A stretch of 53,368 nucleotides of DNA from a virus. Position 1 is the first letter of the stretch, and every line of letters begins with the position of its first letter. The DNA lies in IMG/VR virus record IMGVR_UViG_3300030388_000656, positions 1 to 53,368 of that record, one strand, 5' to 3'. The notes under the pieces were generated by a model. It ran no database searches. It saw only the letters and a program-made list of their open reading frames with translations, and had not been told where the DNA came from. The position numbers and the translations under genes are program-made. This document shows, piece by piece, positions 1 to 53,368 of this stretch.

Positions 1-744
1 AGAAACTCGGACAAGAACATGTTGCAATTAAATAGTAATGAGTTAGTTAGAGCTTTTACTATGTTCGGTAGTACATTGTTTTTACAAATGAATAAAGTAA
101 TGTCAAGTACTAACAACATAATGAAGTCTTTAAAAGAAGGAGACTCTACATCAAAAGCAGGTATTAAAAAGAAAGCTGCTGCTGTAAGGGCAAAAGATGT
201 GAGAGGTTTAGCTATAAATTTAGCTGTAGCAAACATCTTATTTGTTGCTGTATCAAACATGTTTAAGCTTGCTGGTGATGATGACGATGAAGAGGAAGTA
301 ATGTCAAAACTAAAAGATGCTGCAATGGGTTTAAACTTATTGTATCAGATTCCTTTAATAGGTGGTGCAGCTGAGCTTATGATTACTAAAGCCAGAGGAG
401 AAAGAGGTTTTGGAGATGATGTAATGAACCCTTATAAAAGTATATTTAGAAAAGTATCTAAGGGTATGTCACAAGAAAGCACTTTTAAAACAGTTCAACC
501 TATTTTTGAAATGATAATTGGAGCACAGATAGATCCAGCTGTTGGTTTGTTTAATTCATTTGGTGCAGATATCGGAGAAGGAGATGGTGTTGATCGTGCT
601 TCTGAGATGGAAAACTTATATAAGATGTTAGGTATTAGTCCTTCTTATCAGCCAGCTAATGATGGTGGTGATGGAGGATCAGATAAAAGAACTACCAGAA
701 GTAGTGCTAACTCAAGTGGTAACCAAAGACAGGTAAGGAAATGA
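1..744 (+). CDS. C-terminal fragment of a giant virion (polyvalent) protein
   Basis: The frame is open from base 1 (an in-frame ATG at 19 is probably internal), so this is the 3' end of a longer gene. The 247 visible residues start with an LVRAFTMFGS helix, contain a hydrophobic stretch (about residues 70-88) followed by an acidic DDDDEEE run, then a second hydrophobic patch and MNPYKSIFRKVSKG. The tail is Gly/Ser/Asn-rich and low complexity. This resembles the C-terminal helical domain (LPD38-like) of large phage polyvalent proteins, which are injected or internal virion proteins. The matching N-terminus may be the gene starting at 53143, at the other end of the window. The domain name rests on pattern recognition only. 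Confidence 0.6.
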   Translation, partial: RNSDKNMLQLNSNELVRAFTMFGSTLFLQMNKVMSSTNNIMKSLKEGDSTSKAGIKKKAAAVRAKDVRGLAINLAVANILFVAVSNMFKLAGDDDDEEEVMSKLKDAAMGLNLLYQIPLIGGAAELMITKARGERGFGDDVMNPYKSIFRKVSKGMSQESTFKTVQPIFEMIIGAQIDPAVGLFNSFGADIGEGDGVDRASEMENLYKMLGISPSYQPANDGGDGGSDKRTTRSSANSSGNQRQVRK

Positions 745-974
745 TAGACTTCAATGAAGATGCTTGTATGCGAAACAGTTACAATCTCTTATTGGGGAAG
801 AAAACTTTGGATGATTTAATTGCAGACAAAGAATGTAATCTTACTCTTATGTTCAATCCTGAAAGGAAGTACGTTAAAATGCAAGACGATGTCTATGATA
901 TTTTAATTGAATACTTTATATCCACTGAAGAGTATGAAAAATGTGCAGAGCTAACGGAGGCTAAAAATTCTTAG
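741..974 (+). CDS. hypothetical 77-aa protein ending the plus-strand arm
   Basis: The start overlaps the stop of the giant gene by four bases (ATGA), which suggests translational coupling. The protein is 77 aa, mildly acidic and largely helical (motif DVYDILIEYFISTEEYEKCAEL). No family was recognised. It is the last plus-strand gene and converges with the minus-strand gene ending at 961; the two overlap by 14 bases and I see no terminator hairpin between them. Its place after the giant virion gene suggests late expression. Confidence 0.75.
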   Translation: MIDFNEDACMRNSYNLLLGKKTLDDLIADKECNLTLMFNPERKYVKMQDDVYDILIEYFISTEEYEKCAELTEAKNS

Positions 975-1281
975 AATAATTTTTACGTTCAGCTTCTAAT
1001 TTATAATATAAGAAAGCTGAGAATCCGTTTATGTGAGAGTCGGTTGGGAAAAAATACTTCCAACCTTTTGATTTACCCCTGGCTATATAATAACAAAATG
1101 CTACTCCAACTTTACCTGTAGTCTTTACAAAATTAATTACAGCTGTGTGATCTGATGTTGGTATAACCTCGTCTACCTTAAACGATTCGTTGTTTGTGTT
1201 TAAGTCTCTATCTGTTCGAGAAAATCTTTCTGCAATTACAAGTGAGAACTTTTCTAATTCTTTAGCTATCTGTCTGTTCAT
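961..1281 (-). CDS. hypothetical 106-aa protein, last gene of the minus-strand arm
   Basis: A compact 106-aa basic protein with a helical N-terminus and a probable beta-rich core (TAVINFVKTTGKVGVAFCYYIARGKSKGW is its central part, spoken of here as residues 47 to 75). No family was recognised. The start overlaps the 3' end of the HNH gene by 20 bases, in line with the tight packing of the early operon. The 3' end overlaps the plus-strand gene ending at 974, so the two transcription arms collide here. Confidence 0.7.
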   Translation of the reverse strand: MNRQIAKELEKFSLVIAERFSRTDRDLNTNNESFKVDEVIPTSDHTAVINFVKTTGKVGVAFCYYIARGKSKGWKYFFPTDSHINGFSAFLYYKLEAERKNYSKNF

Positions 1282-1738
1282 CGTGATCTGATAATTTTTG
1301 CTGAAGCTTTTGAATGGTAGTTTTTATTTCCAGAGTTTGTTTCACTACAGATTTAAGTAAAAGGATTGCATCCAATAACATTTTTTTAGTTTCAGCTTTC
1401 ATTCGTCTTTCGTAAGTTATTAATCTATGACAGTTAGCACATCTAACGTCACATTTTTCTACCTCTTTTTTTATAGAAGCTAAGCTATAAGCTCCCTTAA
1501 CCATATCCGATACACACTTGAACTTATCCCCTCTCACATGGTCACATTCTAATAAGACTATATTTTTTTCTCCACAATCAATACAAGGATTTTCCCTTTT
1601 GTGTTGTTTAATATACTCTCTATTCTTATCTCTTTGTGTTGTGTTTCTACTTTTGCTTCTGGCTTTTATCTTTTTCTTATTGGCCTCGTAGTGTTTTTTA
1701 GAGTTTAATGCCTGATCCTTTTTATCTTTGTAAGCCAT
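1262..1738 (-). CDS. HNH endonuclease
   Basis: 158 aa. The N-terminal 50 residues are very Lys/Arg-rich (DNA contact). A zinc-bound HNH core follows: Cys52-x2-Cys55, the Asp66-His67 of the HNH first strand (ECDHVRGDK), and Cys100-x2-Cys103-His104 (RCANCHR). The C-terminal 40 residues form a helix. This is the McrA-like/zinc-HNH family common in phages, where it acts in packaging-associated cleavage, as a homing enzyme or in host DNA degradation. It lies at the distal end of the replication operon and not beside the terminase genes, so a stand-alone or mobile nuclease is as likely as a packaging role. Confidence 0.85.
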   Translation of the reverse strand: MAYKDKKDQALNSKKHYEANKKKIKARSKSRNTTQRDKNREYIKQHKRENPCIDCGEKNIVLLECDHVRGDKFKCVSDMVKGAYSLASIKKEVEKCDVRCANCHRLITYERRMKAETKKMLLDAILLLKSVVKQTLEIKTTIQKLQQKLSDHDEQTDS

Positions 1739-1744
1739 TCCATT

Positions 1745-1939
1745 CTACACTTCTTCAGACATAGATTGGATTAGATCAGCTAACTCTTTAATTAAATTCT
1801 TAGCTCTCGCTTTAGCTTCCTCATGTTCCCTGTCCATTAAGTCCTCATACAAGTCATTTCCGAAGTCATGTATTCTGTCACATATATAATTAATATGTGT
1901 TATTGCTTGACTGTCTTCTTTTGATATTCTTGTAGGCAT
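1745..1939 (-). CDS. hypothetical 64-aa helical protein
   Basis: 64 aa, acidic and almost wholly helical (EEAKARAKNLIKELADLIQS), probably a small coiled coil. No family was recognised. It sits 6 bases upstream of the HNH gene and 3 bases downstream of the next gene, so it belongs to the same minus-strand operon. Its spacing between real genes is the main evidence for it. Confidence 0.6.
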   Translation of the reverse strand: MPTRISKEDSQAITHINYICDRIHDFGNDLYEDLMDREHEEAKARAKNLIKELADLIQSMSEEV

Positions 1940-1942
1940 TTA

Positions 1943-2173
1943 TTAATCCATGGCTTTCAATAAACATTCTCCGATGGATGGGTTCACATCTTTAATTGCT
2001 TTGTAAATTCGTTTTGAAATTTGTTTTGTTGTTGTTCGTTCTTTGGGGGATGACTCCGATCCTAAGTTTGTGTACATTTCACAATCTATTTGGAGTAATT
2101 TGTCGACTTTCTTCTTGGCTGACCAGGATGTAAATGATAAAATTTTATCTATGTCATTGGATTTATAATCCAT
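1943..2173 (-). CDS. hypothetical 76-aa protein
   Basis: 76 aa with a Ser/Lys-rich N-terminal half (SFTSWSAKKKVDKLLQID) and a basic TTTKQISKRIYKAIK segment. No family was recognised. The start overlaps the 3' end of the DnaA-domain-like gene by 11 bases. The position suggests an accessory role in replication, but nothing in the protein shows it. Confidence 0.6.
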   Translation of the reverse strand: MDYKSNDIDKILSFTSWSAKKKVDKLLQIDCEMYTNLGSESSPKERTTTKQISKRIYKAIKDVNPSIGECLLKAMD

Positions 2174-2690
2174 TTATAAGAGAGTTTATTCTTTGTTCGA
2201 CTTTTTGTAATTTGTGTTCTGGAAGTCTACGATCAATTAGCTCTATAATGGAATTGTATCGTTTCCATTTATCCTTGTGAGTTTTTTGTAAATCAGTTAA
2301 CTGTTCTTGAACATTTATTACAGACAAATTTAACATTTTATTTTGATTACGCAAATCTTGAAGCTCTTTTTTTAGCTCGCCTTCCGACATTGGGAAAGGC
2401 TCAAAACTTTCGTCAGTCCATATGGCCAGGATCTCCTGGTAACTTTTATTCATATCCCTATCTGACTTTATCATCCAGGGGAATTCTTTTATTGCATGCA
2501 ACACAGTTGCGTGATTCTTTTGAAAGGCATTACCAATAGAGGTATAAGACATGTGACATTGTTGTCTTAGAATCATATAACATATAGCTCTTCCTTTTAC
2601 CAGCCGATCTGTTTTAATTCTACTTGTTATGTCTGTATTGAGATATACATTAATAATCTCAATTAGTGTTTGGATTTTAGTTTCCTTCAT
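2163..2690 (-). CDS. DnaA domain IV-like DNA-binding protein (no ATPase)
   Basis: 175 aa. Residues 29-70 carry a helix-turn-helix like the origin-binding domain IV of DnaA: a basic RLVKGRAICYMILRQ helix, SYTSIGNAF as the turn, then KNHATVLHAIKEF, matching the DnaA signature (G.aFg.rdHsTVlha). There is no AAA+ domain and no Walker motifs, so it cannot act as a full initiator. The C-terminal half (about 105-175) is a predicted coiled coil suited to dimerisation. Neighbours are the VRR-NUC nuclease, helicase and primase. Likely roles are phage origin recognition or competition with host DnaA (inference). A second protein of this type is at 9418-9711. Confidence 0.7.
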   Translation of the reverse strand: MKETKIQTLIEIINVYLNTDITSRIKTDRLVKGRAICYMILRQQCHMSYTSIGNAFQKNHATVLHAIKEFPWMIKSDRDMNKSYQEILAIWTDESFEPFPMSEGELKKELQDLRNQNKMLNLSVINVQEQLTDLQKTHKDKWKRYNSIIELIDRRLPEHKLQKVEQRINSLINGL

Positions 2691-3009
2691 TTAATTTAAT
2701 TTTACAATTTAAGTTCATTAGGTCAAGGTATTCATTCATTGATATAAGTTGCAAGTCTGAGAGCACAATAAATTCTGATTCATCTCTAATCATTTCTAAA
2801 GCAAACGTAATTGGTTCATTGTCATCATCCATGACTATTCCTCCCAACACTGTAGAAATTAATACACTCTCTTTTACATCAGGGAAATTTTGCTCTATAA
2901 ATTTTGCAATTTTAATTCCTGTTCTTATGTCCATACCTGAGATCGTTTCGATAAACTCCTCAGCTACATCATAATCAGCCTCCCTTATATACTTCTGTTC
3001 TGCACCCAT
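2677..3009 (-). CDS. hypothetical 110-aa acidic protein
   Basis: 110 aa, acidic. Helical N-terminal half (YDVAEEFIETISGMD, IKIAKFIEQNFPDV) and an MDDDNEPITFALEMIRDE segment. No family was recognised. It overlaps the DnaA-IV-like gene by 14 bases and the VRR-NUC gene by 35 bases, showing tight operon packing in the replication cluster. Confidence 0.65.
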   Translation of the reverse strand: MGAEQKYIREADYDVAEEFIETISGMDIRTGIKIAKFIEQNFPDVKESVLISTVLGGIVMDDDNEPITFALEMIRDESEFIVLSDLQLISMNEYLDLMNLNCKIKLNEGN

Positions 3010-3223
3010 GTTTTTCTAATTCTTTTAATCTATACTCTTGTAGTTTTGATAGTTTACCAGTTGGTCTTTTCACTTCCGAGAAAAGGACATCGCATCCTGG
3101 TGGTATTGCAATCAAGTCAGGGATACCATTCTTATTAGTCTTAATAAGCTTAAGAACGTAGTACCCTTCTGACTCCAATTGCTTTATTCTTTTACTTTGT
3201 ATTTGTTGTTCTGTCATTTCCAT
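2975..3223 (-). CDS. VRR-NUC domain nuclease
   Basis: 82 aa, the whole length of a minimal VRR-NUC fold. A basic helix at the start is followed by GIPDL (Pro35-Asp36) and FSEVKRPTGKLS (Glu50-Val51-Lys52), the PD-(D/E)xK-type catalytic triad, then the conserved LQ..RL..L...G helix. This family contains FAN1-type and many phage structure-specific nucleases, which cut branched or flapped DNA using Mg2+. It lies directly downstream of the SNF2-type helicase and primase. In phages this nuclease and helicase often adjoin, so a joint role in processing replication intermediates is likely. Confidence 0.88.
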   Translation of the reverse strand: MEMTEQQIQSKRIKQLESEGYYVLKLIKTNKNGIPDLIAIPPGCDVLFSEVKRPTGKLSKLQEYRLKELEKHGCRTEVYKGG

Positions 3224-3398
3224 TATTTCTATAGTCCTCTAAAAAACCTAATAAAACTATTATGTTCATAGATAGAGACGATACAACTTCTACTACATCG
3301 TGAAAGTCATGAATAGATAAGTGTATGTGGCCCACTACCCAAAAAGGAATAGCTAAGTTTTGGCTGATCCATACTACTAAAAACCTAATGAACCCCAT
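3192..3398 (-). CDS. hypothetical 68-aa membrane-associated protein
   Basis: 68 aa. Residues 1-23 are hydrophobic (FIRFLVVWISQNLAIPFWVV), a second hydrophobic stretch spans about 36-53, and the tail is polar (DYRNNGNDRTTNTK). Two membrane-inserted segments are plausible. No family was recognised. It lies between the helicase and VRR-NUC genes and overlaps the latter by 32 bases. Confidence is modest because of its unusual composition for this operon, but no other reading fills the gap. Confidence 0.5.
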   Translation of the reverse strand: MGFIRFLVVWISQNLAIPFWVVGHIHLSIHDFHDVVEVVSSLSMNIIVLLGFLEDYRNNGNDRTTNTK

Positions 3399-3407
3399 AA
3401 TACAAAT

Positions 3408-4631
3408 TTACAAAGATCTTTTAAAATGACTTAAGGTAAAATCTTTCTTCTTAATTACTGCCTTATAAATATCCTTTTCAATTCCTCCTTTACTGAAGAT
3501 CCAATACACATCAGATTCTAATCTTTCTTTGGTTGTCATCCTATCTCTTGACTGCCAGTAACTTGTAGCACTGAAGTCTATATTGTAGTACACCAGGGCA
3601 TCAGCATTTCTTAAACTTATTCCTTCACGACCTGAAACAATCTGTAATGCTATGGTTTTATTTGTGCTGTCAAAAGTAGGAAGGTCTACACATAATTCAC
3701 TTCCGTAAATTTCTTTCAAAGCACTTAGCTCCTGTTTAAATTTATAAAATATTCCAATCTTTTTTCCCTTAAATCTTTCTTTTATATATTCTGCCTTGCT
3801 ATAATCTAACACCATAGAGTTACCACTTTCAAACTTTATAGTTCCACTACACATCTGATGTACTTTAGTCATAAGTTTAACAGCTGTATCTGCGAGGATA
3901 ACTTCGTTCTGGCCCTCTACTACTAAATCTTTTTTTAGCTTGCTTATAAGGGCTAAGGTTTCTTCTTTTAGTTCTACCTCTAAAACATGTTCTGTTGTTT
4001 CTACAACAAACCCTGCCTGCTTTTGACTAAAGTTAATTGTGTAAGGTCGTAATTTTTCTATAATAGTTTTAGTTCCCTTTGAGTAATCGTTGATGTACAT
4101 GCCTCCTATCTTTTTCTTTACGATTGTAACATACTCCTTAGCAAACTGATAAAAGTTTTTGTACATAGAAAAAGGATTGCCTGGTATAAAATATACTTGA
4201 TGATACATCTGTGAGTATGACTCAGGAGTTGGTGTACCACTTAATAATATTACATAAGGCAAGGATCTTGCGATGATGTTGTTTACTTTTTTAGTTCTTC
4301 CACTTGGTTTAGGAAATGCTCCCATGCCATGAGCTTCATCACATATAACTACATCCCATCCTGTTTGCTTTACCTTGTGTAGAGACTCATAGTTTATAAC
4401 CTCTAACTCAAACTCAGGTAGAAGTAATTCAAAATCGTTTACAATACTGGAGATCGCTTTCTTCTTTGTAATAAACAAAACTTTTTTAGCTCCAATCATA
4501 TCACAAATCCCTAAGCTGGTTAAAGTTTTGCCTGTTCTAACTTCCATAGCTAAATACAGAAACTTAAACTTTTTTATTACTCCTACTCCTTGTGATATGA
4601 TTTCTTTCTGGTATTCTCTGAACTCAATCAT
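3408..4631 (-). CDS. SNF2/DEAH-type superfamily 2 helicase
   Basis: 407 aa from the ATG at 4631, which overlaps the primase stop as ATGA. A longer reading to 4685 exists, but it would enter the primase gene by 58 bases and its extra 18 residues are not family-like. Visible motifs are the Q-like REYQKEII, Walker A MEVRTGKT, DEAH box CDEAHGMG, motif III LLSGTPTPES, and motifs V-VI GREGISLRNAD and YWQSRDR. The length is that of compact phage SNF2-like translocases, which remodel or unwind DNA during replication. Translational coupling to the primase-helicase upstream supports a joint replisome role. Confidence 0.9.
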   Translation of the reverse strand: MIEFREYQKEIISQGVGVIKKFKFLYLAMEVRTGKTLTSLGICDMIGAKKVLFITKKKAISSIVNDFELLLPEFELEVINYESLHKVKQTGWDVVICDEAHGMGAFPKPSGRTKKVNNIIARSLPYVILLSGTPTPESYSQMYHQVYFIPGNPFSMYKNFYQFAKEYVTIVKKKIGGMYINDYSKGTKTIIEKLRPYTINFSQKQAGFVVETTEHVLEVELKEETLALISKLKKDLVVEGQNEVILADTAVKLMTKVHQMCSGTIKFESGNSMVLDYSKAEYIKERFKGKKIGIFYKFKQELSALKEIYGSELCVDLPTFDSTNKTIALQIVSGREGISLRNADALVYYNIDFSATSYWQSRDRMTTKERLESDVYWIFSKGGIEKDIYKAVIKKKDFTLSHFKRSL

Positions 4632-7039
4632 ATACCTAACGATTCCTGTTTGATATAGTGAGACTTTCGTACAAACTCTATCCATCTTCCTATACCATCT
4701 CTACCTTCTAATGCTTTACACTCATGTTTAAATTCTGCATAAGACATTAGCCATTTACCAAATTCATTTCTGTTTACTGAGTCTCTACTCTTTGGAGCAT
4801 AGTCTGGGTATTCATCAACAAAGTCTAAGAATAAATCATTCTTATATATTCTATGGTCAGTTACAAGCTTTGGATGTGGTTTGCCATCTATAACTCCACA
4901 CCATTCTATAAATGAATAAGAAGTATTCGCTGCGAAGGTTCGAGTCTTTTGATTTATAAAATCACTTTTCAGTAGCCCTTTGTCTAAATATAATTGGAGG
5001 TTTGTAATCATGTAGTTATCAAACTGACACCAGTCATTGTCATCCCACTCTCCAAACATTAGTTTACCAAACTCTACCAGTGGTGTAAACTCTTTGGTAT
5101 AGAATTGATTTAATTCTAACTCCCATTTTCTTCGAGCAAATGAATTTCCTTTTCCTTTTATTGCATAGTTTGTAGTGATGGCAACCTTTGGAGATTTACT
5201 AAATGGAATCTTAATCGCATCCTTGTTTTTCTTCTCTAAGGTTAAACCTTCAGTGACAACACTAAAAAGTCTTTCAAAATTAAAGTTCTTTTTTACATCA
5301 TCAAAACAAAGTATCTGAGTATCTGCTGATACTAATTGATAAGCAAATGATTTCTCAAAGTTAAAAGACTTACCATCTATAACTACCATCTTCTTCATGT
5401 GAGAGATAGCAGTCATGTATAGTCCTTTACCTGTTCCACCTTCTGGATTGTCTGATATTATTTCATCATTCAATATTGTAGCTGGGCAATAAGATAAATT
5501 TTTCCAGCCATGCAATAGAAATCCTATAGTAGATTCCATTGACTTAGTTCTGTGAGGATCGCTACCAGCAATATTATTTACAAATGTTTTAAAGTCACAG
5601 CTTGTGATGTCGCAAAGGTCAAACACTCTATTTATAACATGGTCTTTCCAGACGTATCCACCTAAGTCTAAATAATCTATTGGAGTTACTGCATCCTTAG
5701 TAATTTTTACTGCACAATTTGTGTAATATAAGTAAGCAGTATCTTTTGTGTCAGCAATAAAGTAAACACTGATAGAAGATAGTAGAGTTAAGAACTCTTC
5801 TCTAAAATATCTTGTACACTCTGCAAAGTAATTATATATACTGGTGTCATCTACTTCCAATAAGTATTCTAAAACGAAATCTTTAATCTCTTTCTCGTTT
5901 GCGTGTTCAATTAAGTTGTTGGTTACTTTAACGAATACATAACTTTTACTTCCTTCAGGGCTGAACTTGTAGAATCCATTATCTTCTAAGAAGTTTTTGA
6001 AAGACATGTGTATTATTTTAACCACACCCTTTTCACTTTTGTTCCAGAATTTCTGTTCATCTAATTCTTCCTCAAATCTCCTTAGGACATTATCAATTAC
6101 TACATCATCTATAGAGGTCTCATCTTCCAGTGTGTTTTTGATTTCACTATTAGACAATCCCCTTCTCATCTTTGCTTTTACTGAGTTAACTCTTTCTTCA
6201 TCTTCGTAATACTTAGTTCCAAAGTTTTGTTTCTGGGCATAAGCAGACTTGATTGTTCTTTTTAGTTCTCCAGAAGTAAAGTCTTTTGATGTGAAAGGAC
6301 TCATTACATATTCAGCTAAAGTTTGAGTAACTCCAAAGTCATTAAACGCTGAAGCTAATATGTATATATTATTATTTCTTTCTCCATCTTTGAATCCGTA
6401 CTTTCTTTCCCACCACTTCATTAAGATTTCTACAATCTTATTCTCATCAGTGATAGGAATAGTCTGTACATCTTTATGTTTTATTACTTCTTGGTATTGT
6501 TGTTCTGTTATTTGATTGAATACACTTGACTGCTCATTAATAAAAATTAATGGATCATATGATTCATAACAAACTCTCGATACATTTCTACATGCCTTAT
6601 CAAAGTATTCGCTGTCGTAATGTACCTGTAGTGAATTAAAGAATTTTATATGTGTTTCATCTTCAGCTGGTATCTTAACCAATACTTTCAATCCCAATCC
6701 ACTGGGAGATATGAATACTGAATATGTGTATCTGTCTTTAGTTAGTCTTTCTTTTTCCTCTAACATTTGTTTTTCTGAAGGAAAATTGTCGAAGTCTAAA
6801 CATATCAACCCACTATGTAAAGTGATTGAAGAGTCATTTCTTTTAGTAAATTTACCACTAAAACAAATTGCTGGTAGTGATTGCTTTAATTGATTTCTTA
6901 TTTCTTTATCTGATTCTGATCGTATTGATCTTACTATGTCTTGTGATGCTCCCTGTTTTATTCTTTCTATTATTATACTTACATCTCTATAAAAAGGTTG
7001 AGCAGTATCTTTGATGTCCTTAAATATTGTTATTTCCAT
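4628..7039 (-). CDS. primase-helicase (BT4734/VirE-N-type primase + DUF5906 SF3-like helicase)
   Basis: 803 aa. The N-terminal part (about 70-175) has LHSGLICLDFDN and FISPSGLGLKVLVKI, hallmarks of the BT4734/VirE_N archaeo-eukaryotic-primase-like domain, with an R-rich CRNVSRVCYESYDP strand. The middle (about 205-280) resembles the primase C-terminal helical domain. The C-terminal part (about 500-690) is a DUF5906-type ATPase: Walker A GGTGKG, Walker B ILCFDD, sensor-like KVAITTNY, then the RR arginine pair. This arrangement is standard for Bacteroidota phages and mobile elements and gives primer synthesis plus fork unwinding in one protein. It starts the replication operon. A hairpin terminator lies upstream at 7194-7229, so it is probably transcribed from its own promoter between 7040 and 7190. 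Confidence 0.92.
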   Translation of the reverse strand: MEITIFKDIKDTAQPFYRDVSIIIERIKQGASQDIVRSIRSESDKEIRNQLKQSLPAICFSGKFTKRNDSSITLHSGLICLDFDNFPSEKQMLEEKERLTKDRYTYSVFISPSGLGLKVLVKIPAEDETHIKFFNSLQVHYDSEYFDKACRNVSRVCYESYDPLIFINEQSSVFNQITEQQYQEVIKHKDVQTIPITDENKIVEILMKWWERKYGFKDGERNNNIYILASAFNDFGVTQTLAEYVMSPFTSKDFTSGELKRTIKSAYAQKQNFGTKYYEDEERVNSVKAKMRRGLSNSEIKNTLEDETSIDDVVIDNVLRRFEEELDEQKFWNKSEKGVVKIIHMSFKNFLEDNGFYKFSPEGSKSYVFVKVTNNLIEHANEKEIKDFVLEYLLEVDDTSIYNYFAECTRYFREEFLTLLSSISVYFIADTKDTAYLYYTNCAVKITKDAVTPIDYLDLGGYVWKDHVINRVFDLCDITSCDFKTFVNNIAGSDPHRTKSMESTIGFLLHGWKNLSYCPATILNDEIISDNPEGGTGKGLYMTAISHMKKMVVIDGKSFNFEKSFAYQLVSADTQILCFDDVKKNFNFERLFSVVTEGLTLEKKNKDAIKIPFSKSPKVAITTNYAIKGKGNSFARRKWELELNQFYTKEFTPLVEFGKLMFGEWDDNDWCQFDNYMITNLQLYLDKGLLKSDFINQKTRTFAANTSYSFIEWCGVIDGKPHPKLVTDHRIYKNDLFLDFVDEYPDYAPKSRDSVNRNEFGKWLMSYAEFKHECKALEGRDGIGRWIEFVRKSHYIKQESLGI

Positions 7040-7131
7040 TTTGGTATGTTGATTGAATTTGATTGTTTACTTGATTAACTACTTCTTTTTATGTTAGAAT
7101 GTTGAATAAAATTAAAAAATAGAAAAGAGTA

Positions 7132-7139
7132 TAAAGATA
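7132..7139 (-). promoter_or_regulatory. possible promoter for the primase operon
   Basis: On the minus strand this reads TATCTTTA, one base off the TATCTTTG -7 box seen repeatedly in this genome. It lies in a 211-base AT-rich gap about 95 nt upstream of the primase start, just after the terminator of the SSB operon. The match is imperfect and no clear -33 box is visible. Confidence 0.3.
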
Positions 7140-7169
7140 TATATATAGTATACTACTAACCTACTAAAA

Positions 7170-7196
7170 TGTAAAAACTTTAACACTTCGACATAA
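7170..7196 (-). promoter_or_regulatory. shared upstream motif, copy 1 (primase operon)
   Basis: Minus strand reads TTTATGTCGAAGTGTTAA followed by a T-rich stretch. The same 18 bases, with one change, occur on the plus strand at 14964 upstream of groEL. Each is followed within about 60 bases by an (AT)n tract. It could be a binding site for a phage regulator or a promoter part. It is not a known element to me. Confidence 0.4.
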
Positions 7197-7229
7197 AAAA
7201 AAGAAAAAGAAAGGGGGAATTACCCCCCT
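7194..7229 (-). terminator. rho-independent terminator after the SSB-like gene
   Basis: On the minus strand the transcript forms AGGGGG (7229-7224), a six-base loop, then CCCCCT, followed directly by a pyrimidine run of about 18 bases, mostly T. It sits 20 bases past the SSB-like stop codon and separates the recombination operon from the primase operon. Confidence 0.8.
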
Positions 7230-7250
7230 AACTTATTCAGTTTGGTCTAA

Positions 7251-7511
7251 CTAAAATGGTAAATCCTCATTAGGCTGAGGAGCTTCTTCCTTTTTAGCTT
7301 CAGGTTTAAAGGTGTCAATAGCAACATAATGTGTTTTACCATATTCATCTGCCCCACCTTTCTTAGAAGATACATTAAGTTTAATGTACTTCTTTCCGTT
7401 GTACTCGAACATGTGTTCTTGAGGTAAGTCTGTTAGACATACACTGCAAGAGATCATGTTACCATCGAACTTGGAAACTCCGTTTCCAACATAGATTTTT
7501 TCTTCTGCCAT
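7251..7511 (-). CDS. single-stranded DNA-binding-like protein
   Basis: 86 aa. The short beta-rich body contains ISCSVCLTDL, EYNGKKYIKLNVSSKK and THYVAIDTFKP. The acidic C-terminal tail ends NEDLPF, the tip sequence by which bacterial SSB (DDDIPF) recruits partner enzymes. It is shorter than a canonical OB-fold SSB (about 110 residues before the tail), so it may be a minimal phage ssDNA-binding protein. It lies just downstream of the RecE-like exonuclease and annealase genes, a typical phage recombination set, and is followed by a strong terminator. Confidence 0.65.
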   Translation of the reverse strand: MAEEKIYVGNGVSKFDGNMISCSVCLTDLPQEHMFEYNGKKYIKLNVSSKKGGADEYGKTHYVAIDTFKPEAKKEEAPQPNEDLPF

Positions 7512-7513
7512 AA

Positions 7514-7711
7514 TTAAATTGTTTTGTAGATTAATTTTTCCAACTGATTCATTGTAGCTTCCATGAGATTGTCTCTTTCAGCCTGAGTGTTGAGGTCGGT
7601 TGGAATTTGCAACCACACCACTCGTTTGTTTTTATTAAAGGGTTTCTTTAATAATATAGTTTTGAATATCTTCTTCAGCATCTTCTTTATAAAATTTATT
7701 AAACACTTCAA
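7514..7711 (-). CDS. hypothetical small basic protein overlapping the exonuclease gene
   Basis: Up to 65 aa from the ATG at 7711, which lies 77 bases inside the 3' end of the exonuclease gene. Other starts are the ATG at 7681 or the GTG codons near 7621, which would shorten it. The N-terminal part is Lys-rich; the C-terminal part reads LNTQAERDNLMEATMNQLEKL, a helix. The region between the exonuclease stop and the SSB-like start is coding-like, so a gene is likely, but its start is unsettled. No family was recognised. Confidence 0.5.
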   Translation of the reverse strand: MKCLINFIKKMLKKIFKTILLKKPFNKNKRVVWLQIPTDLNTQAERDNLMEATMNQLEKLIYKTI

Positions 7712-8405
7712 TTGCTTTCTCTACTTTTTCTTTTCCGTATTGCAGGAATGTTTCTGATGGATAGTATATACCTAACTCCAGAGTTGTTTTGTCAACTACA
7801 TAAAACACCATAGGCTTATTAAAAAACTGCTGGTATAAATATGCTTGGCTGTCGTAATTATATTTCCTTGCACTATACTTAAAGTCTTTTATGTTTCCAG
7901 TAGTTTTTAGATCAATGAGAAAGTCTTTACCAACTATGTCGGCTTTTCCTTTCCACATCATTCCAGCAACCTCCTGAAGAGCTGGTACTTCAAATTGATT
8001 ATCTTCAGAATAGATAGCATCATAGAACTCTAAATTATTGTTCATTGAAGCTATAGCTTTATCTGTTTCCTCTTTTTCTTTAGTAAGCATCATTAACTCT
8101 CTACCATGCTCCTGAATCTCTTCTTTATATTTCTTAGTATTCCTGCTGGATGCATCGATACTTATAAATTCATCATTGTCTATTTTTAAGGGTTCTAATA
8201 TAGCTGTGTGAAAATACCTGCCTATAAGCATAGGCTTTGTTATCTCTTTAGGTTTTCTAAAGCTTTTAGGATCATTAAGTAAAGTAATGATGTCAGAGTT
8301 AGATAAGAACTGCTGACCAAACTTACCATAGTATTGGTCATCATCTTTTAGTTTCTCTTTAATTTCAGAAACTAATTTTTCGTTATAGTTGGGAGGCACT
8401 TTCAT
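7635..8405 (-). CDS. RecE-like PD-(D/E)XK exonuclease (DUF3799/PDDEXK_12 type)
   Basis: 256 aa. PMLIGRYFHTAILEP (about 79-93) is the helical entry motif of this family. The nuclease core reads WKGKADIV then FLIDLKTTGN (GKAD Asp, then Asp-x-Lys), followed by KYNYDSQAYLYQQFF, the conserved tyrosine/glutamine helix. The usual length of exodeoxyribonuclease VIII C-terminal nuclease domains fits. It digests one strand of duplex DNA to expose ssDNA for annealing. The start overlaps the annealase stop by one base (TAATG), so the two are translationally coupled as a two-component recombinase. Confidence 0.87.
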   Translation of the reverse strand: MKVPPNYNEKLVSEIKEKLKDDDQYYGKFGQQFLSNSDIITLLNDPKSFRKPKEITKPMLIGRYFHTAILEPLKIDNDEFISIDASSRNTKKYKEEIQEHGRELMMLTKEKEETDKAIASMNNNLEFYDAIYSEDNQFEVPALQEVAGMMWKGKADIVGKDFLIDLKTTGNIKDFKYSARKYNYDSQAYLYQQFFNKPMVFYVVDKTTLELGIYYPSETFLQYGKEKVEKAIEVFNKFYKEDAEEDIQNYIIKETL

Positions 8406-9022
8406 TACTTAATAGATTTAGAAAGCTCCTTCTTAACTACAGCTTTAATGTTATACTTAACCTCTAAGTTTTTGATAATCTTAGGCAATCCTAACTCTTT
8501 GTTCTTAGCAATATAGCTCAAAACTTTTACCCAGTTAGTATCTCCAATATTTAACTCAACATGTGTTGATGTTTTAGGTACTGGTGACTTACTTACTGGC
8601 TGAGGTGTTGGTTGCTTAATCGTTTGCATCGTGTCCTCTCCAATCCATAAACTTAATCCTAATCCATGCATTGCAATTGCTTTAGCAGTAGATCTCTGGA
8701 TTGTTGTATTTACATCCATTGAAGTTACCTTCTCAATAGGTATAGAATTGTTTCTATAGTCCATTACTGGTAGGTAATCAATATGCTCCATGTCATCAAT
8801 AGTAATACCTACTTTACAATATGCAGTTTTACCATCAGTAAAAAAGTTTAGTCCAGTATGCTCTGATTCATATACAACTCTTTGTGCAGATGGATGTGCA
8901 GTTTTAATTAAGCTCCATGCTGAAGCCCATGACAGGTAACTGAATTTACCTTTCTTTTCGATTTTATCCTTTACAGATATGGAAGCAAGTTCCTTAAAAT
9001 AATTTTTCTTCTCTGTTGCCAT
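8405..9022 (-). CDS. DUF1071-family single-strand annealing protein
   Basis: 205 aa. The N-terminal 140 residues show the DUF1071 pattern: FSYLSWASAWSLIKTAHPSA, the YCKVGITIDD strands, LPVMDYRNNS, and TTIQRSTAKAIAMHGLGLSLWIGED. The C-terminal part is a Pro-rich linker (about 135-155) and a basic tail. This family pairs with RecE/lambda-exonuclease-type enzymes as a RecT-like annealase. Gene order (annealase, exonuclease, SSB-like) supports this strongly. It probably serves replication-linked recombination or concatemer formation. Confidence 0.87.
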   Translation of the reverse strand: MATEKKNYFKELASISVKDKIEKKGKFSYLSWASAWSLIKTAHPSAQRVVYESEHTGLNFFTDGKTAYCKVGITIDDMEHIDYLPVMDYRNNSIPIEKVTSMDVNTTIQRSTAKAIAMHGLGLSLWIGEDTMQTIKQPTPQPVSKSPVPKTSTHVELNIGDTNWVKVLSYIAKNKELGLPKIIKNLEVKYNIKAVVKKELSKSIK

Positions 9023-9425
9023 AATTGATTTGATTTAATTTATTTAATTTTAGTTGTTTATTTGCATATTTTTTAAGCAAAATCTCTCTGCTTGTCTTGA
9101 GTCTTTGTATGTGCTTATCGTTCTTTCTGGTATTGACTTCACTTCTGATTTTGTTCTCAATCAAATCCAGCTTTCTTTTATAGTTGTGCATCGATAATCT
9201 GATTCCTCCTTCTTTCCAGCCGAAGTCATAAAAGAATTTGTATTCCTCTTCATTGCATTCCTGAAAGTAATCTCCACTCCTGCCACAATTTAATATCTCA
9301 GTTTTTGAGCCAAACTTCTGGAGCTTTACTCCATTGTTTATAACACCAACACCATTAGGCATATTAACTTTCATAGCTACTATGTCATTAAGTGACTGAT
9401 CATATATGTCTTCTAAATTATACAT
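8994..9425 (-). CDS. hypothetical 143-aa protein
   Basis: The start chosen is the ATG at 9425, overlapping the DnaA-IV-like stop by 8 bases. A longer frame to 9608 would lie almost wholly within that gene and looks like a shadow. The protein has a mixed N-terminal part (VNMPNGVGVINNGVKLQKFG, CGRSGDYFQEC) and a basic helical C-terminal half (KIRSEVNTRKNDKHIQRLK). No family was recognised. The 3' end overlaps the annealase start by 29 bases. Confidence 0.65.
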   Translation of the reverse strand: MYNLEDIYDQSLNDIVAMKVNMPNGVGVINNGVKLQKFGSKTEILNCGRSGDYFQECNEEEYKFFYDFGWKEGGIRLSMHNYKRKLDLIENKIRSEVNTRKNDKHIQRLKTSREILLKKYANKQLKLNKLNQINYGNREEKLF

Positions 9426-9711
9426 TCTGAAGTTTGTTAACCACCTCCTGAAAGTCTTGGTCAGATTCAATAAGTTCTTTTGCTTTTTTATATCCATGGA
9501 TGATTGTAGAATGAGTTGTTGTATGCCCATGCTCCTCCAAGAATCTTTGTATGTATGATATTCTGATTGGTCTTTCCATACATAAGTAGTATAGCATCTG
9601 TCTTGCATCTACAATATCCCTACGTTTAGTTTTAGTAAACATCTGGTCTAATGATAGATGAAATTGGTCTGCTATTGCTGATGCATATGCATCAAAAATG
9701 TCTTTTTTCAT
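9418..9711 (-). CDS. second DnaA domain IV-like protein
   Basis: 97 aa. Residues 30-80 match the DnaA origin-binding domain: RRDIVDARQMLYYLC as the first helix pair, SYIQRFLEEHG as the HTH entry, then THSTIIHGYKKAKEL, equivalent to the DnaA signature HsTV.hg..ki. No ATPase domain is present. It heads the recombination group. Its relation to the larger DnaA-IV-like protein at 2163-2690 is distant. Possible roles are origin marking or titration of host DnaA boxes (inference). Confidence 0.72.
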   Translation of the reverse strand: MKKDIFDAYASAIADQFHLSLDQMFTKTKRRDIVDARQMLYYLCMERPIRISYIQRFLEEHGHTTTHSTIIHGYKKAKELIESDQDFQEVVNKLQNV

Positions 9712-9778
9712 TTGGTTGATTTGATTTAATTTGTAGATGGCTAAAGTAATTCTTTTTCAATTAATACGCAAATTATGT

Positions 9779-10015
9779 TCAACTTTTCTTTATCCAGTCT
9801 ATTTCAAACTTAAGATGATTAATCGCTTTTTCAATATCTTCGATATGCTTTGCCTTGTTATTCATTCCTTCTTCTGTCTTCTTGCCACAGCGTAATAAAT
9901 AGCTGGTTGCAGTTCCTACATTGTATGACAAGCTCCAGTCTTCAATGACCTTCCTTGCTTCATAGCCATACACTTTCCCTATATAATAGGATGGTACATC
10001 AATTTTCTCACTCAT
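9779..10015 (-). CDS. DUF3310 protein (T7 gp1.7-like family)
   Basis: 78 aa. The family pattern is clear: YYIGKVYGYEARKVIEDWSL, then GTATSYLLRCGKK, then KHIEDIEKAINHLKFEI. DUF3310 covers small phage proteins related to T7 gp1.7, a nucleotide kinase acting on dTMP/dGMP. The size equals the core domain. It overlaps the next gene by four bases. A role in nucleotide metabolism during replication is likely, though activity cannot be read from the sequence. Confidence 0.8.
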   Translation of the reverse strand: MSEKIDVPSYYIGKVYGYEARKVIEDWSLSYNVGTATSYLLRCGKKTEEGMNNKAKHIEDIEKAINHLKFEIDWIKKS

Positions 10016-10224
10016 TTCTTTTTAAATCTAAATTGTGACATATCATTATTGATTGTCATCGGCTTTCTGTATAACGGAATAAGAGAGGTAAACTTGTCGT
10101 TATCCTCTCTCCTTCCACTATTCTTAAAATAATCATCAAACTCAATTACATTACTCCTGTAGTTGTCTTCGAATTCTTTTAGTCTTTTGTACTCTTCTAT
10201 AAATTCTCTGGTATCTGGACTCAT
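10012..10224 (-). CDS. hypothetical 70-aa protein
   Basis: 70 aa, charged. The helical N-terminus REFIEEYKRLKEFEDNYRS is followed by a basic tail ending RFKKK. No family was recognised. It overlaps both neighbours by four bases (ATGA-type), so it is co-translated with the Api92-like and DUF3310 genes. Confidence 0.65.
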   Translation of the reverse strand: MSPDTREFIEEYKRLKEFEDNYRSNVIEFDDYFKNSGRREDNDKFTSLIPLYRKPMTINNDMSQFRFKKK

Positions 10225-10823
10225 TCGACAATGATGTGTCTTTTACTCTCTTCTCTGATGTATTTTTTAGCTTCAACTAATGAAGTACCTAAAAACTCCA
10301 TACCCCACCAGTCGCAGTAGTATCCTATTCCACCATCGTAGTTTGGATGCTCATCTAATAACTTAGATAGATGGTATGTTTTCTTCTTATAAGTGTATTC
10401 AATTTCTTCATCAAAGTTTGGTTCATCGTATTCATCGTGCATAATCTGTTCTCCATTTTCATACTCCATCTCTCCTCCCCAGCCATTTTCTTCTTCCCAA
10501 TGGTAAATGAAGTCTGGAAAGTCCTTACTAAATAATTCAATGATGTTCATTCCAATACAGCTCCATGCTGAAGAGAAATTAATAGATCCCTCGTTTATGT
10601 CTATTTCGATGTCGTAACATCCCCATTTTGTATTCCAGTTATGAAGTCTCCATTCATACCATTTATGGTCTGCATCTCCCTTGTTTATCTCTGGAAGATA
10701 GTGTCTACATAAAGCTACTGGTTCTTCAGAATTCAATGTACTTTCCCAGTACTTTAGAATGTCTCTTTGTTTAGTGGTCATATCGTTACCGATTTGGATT
10801 CCACTCATTACATGATTTGGCAT
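10221..10823 (-). CDS. Api92-like / DUF1281-type protein
   Basis: 200 aa. It begins MPNHVMSGIQIGND and contains LHNWNTKWGCYDIEID, SINFSSAWSCIGMNIIELFSKDFPDF, HWEEENGWGG and YYCDWWGMEFLG. This is the NW.tKW...f.taWs...p pattern of the YubB/Api92 ferredoxin-like family, found in phages and plasmids and of unknown molecular function. It is rich in Trp and acidic residues. It follows the first hammerhead ribozyme: cleavage there would give its mRNA a leader of about 25 nt. Confidence 0.75.
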   Translation of the reverse strand: MPNHVMSGIQIGNDMTTKQRDILKYWESTLNSEEPVALCRHYLPEINKGDADHKWYEWRLHNWNTKWGCYDIEIDINEGSINFSSAWSCIGMNIIELFSKDFPDFIYHWEEENGWGGEMEYENGEQIMHDEYDEPNFDEEIEYTYKKKTYHLSKLLDEHPNYDGGIGYYCDWWGMEFLGTSLVEAKKYIREESKRHIIVE

Positions 10824-10842
10824 AATAGTTTTTGATTTTATT

Positions 10843-10895
10843 TATACTGACTACCTTTCGGTAGTTTCGGATACTGAATCCATCATCAGAGTATA
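10843..10895 (-). ncRNA. hammerhead ribozyme, type I, copy 1
   Basis: The minus-strand RNA has all core elements. Stem I: UAUACU (10895-10890) pairs with AGUAUA (10848-10843). Core CUGAUGA (10889-10883). An extra U, then stem II GGAU/AUCC with loop UCAGU. Core GAAA. Stem III ACUACC/GGUAGU closed by a GAAA tetraloop. Cleavage triplet GUC, with the cut expected after C at 10849. Stem I is the open stem (type I). The second copy at 13037 keeps the core while stems I and III differ by compensating changes, strong evidence for a real RNA fold. One extra nucleotide at this core position is known in a viroid hammerhead. It begins two bases after the upstream stop codon. Confidence 0.88.
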
Positions 10896-10896
10896 T

Positions 10897-11175
10897 TTAC
10901 AAGTGTCCTCCATACCCATTGGGAAGTTGGAATCTCCACTCGCTGTCGCTTTCTGGTTCGTTCATTCCTTCGTGGTCATGAACCCCACTACCAAACACAA
11001 TCTCAGTTTGGTTAATTAAATTATCTAAGACATCTACCCAGCTGTCTTCTATACTCATTAGGTAATCTGAAACATCTTCTTCTTTGATGTTCTCTGGTAG
11101 CTCTACCTCAATCTCGGTGTATTTATGATACACACTTCTCTGTTGTATTGTTACTGAATTTTTAGCCATTTCCAT
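10897..11175 (-). CDS. hypothetical 92-aa acidic protein
   Basis: 92 aa (90 if the next in-frame ATG at 11169 is used). Features are YTEIEVELPENIKEEDVSDYL, a short helix DVLDNLINQ, and the Gly-rich C-terminus LPNGYGGHL. Acidic. No family was recognised. It overlaps the upstream gene by 25 bases and stops two bases before hammerhead copy 1, so its mRNA 3' end would be made by ribozyme cleavage. Confidence 0.65.
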   Translation of the reverse strand: MEMAKNSVTIQQRSVYHKYTEIEVELPENIKEEDVSDYLMSIEDSWVDVLDNLINQTEIVFGSGVHDHEGMNEPESDSEWRFQLPNGYGGHL

Positions 11176-11390
11176 AGTTTTTCGGTTAAACTTAATTTAG
11201 GTACACAACCATATGATTCAAAGATTACATCCAGACTATTTATTTCTAATTCAATAAAGTGTTCTGAGTGTGGTGTGAAATCAAATGCTCCTGTTGTTGC
11301 GTTGTACTCTACTGCTTGCTCATCATACTTGTGATGGCACATCTCTTCAGCTATGTAGCGTTTGAGATTTTGTAATTCTACTTCATCCAT
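11151..11390 (-). CDS. hypothetical 79-aa acidic protein
   Basis: 79 aa. Helical N-terminus (EVELQNLKRYIAEEMCHHKYDEQ), then DFTPHSEHFIELEINSLDVIFES and a basic tail LTEKLWKWLKIQ. No family was recognised. It is the first gene after the TAnnTTTG-type box at 11431-11438, about 40 nt upstream, and so may start a separate transcript. Confidence 0.65.
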   Translation of the reverse strand: MDEVELQNLKRYIAEEMCHHKYDEQAVEYNATTGAFDFTPHSEHFIELEINSLDVIFESYGCVPKLSLTEKLWKWLKIQ

Positions 11391-11430
11391 GTTGTTTAAT
11401 TTAATTTAATTAATAGTTATTTTATGTTCA

Positions 11431-11448
11431 CAAAAGTATTAAATACTT
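11431..11448 (-). promoter_or_regulatory. promoter -7 box with adjoining inverted repeat
   Basis: Minus strand reads TACTTTTG (11438-11431), matching the Bacteroidota TAnnTTTG -7 box, about 41 nt before the start codon at 11390. An inverted repeat AAGTATT-A-AATACTT (11434-11448) overlaps the box and could be an operator. It lies in the only gap of this part of the operon without a structured RNA. Confidence 0.5.
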
Positions 11449-11462
11449 AGCTTAAATCCAAA

Positions 11463-11654
11463 TTATACTCCGTAAATTAATTTGAGTAATATCCACAGGA
11501 GGTAAGACACTATAAGAAGGAAAACAGATGCTCCCAGTCCAAATACTAATGCCTCCAGTAGGAACTTAGATGGGTTCTTCTGGATTCTTTCCCAGTCAGT
11601 ATCCTCCTTGTAGTTGTCGTACTTCTTGTCGATTTTGTTTATTCTATCTTTCAT
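11463..11654 (-). CDS. small membrane protein
   Basis: 63 aa. A charged N-terminal 30 residues (KDRINKIDKKYDNYKEDTDW) precede a long hydrophobic segment at about 32-61 (FLLEALVFGLGASVFLLIV and on), one long or two short transmembrane helices ending LKLIYGV. No family was recognised. It overlaps the upstream zinc-ribbon gene by four bases. Early membrane proteins of this kind in phages often alter host entry or envelope functions, but nothing specific is visible. Confidence 0.65.
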   Translation of the reverse strand: MKDRINKIDKKYDNYKEDTDWERIQKNPSKFLLEALVFGLGASVFLLIVSYLLWILLKLIYGV

Positions 11655-11878
11655 AATCCTTGTCTTTTCTCATCAGCTAAGTCTTCTAAATAAGACTCAT
11701 GCCTGTTGACATTATACTCATCTTCATCAATGATTTCGCACTCATCTTTGCACTCATCACAGATGTAGCATCCTTCTACCTCTTCGTTCTCTTCAAACTC
11801 TTCGTATCCAGCTCCACAGCAAGTACTAACTTCCTCTGAGTAATCTGGAGAGGCTAATTTCCAATTGTCGTAATTCAT
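11651..11878 (-). CDS. small zinc-ribbon-like protein
   Basis: 75 aa, strongly acidic. Cysteines are arranged as STCCGAGYEE then GCYICDECKDECEI, a pattern like rubredoxin/zinc-ribbon knuckles (CC..., CxxCxxxC). Such small proteins are common in phage early regions, and some bind host RNA polymerase or nucleic acid, but this role is not shown here. The gene is flanked by lipoprotein and membrane-protein genes in the same operon. Confidence 0.65.
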   Translation of the reverse strand: MNYDNWKLASPDYSEEVSTCCGAGYEEFEENEEVEGCYICDECKDECEIIDEDEYNVNRHESYLEDLADEKRQGL

Positions 11879-11888
11879 ATCTATTTAT

Positions 11889-12020
11889 TTATTTGTACCA
11901 ACCATAGGTCGGTAGTTTCTTGCATTGTCTTGTACTACTGCAAGAGATTAATGATAACAGCACAACCAAACAATATGTGTATGCCATGAGTTTTAAAAAT
12001 ACCTTTGTTGAGTTTTTCAT
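11889..12020 (-). CDS. tiny lipoprotein (43 aa)
   Basis: Read directly from the gap between neighbours. ATG at 12020, stop TAA at 11889, 43 aa. Basic start (MKNSTKVFLK), hydrophobic core AYTYCLVVLLSLI and lipobox LISC-SS at about residues 24-29, then a short mature peptide STRQCKKLPTYGWYK. Signal peptidase II processing would leave a mature lipopeptide of about 17 residues. It lies two bases after the stop of the 100-aa gene. With the second lipoprotein at 12435-12659 it resembles known phage superinfection-exclusion lipoproteins in kind only. Confidence 0.7.
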   Translation of the reverse strand: MKNSTKVFLKLMAYTYCLVVLLSLISCSSTRQCKKLPTYGWYK

Positions 12021-12022
12021 AT

Positions 12023-12325
12023 CTAAAATGGAAGTTCGTTAAAGCTATTTTCTATCTGGTCTGAATACCTTTTGAATATTTCATTCCAGTCAATACACTT
12101 GATATCTTCATACTCAAATTGCTCGCTGTCTACCAGTGACATGAATTCCGTTAAAGGATTGTCAAAGTTAGACTTATTGTCCAGAATAACACATAGTCTG
12201 TAAGTCTGTACATTTTTGTAGCCATAGAACTTCTCTTCTATGTCGTTCTTTTCTTTGGTAAGGTTCTCTACCAGTTCTTTGTACTTATTGATGTCTTCAA
12301 TAAGGTTCTTTGCAGTTAAATCCAT
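12023..12325 (-). CDS. hypothetical 100-aa acidic protein with SSB-like C-terminal tip
   Basis: 100 aa. N-terminal coiled coil (IEDINKYKELVENLTKEKND), then a mixed acidic region. The last residues NSFNELPF resemble the acidic-Pro-Phe tip of SSB proteins (compare NEDLPF in the SSB-like protein at 7251-7511). It could mimic the SSB tail to bind host or phage DNA-metabolism enzymes; this is speculation from four residues. It is preceded by the structured RNA at 12347-12393. Confidence 0.65.
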   Translation of the reverse strand: MDLTAKNLIEDINKYKELVENLTKEKNDIEEKFYGYKNVQTYRLCVILDNKSNFDNPLTEFMSLVDSEQFEYEDIKCIDWNEIFKRYSDQIENSFNELPF

Positions 12326-12346
12326 AGATCTATTTATTTAGGTTTT

Positions 12347-12393
12347 GAGGAACATCCCTCTACCACGAAATCCCCACTAATTTCTTAGTGAGG
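12347..12393 (-). ncRNA. two-hairpin RNA motif, copy A
   Basis: Minus-strand RNA: a 9-bp hairpin CCUCACUAA-GAAA-UUAGUGGGG (12393-12372), then single-stranded AUUUCGUGGUA (12371-12361), then a small hairpin GAGG/CCUC. Copy B at 13390-13435 has the same 9-bp stem length, the same GAAA tetraloop and an identical 11-base linker, while the stem sequence differs with compensating base pairs. It ends 21 nt before the start codon at 12325, so it is part of a 5' leader or intercistronic region. No known RNA family was recognised. Confidence 0.65.
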
Positions 12394-12396
12394 CAT

Positions 12397-12435
12397 GGGT
12401 ACGTTATCGTATCCTTCTGGGTACGTTATCGTATC
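12397..12435. repeat. two direct repeats of 17 bp, each with a short palindrome
   Basis: GGGTACGTTATCGTATC occurs at 12397-12413 and again at 12419-12435, a 22-base period. Each unit contains the inverted repeat TACG-TTAT-CGTA. The second unit touches the stop codon of the lipoprotein gene. It could be paired operator sites or small RNA hairpins just upstream of the two-hairpin motif. Confidence 0.7.
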
Positions 12436-12659
12436 TATTTTACTGGTTTCCTTCCTACATGATTGAAAAGGATGTAAAGACTATCTGTCTTATGCTGGTA
12501 CTCATTGTAGGTCTTTTGCAACTCGTAGTCAATTCGTTCTCTCTCCATTAATTGTAGCGTTGAGAATTTATATGAACTACATGATTGTAGTAAAAATGAT
12601 ACAGCCAGAACTACAAATGCATATCGCATGTAGTAAGTGAAAATTGTTTTTAAACTCAT
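12435..12659 (-). CDS. small lipoprotein (74 aa)
   Basis: 74 aa. The N-terminal signal MSLKTIFTYYMRYAFVVLAV leads into a lipobox LLQSC-SS (Cys about 27). The mature part is about 48 residues, charged and helical (ERERIDYELQKTYNEYQHKTDSL). The SCSS cleavage site is the same as in the 43-aa lipoprotein at 11889. Outer-membrane or periplasmic anchoring is expected. Phage early lipoproteins can block receptors or adsorption of other phages; that role here is inference. Confidence 0.75.
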   Translation of the reverse strand: MSLKTIFTYYMRYAFVVLAVSFLLQSCSSYKFSTLQLMERERIDYELQKTYNEYQHKTDSLYILFNHVGRKPVK

Positions 12660-12660
12660 C

Positions 12661-13008
12661 TTAGTTGTTTGTATTAGTTATTATTGCTTGCTCTTCTTCT
12701 GTATACTCTTGGATGTCTACCAGTTTACCATCTATCTCTTCGTACTGGATATCTTCATCCTCTACCCAGTCTGTCCAGTAATAAATCTCATCGTTGTAAG
12801 CCCATTCCATTAATTCTTCATCAGTCATCTTGCTTGGGTACAGCTGGTTTCCATCTTCATCCTCTGCTGTAAAATCTTGACCTCTCAAGGTGTCAATTAA
12901 GTCCTTGTCATTTGCAATATACTCGTGGTCGTTGTACAGGTAACCTTCGTTCATACCCTCTCCAGTTATACCACATTGTCTTGCCCAAAAAATTCTTTCT
13001 TTACTCAT
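12661..13008 (-). CDS. hypothetical 115-aa very acidic protein
   Basis: I chose the ATG at 13008 (MSKERIFWARQCG), because the longer frame to 13080 runs through hammerhead ribozyme copy 2. The protein is strongly acidic with many Glu, Asp and Trp: MTDEELMEWAYNDEIYYWTDWV, EDEDIQYEEIDG. No family was recognised; the composition suggests a DNA-mimic or a binder of a host protein. Ribozyme cleavage at 13042/13043 would give its mRNA a 34-nt leader. Confidence 0.7.
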   Translation of the reverse strand: MSKERIFWARQCGITGEGMNEGYLYNDHEYIANDKDLIDTLRGQDFTAEDEDGNQLYPSKMTDEELMEWAYNDEIYYWTDWVEDEDIQYEEIDGKLVDIQEYTEEEQAIITNTNN

Positions 13009-13036
13009 CTTATTTGAATTAGTTTGTATCATTATT

Positions 13037-13089
13037 GATAGTGACTGCCAGCTGGCAGTTTCGGATATTAAATCCATCATCAGACTATC
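13037..13089 (-). ncRNA. hammerhead ribozyme, type I, copy 2
   Basis: Minus-strand RNA: stem I GAUAGU (13089-13084) with ACUAUC (13042-13037); CUGAUGA (13083-13077); one extra U; stem II GGAU/AUCC with loop UUAAU; GAAA; stem III ACUGCC/GGCAGU with loop AGCU; GUC with the cut expected between 13043 and 13042. The total is 53 nt, the same as copy 1. Compared with copy 1, four of six stem I pairs and one stem III pair are changed with pairing kept, while all core bases are identical. The 5' strand of stem I includes the stop codon of the upstream gene (13085-13087). Confidence 0.9.
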
Positions 13090-13372
13090 TGCTTCCCTCC
13101 ATGCAGTCTTTAAACATTATCCAGTCAGATACTTTCATGTCTTCAAATATCACATGTCCAAGCACGCTTACTAACTCCTCTTTCATTGTAGTTTGTGCCA
13201 TGATTAATCTAAGTTTTGGATAGTAGATACCTCCCATTTCATATGAGATTTTCTCTTCATCTTCTGGAGTTAATGTGTCTTTGATTCTGATACAATTCAT
13301 CTCTCTCTGAATTAACTCATTTCTGAAATCGTGCTTTAACATCTGTACTTGGTTTAAAATCTTTGCGTTCAT
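13085..13372 (-). CDS. hypothetical 95-aa protein
   Basis: 95 aa, helical. Begins MNAKILNQVQMLKHDFRNEL and contains LTPEDEEKISYEMGG and VSVLGHVIFEDMKVSDW. No family was recognised. It is framed by two structured RNAs: the two-hairpin motif ends 17 nt before its start, and hammerhead copy 2 overlaps its stop codon. Ribosomes terminating here would cover stem I of the ribozyme. Confidence 0.65.
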   Translation of the reverse strand: MNAKILNQVQMLKHDFRNELIQREMNCIRIKDTLTPEDEEKISYEMGGIYYPKLRLIMAQTTMKEELVSVLGHVIFEDMKVSDWIMFKDCMEGSR

Positions 13373-13389
13373 GTCTTTAATTTTAGTTT

Positions 13390-13435
13390 AGGAATAGTCC
13401 TGTACCACGAAATCCTCGCATATTTCTATGCAAGG
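13390..13435 (-). ncRNA. two-hairpin RNA motif, copy B
   Basis: Minus-strand RNA: the 9-bp hairpin CCUUGCAUA-GAAA-UAUGCGAGG (13435-13414), the invariant AUUUCGUGGUA (13413-13403), then AGGA-CUAU-UCCU (13401-13390). Stem 1 differs from copy A at several pairs with pairing kept; loop and linker are unchanged. It ends 17 nt before the start codon at 13372. The gap of 83 bases holds nothing else evident. Confidence 0.65.
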
Positions 13436-13455
13436 CTTTCTCTGGAGAGGGGTTT

Positions 13456-13752
13456 CTACGATATTCTCGGCACAACAGCATCATCATCTGGGTTGTTTGC
13501 ACTTTCATATATACCTATGAAGTCATGCACTACATCCGTTAACCTGTGCTTACTGAGTCTATTCATTCCGTATTTTGTTACTTCCTCTACCCATTCTTGA
13601 TTGGTTTCTACTACTTGTTTGAGCATGTCTCTTACTGGCTTATTCTCTTGCTTAGAGATTTCTAACATCCAGTTCATAGGCATGAGAATATCTAATCTCA
13701 TTACTAATTCTTGTCTCTTTTGTTGTGCTAAAATTTGATTGGAAATATGCAT
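13456..13752 (-). CDS. hypothetical 98-aa protein
   Basis: 98 aa, helical: begins MHISNQILAQQKRQELVMRLDI, then KQENKPVRDMLKQVVETNQEW and HRLTDVVHDFIGIYES, and ends in an acidic NPDDDAVVPRIS. No family was recognised. It is the second gene from the early promoter at 14074-14081 and is followed by the two-hairpin RNA copy B. Confidence 0.65.
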   Translation of the reverse strand: MHISNQILAQQKRQELVMRLDILMPMNWMLEISKQENKPVRDMLKQVVETNQEWVEEVTKYGMNRLSKHRLTDVVHDFIGIYESANNPDDDAVVPRIS

Positions 13753-13772
13753 GGTGTTTTTGGTTTATTAGA

Positions 13773-14033
13773 TTAGTATAATTCTGATTTCTCGATGTTC
13801 TTGATTTCGTATTTTGGTAGCTCTTCGCAGTACTCTGAGTACTTGTTAAATGAATGCTCACACTTTCTGTCGATTTGTCTCAACTCCTTAGAATCGTATT
13901 CACATACGTTCTCATCTAAGTTGTCATAGACTAAGTCTCTGGTGTTATTGAATGCGTTGTGCTTTACCAACCAGTTAACTGCCTTAGTTACCAGTGGCTG
14001 ATTTTTAGACTTGATAGCTGTAAATTTACTCAT
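13773..14033 (-). CDS. hypothetical 86-aa protein, first gene of the early arm
   Basis: 86 aa, charged. Begins MSKFTAIKSKNQPLVTKAVN; the middle is NTRDLVYDNLDENVCEYDSKEL and the C-terminus is a helical EELPKYEIKNIEKSEL. No family was recognised. It is the first gene leftward of the non-coding hub, about 40 nt from a TATATTTG promoter box, so it is probably among the first proteins made. Confidence 0.65.
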   Translation of the reverse strand: MSKFTAIKSKNQPLVTKAVNWLVKHNAFNNTRDLVYDNLDENVCEYDSKELRQIDRKCEHSFNKYSEYCEELPKYEIKNIEKSELY

Positions 14034-14073
14034 GATTTATTAGGATTAGATTAATACTTGTTTATTATATGTG

Positions 14074-14081
14074 CAAATATA
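14074..14081 (-). promoter_or_regulatory. early leftward promoter -7 box
   Basis: Minus strand reads TATATTTG, an exact TAnnTTTG -7 box, 41 nt before the start codon at 14033. It is the hub-proximal promoter of the whole minus-strand arm. The -33 box is not obvious. Confidence 0.6.
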
Positions 14082-14552
14082 GTTTAATTAATCTATATAT
14101 CTACTATGATTCTCACTTAATCTATTGTTCCAGTATCAAATCATGTTCACTTCTGGTGTGCATCAAGGGTTTATCTGGGGTAAAACTTATTGTTTTGTTT
14201 ATGTATTCTGGGGTTCGATGGGGTATTAAGAGAGACTTCTCTCTCTCTATATTAGAGTTATATGCTCTCCAGTACAGCACAATACACACTTATCTGGGGG
14301 AAAGGTGTGGAATCTGGTGCTTATATCGTGGTATGCTGGAGCTACAGCGTAACGTGGAACGGATGAGAGGTTGTGGTGCTGGTGCTGGGGCTGGGGGGGT
14401 GTGACTGGCAGGTCAGAAAAAGACGAAAGGTCTGCTCTGGGATTTTCAAAATCGATAAGGGGGGGTTCGATTTTTTTCTCGTTTGGTAAACGCAGTATGG
14501 AACGTATTCTGGGGGGGAATGCTCAACCCCTATACATCTAAAAAAATTTTAT
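14082..14552. other. non-coding hub with plus-strand G-run repeats
   Basis: This stretch between the divergent arms holds no credible gene. It contains about seven plus-strand runs of four to seven G, most within a CTGGGG context (near 14158, 14209, 14295, 14385, 14516), plus GGTGCTGGTGCTGGGGCTGG at about 14372. Such strand-biased G clusters could form quadruplexes. The position at the divergence point fits an origin of replication, a packaging site or a master control region (inference). Confidence 0.5.
14448..14477 (+). terminator. stem-loop AAAATCGA/TCGATTTT with G-run loop and T tract
   Basis: An 8-bp stem (14448-14455 with 14467-14474) encloses the loop TAAGGGGGGGT and runs into seven T. 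As RNA it resembles a weak terminator that could insulate the plus-strand promoter at 14553 from hub transcription. As DNA it could be part of an origin. The stem is AT-rich, so terminator strength is doubtful. Confidence 0.4.
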
Positions 14553-14560
14553 TATCTTTG
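14553..14560 (+). promoter_or_regulatory. promoter -7 box for the first rightward gene
   Basis: TATCTTTG, an exact TAnnTTTG box, 36 nt before the ATG at 14597. The same octamer recurs upstream of many plus-strand genes in this window. Confidence 0.65.
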
Positions 14561-14596
14561 TCAAATAAACAGCAGTTAAAAATAAAAATATATATC

Positions 14597-14818
14597 ATGG
14601 CTAAAAAGAAAAGTACAACCTCGGATTACGTTAACGGTCTTTATGTAAAAGATGGTAGGTTAATTAATGATAGACCTGATGGTGAAACAGGAATCGCACA
14701 GGCATCTCGTCTAAGACAAGAGATGAAAAAACAATATAAAATAGATTCCATCGCTGATGGTATAGAGCGTGCTGAGATGCGAAAAGATATGAAAGCGAAG
14801 TTCGGCTTCGGCTTTTAA
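14597..14818 (+). CDS. hypothetical 73-aa basic protein
   Basis: I start it at the ATG at 14597 (MAKKKSTTSDYVNGLYVKDG), downstream of the promoter box; the longer frame to 14483 crosses that promoter. 73 aa, basic. Contains RPDGETGIAQASRLRQEMKKQ and ends AKFGFGF. No family was recognised. It forms a one-gene unit bounded by a promoter at 14553 and a terminator at 14842, so it is separately regulated and may be expressed early. Confidence 0.7.
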   Translation: MAKKKSTTSDYVNGLYVKDGRLINDRPDGETGIAQASRLRQEMKKQYKIDSIADGIERAEMRKDMKAKFGFGF

Positions 14819-14841
14819 GATTTCCAATTGTTGTTTTGTAG

Positions 14842-14875
14842 AAAGAGTTGAGCTTAGGTTTGACTCTTTTTTTTT
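14842..14875 (+). terminator. rho-independent terminator
   Basis: AAAGAGT (14842-14848) pairs with ACTCTTT (14863-14869), 14-base loop, followed by T residues to 14875. It lies 24 bases after the stop of the 73-aa gene and separates it from the groEL operon. Confidence 0.65.
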
Positions 14876-14963
14876 GATCTATGTTATAAGCCGACACAAC
14901 TGTGTTGAACTCTGTGTTATACTTATCTCTTCTAACTTACTGATTCTTATCTCTTTCTATTTA

Positions 14964-14990
14964 TTTATGTTGAAGTGTTAATCTTTTTCT
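14964..14990 (+). promoter_or_regulatory. shared upstream motif, copy 2 (groEL operon)
   Basis: TTTATGTTGAAGTGTTAA followed by a T-rich stretch, matching 17 of 18 bases of the minus-strand motif at 7170-7196. An (AT)n tract and TAGTCTATAGTAGTCTA follow. The surrounding gap 14876-15121 contains no gene; apart from this motif and the promoter box at 15094 I see nothing else in it. Confidence 0.4.
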
Positions 14991-15093
14991 AAATTTAAGA
15001 AAAGAAAATTAAATATATATATAGTTAGTCTATAGTAGTCTAAACCAAAAAAACATTAACATACTAACATCACTCTTATAAGTTATATTTTTG

Positions 15094-15101
15094 TATCTTT
15101 G
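15094..15101 (+). promoter_or_regulatory. promoter -7 box for groEL-groES
   Basis: TATCTTTG, exact TAnnTTTG box, 20 nt before the groEL ATG at 15122. The leader is short, typical of Bacteroidota. Confidence 0.65.
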
Positions 15102-15121
15102 TAAAAATTAAATCTACTATA

Positions 15122-16768
15122 ATGGAACAAGGATACATTCCTAAAGACCTCAGCTTTGATGATGAGGCAAGGAACAAATTGATAAGTGGGATTACTAAAA
15201 TCTCCAAAGCAGTTAAGAGTACGTTAGGGCCAAGAGGTCAAACTGTTTTAATAGAATCAACAGAACATTTACAGGGGTTAACTATTACAAAGGATGGAGT
15301 TACTGTCGCTAAGTCAGTACACCTTGATGATCCTATTGAGAACCTTGCAGTTCGTATGATGAAGCAAGCTTCTGAGAAGACTGCTAATGTTGCTGGAGAT
15401 GGAACTACTACAGCTATTGTATTGACTGAAGCTATTGTCCAGGCAGGAATGAAATGGATCAAGCCTTATCATAATGTAACTGACATTGTTAGATACATAA
15501 GAGAGGACTCTGATGTTATTATAGAGAACATTAGGAATAGATCATTAGAGGTTACTGATGATATGTTAAAAGACATTGCAGCTATATCAGCTAACAATGA
15601 TTATGAGTTAGGAGATATTATCTCTGAAGCATATCAACAAGTTGGTAAGGATGGGATAGTAACAGTTGAGAGATCTCAAACTGACAAGACATATTCAGAG
15701 GTTACTAATGGAATAAGAATAGATAGAGGTTATACTTCTCCTATGTTTATTAATGATCAAAGAAAAGATGAATGTATTATGGAAGGTGTTAAGGTTTTAA
15801 TCTGCGACACTGAGATTCATAACATACTTCAAATAGAGAATATACTTAAACCAATTATTAATGCAGGAGATAAACTTTTAATTATCGGAACTTGTGCTGG
15901 CAATGTTATAAATACATTAGCAGCAAATGTTCAACGTAATGGATTAAAGTTTTGTAACATCATGCCTCCTTCATTTGGATACAAGACTCATGAGTTAATG
16001 CAGGATATTGCATTTGCTACTGGAGCTAAATACTTTTCAGAAAAGACTGGAGATGATTTATCTATTATAACTATGGCAGACTTGGGTTATGCTGATAAGA
16101 TTATAGTAGGCAAGTCATCTACTGTTATTATAAAGCAAGGAGATATTAGTGATGAGACATCTTCAAGAGTAGCAGAGCTACGAGATCAACAAGAAAGACT
16201 TACAGCAAAACATGAGAAGGACTTTATCAATGAAAGGATTGCTTCTTTAGTTGGAGGGATAGGTTGTATATATGTTGGGGCTACATCTGATATAGAACAA
16301 AAAGAAAAATTTGACAGAGTCGATGACTCTGTCTGTGCAGTACGTTCAGCTCTACAAGAAGGAGTTGTTCCTGGTGGAGGATTATTGTTATATGATTTCT
16401 CAAGACACTTCGGTTGTAACTGTGAAGATGCAGTATCTGAAAAGATAGATGAAGACCAGGCAGCAGAAATGATTATGAGAGAAGCTTTGAAAGCTCCACT
16501 AAAACAAATCCTTGCTAATGCTGGGCTTGATGAAAAGGAAGTTATGTCAGAGATATATACTGATGCTATGTTAGGAACATTAGATGATGCTCCTGAAGTA
16601 CCAGAAAATAACAGAGGCTATGATGTGGTAGGTAAACAATACGGAGATATGTTTGAGATGGGTATTGTTGATCCAGCCAAAGTAACGAAAGAAGCTTTGC
16701 TTAATGCAATTAGTGTTGCAACAACTATACTAACTACTAACGCAATCATAACACATAAACGAGCATGA
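15122..16768 (+). CDS. groEL: phage-encoded chaperonin GroEL
   Basis: 548 aa, full family length. Near the N-terminus are SKAVKSTLGPRGQTVLI and TITKDGVTVAKSV. The nucleotide-binding motif GDGTTTA sits at 92-98 (the phosphate-binding Asp is 93), and a second equatorial segment at about 400-425 has RVDDSVCAVRSALQEGVV then PGGG. The C-terminus lacks the GGM-repeat tail of host GroEL. It forms a folding cage for proteins, here probably the major capsid or other virion proteins. groES follows with an ATGA overlap. Sequence away from the ATP site looks divergent, suggesting long residence in phages rather than a recent host capture. Confidence 0.95.
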   Translation: MEQGYIPKDLSFDDEARNKLISGITKISKAVKSTLGPRGQTVLIESTEHLQGLTITKDGVTVAKSVHLDDPIENLAVRMMKQASEKTANVAGDGTTTAIVLTEAIVQAGMKWIKPYHNVTDIVRYIREDSDVIIENIRNRSLEVTDDMLKDIAAISANNDYELGDIISEAYQQVGKDGIVTVERSQTDKTYSEVTNGIRIDRGYTSPMFINDQRKDECIMEGVKVLICDTEIHNILQIENILKPIINAGDKLLIIGTCAGNVINTLAANVQRNGLKFCNIMPPSFGYKTHELMQDIAFATGAKYFSEKTGDDLSIITMADLGYADKIIVGKSSTVIIKQGDISDETSSRVAELRDQQERLTAKHEKDFINERIASLVGGIGCIYVGATSDIEQKEKFDRVDDSVCAVRSALQEGVVPGGGLLLYDFSRHFGCNCEDAVSEKIDEDQAAEMIMREALKAPLKQILANAGLDEKEVMSEIYTDAMLGTLDDAPEVPENNRGYDVVGKQYGDMFEMGIVDPAKVTKEALLNAISVATTILTTNAIITHKRA

Positions 16769-17022
16769 AGCCAATAGGAAAATATATTGTAATCAAAACT
16801 ATTAAAGAAGAACTAAAGACAGAGTCTGGACTTCTTCTGTCTGCACAAGATGCAGATGGTTTTAGATATCGTAAAGGTATTGTGATTGAGCAAGGAACAA
16901 ATGTTTCTGATATAAAAAAAGATGATGTTATCTATTATGATAAATCTGCTGGACATGAAATGTTAATCGAAGACAATCCTTATACTGTGATTACTGAGAG
17001 AGATGTCGTTGTTGTCTTGTAA
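16765..17022 (+). CDS. groES: phage co-chaperonin GroES
   Basis: 85 aa, slightly shorter than bacterial GroES (about 95). KPIGKYIVIKTIKEELKTES is the first strand, the mobile loop is around SGLLLSAQDADGFRY, then KGIVIEQG and KKDDVIYYDKSAGHEM as the barrel strands. It caps the GroEL ring. The start overlaps the groEL stop by four bases, so stoichiometry is coupled. The 3' end overlaps the convergent winged-helix gene by 32 bases. Confidence 0.92.
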   Translation: MKPIGKYIVIKTIKEELKTESGLLLSAQDADGFRYRKGIVIEQGTNVSDIKKDDVIYYDKSAGHEMLIEDNPYTVITERDVVVVL

Positions 17023-17461
17023 ACTGATTCATTTCTATAATCATATTACGATAAACCTTATCCATATAGGAAGCATCATGTCTAAATAAAGGGTTGGCCT
17101 TAGGGCCTTCTCCTATTTCTTCTCCATTAAGTTTCTTATATAATGTGTTGATCAAACGCTTTCCTTTATATGATAGCTCATATAGAGTAGATTCTTTACC
17201 CTCTCTTTTTCTCCAGATAGTTATCCATCCTTCTTTCAAGAGTCTATGAAATCTTGGCTCATCCCAGGACATACATTCCTCGAATTCTTTGAATTTTGTT
17301 TTGTTAAATATCTGCTCTCCATATAGAAAAAACAACATATCTATATCAGGAGTTCCGACTTTGTACTTGGCTTTAGCCCAGTACCTTATCACCCTCCAGT
17401 ACTTCATGTAATCATGTGAGGGTTGAACTCTATCGTAATTTTTCCGAACTATATTTGGCAT
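16991..17461 (-). CDS. winged-helix-like regulator candidate
   Basis: 156 aa, basic and aromatic. After MPNIVRKNYDRVQPSHDYMK, residues about 40-120 look like a PadR/MarR-type winged helix: DMLFFLYGEQIFNKTKF, ECMSWDEPRFHRLLKEGW, ITIWRKREGKE as the wing, then YELSYKGKRLINTLYKKL. It is the only minus-strand gene inside the plus-strand arm, and its start faces the promoter at 17475-17482. That arrangement suggests control of its own gene and of the late operon (inference). The domain call is by pattern only. Confidence 0.65.
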   Translation of the reverse strand: MPNIVRKNYDRVQPSHDYMKYWRVIRYWAKAKYKVGTPDIDMLFFLYGEQIFNKTKFKEFEECMSWDEPRFHRLLKEGWITIWRKREGKESTLYELSYKGKRLINTLYKKLNGEEIGEGPKANPLFRHDASYMDKVYRNMIIEMNQFTRQQRHLSQ

Positions 17462-17474
17462 TAAATTAAATTTG

Positions 17475-17482
17475 TATCTTTG
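17475..17482 (+). promoter_or_regulatory. rightward promoter -7 box
   Basis: TATCTTTG, 28 nt before the ATG at 17511. It begins the gene block running toward the lysis genes and lies opposite the regulator gene. Confidence 0.65.
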
Positions 17483-17488
17483 TAATCA

Positions 17489-17496
17489 CAAAACTA
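17489..17496 (-). promoter_or_regulatory. leftward promoter -7 box for the regulator candidate
   Basis: Minus strand TAGTTTTG fits TAnnTTTG, 27 nt before the start codon at 17461. It is face-to-face with the rightward box at 17475-17482, so the two promoters overlap and may exclude each other. Confidence 0.45.
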
Positions 17497-17510
17497 ATAA
17501 AAATAAAGTT

Positions 17511-17642
17511 ATGCCAAATCCAAATAAAGGTGCAAAGATTAAAAAAGTTAAATCTTTAAACGACAAATTAAAGAAAGGAATTATAACTCCTAAGGAGTAT
17601 AGAGAATCAATGCCTTTGGCAACTTCACCTAAAGTAAAATAA
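17511..17642 (+). CDS. hypothetical 43-aa basic protein
   Basis: Read directly: ATG 17511, stop at 17640-17642, 43 aa. Begins MPNPNKGAKIKKVKSLNDKL and continues KKGIITPKEYRESMP. The KKGIIT.KEY segment resembles short helical SHOCT-like motifs, but no family is claimed. It is first in the transcript from the 17475 promoter and 4 bases upstream of the Lys-rich gene. Confidence 0.6.
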   Translation: MPNPNKGAKIKKVKSLNDKLKKGIITPKEYRESMPLATSPKVK

Positions 17643-17646
17643 AGTT

Positions 17647-18414
17647 ATGGCAGACAAGAATAATCCAAGAGGAACAACAAAAGCAGTTAGACGTAGAACT
17701 CCAACCAGCTTAGATCCTATTAGAGATGAAAAAATCGCAAGAAGTTTAGCTAAGCTTAAGAAGAGAAGAGATAAGAAGCAGGCTAACGCAACCAAAAGAC
17801 TTAACGAAAAAAAAGCAAAGAACTTAGCTTCTACTACAAAGGGTGTTAAGAAGATGAAAGCTAAAAAAGCTAAGCTTGATGTCAAGAAAGCTGAGAAAGA
17901 TGCGAAGCTTGAGAGCAAAGGACAGAAGGCTATAGGCAGAGCAACAAAGAAATTAGAACGCAAGGCTGAAAGAAACGATAAGAAAGTTACTAAGGCTAAA
18001 GCTAAAAGCACAAAGAAGCTTGCTAAAATAAAAAGCAAAGTTGTTCAAGCCAAGGGTGAAGATAAAACTGCATATCAAAAAAGAGTTGATGCAGCCCAAA
18101 AGGGTAGAAAAGAAAAATCTAAAGCTGTACTTGATAAGTTAGCATTAGATAGAAAGAGTTCTAAAGAAAAGATTGAAAAGAATCTAAAGGGTAGAACAGA
18201 CCGATTAGCTGAAAGAACTAAAGACAATGCATCTGATACTAAAGCTGACAAAACGAAAGCTGGTGATAAAATGCTAAAGAGAACTGTTAGAAATGCTAAC
18301 AGAACTAAATCAGCTGAAAGTAGATACGCTAAAGGGAATGCTCGTAGAAAAGCAAGTAGAGCAAATGCAACAAAGAGGAAGTCACTCCGAAGATGGGATC
18401 AGACTTGGGGATAG
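17647..18414 (+). CDS. histone H1-like Lys/Ala-rich protein
   Basis: 255 aa, dominated by Lys, Ala, Arg, Asp and Ser with almost no hydrophobic core. Repeated KKxxAK and AxKAK heptad-like units fill residues 40-170 (for example KKAKLDVKKAEKDAKLESK), and a strongly basic C-terminus ends RKSLRRWDQTWG. No globular domain is visible. The composition resembles histone H1-like nucleoid proteins, so it may condense phage DNA, be packaged in the head, or bind RNA. A minus-strand frame over 17625-18038 is a shadow. Confidence 0.7.
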   Translation: MADKNNPRGTTKAVRRRTPTSLDPIRDEKIARSLAKLKKRRDKKQANATKRLNEKKAKNLASTTKGVKKMKAKKAKLDVKKAEKDAKLESKGQKAIGRATKKLERKAERNDKKVTKAKAKSTKKLAKIKSKVVQAKGEDKTAYQKRVDAAQKGRKEKSKAVLDKLALDRKSSKEKIEKNLKGRTDRLAERTKDNASDTKADKTKAGDKMLKRTVRNANRTKSAESRYAKGNARRKASRANATKRKSLRRWDQTWG

Positions 18415-18428
18415 TAATAAATAATTAT

Positions 18429-18436
18429 TATCTTTG
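18429..18436 (+). promoter_or_regulatory. promoter -7 box
   Basis: TATCTTTG in the 43-base gap after the Lys-rich gene, 21 nt before the ATG at 18458. It probably drives the run of small proteins that follows. Confidence 0.6.
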
Positions 18437-18457
18437 TAAAATAAATAAATATATCAA

Positions 18458-18664
18458 ATGAAAAATCAAGGTTACAATTCAAGACTCGATGAGTCATTAG
18501 CTGCAAAGAATGGGAAGAAGTCTCAATCTATGAAGTCTCGTAGAAACGAATCTAAAGCTATGTCATCAAAAGAGTACGGTCATGCATATGGTGGAGATCA
18601 CAATATGTCTTATGAGTGTATCAACAATGTTGGTAAGAAGATGACTGCTCGAATTAAAAAATAA
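18458..18664 (+). CDS. small basic phage protein (68 aa)
   Basis: 68 aa, hydrophilic. Begins MKNQGYNSRLDESLAAKNG; contains KSQSMKSRRNESKAMSSKEYG and a His/Gly/Tyr-rich AYGGDHNMSYECINN. The GYN.R.DESL..K.G pattern recurs in many small phage proteins of unknown role. The stop overlaps the next ATG by one base (TAATG), the first of several such junctions. It is probably virion-associated or DNA-binding. Confidence 0.7.
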   Translation: MKNQGYNSRLDESLAAKNGKKSQSMKSRRNESKAMSSKEYGHAYGGDHNMSYECINNVGKKMTARIKK

Positions 18665-18861
18665 TGGCTGGCAGGACTAAGAAAAAGTTTCCTGAAGTCA
18701 AAAAAGCTAACGAAGGTAAGTTTACCAAGTGGGCTATGAATAACGGATTCAAGAGTGCATGTAGTGCAGCTTCTGCTGTTATGAAGAATACAAAAAAGTA
18801 TTCTGATACAATAGTAAAGCAGGCTAACTATGCTAATAATTTTGGATGTAAAAGTAAATAA
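18664..18861 (+). CDS. small basic phage protein (65 aa)
   Basis: 65 aa, basic. Begins MAGRTKKKFPEVKKANEGKF; then TKWAMNNGFKSACSAASAVM and YSDTIVKQANYANNFGCKSK. The GKFT.WA..NGF...C.AASAVM pattern resembles a small protein recurring in aquatic phages with no known function. Two conserved cysteines are present. Linked to the upstream gene by a one-base overlap. Confidence 0.7.
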   Translation: MAGRTKKKFPEVKKANEGKFTKWAMNNGFKSACSAASAVMKNTKKYSDTIVKQANYANNFGCKSK

Positions 18862-18862
18862 A

Positions 18863-19000
18863 ATGGGAAAGCTATTAATAAAAATAGGAATGTGGATGCA
18901 AGCAGTATGGTGCAAATTTCAATGTGCATGGAACTTGTCTGTAGCTAAATTATTATTTAAAGTGGCCAACTGCCCTAATAAACTTTGCACTTGTAAATAA
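18863..19000 (+). CDS. tiny amphipathic protein (45 aa)
   Basis: Read directly: ATG 18863, TAA ending at 19000. 45 aa: MGKLLIKIGMWMQAVWCKFQ, then CAWNLSVAKLLFKVANCPNK, LCTCK. An amphipathic or membrane-seeking helix with five cysteines. No family was recognised. It starts two bases after the upstream stop and shares one base with the next ATG. Confidence 0.55.
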   Translation: MGKLLIKIGMWMQAVWCKFQCAWNLSVAKLLFKVANCPNKLCTCK

Positions 19001-19167
19001 TGAAACGAACACGATCAAGAGGTTTGGGTGATACTATTGAAAAAATTACAACTGCAACAGGAATTAAAAAAGTAGTTGAAACTGTAGCTAAAGCAACAGG
19101 ATCAGGTTGTGGTTGCAACAAAAGAAAGGATGCTTTAAATAGAGCATTCCCTTACGATAATAAATAA
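19000..19167 (+). CDS. small Cys-containing phage protein (55 aa)
   Basis: Read directly: ATG 19000, stop ending 19167, 55 aa. Begins MKRTRSRGLGDTIEKITTAT and ends SGCGCNKRKDALNRAFPYDN plus Lys. The GLGDxIEKIT..TGIK... CGCNKRKDALNRxFPY layout recurs in many small proteins of phages infecting Bacteroidota. The CGC..RK motif may bind metal. Function unknown. Confidence 0.7.
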   Translation: MKRTRSRGLGDTIEKITTATGIKKVVETVAKATGSGCGCNKRKDALNRAFPYDNK

Positions 19168-19175
19168 AAAAAAAG

Positions 19176-19688
19176 ATGTCATACCAAAAATTACAAGTTA
19201 GTCAATCGTTAAAAGTTATTCCTTCTAACGATGTCATGATTCCAAATCCAGATAGTTTAATCTTAATACAAGAGACTGGAGACTTCACTAAAGCAAATGA
19301 AGTAACAGTTGCAGCTGGAGGCCTATTAACAATGGGTATTCTACAAGGTGCTATTGTATATAACTTAGGAGCTAATATAGCATACTATGTATTATCAGTT
19401 GACAGCGATACAGTCATGACCTTAAGTGGTGGTGGTGTTGGTGGAGCTGGAAATGTATTTAATATATTTAACTCAGTTGCATCTCAACCATGTGTTTTAT
19501 ACTCAGGATCAGGTGGAGATATTATAGCTGTAATGGCTCAAGACACTAACTATGCTTCACAAGGAGCAGTAGGACATTTATCTCCTACATTATTTGTATC
19601 AGTTCCAGTTGGAACATTTATGCCTACCCAGGTTATTCAGGTAATTGAAACCAGAACAACAGCAGAAAATATTATTGCTCTTTGGTAA
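19176..19688 (+). CDS. hypothetical 170-aa beta-rich protein
   Basis: 170 aa, neutral, rich in Val, Gly, Ser and Thr, and predicted all-beta: MSYQKLQVSQSLKVIPSNDV, GAIVYNLGANIAYYVLSVDS, LSGGGVGGAGNVFNIFNS, ending VIETRTTAENIIALW. Likely a virion surface or decoration protein from its composition and late position. No family was confirmed. A gap of 32 bases with no promoter box follows. Confidence 0.65.
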   Translation: MSYQKLQVSQSLKVIPSNDVMIPNPDSLILIQETGDFTKANEVTVAAGGLLTMGILQGAIVYNLGANIAYYVLSVDSDTVMTLSGGGVGGAGNVFNIFNSVASQPCVLYSGSGGDIIAVMAQDTNYASQGAVGHLSPTLFVSVPVGTFMPTQVIQVIETRTTAENIIALW

Positions 19689-19720
19689 AAAATTACTAAC
19701 ACATTTATATATCTTAAAGA

Positions 19721-19801
19721 ATGGAATGGACAGAAAATAATACATGGGATGGCAGAACCGAATGGGTTCAGACCTCATCTTATACAATAAAAAATGACTA
19801 A
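19721..19801 (+). CDS. micro-ORF (26 aa)
   Basis: ATG 19721, stop ending 19801: MEWTENNTWDGRTEWVQTSS, YTIKND. Trp-rich, and overlaps the holin-candidate start by eight bases. The WDGRTEW phrase resembles pieces of phage structural proteins. It could be a true micro-gene or a decayed remnant. Confidence 0.4.
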   Translation: MEWTENNTWDGRTEWVQTSSYTIKND

Positions 19802-19967
19802 GGAATTGAAAGATACAGTAGAAGTTGCAGTAGCTAACGCAAGTGCGTTGGGCTTAACTCTCACTCAAGCAAACGACATATTACAGTTTATATCACTAAC
19901 CTTAGCCATAGCATTTACAGTTTGGAAATTCAGCAGAGGTTATAAAAAAAATGAGAAAGATAAGTAA
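19794..19967 (+). CDS. single-TM holin candidate (57 aa)
   Basis: Read directly: ATG 19794, TAA ending 19967, 57 aa. The polar N-terminus MTKELKDTVEVAVANASALG leads to one hydrophobic helix at about 29-45 (LQFISLTLAIAFTVWKF) and a basic tail SRGYKKNEKDK. This is the layout of a small class III-like holin or holin accessory. It overlaps the amidase start by 17 bases, a typical lysis-cassette junction. A second, 3TM holin lies at 20929. Confidence 0.6.
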   Translation: MTKELKDTVEVAVANASALGLTLTQANDILQFISLTLAIAFTVWKFSRGYKKNEKDK

Positions 19968-20361
19968 ACTTATAGTTCATTGTTCTGCCACAAGAGAAGG
20001 GCAAGAAATATCAGCTGCTACTATTGATGATTGGCATAAGAAGAGAGGCTGGTCAGGAATAGGTTATCATTTTGTAATAGGATTAAACGGACTAATAGAA
20101 TACGGAAGACCAGTCAGTAAGATGGGTGCTCATGTTAGAGGTCACAATAAAAGTAGCATAGGAATTTGTTACATAGGAGGTGTAGAGTTAGATGGTAAAA
20201 CTCCATGTGATACTCGAACAGAAGAACAGAAATGTTCTTTATACCATCTACTTATAGTATTAAAAAAATTACATCCTGAAGCTGTGGTACATGGTCATCG
20301 GGATTTTTCAGCTAAAGCATGTCCATCATTTGATGCGACAGAAGAGTATAAAAATTTATAA
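19951..20361 (+). CDS. N-acetylmuramoyl-L-alanine amidase (endolysin)
   Basis: 136 aa, an Amidase_2/PGRP fold like T7 lysozyme but without extra domains. Zinc ligands: His10 (KLIVHCSATREG), His116 (HGHRDFS) and Cys124 (KACPSFD). Catalytic partners: Tyr39 (GIGYHFVIGLNG) and Lys122. It cleaves the amide bond between MurNAc and L-Ala of peptidoglycan, and the absence of a signal peptide means it needs a holin for export. The overlap with the upstream single-TM gene supports a lysis cassette. Confidence 0.93.
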   Translation: MRKISKLIVHCSATREGQEISAATIDDWHKKRGWSGIGYHFVIGLNGLIEYGRPVSKMGAHVRGHNKSSIGICYIGGVELDGKTPCDTRTEEQKCSLYHLLIVLKKLHPEAVVHGHRDFSAKACPSFDATEEYKNL

Positions 20362-20362
20362 C

Positions 20363-20488
20363 ATGGCAAAAAAAGTAAGTTGGATGTATGGTGGCAAAAA
20401 GTATAGTGGAACTTTTATTAGAGAAACTAAAACTCACACTTATGCAAGAACTACAAACGGAAAAATTAAAACTATAAAAAAGAAATAA
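20363..20488 (+). CDS. tiny basic protein (41 aa)
   Basis: The start is taken at the ATG at 20363, one base past the amidase stop; a longer frame to 20291 would lie inside the amidase. 41 aa: MAKKVSWMYGGKKYSGTFIR then ETKTHTYARTTNGKIKTIKK and Lys. Strongly basic and beta-like. Shares its last base with the next ATG. Function unknown. Confidence 0.6.
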   Translation: MAKKVSWMYGGKKYSGTFIRETKTHTYARTTNGKIKTIKKK

Positions 20489-20556
20489 TGAGCAAAATGA
20501 AAACTAAGGCTAAGCCAAAACCAAAGCCGAAACCAAAACCAAAACCAAGTTACTAA
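20488..20556 (+). CDS. Lys-Pro repeat microprotein (22 aa)
   Basis: ATG 20488, stop ending 20556. 22 aa: MSKMKTKA, then six Lys-Pro dipeptides, then SY. It overlaps both neighbours by one base (TAATG). A (KP)n chain is extended and cationic, resembling periplasm-spanning linkers such as TonB's or antimicrobial peptides in composition only. Whether it is translated is unproven. Confidence 0.45.
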   Translation: MSKMKTKAKPKPKPKPKPKPSY

Positions 20557-20675
20557 TGGCAAAAGCATTTAAGATACATAATATGTATAGTAAGACAGGT
20601 ATTAAGAAAGTAGCTAAAACTATGAAAGATCATGTTGCCTTAAAGAAAAAAGGTTACACTCATAAAAAGAAGTAA
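20556..20675 (+). CDS. tiny basic protein (39 aa)
   Basis: ATG 20556, stop ending 20675. 39 aa: MAKAFKIHNMYSKTGIKKVA then KTMKDHVALKKKGYTHKKK. Very Lys-rich with His. It joins its neighbours by one-base overlaps, which supports a real reading frame. Function unknown; nucleic-acid binding is likely from charge. Confidence 0.55.
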   Translation: MAKAFKIHNMYSKTGIKKVAKTMKDHVALKKKGYTHKKK

Positions 20676-20929
20676 TGGCAACTCCCAGGAAAGGTAAAGC
20701 AAAAGTAAAAGTAACTGCTTCTGGAAAGAGAGTGAGTTATGGTCAGGCAGGAAAAGCTAAAGGTGGTGGATCAAGAGTAAAGCCTGGTACATCTAAAGGC
20801 GATGCTTATTGTGCAAGAAGCTATGGAATAAAAATGGGATTGTCTATAGGAAAAAGAAATGATCCTAATACTCCAAACAACTTATCTCGTAAGAGATGGA
20901 AGTGTGTGGGTAAAAAATCAAAACGATAA
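20675..20929 (+). CDS. conserved small basic phage protein (84 aa)
   Basis: 84 aa, strongly basic. Begins MATPRKGKAKVKVTASGKRV; then SYGQAGKAKGGGSRVKPGTS, KGDAYCARSYGIKMGLS and LSRKRWKCVGKKSKR. The SGKRV.YGQAGKAKGG...PGT.KGDAYCARS...N.PNNLSRK.WKC layout is widespread among phages, with two cysteines at fixed places. Its role is unknown; a virion or DNA-binding function is plausible. Confidence 0.75.
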   Translation: MATPRKGKAKVKVTASGKRVSYGQAGKAKGGGSRVKPGTSKGDAYCARSYGIKMGLSIGKRNDPNTPNNLSRKRWKCVGKKSKR

Positions 20930-21321
20930 TGAGCTGGTGGACTAAAATATTTGGTAGTGGTGCTGTTAGTATAGCTGGTAAAGTAGCTGACATAGCTGAT
21001 AGATTTATTCAGACAAAAGAAGAGAAGGCTGAGTTTGAGATTATGATTAAAAAATTATTTCTTGAAGCTGAATCTGAAATGCAAAAGAATGTAACTGAAC
21101 GCTGGAAAACAGATCTCACCAGCGATTCATGGCTCAGCAAGAATGTAAGACCTATGACTCTTATATTTTTAGTCACATGTACTATGCTTTTAGTTTTTAT
21201 AGATGCAGGATCTATTGACTTTGTAGTTGAAGATAAATGGACTTCACTTTTAGAAATTGTTTTAATTACTGTAATTGCTTCTTATTTTGGAGGCAGGTCA
21301 TGGGAAAAAATTAAAAAATGA
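20929..21321 (+). CDS. 3TM holin (GTA_holin_3TM type)
   Basis: 130 aa. An amphipathic N-terminus (KIFGSGAVSIAGKVADIADR), a helical charged middle (TKEEKAEFEIMIKKLFLEAE), then SWLSKNVRPMTLIFLVTCTM with two strong hydrophobic helices at about 80-95 and 105-121, ending FGGRSWEKIKK. The DSWLS.NVRP motif is typical of the 3TM holin family of phages and gene transfer agents. It permeabilises the inner membrane to release the amidase. The start shares a base with the upstream stop; the stop overlaps the oxygenase start (ATGA). Confidence 0.85.
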   Translation: MSWWTKIFGSGAVSIAGKVADIADRFIQTKEEKAEFEIMIKKLFLEAESEMQKNVTERWKTDLTSDSWLSKNVRPMTLIFLVTCTMLLVFIDAGSIDFVVEDKWTSLLEIVLITVIASYFGGRSWEKIKK

Positions 21322-21875
21322 TATCCAAACATCATAGTGATGAAATAAAAGATTGGGTATTAAACAACTTAGACTTTCTTAAAAGTCAACCTAACAGTAA
21401 ACCAAAGGGCCACCGAGGTGTAGTCTTTGGAATAAACGAATTACAATCCCCTACTAAAAAAAATTTATTATTAGAAAATAATTTTCCTTTCAATGCATTG
21501 AAAGCAATAGAGGAAGAGATGTCTATTAAGTTTAACATACTTACTCATAGTAATACTGTTAACTGGGCAGACTTAGGTATTATGATTTTATATAGTGAGG
21601 CAGGATATAAATGTAAAATACATACAGATGATTCTGATAATAAGAACATATATACTACAAGATTAAATGTTTTACTTAGTAAACCAGAATCTGGAGGCGA
21701 ACCTATAATAGATAAGAAGACTATATATATAAAAGAGAATGAACCTTGGATTTGTGTTGCAGGAAGGTATGAGCATTCTACTGTAAAAACAAAAGGAAAA
21801 ACCCCAAGAATACTATTGTCATATGGGTATGATGTACCTCGAAACTTACTTGAGGCATTGAATTTTTTAAATTAA
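21318..21875 (+). CDS. 2OG-Fe(II) oxygenase (upstream of the fibre genes)
   Basis: 185 aa. The iron site is visible: His102 and Asp104 (CKIHTDDSD) and the distal His153 (GRYEHSTVK). The 2-oxoglutarate-binding Arg is 164 (TPRILLSYG). Between them lie TTRLNVLLSKPESGGE and IKENEPWICVAG, the usual double-stranded beta-helix strands of prolyl-4-hydroxylase-like enzymes. The likely reaction is hydroxylation of a protein side chain using O2 and 2OG. It overlaps the holin gene by four bases and directly precedes the fibre gene cluster, so a virion protein is a likely substrate (inference). Confidence 0.8.
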   Translation: MISKHHSDEIKDWVLNNLDFLKSQPNSKPKGHRGVVFGINELQSPTKKNLLLENNFPFNALKAIEEEMSIKFNILTHSNTVNWADLGIMILYSEAGYKCKIHTDDSDNKNIYTTRLNVLLSKPESGGEPIIDKKTIYIKENEPWICVAGRYEHSTVKTKGKTPRILLSYGYDVPRNLLEALNFLN

Positions 21876-21896
21876 AAACATACCCATAATTTTTCT

Positions 21897-21904
21897 TATC
21901 TTTG
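21897..21904 (+). promoter_or_regulatory. promoter -7 box for the first fibre set
   Basis: TATCTTTG, 23 nt before the ATG at 21928, in the 52-base gap after the oxygenase gene. Confidence 0.65.
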
Positions 21905-21927
21905 CAGTATAACTAAAATCATTTAAA

Positions 21928-22176
21928 ATGAGCGACAACTTAAATCCAGAAGAATTACAAAGTCTTCAAACTTTAACATCTGAATTCAATAAGATCAAAA
22001 CTTCATTGGGAGATCTTGAACTACAAAAACATGGAATGTGTTTGAGAGTAGAAAATATTAAGATAGAGTTTCAAGCATTAGAAGCAGGACTAACAGATAA
22101 GTATGGTAAAGATTCTGTTATCAATATGGAAACAGGAGAGGTTAAAGAGAAGGAAGTTTTAGAAGAAGGTAAATAA
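21928..22176 (+). CDS. coiled-coil protein, paralogue 1
   Basis: 82 aa, acidic, a helix over most of its length: LNPEELQSLQTLTSEFNKIK, SLGDLELQK, then KYGKDSVINMETGEVKEKEV. The order LT..EL.SLQ...FN.LK..LGD.EL.K ... YGKD..IN.ETGEVKEKEV is repeated in the 88-aa protein at 27971-28237, so the two are paralogues. Each is preceded by a promoter box and followed by fibre genes. It probably acts as a fibre adaptor, chaperone or trimerisation factor (inference). Confidence 0.75.
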   Translation: MSDNLNPEELQSLQTLTSEFNKIKTSLGDLELQKHGMCLRVENIKIEFQALEAGLTDKYGKDSVINMETGEVKEKEVLEEGK

Positions 22177-22185
22177 TAATATTAT

Positions 22186-22911
22186 ATGAGAATTGAAACA
22201 TATCCAATAGTAGCAGCAGTCTTAGGTCAAGATAGACTTTTAGGAACACAAGCTGTTACTGAAGCGACTAAGAATTTTACAATTGATCAGTTAGTTAATT
22301 TCATTAACATTACTTCAGCTGTAGATTCACAGACATTAAGATATAAGTTTCAAGTTCTTGGATCAGGAATTGACCAGGCCAAAGGCACATTTACATTTGC
22401 AGCTGGAGGTAGTACTGTTAATTTTGCTGATGTTACAGGTTTTAAATTAAGTTCATATAGTTTACGATATTTATCTCAGGGTGCAGCTACAGACATTTCT
22501 GCATTCTATACAAAAATCATATCTACTCAAGTATTTATTAGTAACACCAAAGACATTAGTCAGTTTGGTGTATACACTTGGAATAGTGCAGTTCAAGCAG
22601 GTTCTGAAGAGTTTTACAATATAGGTTTAACCCCAGTTGCAACTCAAGGAACACTTAAAAGAGATAGCGAATATTTTATATCTTTGCTGTCATGGGATGT
22701 AAGTGCAGGAGGTGGAGACAAGAACTTTGTGTTTACACAAGGAACACCAGCTTTAGTATGGACTGTCCAACATGATTTAAACAAGTTCCCTTCTGTTTCA
22801 GTTGTGAATTCGTTGAATGAAATAGTATATGGTAAAGTAGATTATATAGACAAAAATAAATTAACAGTGACTTTTGCTGCTGCCTTTTCTGGTGCTGCAT
22901 ATTGTAACTAA
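22186..22911 (+). CDS. tail fibre or adhesin-like protein (241 aa)
   Basis: 241 aa. Begins MRIETYPIVAAVLGQDRLLG then TKNFTIDQLVNFI, an N-terminal phrase common to phage fibre proteins. The C-terminal 50 residues (TVQHDLNKFPSVSVVNS, VYGKVDYIDKNKLTVTF, AAYCN) form a small beta domain resembling one that often ends phage fibres. Likely a short fibre or fibre-base protein of the tail, used in attachment. Co-transcribed with the coiled-coil gene 9 bases upstream. Confidence 0.75.
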   Translation: MRIETYPIVAAVLGQDRLLGTQAVTEATKNFTIDQLVNFINITSAVDSQTLRYKFQVLGSGIDQAKGTFTFAAGGSTVNFADVTGFKLSSYSLRYLSQGAATDISAFYTKIISTQVFISNTKDISQFGVYTWNSAVQAGSEEFYNIGLTPVATQGTLKRDSEYFISLLSWDVSAGGGDKNFVFTQGTPALVWTVQHDLNKFPSVSVVNSLNEIVYGKVDYIDKNKLTVTFAAAFSGAAYCN

Positions 22912-22938
22912 AACCTTAACAAACAAAAAAAATCAATT

Positions 22939-25023
22939 ATGGCAATTCAGTTTTTAGATGCAATAGATTTAACAGGGTTAGAGATAACCAATGTCTTATT
23001 GCAAAGTTCAGCAGGTACACCTGCTTCATTCCTGGGAGCAGGACAAATCGTTTATGATTCATCAGCAGGTACTATTAAGTACTATGATGGTATAGCAGGA
23101 GCTTGGGTAGAGTTAGATGGTAACGGTGCAGTGTCATCAATAGTAGCTGGTACAGGTATCGCTATTAGTGGAGGTACAGGAAACGTAACAGTAAACGTAG
23201 ACTACGCAGGTGCAGACAATGCAATTTTAGCAGCAGTAGCTGCTGATCCAGTAGCAGCAGATACAATCTGGTTTTCTGATGCAACTGATAGTGCTATCAA
23301 AAAAGCTTTAGTATCAGCATTACCTTTCAGCAATAACGCAGGAAGTGTAACAGAGGTTACTTCTTCAGACACAACATTTATTGCAGCAACAGGTGCAGCA
23401 TCTATAACTTCATCAGGTGATTTAAACTTTGGATTAAGTGCATCAGGAACTCCAAGTGCAACAACTTATTTAAGAGGTGATAATTCTTGGGCAACTATTG
23501 CAGCAGGATTTGCAGGATTTAAAATAACAGATGGTACAAATCCATTTGATGTTGGATCAGGAGAGTCAGTTGACATCACAAGTTCAGGATCAATAGTAAT
23601 TGATACTTCAACTGCTTTGATTGTTAAAATGGATCTTTCAACTACTGGAGTAACAGCAGGTGATTATACAAGTGCTAACATTACAGTTGATGCTCAAGGT
23701 AGAATTACAGCAGCAGACAATGGTACAGCAGGTACTATGACAAGCTTTGATGTTTCAGCAGACTCTGGAACTACGCAAAAGATTAGCAATGGTGACGAAT
23801 TAAAAATATTAGGTACTGCTCCAATTAGTACAGCAGCAAGTGCTACAGATACAGTTACAATAACTCACGATGCTTTTGGTACAGCAGGAACATATGCTTA
23901 TCCAAGTTCAGTAGTTACAAATGCTACTGGTCACATTACAAGTATAGTGGCTGGAGCTGCACCAGGAACAATGTCTGCTTTCAAATTAGCAGGTGACACT
24001 GGAACTGCTCAAGCAGTTGAAAATGGTGATACACTAAGTGTATTAGGTTCTAAAGGAATTGACACAGTAGTATCAGCTGATGATACAATTACTGTTAATC
24101 TTGACTTATGTGAAATAGATACTCAAGCTGGAGATTTTTCAGGTGAAGATTCTATTATAATTTGTGATTCTAAAGCAGGTGCAAATGGTAAAGTACTTCC
24201 TGGTAAAATTTCTCTATCAATGTTCGGTGCTCCAACAGCAACGCTTCCGATGGGAACTAATAAAATATCAGGGCTTGTAGATCCTACAGCAGCACAAGAA
24301 GCAGCTACAAAAAATTATGTAGATACAACTTTTGCAGGTTCAGGAGCATTAATTTTCCAAGGAGGATACGATGCAACAAGTGCAGCACCAACAGGAGCAG
24401 CAGTTCTTAAAGGATTTACTTATGCAGTAACAGTAGCAGGTTCAGGAGATCCAGAAGGATTTTGGAATCCAACATTAGAGGTTGGTGATTTAGTTATTGC
24501 TAACATAAACAATCCACAGACAGCAGCAGATTGGACAGAGATTAACAAGAACATTGATGTTGCATCTGCAACTATTCAAGGTATTGCAAACTTCCCAACA
24601 GCAGGTGGATTATCTGTTTCAGCTGGAGCAGTAAGTTTACCAGGAGTAGGTACAGCAGTTACAAATTTAGGTTCAGCAGCTAAGTCTTTAAAAATCTCAA
24701 CAGATGCTAAAGGAAGAGTTACAGCAGCAACTGCTCAAGACATTAGTATTGCAGCTACTCAGGTAAAAGATTTCTGTGCAGAAGTAGATTCATGTAACTC
24801 AACTGCCAACAACAAAACAGGTGTTGTGGGAGATGCTAAGTCTTGGACTATTGAGCATAACTGGGGAACACGAAATGTAGTATTAAATGTGTATAACAAC
24901 AAGGGAGAATATAACGATGTCTTTGTAAGTGTATCAAGACCAGATGTTAATAATGTAACATTCAGTGTTGCTAAAGATGTTGGTGCTGAAGCTCTTGCTT
25001 ATACGTTACAAAGAGTATCATAA
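22939..25023 (+). CDS. large tail fibre protein (694 aa)
   Basis: 694 aa, rich in Ala, Thr, Ser and Gly, beta-repeat throughout. The N-terminus (LLQSSAGTPASFLGAGQIVY, KYYDGIAGAWVELDG) is a widespread fibre attachment module. The middle has repeated units such as GTAQAVENGDTLSVLGSKGI and TAGDYTSANITVDAQGRIT. The C-terminal domain from about 630 has SWTIEHNWGTRNVVLNVYN and ends YTLQRVS, related in layout to the end of the 241-aa protein. Probably a trimeric receptor-binding fibre. Confidence 0.8.
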   Translation: MAIQFLDAIDLTGLEITNVLLQSSAGTPASFLGAGQIVYDSSAGTIKYYDGIAGAWVELDGNGAVSSIVAGTGIAISGGTGNVTVNVDYAGADNAILAAVAADPVAADTIWFSDATDSAIKKALVSALPFSNNAGSVTEVTSSDTTFIAATGAASITSSGDLNFGLSASGTPSATTYLRGDNSWATIAAGFAGFKITDGTNPFDVGSGESVDITSSGSIVIDTSTALIVKMDLSTTGVTAGDYTSANITVDAQGRITAADNGTAGTMTSFDVSADSGTTQKISNGDELKILGTAPISTAASATDTVTITHDAFGTAGTYAYPSSVVTNATGHITSIVAGAAPGTMSAFKLAGDTGTAQAVENGDTLSVLGSKGIDTVVSADDTITVNLDLCEIDTQAGDFSGEDSIIICDSKAGANGKVLPGKISLSMFGAPTATLPMGTNKISGLVDPTAAQEAATKNYVDTTFAGSGALIFQGGYDATSAAPTGAAVLKGFTYAVTVAGSGDPEGFWNPTLEVGDLVIANINNPQTAADWTEINKNIDVASATIQGIANFPTAGGLSVSAGAVSLPGVGTAVTNLGSAAKSLKISTDAKGRVTAATAQDISIAATQVKDFCAEVDSCNSTANNKTGVVGDAKSWTIEHNWGTRNVVLNVYNNKGEYNDVFVSVSRPDVNNVTFSVAKDVGAEALAYTLQRVS

Positions 25024-25026
25024 ATT

Positions 25027-27918
<2,892 letters not shown>

Positions 27919-27935
27919 AAGAAAAAATAAAATAC

Positions 27936-27943
27936 TATCTTTG
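27936..27943 (+). promoter_or_regulatory. promoter -7 box for the second fibre set
   Basis: TATCTTTG, 27 nt before the ATG at 27971, just after the collagen-like gene. Confidence 0.65.
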
Positions 27944-27970
27944 TACTTAATATAATTAAATAAAATCAAA

Positions 27971-28237
27971 ATGAAAAAATCAAACGAAACAAAGCAGCTT
28001 ACAGAAGCAGAATTAACTTCAATCCAGTCAATGACTAACGCTTTTAATCTTTTAAAAATAAAATTAGGAGATTATGAATTAATGAAGCAAGAGACTTTAG
28101 AAAAAATTGCTGAGGTAAAAACAGCATATGCTAAAGTAGAACTTGAACTTCAAGAAGTGTATGGTAAAGATGTTGAGATAAACATCGAGACAGGAGAGGT
28201 TAAAGAAAAAGAAGTAAAGCTGGAAGAAGTAAAATAA
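27971..28237 (+). CDS. coiled-coil protein, paralogue 2
   Basis: 88 aa. LTEAELTSIQSMTNAFNLLK, IKLGDYELMKQETLEKIAEV, then VYGKDVEINIETGEVKEKEV. Paralogue of the protein at 21928-22176, with the C-terminal ETGEVKEKEV identical. It lies between the collagen-like fibre and the 952-aa fibre with its own promoter, so each copy may serve a different fibre. Confidence 0.75.
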   Translation: MKKSNETKQLTEAELTSIQSMTNAFNLLKIKLGDYELMKQETLEKIAEVKTAYAKVELELQEVYGKDVEINIETGEVKEKEVKLEEVK

Positions 28238-28246
28238 AAAACAGCA

Positions 28247-31105
28247 ATGGCAAGAATTGAAAATACTACGGTCTACCCTACGGTCACACCAGCAATGGAT
28301 GACCTTTTAATCGCTACAGATGTTAGTGACAATAATAAGACAGTTACGTTTTTAGTAAGTAGTCTTTCAGGTGGAGCAGCAGTACTTCAAGGCTTGCAAT
28401 CAGTTTTAGATACATCTAATACAGCAACTCAAAATATTACTTTAACAGGTAATATTGAATTAGTAGGAGGATATATTGACTTATGTCAGCTATATGCTTC
28501 AGGTGCTACAGGAGCTGCTGGACAAGTATTAACTTCAGGTGGAGCAGCAGGATGTGTTACCTGGACAACTCCAGGAGCAGGTGGTGGAGGATGTTGTACA
28601 CTTCAACAAACTACTGATGCAGGAGCATCAACCACAAACACTATTACAACTACTGGTGATTTAATAATGAATGGAGTTAATTCTCAATTCAATTTAAATA
28701 ACGGAAGTGATATAGTTTTATCTTCTACAAGCACATTAACTTTTGTTACTGGATCTACTATAACTGATTCAGCTGGTGCTACAGGATCTACAGGATATGT
28801 ATTAACATGGAATGGTACTGGTGTTACTTGGGCAGCTCCAGCAGCTTCGGCTTGCTGTACTTTACAAGAAACTCTAACTGCTGGCAATACAGCCACAGCA
28901 ATAGGTATTGATTTTGTAGGGCCAAGTACAACAAACTTTAATGCAAGTGCTTCAATTATTTCTGCTGGTGGAAACACTTTTAGTGGAACAAATACATTCT
29001 CAGGAACATTAGATATTGATGGAACTGTTGAAGATGGAGTTGGAAGTGTAGGTACAGCAGGACAAATATTAAGCTCGACAGGCTCAGGTGTAGCTTGGAT
29101 AGCTAATAGTGGTGTTCCAAATTTACAGGCAGTTTTAACTGCTGGAGATACAGCTGTAGAAGATATTAATCTAACAGGTATTATTGATCTAACAGGAAGT
29201 TTAGTATTAGGTAGTTCAACTACTGTTAGTGCAAACGGATCAGTAGGAACTGTTGGGCAGTATTTAACAGCAACAGCAACAGGAGTTGAATGGACATCAA
29301 CAGCTGCGTGTTGTAATTTAAACGACACACTAACTGTAGGAGCTACTTCTGCGTTAGATATTACAATGACAGGTTCTGCTAATATAACAGCACCTTCTAT
29401 GACTCCAGCTATATTGATTGCAAATAATGGAGCAGGAACAGCTGGTCAAATACTTTCAGCAACTGCTTCAGGAATTCAATGGGTAGATAACAATGCTACA
29501 GGAATGACTTCATTCTTTATGCAGGGTGATGGTGGTACTCTTCAGACAATAACTGATGGAAACACTTTTCAATTACTGGGTGATACTGGTATAACAACTA
29601 CAGCTGTAAATTTAGATACTTTAAAAATAGATCTTGATGATACAGCAGTAACACCAGGATCTTATACTTACGCATCTATAACTGTAGACCAACAAGGTAG
29701 ATTAACAGCAGCTTCTAATGGAGCATCTCCTTCATTACCTACAACTTATGATTTAGCTTCAGTACAAAACGGAACTGGATCTCAGATACAATTAATACCA
29801 AGTGCTGGTGTTACAGATATTGTAGATATTATAGCTGGTACAAACATTACAATTGCTGATACTGGTAGCAGTCTTACTATATCAGCTGCATCGGCAGCTG
29901 GAATGACAAGCTTTAAAGTTGAAGGTGACTCAGCAAATACTCAAGATATAACTAATGGTAATACTATTAAGTTTGAAGGAGGAACAGGACTTAGCAGTTT
30001 AGTAAGTGCTACAGATACTGTTACTTTTAAAATAGATGATACAGGAGTTGCATCAGCATCTTATACTAATGCTAACATAAGTGTAAATGCTCAAGGGCAA
30101 ATAGTAGCAGCTTCTAATGGATCAGCAGCAGGAGGAGGAACAGCAACTTATACAAGTGCTCAGAATGGTGTTGATGTAGATATGACTTATCTACAATCTA
30201 ATCCAGCTTTAACTAATGTAGTTAAATTAGTAGCAGGTACAAATATTACATTAACTGACAATGGTAGTAATCAAATAACTATTGATGCTGCTGGTGGTGG
30301 TAGTGGAATGACCTCGTTTAAATTAGAGGGTAGTTCAGGAATTACACAAAACATTACTAATGGTAATACAGTAAGAATACTTCAAGGAACTGGTATTCAA
30401 ACTGTTGCAAGTAATACAGATACTGTTACAGTAACTAATACAGGTGTAACATCTGTTGCTGCTGGTAGTGGTATAAGTCTAAGTGGAAGTACTGGTGCTG
30501 TAACTATAACTGCAACTGGTAGTGGATCAAAAAGTCAATCACATTATTTTAGAAGATCGTTCTATAATAGGGATTTACAGAACAAGTTTAACTACCCTTA
30601 TTATATTTTTGAAGATCCAATTTTTCCACAGTTCCCAGCTCCAGTTCTTGGGCGAGTATCAAATGATATAATTCAGGATCAAATTCAAGATCCTGCTACA
30701 GTAGCTCCATCAGTGGGTGGTATACTATTAAACGCATCTTTATATAGTGGCCCAAAAACACATTGTGTTACTGGGTACAGAGATCTTTGTAGTGTAACAG
30801 TTAGACTTGTTTCAGATATAAAAGAATTTGAAATAAGACTTTATAAAGCTGAGATGTGTTTACCAGCAGGTACTCAAAAATTATGGACTTTAATTTCTGA
30901 ATGTAAATTTGTTCCTGGAGCGAATGACACTAATAGAGCATTACTTTGTTGTGATATGGATCTTGCTAAGGCAACAACTAATAGCAAAAGGTTTGATACC
31001 GATGATGCGTTAATGCTGGTTTTATATACAACTGGAAATGGCGATGATCTTGGATTTATAAACGGAGAGATTTCGTATGAGATGCTTGATGGAAATGCTA
31101 TGTAA
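28247..31105 (+). CDS. large tail fibre protein (952 aa)
   Basis: 952 aa. The N-terminus MARIENTTVYPTVTPAMDDL then LIATDVSDNNKTVTF is a fibre attachment phrase related to that of the 241-aa protein. Residues about 30-760 are beta-repeat units, for example TAGQILSSTGSGVAWI and QNITNGNTVRILQGTGIQTV, partly shared with the 694-aa fibre. The C-terminal 190 residues form a distinct Cys-containing domain (HYFRRSFYNRDLQNKFNYPY, TGYRDLCSVTVRLVSDIKEF) that could be the receptor-binding head. Confidence 0.8.
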   Translation: MARIENTTVYPTVTPAMDDLLIATDVSDNNKTVTFLVSSLSGGAAVLQGLQSVLDTSNTATQNITLTGNIELVGGYIDLCQLYASGATGAAGQVLTSGGAAGCVTWTTPGAGGGGCCTLQQTTDAGASTTNTITTTGDLIMNGVNSQFNLNNGSDIVLSSTSTLTFVTGSTITDSAGATGSTGYVLTWNGTGVTWAAPAASACCTLQETLTAGNTATAIGIDFVGPSTTNFNASASIISAGGNTFSGTNTFSGTLDIDGTVEDGVGSVGTAGQILSSTGSGVAWIANSGVPNLQAVLTAGDTAVEDINLTGIIDLTGSLVLGSSTTVSANGSVGTVGQYLTATATGVEWTSTAACCNLNDTLTVGATSALDITMTGSANITAPSMTPAILIANNGAGTAGQILSATASGIQWVDNNATGMTSFFMQGDGGTLQTITDGNTFQLLGDTGITTTAVNLDTLKIDLDDTAVTPGSYTYASITVDQQGRLTAASNGASPSLPTTYDLASVQNGTGSQIQLIPSAGVTDIVDIIAGTNITIADTGSSLTISAASAAGMTSFKVEGDSANTQDITNGNTIKFEGGTGLSSLVSATDTVTFKIDDTGVASASYTNANISVNAQGQIVAASNGSAAGGGTATYTSAQNGVDVDMTYLQSNPALTNVVKLVAGTNITLTDNGSNQITIDAAGGGSGMTSFKLEGSSGITQNITNGNTVRILQGTGIQTVASNTDTVTVTNTGVTSVAAGSGISLSGSTGAVTITATGSGSKSQSHYFRRSFYNRDLQNKFNYPYYIFEDPIFPQFPAPVLGRVSNDIIQDQIQDPATVAPSVGGILLNASLYSGPKTHCVTGYRDLCSVTVRLVSDIKEFEIRLYKAEMCLPAGTQKLWTLISECKFVPGANDTNRALLCCDMDLAKATTNSKRFDTDDALMLVLYTTGNGDDLGFINGEISYEMLDGNAM

Positions 31106-31138
31106 ATTAAATTTAAATTTAAATTAAAATAAAATGAA

Positions 31139-31357
31139 ATGGATATTAGAAAAATATCAGTCGGAGCAGATTACAAGTCTGGAGCAATGCATTACATTAA
31201 AGGCCAAGAAGTTTTAGGAGGCAGTCATACTATTCATTTAATTCAAGCTCAAGAAAGATCTTTTAGGATTTGGATTATAAAAGACGAAAAGGTTTATGTG
31301 TGGAAAGAGTTTTTATCAACTCTACCTATATCGTTAGAGTATAACATAAACTTTTAA
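31139..31357 (+). CDS. hypothetical 72-aa protein
   Basis: 72 aa: begins MDIRKISVGADYKSGAMHYI, has GSHTIHLIQAQERSFRIWII and ends ISLEYNINF. Beta-rich; no family was recognised. An earlier ATG at 31134 is in another, short frame. It shares its last base with the next start, so it is co-translated with the GroES-like candidate. Confidence 0.65.
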   Translation: MDIRKISVGADYKSGAMHYIKGQEVLGGSHTIHLIQAQERSFRIWIIKDEKVYVWKEFLSTLPISLEYNINF

Positions 31358-31920
31358 TGAGATCTCCGAATTGCTTTATTGTAACTCCTAAAGATAATAG
31401 GAGATATGATAATAAGAAAGAGATTGGTGGAATGGAATTTATCACCAGCGTTTCTGAAGAAGATCATACTGTATCAAATCGTTTTGCAACCGTTATAGAG
31501 TTGCCTATAAACTATGAAGGCCCTATCTCAAAGGGAGACACTTTATTAGTTCATCACAATGTTTTCAAGTTTTATAATGATGTGAAAGGTCGCAGACAAA
31601 GTGGCCGAAGTTTCTTAAAAGAAAATTTATTTTTAGTTGACAACGATCAATTCTTTATGTACCATAATGGTGATAAGTGGATGGCTTGGGGAAAATATTG
31701 TTTTATAAAGCCTGTTGATGTAAAAGAATCCTATATATTTAAAGGGTGTAGTGAAGAACCTTTATATGGTATTGTTAAATACATTAATCAAGAGCTCTTA
31801 AATTTAGGAGTAAACGAGGGTGATTCAATTTCTTTTCAGCCTGATAGCGAATACGAATTTAATGTTGAGGGAGAGAAACTATATAGAATGTTTACAGACA
31901 ACATAACAATGCTTGTATGA
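31357..31920 (+). CDS. GroES-like fold candidate (187 aa)
   Basis: 187 aa, all-beta. FATVIELPINYEGPISKGDT then LLVHHNVFKF, a basic loop KGRRQSGRSF, NLFLVDNDQFFMYHNGDKW and MAWGKYCFIKPV. The second half has VNEGDSISFQPDSEYEFNV. The pattern of strand, kGDtvlvhH, flexible loop, then ...w..wGkycfikP resembles phage GroES-like/gp31-type barrels. It may be a second, virion-specific cap for the GroEL encoded at 15122. This is fold recognition by eye and alternatives are open. Confidence 0.45.
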   Translation: MRSPNCFIVTPKDNRRYDNKKEIGGMEFITSVSEEDHTVSNRFATVIELPINYEGPISKGDTLLVHHNVFKFYNDVKGRRQSGRSFLKENLFLVDNDQFFMYHNGDKWMAWGKYCFIKPVDVKESYIFKGCSEEPLYGIVKYINQELLNLGVNEGDSISFQPDSEYEFNVEGEKLYRMFTDNITMLV

Positions 31921-32489
31921 TATATGTAATAGATAATTTTGTAGATCAAGACCTATTTGATATCGGTAAAGAATATTTAGACAAAGGAGAGTGGATTGAT
32001 CAAAAGGCAGGTGATAAGAGTTTTTATGTTCAAAGCTCTCCAGAGTCGTTTAATGATTATGTTTTAGACAAGCTATCGATAAAAGAGGGTAAACCATTAC
32101 AAAATATATTAAGCTTCTTTAGAATGTCTAATAACGAATTAGACACAAGTTGGAGAATTCATGCTGATTCTAAAATTAATGGAGAGAAACCTGATAGAGC
32201 TATTGTATTATGTATGTCTCCAAGAGAATTAGAAGAACTACATGGAACAGCTTTCTGGGAACATGATGTATATGGTAGTACAATACCAAAAGATTTTACA
32301 GACGAACAGTTTGACAAGATGATAACTGAAGACTCTGAGCAAATAGAAAAATGGAGATTAGCTTCTGTGGTAGGTTATGAGCAGAACCGATTAATTTCTT
32401 ATCCTTCAGATTACTTTCATAGTAAATATCCAAACAAGTCTTGGAAAGAAGGTAGAGCAATTTTCGTAATGTTTTATAAATACATATAA
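31917..32489 (+). CDS. 2OG-Fe(II) oxygenase (downstream of the fibre genes)
   Basis: 190 aa. Iron ligands His82 and Asp84 (WRIHADSKI) and His168 (DYFHSKYP); 2OG-binding Arg180 (EGRAIFVMFYKY). DRAIVLCMSP, GTAFWEHDVYG and NRLISYPSDYF are typical core strands of phage oxygenases of the prolyl-hydroxylase-like class. It is not closely similar to the first oxygenase at 21318, so the two probably have different substrates. The start overlaps the upstream stop (ATGA). The position between the fibre and packaging genes points to a structural-protein substrate. Confidence 0.82.
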   Translation: MIYVIDNFVDQDLFDIGKEYLDKGEWIDQKAGDKSFYVQSSPESFNDYVLDKLSIKEGKPLQNILSFFRMSNNELDTSWRIHADSKINGEKPDRAIVLCMSPRELEELHGTAFWEHDVYGSTIPKDFTDEQFDKMITEDSEQIEKWRLASVVGYEQNRLISYPSDYFHSKYPNKSWKEGRAIFVMFYKYI

Positions 32490-32767
32490 TGGATATAAAG
32501 GAACTTAAGTTAAGTATAATTGAAGCAGGAGAAAAAGCTGTTAAACAATTAATTAGAGTAGCTAAAGAAGATATTATTAAATACGAAGCAGAAGATCCTT
32601 TAGCAGCTGATAGATTAAAAAACGCAGCAGCTACTAAAAAATTATGCATCATGGATGCTTTTGAAATATTAAAAAGAATAGAAGAAGAGAGAGCTCTTCT
32701 TAACGGAACTGTAACTGAAAAGAAAAACAATACACCAAGAGGATTTGCTGAATCAAGATCAAAATAA
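32489..32767 (+). CDS. small terminase subunit candidate
   Basis: 92 aa, helical: MDIKELKLSIIEAGEKAVKQ, LIRVAKEDIIKYEAEDPLAA, DRLKNAAATKKLCIMDAFEI, then a basic tail. It directly precedes and overlaps the large terminase by 23 bases, the usual place of TerS, and its size and helical charged character fit. No clear HTH is visible, so the call rests mostly on position. Confidence 0.5.
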   Translation: MDIKELKLSIIEAGEKAVKQLIRVAKEDIIKYEAEDPLAADRLKNAAATKKLCIMDAFEILKRIEEERALLNGTVTEKKNNTPRGFAESRSK

Positions 32768-34991
32768 ATTATATAAAGTTTTAACAAACTACATTCCTAA
32801 ATCTGTTTTAGTAAATAAAAACAGGGCAAGAACTTGGCTCTATGGTTATAACGAAAAGTATAATTTAGTTATTATATCTAAAACTGGACAGGTAGGTAAT
32901 GTTATAGATATCAATGGGTTACAGATAGGATTACCTCCAGCACCTAAGGAAGTATATAGTCGCTCTTCAAAAAAAGAAGAACAATACTGGGAGACAGTTC
33001 CTTTAGTTCGAGATCTAAGTAGAATTAAATCTATATTTCAGTGGCACGATACTCCAGATGAGTTTAAGTCTCAATGGGTAGACTTCATAGAAGAAGAATT
33101 TAATAGAAGAGAAGAAGGTCATTGGTTTATGAATAATGGAAATCCTGTTTATATAACAGGAACTCATTATATGTATTTACAATGGACTAAGATTGATATA
33201 GGTAATCCAGATTTTAGAGAAGCAAATAGAATATTTTATATTTTCTGGGAAGCATGCAAAGCTGACAAGAGAAGTTTTGGAATGTGTTACTTAAAAATTA
33301 GACGTTCTGGATTTTCTTTTATGAGTTCATGTGAAGGAGTAAACAAAGCAACTATTACTAAAGATGCTCGTATTGGAATATTATCTAAAACAGGTAGTGA
33401 TGCCAAAAAAATGTTTACTGATAAAGTTGTTCCTATCTCAAATAACTATCCATTCTTTTTTAAACCCATACAAGATGGTATGGATAAACCAAAAACAGAA
33501 TTAGCATATAGAGTTCCTGCATCTAAGATTACTAAAAAGAATATGCACACTTTAGCTGATGAAGAGTTAGAGGGATTAGATACAACTATTGACTGGAAAA
33601 ATACAGGAGACAATAGTTATGATGGTGAGAAATTACAATTACTACTTCATGATGAAAGTGGTAAATGGGAAAAGCCTGATAATATATTAAACAACTGGAG
33701 GGTTACAAAAACATGTCTCAGGTTAGGTAGTAGAATTATAGGTAAGTGTATGATGGGATCTACTTCTAATGCCTTAGATAAAGGTGGTAGAAACTTTAAA
33801 GCATTATATGAAGATTCTTTTCCAACCAAACGAAATGCAAATGGTCAAACCAAAAGTGGATTGTATTGTTTATTTGTTCCTATGGAATGGAACTTTGAGG
33901 GATATATAGATCGCTATGGAATGCCAATACTTACTACTCCTGCAAAACCTGTTATAGGAATTGATGGAGAGGTAATAACTTTAGGGGCTATAGATTACTG
34001 GACAAATGAAGTAGAGTCTTTGTCTCAAGATCCAGATGCATTAAATGAATTTTATAGACAGTTTCCAAGAACAGAGTCTCATGCTTTTAGAGATGAGAGT
34101 AAACAATCTTTATTTAATCTTACAAAGATTTATCAGCAAATAGATTATAACGATTCTTTAATAATGCCTCATCACATAACAAGAGGTTCTTTTAGCTGGA
34201 AGAATGGAATAAAAGATACTGAAGTTATTTGGAGTCCAAACAAAGATGGTAGATTTATTGTAAGCTGGACACCTCCACCACACTTGCAAAACAAACAGTT
34301 TGAGGAAAGAGGAATGAAGAAACCAGGGAATGAATCTATTGGTTCATTTGGTTGTGATTCATATGACATATCAGGAGTGGTTGTTGGTAAAGGATCTAAT
34401 GGATCTTTACATGGTCTTACTAAATTCAATATGTCTGAAGCTCCAAGTAATCATTTTTTCTTAGAGTATATAGCCAGACCTCAGACAGCAGAAATATTTT
34501 TTGAGGAAGTATTAATGGCTTGTATATTTTATGGTATGCCTATATTATGTGAGAACAATAAACCTCGTTTATTATATCATTTTAAGAACAGAGGATACAG
34601 AGGATATTCATTAAATAGGCCAGACAAAACATACACTAAACTTTCTAAAACAGAAAGAGAATTAGGTGGTATACCAAACAGTTCAGAAGATGTAAAACAA
34701 TCGCATGCTTCAGCTATAGAATCGTATATTGAAAAATATGTTGGTGTTGATTTTAATGGAGATAATCGTGATCCAGGAGACATGGGAGACATGTATTTTG
34801 GAAGGACATTAGAAGACTGGGCAAAATTTGATATTAGTAATAGAACAAAGTTTGATGCAGCGATTAGTTCAGGGTTAGCTATCATGGCTAACCAGAAACA
34901 CTTATACACACCATCTAAACAAAAATCAAAAATAAGTATTAACTTTGCAAGATATAATAACAAGAATACACTAAGTAAAATAATTACATGA
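32745..34991 (+). CDS. terL: large terminase subunit
   Basis: 748 aa. ATPase: an atypical Walker A around residue 183 (LKIRRSGFSFMSS), Walker B LLLHDESGKW at about 301-308, and coupling motif MGSTSNA at about 338. The C-terminal RNase H-like nuclease has an Asp in GCDSYD (about 536) and a Glu in MPILCENNK. It also has HWFMNNGNPVYITGTHYMYL near the N-terminus, seen in TerL of Cellulophaga/crAss-like phages. It pumps DNA into the prohead and cuts concatemers. The stop overlaps the portal start (ATGA). Confidence 0.9.
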   Translation: MLNQDQNKLYKVLTNYIPKSVLVNKNRARTWLYGYNEKYNLVIISKTGQVGNVIDINGLQIGLPPAPKEVYSRSSKKEEQYWETVPLVRDLSRIKSIFQWHDTPDEFKSQWVDFIEEEFNRREEGHWFMNNGNPVYITGTHYMYLQWTKIDIGNPDFREANRIFYIFWEACKADKRSFGMCYLKIRRSGFSFMSSCEGVNKATITKDARIGILSKTGSDAKKMFTDKVVPISNNYPFFFKPIQDGMDKPKTELAYRVPASKITKKNMHTLADEELEGLDTTIDWKNTGDNSYDGEKLQLLLHDESGKWEKPDNILNNWRVTKTCLRLGSRIIGKCMMGSTSNALDKGGRNFKALYEDSFPTKRNANGQTKSGLYCLFVPMEWNFEGYIDRYGMPILTTPAKPVIGIDGEVITLGAIDYWTNEVESLSQDPDALNEFYRQFPRTESHAFRDESKQSLFNLTKIYQQIDYNDSLIMPHHITRGSFSWKNGIKDTEVIWSPNKDGRFIVSWTPPPHLQNKQFEERGMKKPGNESIGSFGCDSYDISGVVVGKGSNGSLHGLTKFNMSEAPSNHFFLEYIARPQTAEIFFEEVLMACIFYGMPILCENNKPRLLYHFKNRGYRGYSLNRPDKTYTKLSKTERELGGIPNSSEDVKQSHASAIESYIEKYVGVDFNGDNRDPGDMGDMYFGRTLEDWAKFDISNRTKFDAAISSGLAIMANQKHLYTPSKQKSKISINFARYNNKNTLSKIIT

Positions 34992-37417
34992 AAGCAGTCA
35001 CAATAGATATACAATCTGCTGCGTTCCCTGATCAGTTCGTATCCGATAAACAAAAAGCTTCTAAGGAGTTCGGATTACAAGTCGGTCAAGCTATACAATA
35101 TGAATGGTTTAGAAAGGATGGCATGAATTGTAGATTTTATTCTCAATGGGCCGATTTCAATAGACTAAGATTATATGCGAGGGGAGAGCAGTCAGTAGGA
35201 AAGTACAAAAACGAATTAGCAGTAGATGGAGATTTGTCTTATCTAAATTTAGACTGGACTCCTGTTCCTATTATCCCAAAATTTGTGGACATAGTAGTCA
35301 ACGGAATGTCAGATAGATTGTTTAAAGTTAATTGTGTATCTCAAGATGCAATGTCTGCTGAGAAGCGAAATGATTTCCAGAAGATGGTGGAGGTTAATGT
35401 AGCTGCTCAAGATTTATTTCACCAGGTAGAAAAAGATTTTAACATGGAGGTGTTTCAGGTTGATCCTAAAACTTTACCTCAGAGTGATGCAGAGATGGAA
35501 TTATATATGCAGCTTAACTATAAGCCAGCTATAGAAATTGCAAACGAAATTGCTATCAATACTATGTTCGAGGAAAGTCATTATGTAGATACTCGTAAAA
35601 GAGTTGATATGGACTTAACTACACTGGGTATTGGTATAAGTAAACATTCATTTTTACCAGGAGCAGGGGTTCAAGTAGATTACGTTGATCCTGCGAATGT
35701 AGTTTATAGTTATACAGAAGATCCATACTTTAAGGATTGCTTTTATTGGGGCGAGATTAAAACAGTTCCAATTTCAGAAGTAATAAAAATAGATCCAGAA
35801 TTGACAGAAGAAGATATGGAAGAGATATCCAAGTATAGTCAATCTTGGTATGACCATTACAATGTAGCATATGAGAACAGCATGTTCCATAGAGATACTT
35901 GTACTCTTTTATATTTTAATTACAAGTCTACTAATAGTTTTGTATACAAGAAAAAGAAAACTGCTGAAGGTACTTTTAAGACAGTAGAAAAAGACGATGA
36001 GTTTAATCCACCACAAGAGATGATGGAGGAACAAGGCTTTGAAAGAATAGAAAAACGAATTGATGTTTGGTATGAGGGTGTAATGGTAATGGGTAGTAAT
36101 TTACTTATTCAATGGCAGATGATGGAGAATATGGTTAGACCTAATTCAGCAAGTCAAAATGCTATGCCTAATTATGTAGCCTGTGCTCCAAGAATGTATA
36201 AAGGTTCATTAGATTCTTTAGTTAAAAGAATGATTCCTTTTGCTGATTTAATTCAGATAACACATTTAAAAATACAACAAGTAGTTTCTAAGGTAGTTCC
36301 AGATGGAGTCTTTATAGATGCCGATGGATTAAGTGAAGTAGATTTAGGAACAGGAAATGCTTATGATCCATCAGATGCTTTACGACTTTACTTCCAGACA
36401 GGTAGTGTAGTTGGTAGAAGCTATACTCAAGATGGAGATTTTAATAATGCTAAAGTTCCTATTACACAATTAAATTCTAATAGTGGTCAAGGTAAAATGC
36501 AAATGCTTATTGGTAACTATAATCATTATTTAAATATGATTAGACAAGTTACTGGACTTAACGAAGCAAGAGATGCATCAATGCCAGATCCTAATTCATT
36601 AGTTGGTGTACAGAAACTTGCAGCATTAAATTCTAATGTAGCAACCAGACATATTTTAAACTCAAGTCTTTATATAACTAAGACTTTAGCAGAATGTTTA
36701 TCTATAAGAACAGCTGATGTATTAGAGTACGCAGACTTTAAAGATGAGTTTGCTATGCAGATTGGTAAATATAACTTAGGTATAATAGAGGATATAAGAA
36801 ATTTATACATATATGATTTTGGAATCTTTATTGAAATGTCACCTGATGAAGAAGAGAAAGCTCAGCTTGAGCAGAACATTCAGATGGCTTTACAAAAAGG
36901 TGGTATTGACCTGGAGGATGCTATTGACATCAGAACTATTAACAATCTTAAGATGGCTAATCAACTCTTAAAAGTTAAGAGAAAACAAAAAGCTACAGAA
37001 GAACAACAACAAAAAATGCAAGCTCAAGCTATGCAAGGAGAACAACAACAACAACTCCAGGCAGCAGCAGCACAAGCTAAGATGCAACAAACTCAAGCTG
37101 AAATACAAGCTAAGATTCAAGTCAAACAAGCAGAAATTGCTTTTGAAATTGAGAAGCAAACTAATGAAGCTGAATTAAAACGTAGGCTTATGGATGTTGA
37201 GTTTAATTATCAAATGCAGTTAAAAGGAATGGCAGAATCTCAAATTGATCAAAGAGAGAATCAAAGAGAGGAAGCTAAATCAAGTCGTATAAGTCAAGCA
37301 AATACACAACAATCTAAAATGATAACACAAAGGAAAACAGGTGGACAGCCTATAAACTTTGAGTCTAATGAAGATAGTTTGGATGGGTTTGATCTATCTG
37401 AGTTTAATCCAAGATAG
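34988..37417 (+). CDS. portal protein
   Basis: 809 aa. The order after TerL, the size and features such as YLNLDWTPVPIIPKFVDIVV, the long helical C-terminal part and PNYVACAPRMYKGSLDSLVK support a crAss-like-type portal that forms the dodecameric DNA channel at the head vertex. Residues about 655-760 are an extreme Gln/Ala/Lys coiled coil (EEQQQKMQAQAMQGEQQQQL), likely the portal barrel or a flexible extension. The last residues are acidic (EDSLDGFDLSEFNPR). Confidence 0.85.
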   Translation: MKAVTIDIQSAAFPDQFVSDKQKASKEFGLQVGQAIQYEWFRKDGMNCRFYSQWADFNRLRLYARGEQSVGKYKNELAVDGDLSYLNLDWTPVPIIPKFVDIVVNGMSDRLFKVNCVSQDAMSAEKRNDFQKMVEVNVAAQDLFHQVEKDFNMEVFQVDPKTLPQSDAEMELYMQLNYKPAIEIANEIAINTMFEESHYVDTRKRVDMDLTTLGIGISKHSFLPGAGVQVDYVDPANVVYSYTEDPYFKDCFYWGEIKTVPISEVIKIDPELTEEDMEEISKYSQSWYDHYNVAYENSMFHRDTCTLLYFNYKSTNSFVYKKKKTAEGTFKTVEKDDEFNPPQEMMEEQGFERIEKRIDVWYEGVMVMGSNLLIQWQMMENMVRPNSASQNAMPNYVACAPRMYKGSLDSLVKRMIPFADLIQITHLKIQQVVSKVVPDGVFIDADGLSEVDLGTGNAYDPSDALRLYFQTGSVVGRSYTQDGDFNNAKVPITQLNSNSGQGKMQMLIGNYNHYLNMIRQVTGLNEARDASMPDPNSLVGVQKLAALNSNVATRHILNSSLYITKTLAECLSIRTADVLEYADFKDEFAMQIGKYNLGIIEDIRNLYIYDFGIFIEMSPDEEEKAQLEQNIQMALQKGGIDLEDAIDIRTINNLKMANQLLKVKRKQKATEEQQQKMQAQAMQGEQQQQLQAAAAQAKMQQTQAEIQAKIQVKQAEIAFEIEKQTNEAELKRRLMDVEFNYQMQLKGMAESQIDQRENQREEAKSSRISQANTQQSKMITQRKTGGQPINFESNEDSLDGFDLSEFNPR

Positions 37418-37445
37418 TGGCTTAAGAATTAAATTAAATTAGTAT

Positions 37446-37453
37446 TAACTTTG
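37446..37453 (+). promoter_or_regulatory. promoter -7 box for scaffold-capsid genes
   Basis: TAACTTTG (fits TAnnTTTG), 15 nt before the ATG at 37469, in the gap after the portal gene. It would boost scaffold and capsid expression over portal and terminase. Confidence 0.55.
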
Positions 37454-37468
37454 TAAAAATTAAATCAA

Positions 37469-38605
37469 ATGGAAAATCAAAAAATCGTTGTAAAAGAAGT
37501 CACAGGACTTGAAGAGAAATCATCTCAAGAAATTGAGCAAGCTTTACTTGCAAAACATGAAGAGAAATTCTCAGTAAAAGATGAATCAACTACGTCAGAT
37601 GAACCTGTAGTAGTTAACGAAATAAAGGAAGAAGCTAAAGCTGAAACCCAAGAAGCTCCCTCATCTGAGTTAAAAGATGAAGACGTTCTTTCTTATATAA
37701 AGAGTAGATATGATAAAGATATCAATTCGGTAGATGAGTTATTTGAAACGAAAGAATCAAATGAAACTTTACCAGAAGATGTTGCAGCATATTTTAAGTA
37801 CAAAAAAGAAACTGGTCGTGGAATTGAAGACTTTGTAAAATTACAAAAAGACTTTGAGGATATGGACAGCGACCAAGTGTTGACTGCTTTCTATTCATCT
37901 ACCGAAGAAGGGTTAGATGCTATAGACATTCAAGATATTATTGAGGATAAGTTTTCTTATGATGAAGATTTAGATGATCCAAAGGATATTAAGAAAATTC
38001 AGTTAGCAAAAAAACGAGAACTTGTAAAAGCTAAAAAGTTTTTGAATGAACAAAAAGATAAATATAAAACTCCTCTTGAGTCAAGTGGGGGTGGATTATC
38101 TGATGAGGACAAACAAAAATATGATAGCTATAAAAGTTATATAGAGGAATCAAAAACCACTCAAGAAGCACAGCAAAGAAGGTATGATTATTTTCTCAAT
38201 AAAACCGATGAGGTTTTTAACGATGAATTCAAAGGTTTTGAGTTCAATGTCGGAGAGAGTACATTTACTTTTAAGCCTGGTGATAGAACTGAGCTAAAAA
38301 ACAGACAATCAGATGTAAATAATTTCGTGAACAAGTTCATGGATGAAAAAACAGGAATGATTAATGATGCGAAGGGATACCACAAAGCTATGTCGGTTGC
38401 AATGAACATAGACAAGTTTGCTGAATTTTTCTACAATCAAGGGGTGACTGCGACTGTAGATAATGTAAGTAAAAAATCTAAAAACATTAATATGAATGTG
38501 CGACAAGCACCTGGTATTAGAGCTAAGGATGGTCTACAAATTAAAGCAGTTGGCGATACGAGTAGTGGAAGAGGACTCAAAATTAGAAGTATAAAAAATA
38601 ATTAA
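37469..38605 (+). CDS. head scaffold-like protein
   Basis: 378 aa, highly charged and mostly acidic, helical and low in hydrophobics: EKSSQEIEQALLAKHEEKFS, then VLSYIKSRYDKDINSVDELF, a coiled coil at about 215-260, and a basic Gly-rich C-terminus GRGLKIRSIKNN. The position between portal and capsid and the composition match scaffolding proteins that shape the prohead and then leave. No protease domain is visible in it. Confidence 0.7.
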   Translation: MENQKIVVKEVTGLEEKSSQEIEQALLAKHEEKFSVKDESTTSDEPVVVNEIKEEAKAETQEAPSSELKDEDVLSYIKSRYDKDINSVDELFETKESNETLPEDVAAYFKYKKETGRGIEDFVKLQKDFEDMDSDQVLTAFYSSTEEGLDAIDIQDIIEDKFSYDEDLDDPKDIKKIQLAKKRELVKAKKFLNEQKDKYKTPLESSGGGLSDEDKQKYDSYKSYIEESKTTQEAQQRRYDYFLNKTDEVFNDEFKGFEFNVGESTFTFKPGDRTELKNRQSDVNNFVNKFMDEKTGMINDAKGYHKAMSVAMNIDKFAEFFYNQGVTATVDNVSKKSKNINMNVRQAPGIRAKDGLQIKAVGDTSSGRGLKIRSIKNN

Positions 38606-38624
38606 TAATTAAAAATTTAAAAAA

Positions 38625-40043
38625 ATGGCAGTACAAGGCTTACCAGGATTTGATCTACAACCCTCTTCGGAGAGAGTAGCACTTCCTTCAAATTACATTA
38701 CCAACTTCGATTTCTTAAATCAATATCTTCCAGATACATACGAGAAAGAATTTGAGCGTTATGGTAATAGAACAGTAGCATCATTCTTAAGAATGGTTGG
38801 TGCTGAGATGCCTACTAATTCAGATATGATCAAATGGGCTGAACAAGGTAGATTGCATACAAAATATGTAGATGTAACTTTAGCAGTAACAGGTGGTACT
38901 GTAGGTGTATTAACAGTTAATGATGTATTAAATCCAATAGGATCTAACATCGCTGTTAGAATTGGACAGACTATCTTTCTTTCTGACAATACTCCAGGAT
39001 CAGTTATCAGTAACAAAGCTGTTGTAACAGGTGTTACACAGAATACTATTACTGTAGCATTCTATGAGATCGCAGCAGTAGTTCCAGCAACTCCTTCAAA
39101 ATTAACTGTAATGATTTACGGTTCTGAATTTGCGAAAGGAACATCTGGAATGGTTGATTCATTAGAAGCAAACGATGTTTTCTTTGATAACAAACCAATC
39201 ATCATCAAGGATACTTACGAAGTAAGTGGTTCTGACATGGCACAAATTGGATGGGTTGAAATTCAAACTGAGAATGGTGGATCAGGGTACTTATGGTACA
39301 TGAAGTCTGAGCACGAAACTCGTTTACGTTTTGAAGATTATCTTGAAACAGCTATGATTGAAGCAGTACCAGCAGCTCCAGGTTCAGGTGCAGAAGCAGC
39401 TTTATCTACATCAGCAGCAGGTGCAGGAATAATCAATGCAGGTTCTGAAGGTGTATTCTATGTGGTAAACAATAGAGGAAATGTTTGGGGTGGTGGAAAT
39501 CCAGTTACTCTTGCAGGTTTCGATACTGTTATCCAAAGACTTGATAAGCAAGGTGCTATTGAAGAAAATGTAATTTTCGTTGATAGACAATTCTCTTTTG
39601 ATATAGATGATATGTTAGCAGCACAAAACTCTTACGGAGCAGGTGGTACTTCATATGGTTTATTTGATAACGATGAGGATATGGCTTTAAACTTAGGTTT
39701 CACAGGATTCCGTAGAGGTTATGATTTCTACAAGTCTGATTGGAAATACCTAAACGATGCTTCAATGAGAGGTGATATCGTTGGTGGAAAAGTTGGTGGG
39801 CTTTTAGTTCCTGCTGGTTCTACATCTGTTTATGATCAAGTAATGGGCAAGAATGCTAAGAGACCATTCTTACATGTTCGTTACAGAGCATCAGAAACTG
39901 AAGACAGACGTTACAAAACTTGGATTACTGGTTCTGCTGGTGGTGCAAGAACATCTTCTTTAGATGCAATGCAAGTGAATTTCTTAAGTGAAAGAGCTGT
40001 ATGTACTTTAGGTGCAAACAACTTCTTTATCTTCAAGGACTAA
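38625..40043 (+). CDS. major capsid protein
   Basis: 472 aa. Begins MAVQGLPGFDLQPSSERVAL, with FLNQYLPDTYEKEFERYGNR and a central GSEFAKGTSGMVDSLEA. The C-terminal part has YKTWITGSAGGARTSSLDAM and VNFLSERAVCTLGANNFFIF. Position, length and the absence of unusual domains fit an HK97-fold capsid protein of the Cellulophaga/crAss-like group. A strong terminator follows directly, as expected for a very highly expressed gene. The phage GroEL/ES may be needed to fold it. Confidence 0.85.
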   Translation: MAVQGLPGFDLQPSSERVALPSNYITNFDFLNQYLPDTYEKEFERYGNRTVASFLRMVGAEMPTNSDMIKWAEQGRLHTKYVDVTLAVTGGTVGVLTVNDVLNPIGSNIAVRIGQTIFLSDNTPGSVISNKAVVTGVTQNTITVAFYEIAAVVPATPSKLTVMIYGSEFAKGTSGMVDSLEANDVFFDNKPIIIKDTYEVSGSDMAQIGWVEIQTENGGSGYLWYMKSEHETRLRFEDYLETAMIEAVPAAPGSGAEAALSTSAAGAGIINAGSEGVFYVVNNRGNVWGGGNPVTLAGFDTVIQRLDKQGAIEENVIFVDRQFSFDIDDMLAAQNSYGAGGTSYGLFDNDEDMALNLGFTGFRRGYDFYKSDWKYLNDASMRGDIVGGKVGGLLVPAGSTSVYDQVMGKNAKRPFLHVRYRASETEDRRYKTWITGSAGGARTSSLDAMQVNFLSERAVCTLGANNFFIFKD

Positions 40044-40054
40044 TTAGTTAATTG

Positions 40055-40088
40055 AAGGGGAGGCTTAAACTCCTCCCCTTTTTTTTTT
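40055..40088 (+). terminator. strong terminator after the capsid gene
   Basis: AAGGGGAGG (40055-40063) pairs with CCTCCCCTT (40072-40080), 8-base loop, followed by T to 40088. It begins 11 bases past the capsid stop codon. Confidence 0.9.
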
Positions 40089-40111
40089 AAATCAAATTAA
40101 ATTATAATAAA

Positions 40112-40855
40112 ATGAAAAAAAGTAAAACAATCGTAGCTAAAAACTACAAGTTAATGTCAAACGCTACACCTTTAGCGTACATGTTATCCTCTCACCATTC
40201 TAAGAGATCTAATCTTTTATACTTCGATGAAGAGTCAGGAACTAACCGAGCACTATGTTATGCTCGAAATCAAAAATCTCCTTTTCAAGATGCTCATGAT
40301 GGCAATGCCATTTTAGAGCCTATTGTTTTTGAAGATGGATTTTTACATGTAATAAAACAAAATCAAGTTCTTCAAGAATTTCTATCTTACCATCCTGGTA
40401 ACGGATCTATTTTTGAGGAAGTTAACACAGCAAGAGATGCTCAAGAAGAATTGGATGTTGAAACCATTATCTTAGAAGCTCAAATACAAGCTCGTGATTT
40501 ATCTATAGAAAAACTTGCAACTGTAGGAAGAGTTCTTATGGGTGCTGCTGTAGATACTATGAGTACAGCTGAATTAAAAAGAGATGTATTAGTATTCTCA
40601 AGAAACAATCCTATGGAGTTTATGGAAATTTTAGAAGATCCTACATTACAAATTCAAGATGATGTAGTTCGATTATTTCAAGGAGGATTTTTAACTTTAA
40701 GGAATCAATCAAAAGACGTTTACTTCAACACTAAAACTAACAAGAAAAAAATGATATCAGTTCCTTTTGGTGAAGAGCCAGAATACATGGTAGCAAGTTA
40801 TTTTAAAACTGATGAAGGAGTAGAGGTTTACAAGCTTTTAAAGAAACTTATTTAA
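40112..40855 (+). CDS. head-module protein (247 aa)
   Basis: 247 aa. ATPLAYMLSSHHSKRSNLLY, FDEESGTNRALCYARNQKSP and FEDGFLHVIKQNQVLQEFLS head a helical C-terminal half. The layout is common immediately after the capsid gene in Bacteroidota podoviruses, where the protein is virion-associated with unclear role. It lies between two terminators with no clear promoter box of its own, so it must rely on read-through or an unrecognised promoter in the 68-base gap. Confidence 0.65.
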   Translation: MKKSKTIVAKNYKLMSNATPLAYMLSSHHSKRSNLLYFDEESGTNRALCYARNQKSPFQDAHDGNAILEPIVFEDGFLHVIKQNQVLQEFLSYHPGNGSIFEEVNTARDAQEELDVETIILEAQIQARDLSIEKLATVGRVLMGAAVDTMSTAELKRDVLVFSRNNPMEFMEILEDPTLQIQDDVVRLFQGGFLTLRNQSKDVYFNTKTNKKKMISVPFGEEPEYMVASYFKTDEGVEVYKLLKKLI

Positions 40856-40878
40856 TTAAGACTTTATGAAATTAAGAG

Positions 40879-40905
40879 CACCCTAATAAGGGTGTTTTTT
40901 TTTAT
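40879..40905 (+). terminator. terminator after the 247-aa head protein gene
   Basis: CACCCT (40879-40884), loop AATA, AGGGTG (40889-40894), then a run of T. It is followed within a few bases by a TATCTTTG promoter box. Confidence 0.88.
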
Positions 40906-40906
40906 C

Positions 40907-40914
40907 TATCTTTG
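40907..40914 (+). promoter_or_regulatory. promoter -7 box for the 92-aa protein gene
   Basis: TATCTTTG, 33 nt before the ATG at 40948. Placed directly after a terminator, so the next gene is an independent transcription unit. Confidence 0.65.
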
Positions 40915-40947
40915 TGTATTATTAATCCATTAAAACCTTTTTATAAA

Positions 40948-41226
40948 ATGGCAAAATTTCTAAAAATTACGAATGCTCCTATCACTGGTCAATTGATCAG
41001 TCTTGATGGAGTTAAAGCAGTAGGTACAGCCTCTGCTACAGCAGCAGTAGTAACAATCGACTATGTTGATGGAACTACTACAACAATCACAACAGCAGCT
41101 CAGGTTGGGCATGATGTTTACAATGCAATTGTAAACTCACAGGAAACAGCTTTAGCTACTTCTTGGCAGAATCCTTATTATGAGTTGAATCTACCAAGAG
41201 CAGTGACAAGTATTTTGAATGCATAA
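40948..41226 (+). CDS. small head-module beta protein (92 aa)
   Basis: The start is taken at the ATG at 40948; a frame from 40912 would begin inside the promoter. 92 aa: MAKFLKITNAPITGQLISLD, AAVVTIDYVDGTTTTITTAA, then PYYELNLPRAVTSILNA. Beta-rich and uncharged, it could be a capsid decoration or head-completion protein. As a single gene with its own promoter and a very strong terminator it is probably made in large amounts. Confidence 0.7.
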   Translation: MAKFLKITNAPITGQLISLDGVKAVGTASATAAVVTIDYVDGTTTTITTAAQVGHDVYNAIVNSQETALATSWQNPYYELNLPRAVTSILNA

Positions 41227-41249
41227 TAGCTGTATTTTTTGATTTAAAG

Positions 41250-41285
41250 AGAGGCCTACAAAAAAAGTAGGCCTCTTTTTTTTTT
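41250..41285 (+). terminator. strong terminator after the 92-aa protein gene
   Basis: GAGGCCTAC (41251-41259), a seven-A loop, GTAGGCCTC (41267-41275), then about ten T. One of the strongest hairpins in the window. Confidence 0.93.
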
Positions 41286-41287
41286 AT

Positions 41288-41295
41288 TATCTTTG
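41288..41295 (+). promoter_or_regulatory. promoter -7 box for the neck-tail operon
   Basis: TATCTTTG, 18 nt before the ATG at 41314, immediately after the terminator T tract. Confidence 0.65.
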
Positions 41296-41313
41296 TAGAA
41301 ATGTTTATATAAT

Positions 41314-42267
41314 ATGGCAGCATCAATAAATGAAGTAAGAAATACTGTATTGGCGATAGCGAATAAAAATAACTATGGATATATATCTCCACAAGATTTT
41401 AACCTATACGCTAAGCAAGCTCAAATGGACATGTTTGAGGATTATTTCTATCAATATAATAATTGGATTAATAAAGAAAACTCCAGAACTTCTGGTACTG
41501 GATATGCCGATATAGTAAAAGGTTTAGTAGAGGTTCTTGATAGTTTTTCTACTCAGGTTTTTTTAGCTCAAGCCAATGCTAATCAGTTTAATTTACCTTT
41601 AGATTATTATCTAATTAATAAATTGTTTTTCTATTCAGTTCCTTTATTTACAGGAACTTGTGCTGGGCCAGTTGCAAATCAATTAATAGATCCAACAGCT
41701 GTAGGATGGACAACCATACCTGCTTCAGCACCAACACCTAACATAGGTACTATCGTAGTAAACACTACTACATTTCAACAAGCATATGTAACTGGAGTTG
41801 TTAATACAACCACAGTAACACTGAGTGCTGATATATTTTTAGCAGTAGGTAATACTTATATTATATATTCTAATACAAAAATTAAAGAAGTAGAAAGAGT
41901 CAGTCAAAATAAAATATTTCAATTAACAAGTTCTATGTTGACTGCACCTTCAAGAACTTATCCTGCTTATGTATTAGGTGGTAATACAGTAACAGTATAT
42001 CCCTCTACAATAATGAATGCAGGTGATGTTCAAGCACAATATGTAAGATACCCTCTTGATCCAAGATGGACATGGCAAGCTTTAGTGGGAGGAGAACCTT
42101 TGTTTGATGAGACAGCTATTGACTTTCAAGAGTTTGAATTGCCTGACTCAGATGAGCCTACATTAATTGCAAAGATCTGTCAATACATAGGTATTGAAAT
42201 TAGGGAAGAAATGGTCTACTCATTTGGATCAAGTCAAGAACAAATAGAAACTCAAGAAAGTAGTTAA
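41314..42267 (+). CDS. neck/ring-type protein (317 aa)
   Basis: 317 aa. The N-terminus MAASINEVRNTVLAIANKNN, YISPQDFNLYAKQAQMDMFE is a helical phrase common in Bacteroidota podoviruses. A beta-rich insertion at about 120-190 (VNTTTVTLSADIFLAVGNTY) and ITVYPST-like strands follow, and the C-terminus is acidic (DSDEPTLIAKICQYIGIEIR). Its place after the capsid block and before the tail protein fits a head-to-tail connector ring. Confidence 0.7.
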   Translation: MAASINEVRNTVLAIANKNNYGYISPQDFNLYAKQAQMDMFEDYFYQYNNWINKENSRTSGTGYADIVKGLVEVLDSFSTQVFLAQANANQFNLPLDYYLINKLFFYSVPLFTGTCAGPVANQLIDPTAVGWTTIPASAPTPNIGTIVVNTTTFQQAYVTGVVNTTTVTLSADIFLAVGNTYIIYSNTKIKEVERVSQNKIFQLTSSMLTAPSRTYPAYVLGGNTVTVYPSTIMNAGDVQAQYVRYPLDPRWTWQALVGGEPLFDETAIDFQEFELPDSDEPTLIAKICQYIGIEIREEMVYSFGSSQEQIETQESS

Positions 42268-42269
42268 TT

Positions 42270-43190
42270 ATGGCATATATTACAGATTATCAATATTACG
42301 AAAACAGTCAACAAGTACCTACTGATGCTAACTGGGGATCATATCAATATGTTTCTTTAGAAGACATAGTAAATAACTTTATGTTGATCTATCAGGGAAA
42401 CCATGAGATAGTAAATAATCTAAATCGTTATCAAGTTTTGTTTCATGCTAAGCGTGGAATACAAGAGTTGAATTACGATGCGATGAAAGAAATTAAAATT
42501 TTAGAATTAAAGGTTTGTGATCAGTTAAGATTTGTGCTTCCTCAAGATTATGTAAACTGGGTAAGAATTTCTTTAATGGAAAATGGCATGCTATTTCCTA
42601 TGACTGAAAACATTCAAACAAACTGGAGTGGTGCATACTTACAGGATCATGATTGTCGAATATTATTTGATATTGATGGGAATGTATTAAAGCCTCACAA
42701 TTCTTTCTTTGACATAAAAAGATTAGCTGGTACTCAACAAAATATGTACTTAGGTAGTGGCCCTTATAATGGACAGATGGGATGGAATGTAGATGGCAAT
42801 TGGTGTTTTGATTATAATGTTGGAGATAGATTTGGATTAAATACTGAGACAGCAAATGCTAACCCTACTTTTAGTATAGATAAAAAAGGGGGAGTTATTA
42901 ATTTTAATTCTGGAATGAACAATAAGTTTGTGGTTTTAGAATATGTTTCTGATGGATTGGAAAGTGGAGATGACTCAAGCGTAAGTGTAAATAAACTATT
43001 TGAAGAATTCATATATGCGTATATTCGATATTCTATTTTAAATGGCAGGTTTGGAGTGCAAGAGTATGTTGTAAACAGAGCAAGAAAAGACAAAGCTTCT
43101 TTGCTTAGAAATGCAAAATTAAGATTAAGTAACATACACCCTGGTAGACTTTTACAGAACCTAAGAGGCCAGGACAAATGGATAAAGTAA
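42270..43190 (+). CDS. neck/ring-type protein (306 aa)
   Basis: 306 aa. YVSLEDIVNNFMLIYQGNHE, RYQVLFHAKRGIQELNYDAM and LPQDYVNWVRISLMENG match a connector family conserved in crAss-like and Cellulophaga podoviruses. The C-terminal helix has FEEFIYAYIRYSILNGRFG and a basic end. It probably stacks with the 317-aa protein between portal and tail. Two bases separate it from the upstream stop, and one base separates it from the tail gene. Confidence 0.75.
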   Translation: MAYITDYQYYENSQQVPTDANWGSYQYVSLEDIVNNFMLIYQGNHEIVNNLNRYQVLFHAKRGIQELNYDAMKEIKILELKVCDQLRFVLPQDYVNWVRISLMENGMLFPMTENIQTNWSGAYLQDHDCRILFDIDGNVLKPHNSFFDIKRLAGTQQNMYLGSGPYNGQMGWNVDGNWCFDYNVGDRFGLNTETANANPTFSIDKKGGVINFNSGMNNKFVVLEYVSDGLESGDDSSVSVNKLFEEFIYAYIRYSILNGRFGVQEYVVNRARKDKASLLRNAKLRLSNIHPGRLLQNLRGQDKWIK

Positions 43191-43191
43191 T

Positions 43192-46100
43192 ATGGCAGAT
43201 ATTAGAACAAATTTTATAGCAGGAAGAATGAACAAAAGTGTTGATGAACGATTAGTTCCTCAAGGCGAATATGTTAATGCTTTAAATGTTAGGTTAGGAT
43301 CTACAGAAGCTACCGAAATAGGTGCAGTTGAAAATTCTAAAGGAAATACTCAACTTACTTTTTTAGAATACAATGGTAATCCTTTGTCTAATCCACCAAG
43401 TAATCAAGACAGGACTACATTTTGTCTTGGTACATTTGAAGATGGAATAAACGAAACTATATATTGGTTTATACATGACTCAAATAATATTTCTTCACCA
43501 ACTGGTAAGGTAGATTTAATTGTTTCATTTGATACCAATACTAACACTACAACATATCATGTTGTTAGTACTTCTGTTTTAAACTTTGATCCTGAATTTT
43601 TAGTTACAGGAGTAAACAAAATTGAGAACTTATTATTTTTTACAGACGATAAAAATCCACCAAGAACTATTAACGTAAAAAGAAATTACGATGATCCAGT
43701 TGCAGGTGTTGATGGTATTGAAGAAGAAGATATAAATGTTGTAGTAAAGCCTCCTGGTTTTGAAGACTCGGTAGGTGGTAACATTCCTCTTCCTGTTCCA
43801 GGTGTAATTCCTGCAAGTTTCCCAGGTGATGAAAATTATATGGAGACACGATTTTTAGCTTTTGCTTATAGATATAGGTATACAGATGGAGGATACAGTG
43901 CTACTTCATTATTCTCTAAGCCATCTTTTCAACCCAGAGCATTTAGGTTTGATTTAGATAACTTTAATAATGCAGGAATGATTAACCGTTTTAACGGTGC
44001 TAACATTACTTTTTCCACTGGCTCTAAAAGAGTTACACAAGTGGATTTACTTTATAAAGAAAGTACATCTAATGTTATCTATGTAATAGAACGATATAAC
44101 AAAAAAGATTTAGGTTGGGCAAACGATGTAATTCAAAATTTAACTTTTACTAATAGTAAAATATTTACAACTTTAGGATCAGATGAATTACTAAGACAAT
44201 ATGACAATGTTCCAAGGATAGCAAAAGCTCAAACGATTCAAGGTAATAGATTGATTTACGGAAATTATGTAGATGGTTATGATATTACAAATAATAACAA
44301 TCAAAAAATTCCTATTGTATATACTACAGAACATGTAGTAGAAGAGATTGGTGGTGTAGGATTTGCACCTCCAGTATCTTCTCAGGGTATTGCATATAGT
44401 GTTGGATCTGGTACAGGTAATGTATCAGTGCCAAATTCTAAATTAACCTTTGACCTGAGTGTTTTAGACTTTCCTGTTTTAGCAGGACTAACACTTAATT
44501 TTGATGTTAATGTAGATTCTGCAACAGGAGTAAGTGGAGGTAATCCAAAAGTAACTGGGCCTTTAGGTGATTCAACATTTAATAACACTGGGCCTTTTAG
44601 TTTAACATGGAGCTTTACTGCAACTCAAACATATAACAGTATGTCTGATTTGGTTACCTCTACTCAGTTTCAACAACCAATAGGGGTTACAGCTCAAGCT
44701 AACTATCAACCTTTAATACCTGTTAATTTATCAAATCAAGGAGGAACATTAACTGACAGATTTAACTCTGCTGTTATTGCTCCACCATCTACACCTTTAC
44801 AGATAATAAACAGTTCTATTTCATCTGGATGTGCTACTCCAAACCCACCAGCTACTGCTATTTGTACTCAGCAAGGTTTTGGTTATGGAACTACATCAAC
44901 AGGATTCTTTATTCAATTGCCTGCAATACAAATGTATGCTGAAACAGATACTGGTGGTGTTATTACTGAACAAACAAGTCAAGTAGAATATTTTAAGTTT
45001 AACGATTTTTCAAGTACAGGTGGTTATCTTTTAACTGCTGATACTTATAGTTTACATAGTAACAGGGATTACGAAACAGGTATTGTATACATGGATAATT
45101 ATGGTAGAGCTTCTACTGTATTAGTTTCTAATGACAATACTATATTTGTTCCTTCGGCTAATTCTCCTGACAAAAACACATGTAAAGTAACACTATCAAA
45201 CTTACCTCCTTATTGGGCAGACAAATATAAATTTGTTATGAAGCCAAGTGAAGGTACATATCAAACTATTTATTCAGCTTTATATTATGAAGATCCTAAA
45301 GATCCTTCAGTATTCTGGTTTAAATTAGAAGGAGATAATACAAGTATTGCACAGACAGGAATGAATCTAATTGTTAAGGTAGATACATTAGGGCCTGTAA
45401 ACACTGAAGTAACTTGTAAGATATTAGAAATAAAAGCCTGGGGTGTTGATGAATTTTTCCCAGGATCAGGAAGTACTACTCCAAGTGTAGCAGGTTTATA
45501 TATGTGTATAAAGCCAGGTGGTTTTAATACAGCTATAGCTGATGATGCAACTATTGCTTATGGAAATAAATCATCTTCTTCTAACAGCACAAATTGTAAT
45601 CTTTCAAATAGTTATGATTTAAACTTCCCTGCAACAAGTGGATCTTCTGGCCCTTATGATTTGCCAGCAGGATCAAGTGTAAGAGTTAGCATTGATAACT
45701 GGAGAGGTCAAAAAGGAAGTAACTGTGGAAGTAGAAAATATAGATTTGACGAAACATTTACTGTAAGTCAAGATTATCCTAACTTCTATTTATGGTGGTA
45801 TGGAGATAATGTAGATATGACTACTGGTTCAGTTGATGGTATGAGTTGTACTCAACATTTAAATAATGGGAATGGGCCATATACAAGTAATGGTTCTGTT
45901 CCTTCAAGTTGTTTTGTTACAAAATTATTTTGTTTTACAAGTGGTACAGATTTATTTTTTAGAAATAGATGTGGAATACCAAGATGTTCAAGTTTCTGGG
46001 GAGATAAAAGACCTGGTCATGTTGGAACAAGAATTGAAGTTACCAGAGGTGGTGGTTTAATTGTATGGGAAACAGAACCAAATGAAGTAGATCCTAATTT

Positions 46101-48000
46101 ATTTTATGATGCTTCAGATATGTACGACATATATGTTGATCCAGCAGATTCAAAACGATATCATAAATCTGGGTTATCTGCTTCTGACGTAAGTCAAACT
46201 GCGAGTACTAATTTAGAGGTGACTTTAGCTTTTGCTAATTGTTTTACATTTGGTAATGGAGTTGAAAGTTTTAGAATTACAGATTCTCCAGCAACTAAAA
46301 GTTTTCTTTTAGGAGAAAGAGTTTTAGCAGTATCTAATCAAGACTTTAAAGAGGCTAATAGATTTGCTGGTTTGACATACAGTGGAGTATTTAGTGGCAA
46401 TGCAAACTCTAATAATTTAAATGAATTTAATTTAGGGTTAGTAAACTACAAAGATTGCGAAACTTCTTTTGGGCCAATACAACTTTTGTATTCTCGTGAA
46501 ACAGATATACTATGTCTACAAGAAGATAGAGTATCTTATGTATTAGCCAGTAAAAATGTTATTACTGATTCAACAGGAGGTGGTGCTATAGCATCTGTTC
46601 CTCAAGTCTTAGGAACTCAAATAGCTCGTATAGAAGAATATGGTATTAGTTTTAATCCTGAAAGCTTTGCAGCTTGGGGAGCTGATATGTTTTTTACGGA
46701 TGCTAAGAGATCGGCAGTTATTAATCTAAGAGGAACATCAAAAGGAAATGATCAGATGCAAATTATTTCTGAGTCTGGAATGCGTTCATGGTTTAGAGAC
46801 CAATTTGCAGAACAACTTCATACTCAAAAATTAGGAGGCTTTGATCCTTACATGAATGAATATGTATTAAATACTAATGGTAGAGCTATACCATTTCCTA
46901 AACCTGATAGTCCATGTGGAACTACGCTTACTCAAACACAAGCTACTAATCCATTAAGCTATCAAGTAAATGTAGGAGAGTCTGTTGGTACAATAGATGT
47001 TCCATACACTATTACTTCAGGTAGTATTACTGTTGAAGTGGTTTGGAATGGAATAGTCAATACGACTGGTGTTGTAAGTTCTTCTGGTACATTATCTTTT
47101 AACAAGACAGCTGGTACACCAAATGTTGTAGATGTATTAGTTACACCATTAGCAACTGCTTCTTATGGAGTTACAGTAAATTGTCCTCCAACAAATGACT
47201 TAACAGTTGTAAGGGTTGTGTTATCTTCAAGTACCAGCAATGGTTTGTTTATTCATTTTGAATATAACTGGAGTGATGGATCAAATGCATCACCATCGGT
47301 GAATAATTTAGCTTCATTAGATCTTACTAATCCTACTGAATATTTAAGTCAAACAGGACAAGCTTCAGTTGGTGTATTCCCTTACTCAGGATCGTCAATA
47401 AAGATGGCCTCTGTAAAACAAGGATTTGATGACTTTAACTTTGATCCACTAACAAACAAGTTTAGGTGGTTATCGTCTAATACACTTTATCCAAATACAG
47501 CAGCAGGAATGTCAGCGTTATTAGCTGCAAATCCAGCAGAGATTACTCCAATTACAAATCCACAAACTGATATGTATCAGGCAGTAGTAGCGACTAATGC
47601 TATTTCAATGCCTGTAAATAATAGTTACTTATATCTGGTGTGGGATTTAAGAGAAGTAAATAATGCAAGTCTTTGTTATTCTACTACAAGTCCTTTAGAT
47701 GCTTGTTGTAATTGTATACCAGCATGTACATCAGGATTCTTTGGGCCAGTACAAAATACTCAAGCTTTAGCATGTACAACTAATACCACGACTCCTGGAA
47801 GTAATAATTGGAGCTGGAATGGTACAGGCAGTACTCCTCAAATTGGAGAGGTTGTCTATACTGATTTATCGTGTGGTGTTTTAGGTGCTCCAACAGCACC
47901 AAGTGGTTACTATATAACAAATATAATAGCAACTACTGGAGCTAATGATTGGGTTCAATTAAATAATTATGGGCAGGTTATAGGATCTGGATCATGTTAA
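43192..48000 (+). CDS. large tail nozzle/stabilisation protein (1602 aa)
   Basis: 1602 aa. Begins MADIRTNFIAGRMNKSVDER then LVPQGEYVNALNVRLGSTEA, the typical start of P22 gp10/T7 gp12-like nozzle proteins of this phage group. ETIYWFIHDSN, FTDDKNPPRTINVKR and RFLAFAYRYRYTDGGYSA suggest beta-propeller blades. The middle and C-terminal thirds contain Ig-like and fibre-like beta modules (SYQVNVGESVGTIDVPYTIT) and a Cys-rich end (DACCNCIPACTSG). It forms the tail tube exit and carries fibres. It is longer than most homologues because of the C-terminal additions. Confidence 0.8.
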   Translation: MADIRTNFIAGRMNKSVDERLVPQGEYVNALNVRLGSTEATEIGAVENSKGNTQLTFLEYNGNPLSNPPSNQDRTTFCLGTFEDGINETIYWFIHDSNNISSPTGKVDLIVSFDTNTNTTTYHVVSTSVLNFDPEFLVTGVNKIENLLFFTDDKNPPRTINVKRNYDDPVAGVDGIEEEDINVVVKPPGFEDSVGGNIPLPVPGVIPASFPGDENYMETRFLAFAYRYRYTDGGYSATSLFSKPSFQPRAFRFDLDNFNNAGMINRFNGANITFSTGSKRVTQVDLLYKESTSNVIYVIERYNKKDLGWANDVIQNLTFTNSKIFTTLGSDELLRQYDNVPRIAKAQTIQGNRLIYGNYVDGYDITNNNNQKIPIVYTTEHVVEEIGGVGFAPPVSSQGIAYSVGSGTGNVSVPNSKLTFDLSVLDFPVLAGLTLNFDVNVDSATGVSGGNPKVTGPLGDSTFNNTGPFSLTWSFTATQTYNSMSDLVTSTQFQQPIGVTAQANYQPLIPVNLSNQGGTLTDRFNSAVIAPPSTPLQIINSSISSGCATPNPPATAICTQQGFGYGTTSTGFFIQLPAIQMYAETDTGGVITEQTSQVEYFKFNDFSSTGGYLLTADTYSLHSNRDYETGIVYMDNYGRASTVLVSNDNTIFVPSANSPDKNTCKVTLSNLPPYWADKYKFVMKPSEGTYQTIYSALYYEDPKDPSVFWFKLEGDNTSIAQTGMNLIVKVDTLGPVNTEVTCKILEIKAWGVDEFFPGSGSTTPSVAGLYMCIKPGGFNTAIADDATIAYGNKSSSSNSTNCNLSNSYDLNFPATSGSSGPYDLPAGSSVRVSIDNWRGQKGSNCGSRKYRFDETFTVSQDYPNFYLWWYGDNVDMTTGSVDGMSCTQHLNNGNGPYTSNGSVPSSCFVTKLFCFTSGTDLFFRNRCGIPRCSSFWGDKRPGHVGTRIEVTRGGGLIVWETEPNEVDPNLFYDASDMYDIYVDPADSKRYHKSGLSASDVSQTASTNLEVTLAFANCFTFGNGVESFRITDSPATKSFLLGERVLAVSNQDFKEANRFAGLTYSGVFSGNANSNNLNEFNLGLVNYKDCETSFGPIQLLYSRETDILCLQEDRVSYVLASKNVITDSTGGGAIASVPQVLGTQIARIEEYGISFNPESFAAWGADMFFTDAKRSAVINLRGTSKGNDQMQIISESGMRSWFRDQFAEQLHTQKLGGFDPYMNEYVLNTNGRAIPFPKPDSPCGTTLTQTQATNPLSYQVNVGESVGTIDVPYTITSGSITVEVVWNGIVNTTGVVSSSGTLSFNKTAGTPNVVDVLVTPLATASYGVTVNCPPTNDLTVVRVVLSSSTSNGLFIHFEYNWSDGSNASPSVNNLASLDLTNPTEYLSQTGQASVGVFPYSGSSIKMASVKQGFDDFNFDPLTNKFRWLSSNTLYPNTAAGMSALLAANPAEITPITNPQTDMYQAVVATNAISMPVNNSYLYLVWDLREVNNASLCYSTTSPLDACCNCIPACTSGFFGPVQNTQALACTTNTTTPGSNNWSWNGTGSTPQIGEVVYTDLSCGVLGAPTAPSGYYITNIIATTGANDWVQLNNYGQVIGSGSC

Positions 48001-48013
48001 AAATTAAATAGAT

Positions 48014-48961
48014 ATGGCTACATTAGGAAATTATTTTTACGATGGAAACAGTTTTGCACTTGCATCTGTTCTTTGTTTAGATTCTCAATTACAAACTACA
48101 GCCCCAGATGGATGGTATTCTCAGGGTGGTATATATAGACAAATGGCAGCAGGTCTTTTAGGAACTGTTCAGAATTGTGTTTCATGTCTATATGGTTGTA
48201 ATTCTCAAGCAGTTTCAAATTCAGGATCAAGTGCTTTGTATGGTCAATTCAAATTAGTGGTTGATGTAGGCACAGGATCTGGTGCAGTGTTAGCTGAGTT
48301 TTTTGTTTCTAACAATAGTGCTGTAAGATGTACATGGACTTATTCTGGTTTATCAGCATCTGAATATTCTTCTCCTGTTCAAGGTTATTGTGAGGGTTTA
48401 ATTGGTGATGAAAACATTACAGGAATTACAAATTCTACTGGTAGTGGAGGAAGCTCTTATGTAGGAACTAATTATAATTATCAAAATGGTCAATGGGTAG
48501 GTGGTGGCTCACCAACTTGGGGGCCTTATAGCAATCAATCCTCTGGAGGTGTAACTTTATTTCCTGGTGGAAATTTTGGTACATCTATAATGGTTATACC
48601 AAAACCTAATTCATCACCTAATACTATTGAGTTTGTAATGGATATGCCTTCAGGCAGTGGTACTAATGATTGGGATTTTACTTTAAAAGTAAATTGTCCT
48701 AACGGACTAATACCTTTAAACGTAGATTCTAATAGTGGTATAGATTGCCAAGATGCTTGTACGAATACATTAAACCCTCAGGTTATTTATAGAGCTATAG
48801 TATCAGGAACTGTTCCAATGCCAGCAGTAAATGACTGGGTATTTTCAGATGCTAATGGAGTAATAGAATGGGCAGATGGTTTTTGGAGGGTAGTTGTAAA
48901 TGGTGCTAACTATTGTATGACTACACAAAATTCAGTAATAACTAACTTTACACCTTGTTAA
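48014..48961 (+). CDS. tail protein with Cys-containing beta domains (315 aa)
   Basis: 315 aa, Gly/Ser/Asn-rich and beta. Begins MATLGNYFYDGNSFALASVL, has QNCVSCLYGCNSQAVSNSGS and a C-terminal segment VIYRAIVSGTVPMPAVNDWV ... YCMTTQNSVITNFTPC. The final module resembles in layout the C-terminal part of the 1602-aa protein (VGEVVYTDL-type entry, Cys-rich end). It is probably a tail-tip or adhesin-like component. No family was recognised. Confidence 0.65.
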   Translation: MATLGNYFYDGNSFALASVLCLDSQLQTTAPDGWYSQGGIYRQMAAGLLGTVQNCVSCLYGCNSQAVSNSGSSALYGQFKLVVDVGTGSGAVLAEFFVSNNSAVRCTWTYSGLSASEYSSPVQGYCEGLIGDENITGITNSTGSGGSSYVGTNYNYQNGQWVGGGSPTWGPYSNQSSGGVTLFPGGNFGTSIMVIPKPNSSPNTIEFVMDMPSGSGTNDWDFTLKVNCPNGLIPLNVDSNSGIDCQDACTNTLNPQVIYRAIVSGTVPMPAVNDWVFSDANGVIEWADGFWRVVVNGANYCMTTQNSVITNFTPC

Positions 48962-49741
48962 ATGGCAGCACAATCAAACGACTCATATACATTATCATAT
49001 AGCGAATCCTCTAAGGGATGGCCTTCTTTTTATTCTTATCTACCTGACATGATGGTAGGTATGAATAGTTATTTTTATAGCTTTAGAAATGGAGATTTAT
49101 ATAGACACAATACTAATACCACAAGAAACAATTATTATAATGAACAATTTCTATCTGAGATAACTTCTGTCTTTAATGTAGAACCACAGACTATTAAACT
49201 TTTTAAGACAATGTCTTACGAGAGTGACACAGCTTGGACTTGTACATCTTTGTTTACAGAGCTAAGTTCAGGATCAATGCTTGATACATATTTTGTTCAG
49301 AAAGAAAGAGAATGGTTTACATACTTAAGAGCAAATGAAAACACTATAAATTTTAGCATGAGATCTGCAAATGGTATAGGAACTTGTAGTACAATTACAG
49401 GTGTACCAGGAGCTCTCATAGTTCAGTTCCCTATATCACCAGGTAGTATTTTAAGTGTAGGAGATTATGTTTATGCAACTACTGCTGCTATTTATTTTGG
49501 ACAGGTTACTAATGTAGATAGAGTTAACAACACAATTACAGTTGACGAATCAGTCAATAGCCCACAAGGAATAGCAGGTGTTGTGCCAGCTAATAATGTG
49601 TTTATTGTATTTATAAAAAATGCAGTAGCAGCATCGTCTGGTGCTCGTGGATACTTCATGCAGTTTACGCTAACAAATTCAGATACTATTCCAGTTGAGT
49701 TATTTTCTATAGGTAGTAGTGTGATGAAAAGTTTTCCTTAG
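48962..49741 (+). CDS. tail stabilisation-type protein (259 aa)
   Basis: 259 aa. YSESSKGWPSFYSYLPDMMV, GMNSYFYSFRNGDLYRHN, NNYYNEQFLSEITSVFN and KLFKTMSYESDTAWTC form a block commonly found as the C-terminal part of nozzle proteins in this phage group, here a separate gene. FVQKEREWFTYLRANEN and FMQFTLTNSDTIPVELFSIG follow. It probably completes the tail nozzle with the 1602-aa protein. It begins one base after the previous stop. Confidence 0.7.
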   Translation: MAAQSNDSYTLSYSESSKGWPSFYSYLPDMMVGMNSYFYSFRNGDLYRHNTNTTRNNYYNEQFLSEITSVFNVEPQTIKLFKTMSYESDTAWTCTSLFTELSSGSMLDTYFVQKEREWFTYLRANENTINFSMRSANGIGTCSTITGVPGALIVQFPISPGSILSVGDYVYATTAAIYFGQVTNVDRVNNTITVDESVNSPQGIAGVVPANNVFIVFIKNAVAASSGARGYFMQFTLTNSDTIPVELFSIGSSVMKSFP

Positions 49742-49748
49742 AATTTAT

Positions 49749-49756
49749 TATCTTTG
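49749..49756 (+). promoter_or_regulatory. promoter -7 box only 5 nt before a start codon
   Basis: TATCTTTG followed by CAGTA and then the ATG at 49762. With the usual start of transcription about 5-8 nt after the box, the mRNA would be nearly leaderless. Confidence 0.55.
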
Positions 49757-49761
49757 CAGTA

Positions 49762-50172
49762 ATGGAATTAAATATAATAAAGCTTAAGGATTCTGATTAC
49801 GATAATATTCTGTGCAAATGGTGGAAAGACTGGGGATGGTCAGCACCCTCTAAAGACTTTTTACCAGAAGATGGATCAGGTGGGTTTATTGTTTACGATA
49901 ACGAGACTCCAATATGTGCAGGATTTATGTATATTACAAATTCAAAAGCAGTATGGTGTGACTGGATTATATCCAATCTATACTACAAAGATCGACAAAA
50001 AAGAAAACAAGCTTTGCAGTTACTAATCGAAACGATTAGTAATAAAGCTGTAGAGTTAGACAAGAAATATGTTTATGCTTTAATTAAAAACAAACCTTTA
50101 ATTAACGTATATAAAAAAGTAGGCTTTGTTGAAGGGAGTACCTACACCCATGAAATGATTAAAACGATATAA
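49762..50172 (+). CDS. GNAT-family N-acetyltransferase
   Basis: 136 aa, minimal GNAT length. GGFIVYDNETPICAGFMYIT and AVWCDWIISNLYYKDRQKRK are the central strands; KQALQLLIETISNKAVELDK is the acetyl-CoA-side helix (the RxxGxG-like loop is replaced by RQKRKQA), then VYALIKNKPLINVYKKVGFV is the typical late strand-helix (N..y.k.GF). Common among internal virion genes of podoviruses. It transfers acetyl from acetyl-CoA to an unknown amine, perhaps on a virion or host protein. Confidence 0.75.
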   Translation: MELNIIKLKDSDYDNILCKWWKDWGWSAPSKDFLPEDGSGGFIVYDNETPICAGFMYITNSKAVWCDWIISNLYYKDRQKRKQALQLLIETISNKAVELDKKYVYALIKNKPLINVYKKVGFVEGSTYTHEMIKTI

Positions 50173-50173
50173 T

Positions 50174-51178
50174 ATGGCAGCAGTAACAGCAGCAGTAGTT
50201 GGAATAGGATCAGCAGTAGTAAGTACTGGGATGAGTTTTTCAGCAGCTGCAAAAGCAAAGAGAGCAGGAGAAGCAGCTCGAAAGGAAGCTAAGCAAGCAA
50301 TGGTTGATGCAAAAGCAAAAGCATCAAAAGATTTTTACGAAGGACTTAATGTTCCTTTAGATGCATATGAAGCAGAGTTTGAAAACAACTTGGCTGTAGC
50401 TCAACAAAACACAGAAGCTTTACAAGAAGGAGATGCAAGGTCTTTAGCAGCAGGTGTTGGTAGAGTAGGTGCAGCAGCAGGAGCTAACGCTGAGCAAACT
50501 CGTATTGCAATGGGTGAACAGATTTCTGATTTACAAGCAACTAAAGCTCAGTCTAAAGATGCAGTTAATCAGCAGCTATTAGAAATGGATGTAGCTAATG
50601 CCAAAGAACAAAAACAAATTGCAGCTGAAGCAGATCTTAATAGATCTAAAAACATTCAAGCTGGTATTGCTGGGATAGGTAGTTCTGTTAATGCAATTGC
50701 AGGAGCTGTACCATTATTTACTGGTGCAGGTAAAGCAGCAAAAGCAGCAGCAGGAGCAGCAGGATCTATATCAGGTAACATGCTTTCTGGTTTAAAATCA
50801 AACCAACCTGGAGGATTAAGCCTTAATAGTTTTAATCCAGGTGGAGGTCTTGGAGGTGGAAACACTGGAGGCTTTGGAGGTGGCTTACTGAGTCAACAAC
50901 AAAACTCTATGTTTAGTAATAAGTTTTCAGGTGGTTTCAATACCTTTACACCAGGCTTTAACTCAGGAATTTATTCTGATAGAAGGTTAAAAGAAAATAT
51001 TGAATTGATAGGTAAATCACCAAGTGGTTTAAACATATACAGTTTTAAATATAAAGGAAAAAAAGGAGTATATCAAGGAGTTATGTCTGACGAAATTAGT
51101 CCAAAGGCTGTTGTTAAAACAGGAGAATATGATATGGTTAATTATAATATGATTGACGTAGAATTTAAAGAAATATAA
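50174..51178 (+). CDS. internal virion protein with short S74-like C-terminus (334 aa)
   Basis: 334 aa. The N-terminal 230 residues are Ala-rich and helical (AVVGIGSAVVSTGMSFSAAA, AGVGRVGAAAGANAEQTRIA), resembling T7 gp14-type ejected proteins. A Gly/Phe/Asn-rich linker at about 205-262 follows (NPGGGLGGGNTGGFGGGLLS). The last 67 residues, from SDRRLKENIELIGKSPSGLN to the end, resemble the start of the peptidase S74 intramolecular chaperone (SDxRLKxNI), here in a short form. Self-cleavage before that Ser is possible but not shown. Confidence 0.7.
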   Translation: MAAVTAAVVGIGSAVVSTGMSFSAAAKAKRAGEAARKEAKQAMVDAKAKASKDFYEGLNVPLDAYEAEFENNLAVAQQNTEALQEGDARSLAAGVGRVGAAAGANAEQTRIAMGEQISDLQATKAQSKDAVNQQLLEMDVANAKEQKQIAAEADLNRSKNIQAGIAGIGSSVNAIAGAVPLFTGAGKAAKAAAGAAGSISGNMLSGLKSNQPGGLSLNSFNPGGGLGGGNTGGFGGGLLSQQQNSMFSNKFSGGFNTFTPGFNSGIYSDRRLKENIELIGKSPSGLNIYSFKYKGKKGVYQGVMSDEISPKAVVKTGEYDMVNYNMIDVEFKEI

Positions 51179-51179
51179 T

Positions 51180-53129
51180 ATGGCTATTGTAGATGTAACT
51201 AAAGCAAAAAGGGATATAAACTTTGACACTTTTGTAGAACAGAAAGAAGGAACAAGATTAGACTGGCAGCAAGAAGCTAAGAAAATTAGCGATGCATTTA
51301 CAGGTGTAGCAGACGATAGAGCAAAGAGAAAGAAAGACATTGATGATGATACTAAAAAGAACATCGATGCCTTAAATGATATTGATCAACTGGATAATAA
51401 AACATTAATGGATATGACCATTGATGGAACTAATTCAGCAGCCAATGTTATTTATGATGCAGAACAGAAAATGAAACGAGGAGAAATGAGACCTCAGGAT
51501 TTTCAGAAGTTAAAGAACAATGTAAGTTCAGGGTTTACTCAGTTTCAAAAGAATGCTAAATCATGGGATACAGACTTTCAAAGATTTACAGAAAGACTTG
51601 AGGGTGGAGAGTCAAGTTCATTAGAACAATACTTAGGGGAAAGAATGGAAGCATTTGGTAACCTTAAAAATATGCAGTTAGTTACAAACCCTGACACAGG
51701 GAATTTAGCATTTGGTAGAGTTGATGAGAACGGAGTTCTTATGACAGGGCCAGATGATTTAATTAGTATTAATAGAATGACTGCTATTAGTAAGCAAGAA
51801 ATTAATAAAGTAGATGTAGGTAAAGTTACTAATGATACTGCAACAGAATTAGGTGATTACATAAAAGCTGGTAATGCAGGATCAATGGGCAAAGATGGAA
51901 GCTCAAGAGCTGTAGTTACTATTGAAGACTTTATGAATACACCACAAGCTGAGAAATATTTATCAGATAAAGCTAAATCTATTACAGCAAGTCCTTATGA
52001 AACAGGAAGTGTATTGGCTGATAATGGTGTGCAGAATTCAGCTGGAGAAAGTTTTGAAGGTGGTACTCAAGAAGAGTTTGATAAATGGGCAACTGACAAT
52101 CCAGACTCTGATGCAGCAAATCCTATTATAGTAATGGGATACAAAAAGAATGGTGTTCAAGTAGAGCCAGCTATTACAGATGAGCAGCAAGCAGCAGCAG
52201 AAGGATTTATTACAAGATCATTACGAGCTAAGTTAGGTCGTGAAGAGAAGATGGTTGAAAGTTCTTACAAGCCTAATCCAAAAACTAACTACCAAATAAA
52301 AGGAGATAGAGATAAAGAGAAAGCTTCTAACTTGTATCTGACTGTTAAAGACTTTGTTGGTGGAGATGCAGCAACCTCTTCAGGAGCTGCAACACAACTA
52401 TCTAACTCAATTAACCAACAGAATCTTGGTAAGGCTGGATATAATCCAATACAGGAAATGAAAAGAGTAGGAGATGAGTTCATTATATATAGAGCAGGTC
52501 AAGAGCCTGTTAAAATTAGTGCGTTTGCTCCTGATGGTAAAACTCCATTAACTGGTGATGATATCGGTGGAGCTGTTTGGGATCAAGTAACAAGTGGAGA
52601 TTACTCATGGGAAGAAGCGAAAGGTGATAGGTCTGTTGGAGATAAAGGTAAAGGAGATGCTTCTGGTACACGAGTTAGTACTAAGACAATTGAACAGCCA
52701 GACTTTGCTACAGACATTCTTATAGATGGTAAAGCTAAAAGTATTAAAACAGCTGTTGAGGATATTCCTGGAATGGGAGGAACTTGGCCTAACAATAATG
52801 TTGTAGAAGTTGCGAAGAGCTACCAGAATGTTTTACAAGAAGTATTCAAAAACAAAAATACTCCAGGCTTATCAGCAGCATTTAAAGGAGAAGAAATTAA
52901 GGTAATTCAAAACCCTGATGAGAAAAATAATTTAATATTCCAAATTGGAAAAGCTACATTTAAATATCCAGAAGATGTTCCTGGTTATAAAGATGGTGCA
53001 TTAGCTACTGACTTTAAGTACGATGAAGGAAGTGACATTTGGCCACAAATAGAATTATTTATTTCTAAGCAGATTAAAATAAAAAAAGGTGGTAAAGGTG
53101 ATGGTAAGAAGAAGTTACCTGGAACATAA
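51180..53129 (+). CDS. internal virion protein candidate (649 aa)
   Basis: 649 aa, charged and helical at the N-terminus (TRLDWQQEAKKISDAFTGVA, KRKKDIDDDTKKNIDALNDI) and mixed beyond. Contains FQRFTERLEGGESSSLEQYL and a Gly/Lys tail (KKGGKGDGKKKLPGT). No family was recognised. Its place between the gp14-like protein and the giant protein matches the second of three T7-like ejection proteins (gp14, gp15, gp16 order), which is inference from synteny. Confidence 0.65.
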   Translation: MAIVDVTKAKRDINFDTFVEQKEGTRLDWQQEAKKISDAFTGVADDRAKRKKDIDDDTKKNIDALNDIDQLDNKTLMDMTIDGTNSAANVIYDAEQKMKRGEMRPQDFQKLKNNVSSGFTQFQKNAKSWDTDFQRFTERLEGGESSSLEQYLGERMEAFGNLKNMQLVTNPDTGNLAFGRVDENGVLMTGPDDLISINRMTAISKQEINKVDVGKVTNDTATELGDYIKAGNAGSMGKDGSSRAVVTIEDFMNTPQAEKYLSDKAKSITASPYETGSVLADNGVQNSAGESFEGGTQEEFDKWATDNPDSDAANPIIVMGYKKNGVQVEPAITDEQQAAAEGFITRSLRAKLGREEKMVESSYKPNPKTNYQIKGDRDKEKASNLYLTVKDFVGGDAATSSGAATQLSNSINQQNLGKAGYNPIQEMKRVGDEFIIYRAGQEPVKISAFAPDGKTPLTGDDIGGAVWDQVTSGDYSWEEAKGDRSVGDKGKGDASGTRVSTKTIEQPDFATDILIDGKAKSIKTAVEDIPGMGGTWPNNNVVEVAKSYQNVLQEVFKNKNTPGLSAAFKGEEIKVIQNPDEKNNLIFQIGKATFKYPEDVPGYKDGALATDFKYDEGSDIWPQIELFISKQIKIKKGGKGDGKKKLPGT

Positions 53130-53142
53130 TATATAAATAAAG

Positions 53143-53368
53143 ATGAACGAGAAAATACAAAAGTTATTTGATGCACTAAAAGGGGAATATGAATTAGGAA
53201 CCTTTGAAGAATTTAATGCTTATTTAGCAGATGACAAAAAGCGTAAACTTTTTTATGAAGAAATTATTGCACCAAACTTTGAGGTTGAAAGCCTTGATCT
53301 TTTTGAACAAGCCTATGGCTTAAAAAAAAAAGACGATACCGAAATTTTTACGCAGGAAGAGGAAGTTA
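53143..53368 (+). CDS. N-terminal fragment of a giant polyvalent/virion protein
   Basis: ATG at 53143, open to the window end (75 codons). MNEKIQKLFDALKGEYELGT, FEEFNAYLADDKKRKLFYEE and FEVESLDLFEQAYGLKKKDD form the short helical repeat (LFDAL...YELGTFEEF...L.DD.KRK.FYE) that typically begins giant internal virion proteins of Bacteroidota phages. It is 13 bases after the previous gene. The fragment at the window start may be its C-terminus. Confidence 0.7.
   Translation, partial: MNEKIQKLFDALKGEYELGTFEEFNAYLADDKKRKLFYEEIIAPNFEVESLDLFEQAYGLKKKDDTEIFTQEEEV

Follow-up and report, generated by a model that had tools for sequence, protein, structure and literature searches.

We think it rather probable that four structured RNAs in the genome of a marine phage act as separators between the stop codon of one gene and the start codon of the next, and that they divide an early polycistronic mRNA; self-cleavage by the two that are hammerheads is predicted from their structure, and the other two, hairpins that we call MAB, would act by one of several candidate steps. 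The DNA analysed, referred to here as the window, is 53,368 nt of IMG/VR record IMGVR_UViG_3300030388_000656, and the host of the phage, whose relatives infect Flavobacteria, is probably flavobacterial. On the minus strand the elements are, in order of transcription, hairpin B (13402-13447), a hammerhead (13037-13089), hairpin A (12360-12402) and another hammerhead (10843-10895). The original prediction had four structured RNAs at 10824-13455, and all four are present in the order given there.

Both hammerheads are of type I, and their structure predicts self-cleavage. Model R3, trained on the hammerheads of relatives only, matches hammerhead 1 (10843..10895, minus strand) at 58.0 bits (E 5.4e-16) and hammerhead 2 (13037..13089, minus strand) at 62.9 bits (E 1.4e-17), and these are exactly the R3 matches in the window, the next best having an E of 0.065. 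A type I core is defined by C3-U-G-A-N-G-A9, G12-A-A, A15.1-U16.1 and H17 at the cut site, and both window copies have CUGAUGA, GAAA..U and C17. Hammerhead 1 consists of a 6-bp stem I, CUGAUGA, an extra U, a 4-bp stem II, GAAA, a 6-bp stem III and C17, and after the cut predicted between 10849 and 10848 the ATG at 10823 would keep a leader of 25 nt. In hammerhead 2 stem I is GAUAGU/ACUAUC, an extra U again precedes stem II, and the predicted cut between 13043 and 13042 is 34 nt upstream of the ATG at 13008.

The three helices are thus of 6, 4 and 6 bp for stems I, II and III in the window copies, with stem I open-ended, and among relatives all three stems covary, with double changes in 14 of the 17 pairs. 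Of the cells in these stems 99.3% are paired, against 64.9% after shuffling and 19-44% in slid controls. A hammerhead descriptor gave 34 matches on the coding strand of 81 sequences and none on the opposite strand or in reversed sequence, and 28 of 41 whole relatives carry 56 hammerhead cores, with one match in the reversed control. A third hammerhead-like repeat, at 11888-11919, was rejected, as it is coding sequence without a core, within a 43-aa lipoprotein gene.

In a hammerhead stem II usually starts directly after A9, although this is not a defining feature, and the extra U found there in both window copies recurs, giving four copies in three phages (the window, L013 and L022). It could slow cleavage. 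At this place, between A9 and helix II, an active viroid hammerhead also has an extra nucleotide, and De la Pena and Flores are said to have described in 2001 an additional core nucleotide in the hammerhead of chrysanthemum chlorotic mottle viroid. The window copies resemble the viroid hammerhead in the place of the extra nucleotide but differ in being in a phage DNA genome and in that the residue is U.

Rfam gave no match to either window hammerhead at gathering or relaxed thresholds. Among Rfam families the relatives' hammerheads come closest to RF03152 (RAGATH-1-hammerhead, 22.9-27.1 bits) and RF00008 (Hammerhead_3), overall at 21-27 bits, where the gathering scores are 56.3 and 48.5 respectively. 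The hammerheads are not members of RF03152, those of the relatives being far below 56.3 bits and the window copies unmatched. However canonical hammerheads of relatives, which served as a positive control, score below threshold too, so that the silence of Rfam on the window is not evidence of absence.

MAB is a real, previously uncatalogued family of covarying RNAs, distinct from hammerheads. Model R2, whose training set includes motif A and not motif B, matches motif A (12360..12402, minus strand) at 51.6 bits (E 1.5e-11; fold z -3.9) and motif B (13402..13447, minus strand) at 28.3 bits (E 2.9e-5; fold z -3.6), and nothing else in the window comes closer than E 0.67. In the consensus P1 has 5 bp and P2 9-10 bp, the internal loop is asymmetric and has UUU on the 3' side, the base of P2 is CUC/GGG and includes an almost invariant U-G wobble, and UA stands after P1, followed in many copies by a further hairpin, P3. 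In motif A P1 is CCAUG/CGUGG and P2 is CCUCACUAA/UUAGUGGGG with a GAAA loop, the 3' internal loop is AUUU, and UA comes next; directly after it is P3, GAGGGAUGUUCCUC (12347..12360, minus strand), which recurs in relatives and here precedes the gene with its ATG at 12325. Motif B has a weak P1 (CCA/UGG), a P2 of CCUUGCAUA/UAUGCGAGG, then UA and the P3-like AGGACUAUUCCU.

Double changes were found in 12 of 14 MAB pairs, with 96.8% paired against 77.6% after shuffling, and in 24 of 48 copies the two P1 arms fit each other, against 7.4 (maximum 15) after arms were swapped. There are 56 matches in 80 relatives, all on the coding strand, and counted by record 40 copies in 22 of 41. Rfam 15 has no matching family at gathering thresholds or at E up to 5-10, MAB was not found in 13 sequenced phage records, and BLASTN against phages, with the region or with individual elements as query, gave no credible match. 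In 399 Flavobacteriaceae genomes the MAB model gave weak matches in 6, and the four inspected are bidirectional terminators and were rejected as MAB, as were 15-mer matches in GTDB genomes, which are of a chance type. That such terminators are the best false matches of the model, and that MAB is a GC-rich hairpin followed by 3-4 U, would fit weak intrinsic termination or attenuation, with expression graded from gene to gene in the operon. We consider this very unlikely, since the U run ends after 3-4, where an intrinsic terminator has at least about six unpaired U, and what follows is the paired P1' strand of a covarying helix for which a terminator has no use.

The elements have a consistent position between genes. 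In 47 hammerhead copies the distance to the upstream stop codon has a median of 0 nt (IQR -5 to 2), and from the predicted cut to the next ATG the median is 25 nt (IQR 23-30.5). For MAB the upstream stop codon is a median of 13 nt from P1 (IQR 12-15), and the downstream ATG is at 21-35 nt (IQR). This tight placement could come in part from genome packing or cassette exchange. In the minus-strand arm the longest gap, of 211 nt (7040-7250), has a terminator-like hairpin; the gaps with hairpin A (109 nt), hairpin B (83 nt), the 13-kb hammerhead (76 nt) and the 10.9-kb hammerhead (73 nt) are ranked 2 to 5, followed by gaps of 72 nt (with a promoter-like site at 11431-11461) and 67 nt. The element gaps are therefore among the longest, as claimed, and the genes are as tightly packed as was said, with nearly all remaining gaps in the arm below 21 nt or negative.

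The flanking genes, all on the minus strand, fit the earlier description as small acidic and lipoprotein genes, with a pI of 4.1-5.5 for most and a lipobox in two proteins, one of 74 aa and one of 43 aa. Motif B follows a 98-aa gene (13456..13752) whose stop codon comes about 10 nt ahead of the motif match, and precedes a 95-aa gene (13085..13372) that in L358 has a homologue preceded by a hammerhead instead of MAB. After hammerhead 2 comes an acidic 115-aa gene (12661..13008; pI 4.1), whose homologues in L005, L015 and L359 are likewise preceded by a hammerhead. Motif A lies between the gene for the 74-aa protein (12435..12659), a lipoprotein as predicted from its sequence (VLAVSFLLQSC), and an acidic 100-aa gene (12023..12325). 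Hammerhead 1 lies between an acidic 92-aa gene (10897..11175) and that for a 200-aa MPNHV protein (10221..10823), with a weak DUF1281_C (Api92-like) match just under the cut-off, and orthologues of the latter have a hammerhead in front in L002 and MAB in L028, L035 and L038. Several gene families, MKILELF and MGTRSL included, have a hammerhead in front in one phage and MAB in another, and one relative (G021) has eight hammerheads and two MABs. Such swapping before the same genes suggests that both elements cut or mark off a long message between genes. An RNA-level layer at gene boundaries, as originally proposed, is supported by the tight placement in many phages together with this replacement. 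The order does alternate in the window, but alternation as a designed pattern has been rejected, as the 16 relatives with both kinds have 25 switches where 25.2 are expected by chance.

With the same slot and exchange before orthologous genes, MAB most likely serves the same end as the hammerheads. It is possible, but we would not favour it, that MAB is a translation-control or protein-binding leader for the downstream gene, acting through a repressor or through ribosome access, with segmentation left to the hammerheads. MAB is on the 5' side of the next gene, 21-35 nt from its ATG, and its sequence is conserved beyond pairing (UUU, UA, and CUC/GGG with the near-fixed wobble), as for a recognised site. 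However its distance from the upstream stop codon is at least as tight as that from the ATG, the downstream genes belong to many unrelated families, and hammerheads, with which it swaps, are not regulators of that kind. A promoter-linked leader has been rejected as a rule, because the TAnnTTTG-like letters that precede some copies fall on the stop codon, and the window copies lack them.

The shared slot and interchange, strong covariation, small set of invariant unpaired bases and lack of an Rfam match could also indicate a new class of self-cleaving ribozyme, found beside hammerheads as pistol and hatchet were, and P3 would then give the 3' product a 5' hairpin comparable to the GUAUC-AUAA-GAUAC hairpin that stands after seven hammerheads. 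We regard this as distinctly unlikely, as the conserved unpaired bases (UUU and UA) are few for a catalytic core, and on its 5' side the internal loop is constant in neither length nor sequence. The broader proposal, that MAB is either such a ribozyme or a dedicated phage RNA-cutting site interchangeable with hammerheads, so that most early genes are split by a self-acting cut exactly between stop and start, we consider improbable. There is least reason to see the elements as boundary cassettes that have no part in RNA processing and promote the shuffling of genes through homologous recombination: near-identical MABs do precede different genes (in L043, L052, L059 and L087), and the hammerheads of the cultured phages elemoD and elemoF look like recombinants of two stem II versions, but compensatory changes keep pairing in freely varying stems, which DNA homology would not do.

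On the separator reading, the four elements would lie between genes of an early/replication operon and the type I hammerheads would cut the nascent polycistronic RNA just ahead of the next gene. This would leave stems II and III and a 2',3'-cyclic phosphate as a structured 3' end on the upstream mRNA, and the message of the downstream gene would carry a 5'-OH on a short, A/U-rich leader some 25 nt long. MAB would fill the hammerhead slot and mark a boundary between mRNAs, and the resulting segments may be translated or decay separately. The 72-nt gap within the stretch has a consensus-like, promoter-like TTG-N20-TACTTTTG (11431..11461, minus strand), which speaks against a single transcript; promoter-like sites are only about 1.7-fold the shuffled number window-wide.

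T7 RNase III processing sites contain an asymmetric internal loop, and MAB is likewise an asymmetric-internal-loop hairpin between genes of an early operon. The T7 early sites R0.3 to R1.3 are intergenic hairpins that split a polycistronic mRNA into mono- and dicistronic mRNAs (PMC4858673). MAB differs in that its helix appears shorter (14 bp plus the internal loop, where a T7-type site has about two helical turns), its sequence is conserved and it alternates with hammerheads, and cutting of MAB by RNase III is putative. MAB has no known relative, and judged by its position an RNase III-like endonuclease site is our first choice for it, ahead of a self-cleaving RNA or a protein-binding leader. 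The PeSLs of T4-like phages are promoter-stem-loop boundary cassettes, which MAB resembles as a repeated intergenic stem-loop with a leader before different genes; in contrast the RNA pairing of MAB covaries, and its gap has no fixed promoter, the upstream stop codon being only 13 nt away.

Clustered hammerheads of types I-III flank phage or prophage genes, tested examples from three bacteria cleave, and a role in cutting long phage RNA into mRNAs of gene length had already been proposed for them (Perreault et al. 2011, PMC3088659). The relatives resemble those clusters in having several same-strand hammerheads flanking single genes of changing identity, but the copies are fixed exactly stop-to-start, with up to eight per arm, they are interleaved with and replaced by a second, unrelated RNA family, and the host group appears to be Flavobacteria. 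The idea of segmentation thus dates from 2011; the new points are MAB and its interchange with hammerheads, the geometry of placement and a system that can be cultured.

The purpose of clustered phage hammerheads has been a question since 2011, and the fixed order of stop codon, ribozyme, about 25 nt and start codon, together with the exchange, makes segmentation directly testable. The cultured elemo phages, on one Flavobacterium host (Flavobacterium sp. BAL314), have one hammerhead each with the geometry of the relatives. Between them there is a natural compensatory change in stem II (GACU/AGUC against GGUU/AACC), and they form a natural series of stem II variants, intact in elemoA and E, compensated in C and disrupted in D and F. 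Among the elements described, MAB, a well-supported family without an Rfam entry, has the best claim to being a new processing element.

In this virus record of 53,368 bases, the portal protein is similar to its counterparts in MW202828 (67%), Maribacter phage Panino and the Flavobacterium elemo phages; the probable host is inferred from relatives. The minus-strand arm encodes small genes, a protein with a DnaA C-terminal domain, a Sak-type annealing protein, an exonuclease, a primase and a helicase. The original prediction placed RNA structures in four gaps of this arm, in the order motif B, hammerhead 2, motif A, hammerhead 1 along transcription, and a census of the gaps agrees, the four ranking 2-5 by length. 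The longest gap (7040-7250, 211 nt), before the primase gene, holds a terminator-like element, the G/C hairpin GGGGGGTAATTCCCCC followed by a T-rich tail. The virus also encodes a GroEL-like chaperonin (15122-16768; PHROG E 1e-132), and MW202828 has annotated groEL and chaperonin-10 genes.

Both type I hammerheads in the window (10843-10895 and 13037-13089, minus strand) have a complete core and three helices. Compensatory changes distinguish the two copies in stem I (TATACT/AGTATA vs GATAGT/ACTATC) and in stem III, and in both a single additional U separates CUGAUGA from stem II, an insertion that recurs in hammerheads of the related loci L013 and L022. An Rfam search of the window recovered neither, and Rfam also missed canonical hammerheads of relatives. 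A model built from 16 hammerheads in relatives, in which 14 of 17 pairs are changed on both sides, gave exactly two matches in the window, which are these two, and 45 in relatives and sequenced phages.

The elemo phages examined, five in all (A, C, D, E and F; host Flavobacterium sp. BAL314), each have one hammerhead. In MT497072 it is an unannotated type I element between two early genes (16304-16361, minus strand), and the same is found in MT497065, MT497067, MT497071 and MT497091. In elemoE the layout is TAG, hammerhead, 28 nt, ATG. Stem II is GACU/AGUC in elemoA and elemoE and GGUU/AACC, a double compensatory change, in elemoC; in elemoD and elemoF it is GACU/AACC, with two pairs broken, and CUGACGA replaces CUGAUGA. 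Going by family membership, the hammerheads very probably cut RNA. In vitro cleavage was observed for the tandem hammerheads tested, which came from three bacteria, and the Agrobacterium triple hammerhead was active in E. coli as well (PMC3088659). In related loci L005, L010, L012, L013, L015, L058 and L069 the predicted 3' cleavage product starts GUAUC-AUAA-GAUAC, which could refold as a 5' hairpin that would sequester the stem I strand once the RNA is cut.

The pattern common to motifs A (12360-12402) and B (13402-13447), both on the minus strand, recurs at about 50 other places in relatives chosen by primase alone, and we call this hairpin family MAB. Helix P1 varies with matching partners (CCACG/CGUGG, CUACC/GGUAG, CCUAG/CUAGG, CCCAA/UUGGG, CUGCG/CGUAG, ACACG/CGUGU), and arms matched their own partner 24 times against 7.4 when swapped. 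A covariance model built from nine copies found 48 matches in 81 sequences, with 12 of 14 pairs covarying and slid versions collapsing. In 80 relatives the second-round model gave 56 matches, every one on the coding strand, and it also recovered motif B from outside its training set (E 2.9e-5, E-values of our models being rough). MAB matched no Rfam family at the thresholds used and was absent from 13 more widely related sequenced phage records; matches in bacterial genomes were terminator look-alikes only. Directly 5' of motif A, TGGGTACGTTATCGTATC occurs in two exact copies 22 nt apart (12396-12435). Other viral contigs (L106, L159, L181) have a different recurrent hairpin before genes, CCACG..GCCCCG(C/A)..GGGGC TTT CGTGG TATAA, which came from a pattern search and may be biased.

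Hammerhead cores number 56 in 28 of 41 whole relatives and MAB 40 in 22 of the 41, but kinship and partial redundancy among the loci mean that these counts do not represent independent events. When genes just downstream of elements were clustered, using mechanical gene calls for the relatives, several families had a hammerhead in one phage and MAB in another: MPNHV/DUF1281-like, MGYNTDW, MITTS, the gene after motif B, and others, joined on our reading of the G021 arm by MKILELF and MGTRSL. In L010 paralogues of one family lie behind a hammerhead and a MAB respectively. G021 (L392/L393, IMGVR_UViG_3300030060_003974) has eight hammerheads and two MABs in one early arm, so that an element stands between most of its early genes; many genes of this arm share the leader ACTATCAAA before ATG. 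In L069 a hammerhead directly follows a MAB. Order is random as to kind, and the alternation first taken as a meaningful pattern in the window is therefore uninformative.

With regard to placement, stem I of a hammerhead abuts or overlaps the stop codon of the gene before it (median distance 0 nt, IQR -5 to 2), and the next ATG is 25 nt past the predicted cut (IQR 23-30.5; 47 hammerheads). The start of MAB is set 13 nt downstream of the stop codon (IQR 12-15); from the end of the UA that follows P1 to the ATG is 33 nt, with a second group, lacking the P3 hairpin, near 20 nt. These distances suggest that a ribosome positioned on the stop codon would lie over the 5' strand of stem I in a hammerhead, whereas MAB would be beyond its reach, a testable difference between them.

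Since MAB takes the same slot and interchanges with hammerheads, it probably serves the same outcome, division of the early RNA. For MAB itself we favour an endonuclease site or protein-recognised boundary, then a leader or regulator, then a new ribozyme, and last a weak terminator. The hammerhead cuts would probably break up a long early RNA, giving short mRNAs whose ends are defined and for which, as originally proposed, differing lifetimes are plausible. The early RNA of T7 is likewise divided, by RNase III (PMC4858673).

What the first reader, a model, noticed from the sequence alone, without database searches (positions are those of the whole stretch)
10843..10895. Hammerhead ribozyme in a phage early operon, copy 1
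A 53-nt minus-strand element has the full hammerhead core (CUGAUGA, GAAA, GUC) and three stems. Stem III is capped by a GAAA tetraloop. It starts two bases after a stop codon, and its expected cut leaves a 25-nt 5'-OH leader on the Api92-like gene. It would separate two cistrons of one transcript and so set their mRNA stability independently. The ribozyme class is established; its use as an intercistronic mRNA processor here is inference.
Basis: partly seen in the sequence, partly recalled or inferred. Interest (0 to 1): 0.9.

Follow-up and report, generated by a model that had tools for sequence, protein, structure and literature searches.

The report
Paired hammerhead ribozymes in phage operon
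Two short self-cutting RNAs (hammerhead ribozymes) really sit between genes of this phage's early operon, and hundreds of close relatives occupy gene junctions in other phages, so they probably chop one long phage message into shorter ones, a role proposed in 2011 but still unproven in infected cells.

Summary
Window 10843-10895 (minus) is a complete type I hammerhead, and a second copy lies at 13037-13089. A covariance model built from other phages, without the window, scores them 66.9 and 66.8 bits (E about 8e-15); the next-best site in the window scores 12 bits. Rfam 15 misses both at its thresholds.

An extra U sits between core A9 and stem II in both copies. This is the 'extra nucleotide 10' known from a viroid hammerhead, where U is reported to speed cleavage and C or G to harm it. 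In IMG/VR, with stem II fixed as GGAU/AUCC, the inserted base is U in 26 contigs, A in one, and never C or G.

The family is large. About 300 distinct phage hammerheads sit in the sense direction, start at or near the upstream stop codon, and are cut a median 25 nt before the next start codon; pairing covaries strongly. Some phages carry 12-14 in a row.

Neighbouring genes are not conserved, so generic transcript processing fits better than regulation of the Api92-like gene. That idea was published in 2011. Activity was not testable here. Verdict: a well-supported new member of a known kind.

The parts
10843..10895 (-). Hammerhead ribozyme, copy 1, type I (stem I open)
   Evidence: 66.9 bits, E=8e-15 with model R1 built without the window; fold
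10890..10895 (-). Copy 1 stem I, 5' strand UAUACU
   Evidence: sequence; pairs with 10843-10848
10883..10889 (-). Copy 1 core CUGAUGA (C3 to A9)
   Evidence: sequence
10882..10882 (-). Copy 1 extra U between A9 and stem II
   Evidence: sequence; insert base is U in 26 contigs and non-U in 1 when stem II is GGAU/AUCC
10869..10881 (-). Copy 1 stem II GGAU/AUCC with 5-nt loop UCAGU
   Evidence: sequence; covariation in the family
10866..10868 (-). Copy 1 core GAA (G12 A13 A14)
   Evidence: sequence
10850..10865 (-). Copy 1 stem III, 6 bp, GAAA loop (A15.1-U16.1 closing pair)
   Evidence: sequence; covariation
10848..10849 (-). Predicted cut between C17 (10849) and A1.1 (10848)
   Evidence: hammerhead rule; not tested
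10824..10848 (-). 25-nt leader of the downstream message after cleavage, begins with the stem I 3' strand
   Evidence: sequence
10897..11175 (-). Upstream gene, 92 aa, unknown function; its stop codon ends one base before copy 1
   Evidence: homologues with a hammerhead at the same place in L042/L242, L047, L065/L244, L231
10221..10823 (-). Downstream gene, Api92-like (DUF1281_C, PF18406, E=1.8e-4, just below Pfam's cut-off)
13037..13089 (-). Hammerhead ribozyme, copy 2; stop codon TAG (13085-13087) lies inside stem I
   Evidence: 66.8 bits, E=8.6e-15
13076..13076 (-). Copy 2 extra U between A9 and stem II
   Evidence: sequence
13042..13043 (-). Predicted cut of copy 2 (C17 13043 / A 13042)
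   Evidence: hammerhead rule; not tested
13009..13042 (-). 34-nt leader before the ATG at 13008 (an in-frame ATG at 13032 would leave 10 nt)
   Evidence: sequence
13085..13372 (-). Gene upstream of copy 2, 95 aa, unknown
12661..13008 (-). Gene downstream of copy 2, 115 aa from the likely start, unknown
10849..13042 (-). 2,194-nt RNA piece, about seven small genes, that would be released by both cuts
   Evidence: follows from the two cut sites and the ORF list

Best explanation
Copies 1 and 2 are type I hammerhead ribozymes of a phage family that carries an optional extra U before stem II. When RNA polymerase has copied each element, the RNA folds and cuts itself after C17. This splits the leftward early transcript into pieces: the genes upstream of copy 2, a middle piece of about seven small genes, and the Api92-like gene with the recombination and primase genes. 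Each upstream piece would end in the stem III hairpin with a 2',3'-cyclic phosphate; each downstream piece would begin with a short 5'-OH leader (25 and 34 nt). The likely benefit is generic: separate lifetimes and translation for each piece, not regulation of one particular gene. Shown here: sequence, structure, covariation, orientation and position between genes. Inferred: cleavage in the cell. Inferred more weakly: the effect on stability or translation.
For: Independent model: 66.9 and 66.8 bits in the window, next best 12. Of 23 distinct hits to the motif alone (core, extra U, stem II), 23 also have stems I and III, against 14 of 3100 with shuffled flanks. On 57 diverse sequences, 99.8% of cells pair, 14 of 16 pairs change on both sides, covariation score 0.89 against 0.16 shuffled and at most 0.12 slid. 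Unbiased set: in 80 loci chosen only by primase homology the descriptor finds 32 hammerheads, and none in the reversed control; R1 finds 33, all sense to the primase. Context of 301: upstream ORF end near in 88%, downstream ORF start near in 89%, both in 80% against 17% for random positions; median leader 25 nt. Arrays of 12-14 with stop, ribozyme, ribosome site, start repeated. Precedent: prophage arrays cleaved in vitro and in E. coli, and a halovirus early mRNA 5' end mapped to within 3 nt of a hammerhead cut (PMC3088659).
Against: No RNA data here. In folds with 50 nt or more of flank, stem I is predicted in only a minority of molecules (probability about 0.05 or less in both copies; family median 0.07-0.18), although such folds ignore the tertiary contacts of the core and cotranscriptional order. 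Presence at a given junction is patchy: most homologues of the upstream gene lack the ribozyme, so it is not essential there. No promoter or terminator data separate one long transcript from several; promoter-like sites are no more frequent than in shuffled sequence.
Confidence: 0.8

Rival explanations
1. The hammerheads cut, but the main use is at the upstream gene's end: they trim its message just past the stop codon and leave a protective terminal hairpin (stem III) with a 2',3'-cyclic phosphate, a substitute for a transcription terminator. The downstream leader is a by-product.
For: Copy 1 stays directly after the same upstream gene in at least four relatives (L042/L242, L047, L065/L244, L231), while the downstream gene is mostly different. 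Across the family the stop codon mostly lies within about a dozen bases of stem I or inside stem I or the core.
Against: Most homologues of that upstream gene lack the ribozyme. Across the family, pairs sharing only the upstream gene (78) are not much more common than pairs sharing only the downstream gene (53), and relatedness of contigs was not corrected for. The downstream leader length is also narrow.
Confidence: 0.25
2. Cleavage is tied to translation. A ribosome ending at the stop codon covers stem I and the core and holds the ribozyme open, so the transcript is cut only when translation of the upstream gene slackens.
For: The stop codon begins within -12 to +5 of the stem I start in 205 of 266 cases, and in 37 more it is the UGA of the core itself. 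Flanking upstream sequence competes with stem I in folds of copy 2 and of the family median.
Against: The same spacing follows from compact packing of genes. In copy 1 the downstream flank, not the upstream one, competes with stem I. No experiment.
Confidence: 0.15
3. The two cut ends of the released pieces are rejoined, giving circular or spliced phage RNAs through an RNA ligase such as RtcB or by reverse ribozyme action.
For: Hammerhead cutting leaves the ends that RtcB-type ligases join (general knowledge); two sense copies bound a 2.2-kb piece.
Against: Perreault et al. looked for such products from prophage arrays and found none (PMC3088659). None of the window proteins scanned is a ligase, although not every ORF was scanned.
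Confidence: 0.05
4. The elements are not used as RNA; they are short shared sequences at gene borders that ease recombination and cassette swapping, or relics of mobile elements.
For: Neighbouring genes are very diverse (182 upstream and 190 downstream clusters among 240 sites), presence is patchy, and copies within one contig resemble each other (stem I identity 0.78 within, 0.47 between).
Against: Every stem covaries and pairing is 99.8%, which selection for DNA identity would not keep; orientation is always sense in the unbiased set; the inserted base is almost always U.
Confidence: 0.04

Closest known systems
Bacterial and prophage type I hammerhead ribozymes (Perreault et al. 2011, PMC3088659)
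   Same: Same fold and core, located between phage genes, often several in a row; transcript processing was proposed there and cleavage shown in vitro and in E. coli.
   Different: Here an extra U precedes stem II, Rfam models do not detect the elements, and the stop codon commonly abuts or lies inside stem I.
HHphage of haloviruses HF1 and HF2 (described in PMC3088659)
   Same: A hammerhead just upstream of an early gene of a lytic virus, with a transcript 5' end mapped within three bases of the cut.
   Different: Different host domain; per PMC3088659 it is structurally analogous to HHmeta, whose core has a two-nucleotide G2a/C2b insertion; high-salt setting.
Chrysanthemum chlorotic mottle viroid plus-strand hammerhead (extra A10; De la Pena and Flores 2001, summarised in PMC3705267)
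   Same: One extra base at exactly the same place, between A9 and stem II; replacing it by U raised the trans-cleavage rate 3-4 fold, and C or G was strongly detrimental.
   Different: Viroid replication ribozyme with A, not U; here U is the rule in a phage family.
RAGATH-1-hammerhead (Rfam RF03152)
   Same: Only Rfam hammerhead model to touch copy 1 (21.1 bits).
   Different: Far below its cut-off of 56.3 bits; the second copy is not matched.
Elemovirus (Flavobacterium phages vB_FspP_elemoA to F)
   Same: Isolated phages with a hammerhead of this family (52.5 bits in elemoC) and, in elemoE and F, a primase/helicase related to the window's (43% over 284 aa).
   Different: One ribozyme, without the extra U, at another gene junction.

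Membership tests
Type I hammerhead ribozyme | Core C3 U4 G5 A6 N7 G8 A9, G12 A13 A14, A15.1-U16.1, H17 | tested here: met
   All present in both copies; U inserted after A9
Type I hammerhead ribozyme | Three stems around the core, stem I open | tested here: met
   6, 4 and 6 bp in both copies; covariation in all three stems
Type I hammerhead ribozyme | No extra base between A9 and stem II (strict consensus; not a requirement, since active natural hammerheads with one extra base here are known) | tested here: not met
   U10882 and U13076; the viroid CChMVd hammerhead has one extra base here and is active (PMC3705267), so this marks a variant, not exclusion
Type I hammerhead ribozyme | Distal contact between loop II and the end of stem I | tested here: inconclusive
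   Bases outside the core that the search did not fix are invariant or at least 90% conserved: A before stem I, U and A of loop II, A after stem I; contact itself not testable
Type I hammerhead ribozyme | Self-cleavage after H17 giving 2',3'-cyclic phosphate and 5'-OH | not testable with these tools
   needs in vitro transcription
Rfam hammerhead models (RF00163, RF00008, RF03152) | Score above gathering threshold | tested here: not met
   none in the window; RF03152 21.1 against 56.3 bits
Phage transcript-processing hammerheads (Perreault 2011) | Several sense-strand hammerheads flanking genes of one phage operon | tested here: met
   two in the window, 33 of 33 sense in relatives, arrays of 12-14 elsewhere
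Phage transcript-processing hammerheads (Perreault 2011) | Processed RNA ends in vivo | not testable with these tools
   no RNA data

The most novel reading that the evidence does not exclude
A widespread but uncatalogued phage strategy of ribozyme-punctuated operons: nearly identical modules of stop codon, hammerhead, short leader and start codon cut early transcripts into near single-gene messages with 5'-OH and cyclic-phosphate ends. Stop-codon overlap would make cutting respond to translation, and a selected extra U would tune the cutting rate.
Probability: 0.3. Interest if true: 0.75.

Novelty: new member of a known kind. Interest (0 to 1): 0.5.

Why it matters
The role of hammerheads in bacteria and phages was described in 2017 as an open question (PMC6155905). 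This family ties hundreds of them to one place, the gap between stop and start codons in phage operons, and reaches isolated phages of Flavobacterium, Pelagibacter and Methylophilales, so the role can be tested by mapping RNA ends in infected cells. It also shows that standard RNA annotation misses the family, and gives a natural counterpart to the viroid result that U is the favoured extra base before stem II.

Tried and rejected
Chance match: rejected. Gene-specific control of the Api92-like gene: not supported, since 37 of 38 other loci with a homologue lack a hammerhead directly before it. A start codon inside the U-containing core (CUGAUGAUGG) giving longer proteins from uncut RNA: in copy 2 the frame is open from 13080, but across the family the true frame is open no more often than the shifted frames (13 against 20 and 16 of 75), so dropped. 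Close relatives among annotated phages by DNA: none. Exact U-form in GTDB genomes: none; the form without U in four contigs, of which the model supports the ribozyme strongly in two (Flavobacterium sp. A45 and an Aliivibrio MAG), weakly in one and not in one. Elements with the wording GGATTTCGTGGTA: not hammerheads (noted in passing). Bias check: the descriptor demands stems, so covariation counts on its output lean towards pairing; the motif-only test and the primase-selected set avoid this.

Full report
What was claimed and what is there. The sequence agrees in every stated point: stem I UAUACU/AGUAUA, core CUGAUGA, GAAA with A15.1 opening stem III, a GAAA loop on stem III, and GUC before the cut. 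The upstream stop codon TAA (10897-10899) ends one base before stem I, and the cut leaves 25 nt (10848-10824) before the ATG at 10823. Two things were not reported. Between A9 and the four-pair stem II (GGAU/AUCC) lies one extra base, U10882. The second copy, at 13037-13089, has the same extra U (13076), a stem I and stem III that differ by paired changes, and a stop codon inside stem I.

Is it more than chance? The core words alone are not: about one match is expected per window. The stems settle it. A descriptor asking for stem I of at least 5, stem II of at least 3 and stem III of at least 4 pairs finds both copies and nothing on both strands of 3.36 Mb of reversed control sequence. Rfam 15 reports nothing at gathering thresholds for the window, and only a 21-bit RAGATH-1-hammerhead match near copy 1. 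That is a gap in Rfam, because 15 other loci holding the same kind of hammerhead also give nothing. A covariance model made from 53 other phage sequences, without the window, scores the copies at 66.9 and 66.8 bits (E about 8e-15), with the next site in the window at 12 bits.

Relatives. The exact motif of core, extra U and stem II occurs in 26 IMG/VR contigs. Removing duplicates, 23 of 23 such motif hits also have stems I and III, which the pattern did not ask for; with shuffled flanks 14 of 3100 do. Looser scans bring the number of distinct hammerheads to about 300, with and without the extra U. On 57 diverse members 99.8% of cells pair, 14 of 16 pairs change on both sides, and the covariation score is 0.89 against 0.16 for shuffles and at most 0.12 for slid partners. 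A set not chosen by the motif gives the same picture: among 80 loci found through the window's primase, the descriptor finds 32 hammerheads in 23 loci, and the model finds 33, all on the primase's strand.

The extra U. With stem II fixed as GGAU/AUCC, the inserted base is U in 26 contigs and something else, an A, in one. The place is the one studied in the viroid CChMVd, where the natural extra A10 moderately slows cutting, A10 to U speeds it 3-4 fold, and C or G harm it (PMC3705267, summarising De la Pena and Flores 2001). The phage bias towards U and away from C and G fits that chemistry. Whether U raises the rate in this family is inference. Some contigs hold forms with and without U (L010, for example), and relatives with the hammerhead at the same gene as copy 1 can lack the U (L244, and the second hammerhead of L242), so the base is gained and lost.

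Place in the operon. The leftward genes of the window include a Sak-type annealing protein, an exonuclease VIII-like protein, a DnaA-like helix-turn-helix protein, an HNH endonuclease and a primase/helicase, an early replication and recombination module. Related isolated phages are those of Flavobacterium (Elemovirus) and a circular podovirus record, MW202828, that also carries groEL, so a host in the Bacteroidota is likely (inference). Across 301 family members an ORF of at least 50 aa ends near in 88% and another begins within 120 nt of the cut in 89%; both hold in 80% against 17% for random positions. The stop codon mostly lies within about a dozen bases of stem I or inside stem I or the core, and the leader has a median of 25 nt. 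In the densest contig 14 hammerheads fall in 6.3 kb, and the visible part repeats stop codon, ribozyme, AGGAGG, start codon almost gene by gene.

Which neighbour matters? Neither is fixed: 240 sites fall into 182 upstream and 190 downstream gene clusters. Copy 1 follows the same upstream gene in at least four relatives, mostly with other genes after it (L242 and L244 shown), yet most homologues of that gene have no ribozyme there. Of 38 other loci with an Api92-like homologue, one has a ribozyme directly before it. This argues for a general role at gene junctions and against a device for the Api92-like gene.

How it most likely works. Shown: structure, conservation, orientation and position. 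Inferred: self-cutting after C17, which gives the upstream RNA a 3' end closed by the stem III hairpin and a cyclic phosphate, and the downstream RNA a short 5'-OH leader. Inferred more weakly: separate lifetimes and translation of the pieces. The caution is that with 50 nt or more of flank, computed folds seldom form stem I; this holds for the whole family, and such folds ignore the core contacts and the order of transcription, but it leaves room for control by translation or RNA context.

What is known. Perreault et al. (PMC3088659) described hammerheads flanking genes in prophages, proposed processing of long phage RNAs, showed cutting of such arrays in vitro and in E. coli, and noted a halovirus early mRNA whose mapped 5' end lies within three bases of a hammerhead cut. 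A 2017 review calls the role in prokaryotes open (PMC6155905). The finding is therefore a strong new member of a known kind. New here, as far as the held library shows, are the strong preference for the extra U, the systematic stop-codon and leader spacing, the failure of Rfam to detect the family, and isolated phages in which the role could be tested: Flavobacterium elemo phages, Pelagibacter phages HTVC131P and Jormungand, and Methylophilales phage MEP301. The library lacks most subscription journals and preprints, so work on phage hammerheads outside it may exist.

Noticed in passing
window 13375-13455 and 12330-12420, minus strand: Two copies of another structured element between genes of the same operon: a 9-bp hairpin with compensatory differences, then invariant GGAUUUCGUGGUA, each before a start codon. 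Sense-strand copies occur in six primase-related loci (L272, L281, L288, L294, L297, L298). No Rfam match; a longer pattern in IMG/VR gives about as many hits as I estimate by chance.
   Followed up: partly
window 13006-13080, minus strand: The frame of the gene after copy 2 is open through the whole ribozyme from an ATG inside the core (13080). Across the family such open frames are no commoner than in shifted frames.
   Followed up: yes
L046 (IMGVR_UViG_3300030382_001968): 14 hammerheads in 6.3 kb of one phage contig, nearly one per gene, with similar stem I sequences, which suggests copying within the genome.
   Followed up: partly
L317 (contig in an Aliivibrio MAG): About nine or ten hammerheads in 5.8 kb of a short contig that also carries an Api92-like gene; it may be a phage contig binned with a bacterium.
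   Followed up: no
L008 and L190: Stem III of one hammerhead in each carries an insert of several tens of bases with its own structure, nearly identical in the two; a candidate sensor or protein-binding domain.
   Followed up: no
window 15122-16768, plus strand: A phage-encoded GroEL (PHROG 5725, E=1e-132), also present in the related MW202828 and Elemovirus records.
   Followed up: no

Follow-up and report, generated by a model that had tools for sequence, protein, structure and literature searches.

Hammerhead ribozymes that lie between phage genes, where they possibly split long transcripts, were published in 2011 (PMC3088659). In the portions of that work (Perreault et al. 2011) and of a review (PMC6155905) considered here, the bacterial and prophage arrays are also intergenic, often contain several ribozymes and flank single small phage genes; the genes flanked in the arrays of Perreault et al. 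include anti-restriction genes, processing of polycistronic RNA was proposed for them, and cleavage was demonstrated for several, whereas it is predicted for the family described below. The same portions emphasise prophages, along with type II forms and those stabilised by a pseudoknot, and make no mention of an open stem I of strictly 6 bp, of a UNANU loop or of a placement at stop codons. The intergenic phage hammerhead is a known kind, and the present family is a compact subfamily of it. In its type I topology, its catalytic core and a loop II that appears to touch the stem I side, this subfamily resembles the hammerhead of Schistosoma mansoni satellite DNA, and it shares one core feature with the CChMVd plus-strand hammerhead, whose extra A10, between A9 and G10.1, occupies the position at which the phage ribozymes carry an extra base.

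The window analysed here, a stretch of 53,368 nucleotides of viral DNA (IMG/VR record IMGVR_UViG_3300030388_000656, positions 1 to 53,368), holds two such ribozymes, both on the minus strand. Copy 2 (13037–13089) is a type I hammerhead with a 6-bp open stem I and an extra U10, and both the coordinates and the cleavage site proposed for it in the first-pass annotation proved correct to the base. Read along the minus strand, the 5' strand of stem I (GATAGT, 13089–13084) is followed by the core CTGATGA (13083–13077), an extra T (13076) between A9 and G10.1, stem II (GGAT, 13075–13072, and ATCC, 13066–13063) around the loop TTAAT (13071–13067), GAA (13062–13060), stem III (ACTGCC, 13059–13054, and GGCAGT, 13049–13044) around the loop AGCT, C17 and the 3' strand of stem I (ACTATC, 13042–13037). 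As C17 is 13043, the cut is predicted, from the hammerhead consensus position, between 13043 and 13042. The first-pass annotation had made no mention of the additional U that separates A9 from stem II.

Copy 1 (10843–10895) has the same core, starting at 10889, the same extra T and the same stem II arms, here around the loop TCAGT, followed by GAA; its stem I consists of TATACT (10895–10890) and AGTATA (10848–10843), its stem III of ACTACC and GGTAGT around the loop GAAA, and C17 is 10849, with cleavage predicted between 10849 and 10848. Comparison of the two copies bore out the earlier claim of a shared core and stem II arms with compensated changes in the outer stems, two pairs being changed in stem I and one in stem III. 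Each copy thus presents the CUGANGA ... GAAA ... UH core amid three helices, with one additional U after A9, and the hammerhead fold is the exact minimum free energy structure of the 60-nt piece of either copy. A loose hammerhead scan (CTGANGA, 0–1 extra base, stem II of at least 3 bp, GAAA, stem I of at least 5 and stem III of at least 4) gave two matches in the window and none in 20 dinucleotide shuffles. A covariance model scored the two copies at 71.6 and 71.0 bits (E ~1e-17), values that are partly by construction, since both were among its 33 training rows; the next best score was 11.7 bits, and the model matched nothing in the window beyond copies 1 and 2. A third copy suggested by a repeat finder at 11888–11919 was without the core and lay inside a short lipoprotein-like ORF, and it was dismissed as a chance similarity. 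When 30–40 nt of native upstream RNA were included, in a model without tertiary contacts, the predicted probability of stem I fell from 0.82 to 0.015 and from 0.76 to 0.007 in the two copies, and the native context may therefore make folding inefficient or dependent on assistance; with 60 nt upstream of copy 1, the predicted value was back at 0.74.

The hammerhead identity receives very strong support from covariation across unrelated phages. A core-only pattern, CTGATGATGGAT-N5-ATCCGAAA, which left stems I and III unconstrained, matched 27 IMG/VR stretches, and stems I and III paired at 29 of 29 sites, with widely different sequences; a search for homologous phages with broken stems accordingly found none. 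The full set comprised at least 326 distinct instances in 242 loci, and shuffling the related loci gave none in 4.3 Mb of sequence. Among 33 ungapped sequences, all 16 pairs were 100% paired, which is partly by construction because these rows had been pre-filtered for pairing, and double-sided changes occurred in 14 of the 16 (six in stem I, three in stem II and five in stem III), giving a covariation score of 0.878, compared with 0.169 after shuffling and no more than 0.122 in slid controls. The unfiltered 29 of 29 and the shuffles are cleaner tests than the pairing of the 33 rows. The core identities CUGANGA, GAAA, A15.1-U16.1 and C or A at position 17 were kept; A15.1-U16.1 was A-U in 84 of 84 and position 17 was C in 76 and A in 8, figures to be read knowing that the search script itself demanded H17 and the A of A15.1-U16.1. 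For the members tested, Rfam listed no hammerhead family at either gathering or relaxed thresholds (E up to 10).

Contigs carry from one to seven copies, often spaced 0.3–1 kb apart, in which they resemble the tested phage arrays as described in the portions of PMC3088659 considered here, and single-copy phages are common. Near-identical copies within one genome (L011, L017) and heterogeneous flanking genes would suit a reading in which mobile early-gene cassettes carry the motif as a passive repeat or as a recombination boundary, with catalysis incidental. This reading is highly improbable, as stem sequences vary freely with pairing kept while the core letters are fixed, and recombination alone would keep sequence, not pairing. 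Other contigs also hold hammerheads of type III, in which stem III is the open one, that share the extra U10 and lie shortly 5' of phage genes (L034, L057, L064, L070, L075, L076, L089 and L101).

The anatomy of the subfamily is uniform around stem I, which has 6 bp in 313 of 326 instances, is usually closed by G-C and is flanked by A on either side (A/A in 309 of 326). Stem I is open and loops close stems II and III, which is type I topology, although no outer helix beyond stem I is paired across the family and the internal loop plus outer helix of classical type I forms is not found. Loop II has the consensus UNANU, and covariation links its fifth base to the nucleotide that directly follows the 3' strand of stem I (U/A 248, G/A 31, A/U 5 and G/C 2; n = 291), with the A/U and G/C combinations falling in unrelated loci (for example L007, L133, L140 and L178, and L041 and L058, respectively). 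We infer from this covariation that the two bases would form a tertiary pair, substituting for the classical stem I loop contact. Unlike that of the Schistosoma mansoni ribozyme, the phage stem I extends no further than the site of contact and has no outer helix, and the contact partner would be the single-stranded 3' flank.

The extra residue between A9 and G10.1 typifies members of the window type, and members without it are also common. Where present, it was U in 102 of 109, a count inflated because most searches demanded U there; the pattern with A, C or G at this position, which is the fairer comparison, was found in only eight stretches. In contrast to CChMVd, which is a viroid RNA, the phage members are messages, and the additional base in them is nearly always U. 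For the CChMVd hammerhead, a review states that U at this position makes trans-cleavage 3–4 fold faster than the native A (PMC3705267).

The ribozymes are placed between co-directional genes. Upstream of copy 2 lies an ORF of 95 aa without a PHROG match (13085–13372, minus strand), whose TAG stop codon (13087–13085) is part of the 5' strand of stem I, as the first-pass annotation had pointed out; downstream is an ORF of 115 aa (12661–13008, minus strand) with its ATG at 13008, and cleavage would leave its mRNA with a 34-nt 5'-OH leader (13009–13042). A longer reading of the downstream ORF, of 139 aa, starts inside the ribozyme core and was judged unlikely. In copy 1, the upstream ORF (10897–11175, minus strand) ends with TAA at 10899–10897, one nucleotide 5' of stem I, and the downstream ORF (10221–10823, minus strand; 200 aa, phrog_12644/20518, function unknown) has its ATG 25 nt past the cut. 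Counted from the first core base, the stop begins at -4 in copy 2 and at -10 in copy 1.

This arrangement generalises, with relatives in more than 100 other phage contigs starting nearly on the preceding gene's stop codon. With a simple gene caller, the upstream stop began between -16 and +12 of the first core base in 237 of 291 cases (81%), and where an unambiguous open frame reached the site (n = 274, a set that omits ribozymes whose upstream gene stops far off) 91% of the stops did so and 59% overlapped the ribozyme. In the narrower window from -16 to +4, 73% were observed versus 3% for a random same-strand position. Register peaks lay at -9, at -8 (TAG from the AG flank), at -3 (TAA in stem I), at +1 (UGA of CUGAUGA) and at +11/12 (the UNA in loop II), so that in many cases the stop is provided by letters of the motif itself. 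The first ORF ATG after the cut was found at a median distance of 25 nt (IQR 22–31), and the median gap between same-strand neighbour genes without a ribozyme was 4 nt. Tight packing is normal in these genomes, yet the ribozymes abut stops more strictly than genes do, and the overlap with a stop codon is a family rule, not peculiar to copy 2. No single gene family is tied to the ribozyme, the downstream proteins being heterogeneous and mostly unknown, with an anti-restriction protein occasionally among them.

That a terminating ribosome would sit on the ribozyme, as proposed in the first-pass annotation, must follow from this geometry. It makes possible, but does not prove, a switch gated by termination, in which a ribosome at the stop would shield stem I together with the core, delaying cleavage until upstream translation ends or thins out. 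Several observations are consistent with such gating: in 81–91% of the family a ribosome on the stop could reach stem I or the core, 59% of the clear cases have a stop that overlaps the ribozyme, translation would in 24 cases run through stem I and the core to stop in loop II, and upstream coding RNA can mask stem I in both window copies. However, the register is not conserved, differing even between the copies of one phage, and no stalling-peptide signature was seen before the stop, most residue biases at the last codons coinciding with stretches in which the ribozyme doubles as coding sequence. The upstream hairpin against stem I was rejected as a family trait, as masking was not enriched across 320 instances (z = 0.07 +/- 0.06). 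Stop overlap is also explained by packing in compact genomes, where genes also abut, so packing against the stop suffices. We consider the gated switch unlikely, and give the same low credence to the idea that stop codons in the 5' half of the ribozyme (AG flank, stem I, core UGA and loop II UNA) halt ribosomes, with the completion rate of the upstream gene timing the cutting.

We favour constitutive processing over gating; no computed signature demands the latter. The window copies are most likely self-cleaving type I hammerheads that cut the minus-strand early transcript between cistrons, probably constitutively. The drop in predicted stem I probability with native upstream RNA and the lack of an outer helix speak against this reading. 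With the upstream gene terminating at or within the 5' half of stem I, ribosomes would halt ahead of the cut site; loop II would dock onto the 3' flank of stem I as the RNA folds, and the cut would fall after C17. The upstream message would then keep a structured 3' end, with stems II and III and a 2',3'-cyclic phosphate, and the downstream message would start with a 5'-OH leader about 25–35 nt ahead of its AUG. What the data show is the sequence, the covarying fold, the stereotyped order of stop, ribozyme, leader and ATG, and an occurrence in many phages, isolates among them; catalysis, cutting in the cell and an effect on message stability are inferred. Such hammerhead ends (5'-OH and 2',3'-cyclic phosphate) are among the substrates of RtcB, and tandem same-strand copies flank single genes, which would allow two successive hammerheads to release single-gene RNAs that an RtcB-type ligase of host or phage circularises. 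Many phages have one copy, however, and Perreault et al. sought circular or spliced products of the phage arrays and found none, according to the portion of PMC3088659 considered here; circularisation seems very doubtful.

The window phage, an aquatic one, encodes GroEL, a primase-helicase, a Sak-like annealing protein and an exonuclease VIII-like protein. The primase shares 63% identity with that of a spring-water podovirus and, across a third of its length, 43% with those of Flavobacterium phages, similarities that make a Bacteroidota host likely. The GroEL-like chaperonin (15122–16768; phrog_5725, E 1e-132) has a counterpart in the related phage MW202828.1, where groEL is accompanied by a chaperonin 10-kd gene; this nearest annotated relative of the window gave no ribozyme match. 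Isolates also carry the ribozyme: Methylophilales phage MEP301, with the stop UAA in loop II, Pelagibacter phage HTVC019P (38 bits) and the Flavobacterium elemo phages, with a more degenerate member (30.7 bits, imperfect stem II). In HTVC019P, the hammerhead lies in an unannotated gap (NC_020483.1, 2831–3396), and an open frame apparently enters it and ends at the core UGA; the annotation may miss a gene. Searches of Pelagibacter HTVC010P, Polaribacter Leef_1 and Maribacter Panino gave no ribozyme match. No hammerhead was found with the U10 core pattern in 85,462 GTDB genomes, the one match not folding as a hammerhead, which suggests mostly non-integrated phages.

Other elements were also observed. 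A different RNA element lies just 5' of gene starts at 13436–13387 and 12394–12345 of the window (minus strand) and at about 9535–9460 of L246 (minus strand), and consists of an 8–9 bp hairpin with compensatory changes, the invariant GGAUUUCGUGGUA and a second short hairpin. It is absent from Rfam, was found in only three distinct copies, and may be a further RNA with a role in processing or regulation. An exact 18-nt repeat, TGGGTACGTTATCGTATC, occurs twice (12396–12435, plus coordinates; 22 nt start to start) directly 5', on the minus strand, of the element at 12394–12345. In addition, two short ORFs of the early region (about 11985–11885 and 12659–12435, minus strand) have the lipoprotein-like signal ends LISCSS and LLQSCSS.

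As far as the open-access literature shows, the compact open-stem-I architecture, the covariation between flank and loop II, the stop-codon rule and the invisibility to Rfam have not been described, and subscription papers or supplementary datasets may list part of this family. The family reveals a gap in Rfam and supplies natural counterparts to the viroid core with its extra nucleotide. For the question of what phage hammerheads do, this family offers a uniform layout of stop, ribozyme, leader of about 25 nt and start that spans many aquatic phages. Because hosts are named for isolates among them (Pelagibacter HTCC1062 for HTVC019P, a Methylophilales strain for MEP301 and Flavobacterium for the elemo phages), the ideas of processing and of coupling to translation are directly testable. 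Our analysis suggests that, in these phages, long messages are split into single-gene pieces by RNA rather than by protein enzymes.

Follow-up and report, generated by a model that had tools for sequence, protein, structure and literature searches.

The non-coding hub of a metagenomic phage genome as a probable packaging site at short direct terminal repeats

The window analysed here, a metagenome contig of 53,368 nucleotides (IMG/VR record IMGVR_UViG_3300030388_000656), has a leftward and a rightward gene arm separated by a non-coding hub. We consider it probable that this hub is the genome-end site, serving both packaging and terminus formation, of a phage with short direct terminal repeats. 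The right edge of the hub carries a bipartite core, consisting of an A-box followed by a G or C homopolymer, and in one relative, Tenacibaculum phage Gundel_1, the same core lies within the edges of a predicted terminal repeat; a terminal-repeat packaging site is therefore the best explanation of the hub. A preliminary description of the G-run-rich stretch had offered a packaging site as one of three possible functions, beside a replication origin and a quadruplex-based switch. Packaging is the one that gained support, from the presence of both core and hairpin in the predicted Gundel_1 repeat, and from the finding that the motif tracks the terminase family and not the replication genes. The features referred to below are as follows, with coordinates in the window.

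14034..14596, no strand: non-coding hub separating the two gene arms, defined as an ORF gap
14074..14081, minus strand: -7 box TATATTTG of the leftward promoter, from the sequence; aligned as CAAAGATA/CAAATATA in relatives
14193..14228, plus strand: left-edge block TTTTGTTTATGTATTCTGGGGTTCGATGGGGTATTA, from the alignment and 30+ loci; just outside and across the predicted left repeat boundary
about 14218..14519, no strand: predicted direct terminal repeat of about 300 bp, placed by the Gundel_1 hairpin and core distances
14229..14244, no strand: left-edge hairpin AGAGAGA-CT-TCTCTCT, with pairing kept and sequence changed in relatives
14291..14306, plus strand: TATCTGGGGGAAAGGT, the local version of the GGGGGAAGGT box, from alignments; often two copies in relatives
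14307..14410, no strand: variable, low-complexity, G-rich interior (GTGCTGGTGCTGGGGCTGGGGGGG), with different repeats in every lineage
14417..14428, plus strand: core A-box AAAAAGACGAAA, from the alignment; weaker than the strict consensus
14459..14465, plus strand: core homopolymer tract G7, 33 nt from the start of the second A-run
14504..14541, plus strand: conserved block that includes the predicted cut (14519/14520) and the sequence upstream of the promoter, from the alignment; single copy
14553..14560, plus strand: -7 box TATCTTTG of the rightward promoter, from the sequence and relatives
32745..34991, plus strand: terminase large subunit (phrog_6681, E 1e-176), expected to be the enzyme that acts here

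The hub is bordered by the last leftward ORF (13773-14033, minus strand) and by a small rightward ORF (14597-14818, plus strand), after which comes groEL. The rightward arm has this phage GroEL gene (phrog_5725, 15122-16768) as its first large gene, and groES/GroEL are also found in elemo, phi38:1 and MW202828. Near the hub, the right arm has a single leftward gene, at 16991-17461; the MW202828 counterpart, likewise antisense, has a repressor annotation. Elsewhere in the window, an intergenic GGGGGAATTACCCCCC hairpin at 7213-7228, upstream of the primase-helicase gene, is likely to be a terminator.

The preliminary description had noted a cluster of G-runs on one strand only, a stem-loop with a seven-G loop, and divergent promoters at both edges. 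The cluster is real: eight runs of four or more G were found on the plus strand between 14177 and 14517, compared with at most three in any other 471-nt stretch of the window and at most 3-5 per 471 nt in whole-window shuffles. Judged against the dinucleotide make-up of the hub itself, the number of runs is ordinary (mean 5.6, p ~0.10), and the three G7 runs are unusual (p 0.003). A single C4 run is present, at 14527. The stem-loop (AAAATCGA-TAAGGGGGGGT-TCGATTTT) is present with arms of 8 bp, but the stem is lost in aligned relatives and was rejected as a conserved element. The promoters were borne out, as both -7 boxes are of the Bacteroidetes type and diverge from either side of the G-run stretch.

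Related hubs were collected by a groEL search, which yielded 79 IMG/VR loci. A hub HMM matched 43 of the 44 relatives with full flanks. The distance between the divergent promoters is approximately 472 nt in many relatives (range 447-534), despite strong divergence of the sequence between them, and the alignment consists of two conserved edges and a variable middle. Comparison with relatives, which the preliminary description had proposed as a check, thus upheld the anatomy of the hub, but G-runs, strand bias and quadruplex potential were not conserved. At the left edge, relatives carry TTTTGTTTATGTnTTTTGGGGTTCGTGGGGGTATTA followed by the hairpin, with arms that differ between loci: AGAGAGA/TCTCTCT in the window, AGGTCAA/TTGACCT in L003 and GGGGGA/TCCCCC in L028. 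Among 22 loci, a 60-nt window at the hairpin offset gave mean folding z-scores against shuffles of -2.1 and -2.2 on the two strands (standard error 0.34), and all other scanned offsets folded more weakly. A terminator function for the hairpin was rejected, since the T-run is not conserved. The interiors of the hubs carry lineage-specific short tandem-like repeats (CCGAG, GTTGGCTG, ACAG and CCACCA, in L019, L025, L028, L016 and L031). At the right edge the conserved block ends in AACCCTCAACCCC, immediately before the rightward -7 box, and is present once in each matching contig and once in the window.

The core at the right edge has the form A4-5-N3-4-A4-5, followed by a G or C homopolymer that begins 31-33 nt from the start of the second A-run. 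In relatives within the lineage the A-box is of the AAAAACGGCAAAAA type and the tract is G7-9 or C4-9, some relatives having G and others C at the same coordinate. Most lineages have 32-33 nt from the start of the second A-run to the tract, one group has 44-46 nt, and one sublineage (the L020 group) lacks the homopolymer tract in the alignment. The A-box of the window is degenerate, and the strict pattern consequently has no match there; with a spacing of 33 nt and a position in a non-coding hub, the window core nonetheless has the arrangement seen in Gundel_1.

The strict core pattern was also run against all of IMG/VR, together with a control pattern in which the C tract was moved 5 nt closer. 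At 32 nt there were 54 C-form and 23 G-form matches, compared with five C-form matches for the shifted control; the reversed pattern had no match in the 23 G-form records. Matching contigs longer than 30 kb numbered 35, of which 25 encode the window's terminase (68-76% identity) and four more the primase of the lineage, so that 29 of 35 have terminase and/or primase; neither was found in any of the five controls. The motif is non-coding in 26 of the 29 positive contigs and coding in all five controls, and a TAnnTTTG box follows it in 20 of the 29 and in none of the five. Within the lineage alone, terminase and replication genes co-occur and are inseparable as correlates. In one relative (L057, record G013:C1:40666-42894) the terminase gene is in pieces, with many in-frame stops, mostly TAA, which may reflect sequencing errors, gene degradation or recoding.

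Outside the lineage, the strict core at exactly 32 nt was found in Flavobacterium phage elemo (19889), Cellulophaga phage phi38:1 (34308), Calle_1 (35291), phi46:3 (21640), MW202828 (42966) and Gundel_1. It is single-copy in the sequence examined of these six phages, where shuffles give an expectation of 0 to 0.15; the Gundel core, which is listed twice since it lies inside the terminal repeat, was counted as once per genome. In all six the core sits in a non-coding hub, and phi13:2, phi18:3 and phi19:3 have it with a 31-nt spacing. The terminase and portal of the window have relatives in the core-bearing phages; in the comparison for kinship of the Gundel_1 type, the portal matched at 26.8% over 80% of the query, and Tenacibaculum was among the terminase matches. 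Their replication genes differ: polymerase A and a primase-polymerase in phi38:1, DnaC-like and DnaA-like proteins in phi46:3 and Gundel, a TOPRIM primase-helicase in elemo, and an AEP-type primase-helicase in the window. Conversely, Nonlabens phage P12024S, mumin6-4, phi46:1 and Leef_1, which have related primase or helicase genes without the window's terminase, gave no strict core match.

Some further candidates were rejected as core carriers. No core was found in Maribacter phage Panino, and the strict motif was not found in the parts examined of crAss-like phages, including two with predicted ends, crAss001 (short repeat; 50 kb examined) and crAss002 (headful). Crass-like hubs do carry G-runs between divergent arms (crAss001 record 130-190; phi14:2 near 97920), without the strict 32-nt core.

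Gundel_1 is the only relative that has both the core and known, though predicted, ends. Its record has direct terminal repeats of 322 bp at 1-322 and 78512-78833; the short repeats were predicted from reads with PhageTerm and are described by the authors as a prediction only (PMC8776804). Inside this predicted repeat are the core A-box, at 100, and a G6 tract, at 60-55, and the genome end is 54 nt past the G6 tract. The only strong short-loop hairpin found in the repeat, TCGCTT-CT-AAGCGA (311-298), lies 11 nt inside the opposite edge. Order is identical in the two phages, with 188 nt between hairpin and A-box in the window and 211 nt in Gundel, and the window hairpin, conserved in structure by folding z-score, takes the corresponding place at the other edge of the predicted repeat. 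Transfer of the Gundel_1 distances from hairpin and core to the ends places the putative window repeat at approximately 14218-14519, with a predicted cut at GGGGGGGAA|TGCTC. At the same position relatives read GGGGAA|CCCTC or ATAA|CCCTC, which belongs to the best-conserved block in the hub. The sequence preceding the core yielded no strong hairpin with a short loop in elemo, phi38:1 or MW202828.

Contig ends were also considered. IMG/VR classes the records as linear. At least 11 of the 79 groEL contigs end inside the hub (L002, L004, L006, L013, L015, L018, L021, L027, L031, L063 and L064), far above expectation, and in one contig the hub gives a self-overlap of 148 bp. The ends are scattered over the hub and do not fall at the predicted cuts, and they were rejected as fixed physical ends. 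Together with the self-overlap they indicate a hub that is hard to assemble, and are not proof of ends.

On the packaging interpretation, terminase would recognise the core in concatemeric DNA, reading the A-box and then the G/C homopolymer, which at 32-33 nt would be about three helical turns apart. It would cut around 14519/14520, some 54 nt past the tract. The hairpin at 14229-14244 may mark the other edge of the repeat, either through a second cut or through repeat duplication or fill-in, and the interior of the repeat would be free to vary.

An origin of replication, at which the primase-helicase or a DnaA-domain initiator would bind the G-boxes and melt the AT-rich flanks, is an unlikely explanation of the hub. 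It would suit the position of the hub, where the two arms diverge and cumulative GC skew reaches its minimum; the replication genes (AEP-type primase-helicase, helicase and annealing protein) are in the neighbouring arm, and the repeated GGGGGAAGGT boxes resemble iterons. The skew, however, follows gene strand: it is -0.17 in the right-arm antisense gene (16991-17461) and +0.32 in the rightward gene at 19-744. The minimum at the hub is thus confounded by gene direction, and the GC-skew check that had been proposed gives no evidence of an origin. DnaA boxes do not cluster in the hub, which has one with a mismatch, and their total in the genome is below chance. The core, moreover, does not follow the replication proteins: phages that differ in them share it, and phages in which they are similar lack it. 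The origin option gained no independent support. The preliminary description had also pointed to two DnaA-IV-like proteins; one was found, at 2163-2690, among the proteins scanned, a set that covers part of the small ORFs. It consists of a stand-alone DnaA domain IV (Bac_DnaA_C) and a coiled-coil tail, and the annotations of MW202828, phi46:3, Gundel and mumin include similar proteins.

That the hub controls divergent transcription and does nothing else, the core and G-boxes being sites at which a phage regulator acts on both promoters, is quite unlikely. The two promoters do lie at a nearly constant distance, and AACCCTCAACCCC is directly upstream of the -7 box, with a similar inverted block near the left edge. 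This explanation nevertheless leaves unaccounted for the presence of the core in the terminal repeat of Gundel_1, the 32-nt geometry, which is fixed whichever strand bears the homopolymer, and conservation across families with different gene neighbourhoods. We regard a quadruplex, or a G-run-containing part of a structured RNA switch, as very improbable. G-runs are dense, and perfect quadruplex motifs occur in the hubs of L072, L076, L033, L034 and L025, but the other 18 of 23 hubs, that of the window included, have no canonical motif, and the tract changes strand between relatives. A structured RNA was rejected, as whole-hub folding was no better than that of shuffles (z ~0 on both strands) and there was no Rfam match. 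The terminal-repeat packaging site, which we prefer, can also serve transcription; such dual use is possible because both promoters abut the site. An origin of replication may in addition lie nearby.

For nearly all uncultured phages the genome ends are unknown, as terminal repeats are lost in assembly. With a core readable from sequence, ends and packaging mode could be predicted in a large and abundant group of marine phages; portal relatives in IMG/VR number at least 599. The hub also provides a concrete candidate site for terminase binding and cleavage. Since the homopolymer at its fixed position can be either G or C, recognition may read DNA shape and not base sequence.

Of the systems available for comparison, Gundel_1 is closest. 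Like the window it has a non-coding hub beside replication genes, a related terminase and portal, the core (at 32 nt, compared with 33 nt in the window) and a hairpin just inside the other repeat edge; it differs in the arrangement of its gene arms and in its unrelated interior sequence, and its ends were predicted from reads whereas those of the window are placed by analogy. Among classical cis-acting sites of terminases, lambda cos gives cohesive ends and headful pac sites give permuted ends, and A-tract bending beside recognition elements is a familiar layout. To our knowledge neither cos nor pac has the arrangement of A-box, 32 nt and G/C tract, and the hub further differs from both in lying about 18 kb from the terminase gene. 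The Bacteroidetes podovirus-type phage crAss001 is described as having divergent arms and a predicted terminal repeat of 576 bp (PMC6235969), and in these two respects resembles the hub as interpreted here. In the herpesvirus a-sequence, the pac1 and pac2 elements combine an A/T tract with G/C homopolymer-like elements, set close to the terminase cut at a constant distance; they lie in terminal repeats whose interior is repetitive and variable (PMC10763189). The layout of the hub resembles this, but pac1 and pac2 lie on either side of the cut and the one bipartite core of the hub on one side. The host domains differ; the likeness is one of design, and we claim neither membership nor sequence homology. 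It is conceivable, though doubtful, that one terminus module is common to a Bacteroidetes clade comprising the window lineage, elemo, Pervagoviridae and Pachyviridae, in which a strand-indifferent core of A-tract and G/C homopolymer would fix one cut, and a hairpin free in sequence would fix the other edge and prime repeat duplication, in a layout that parallels herpesvirus pac.
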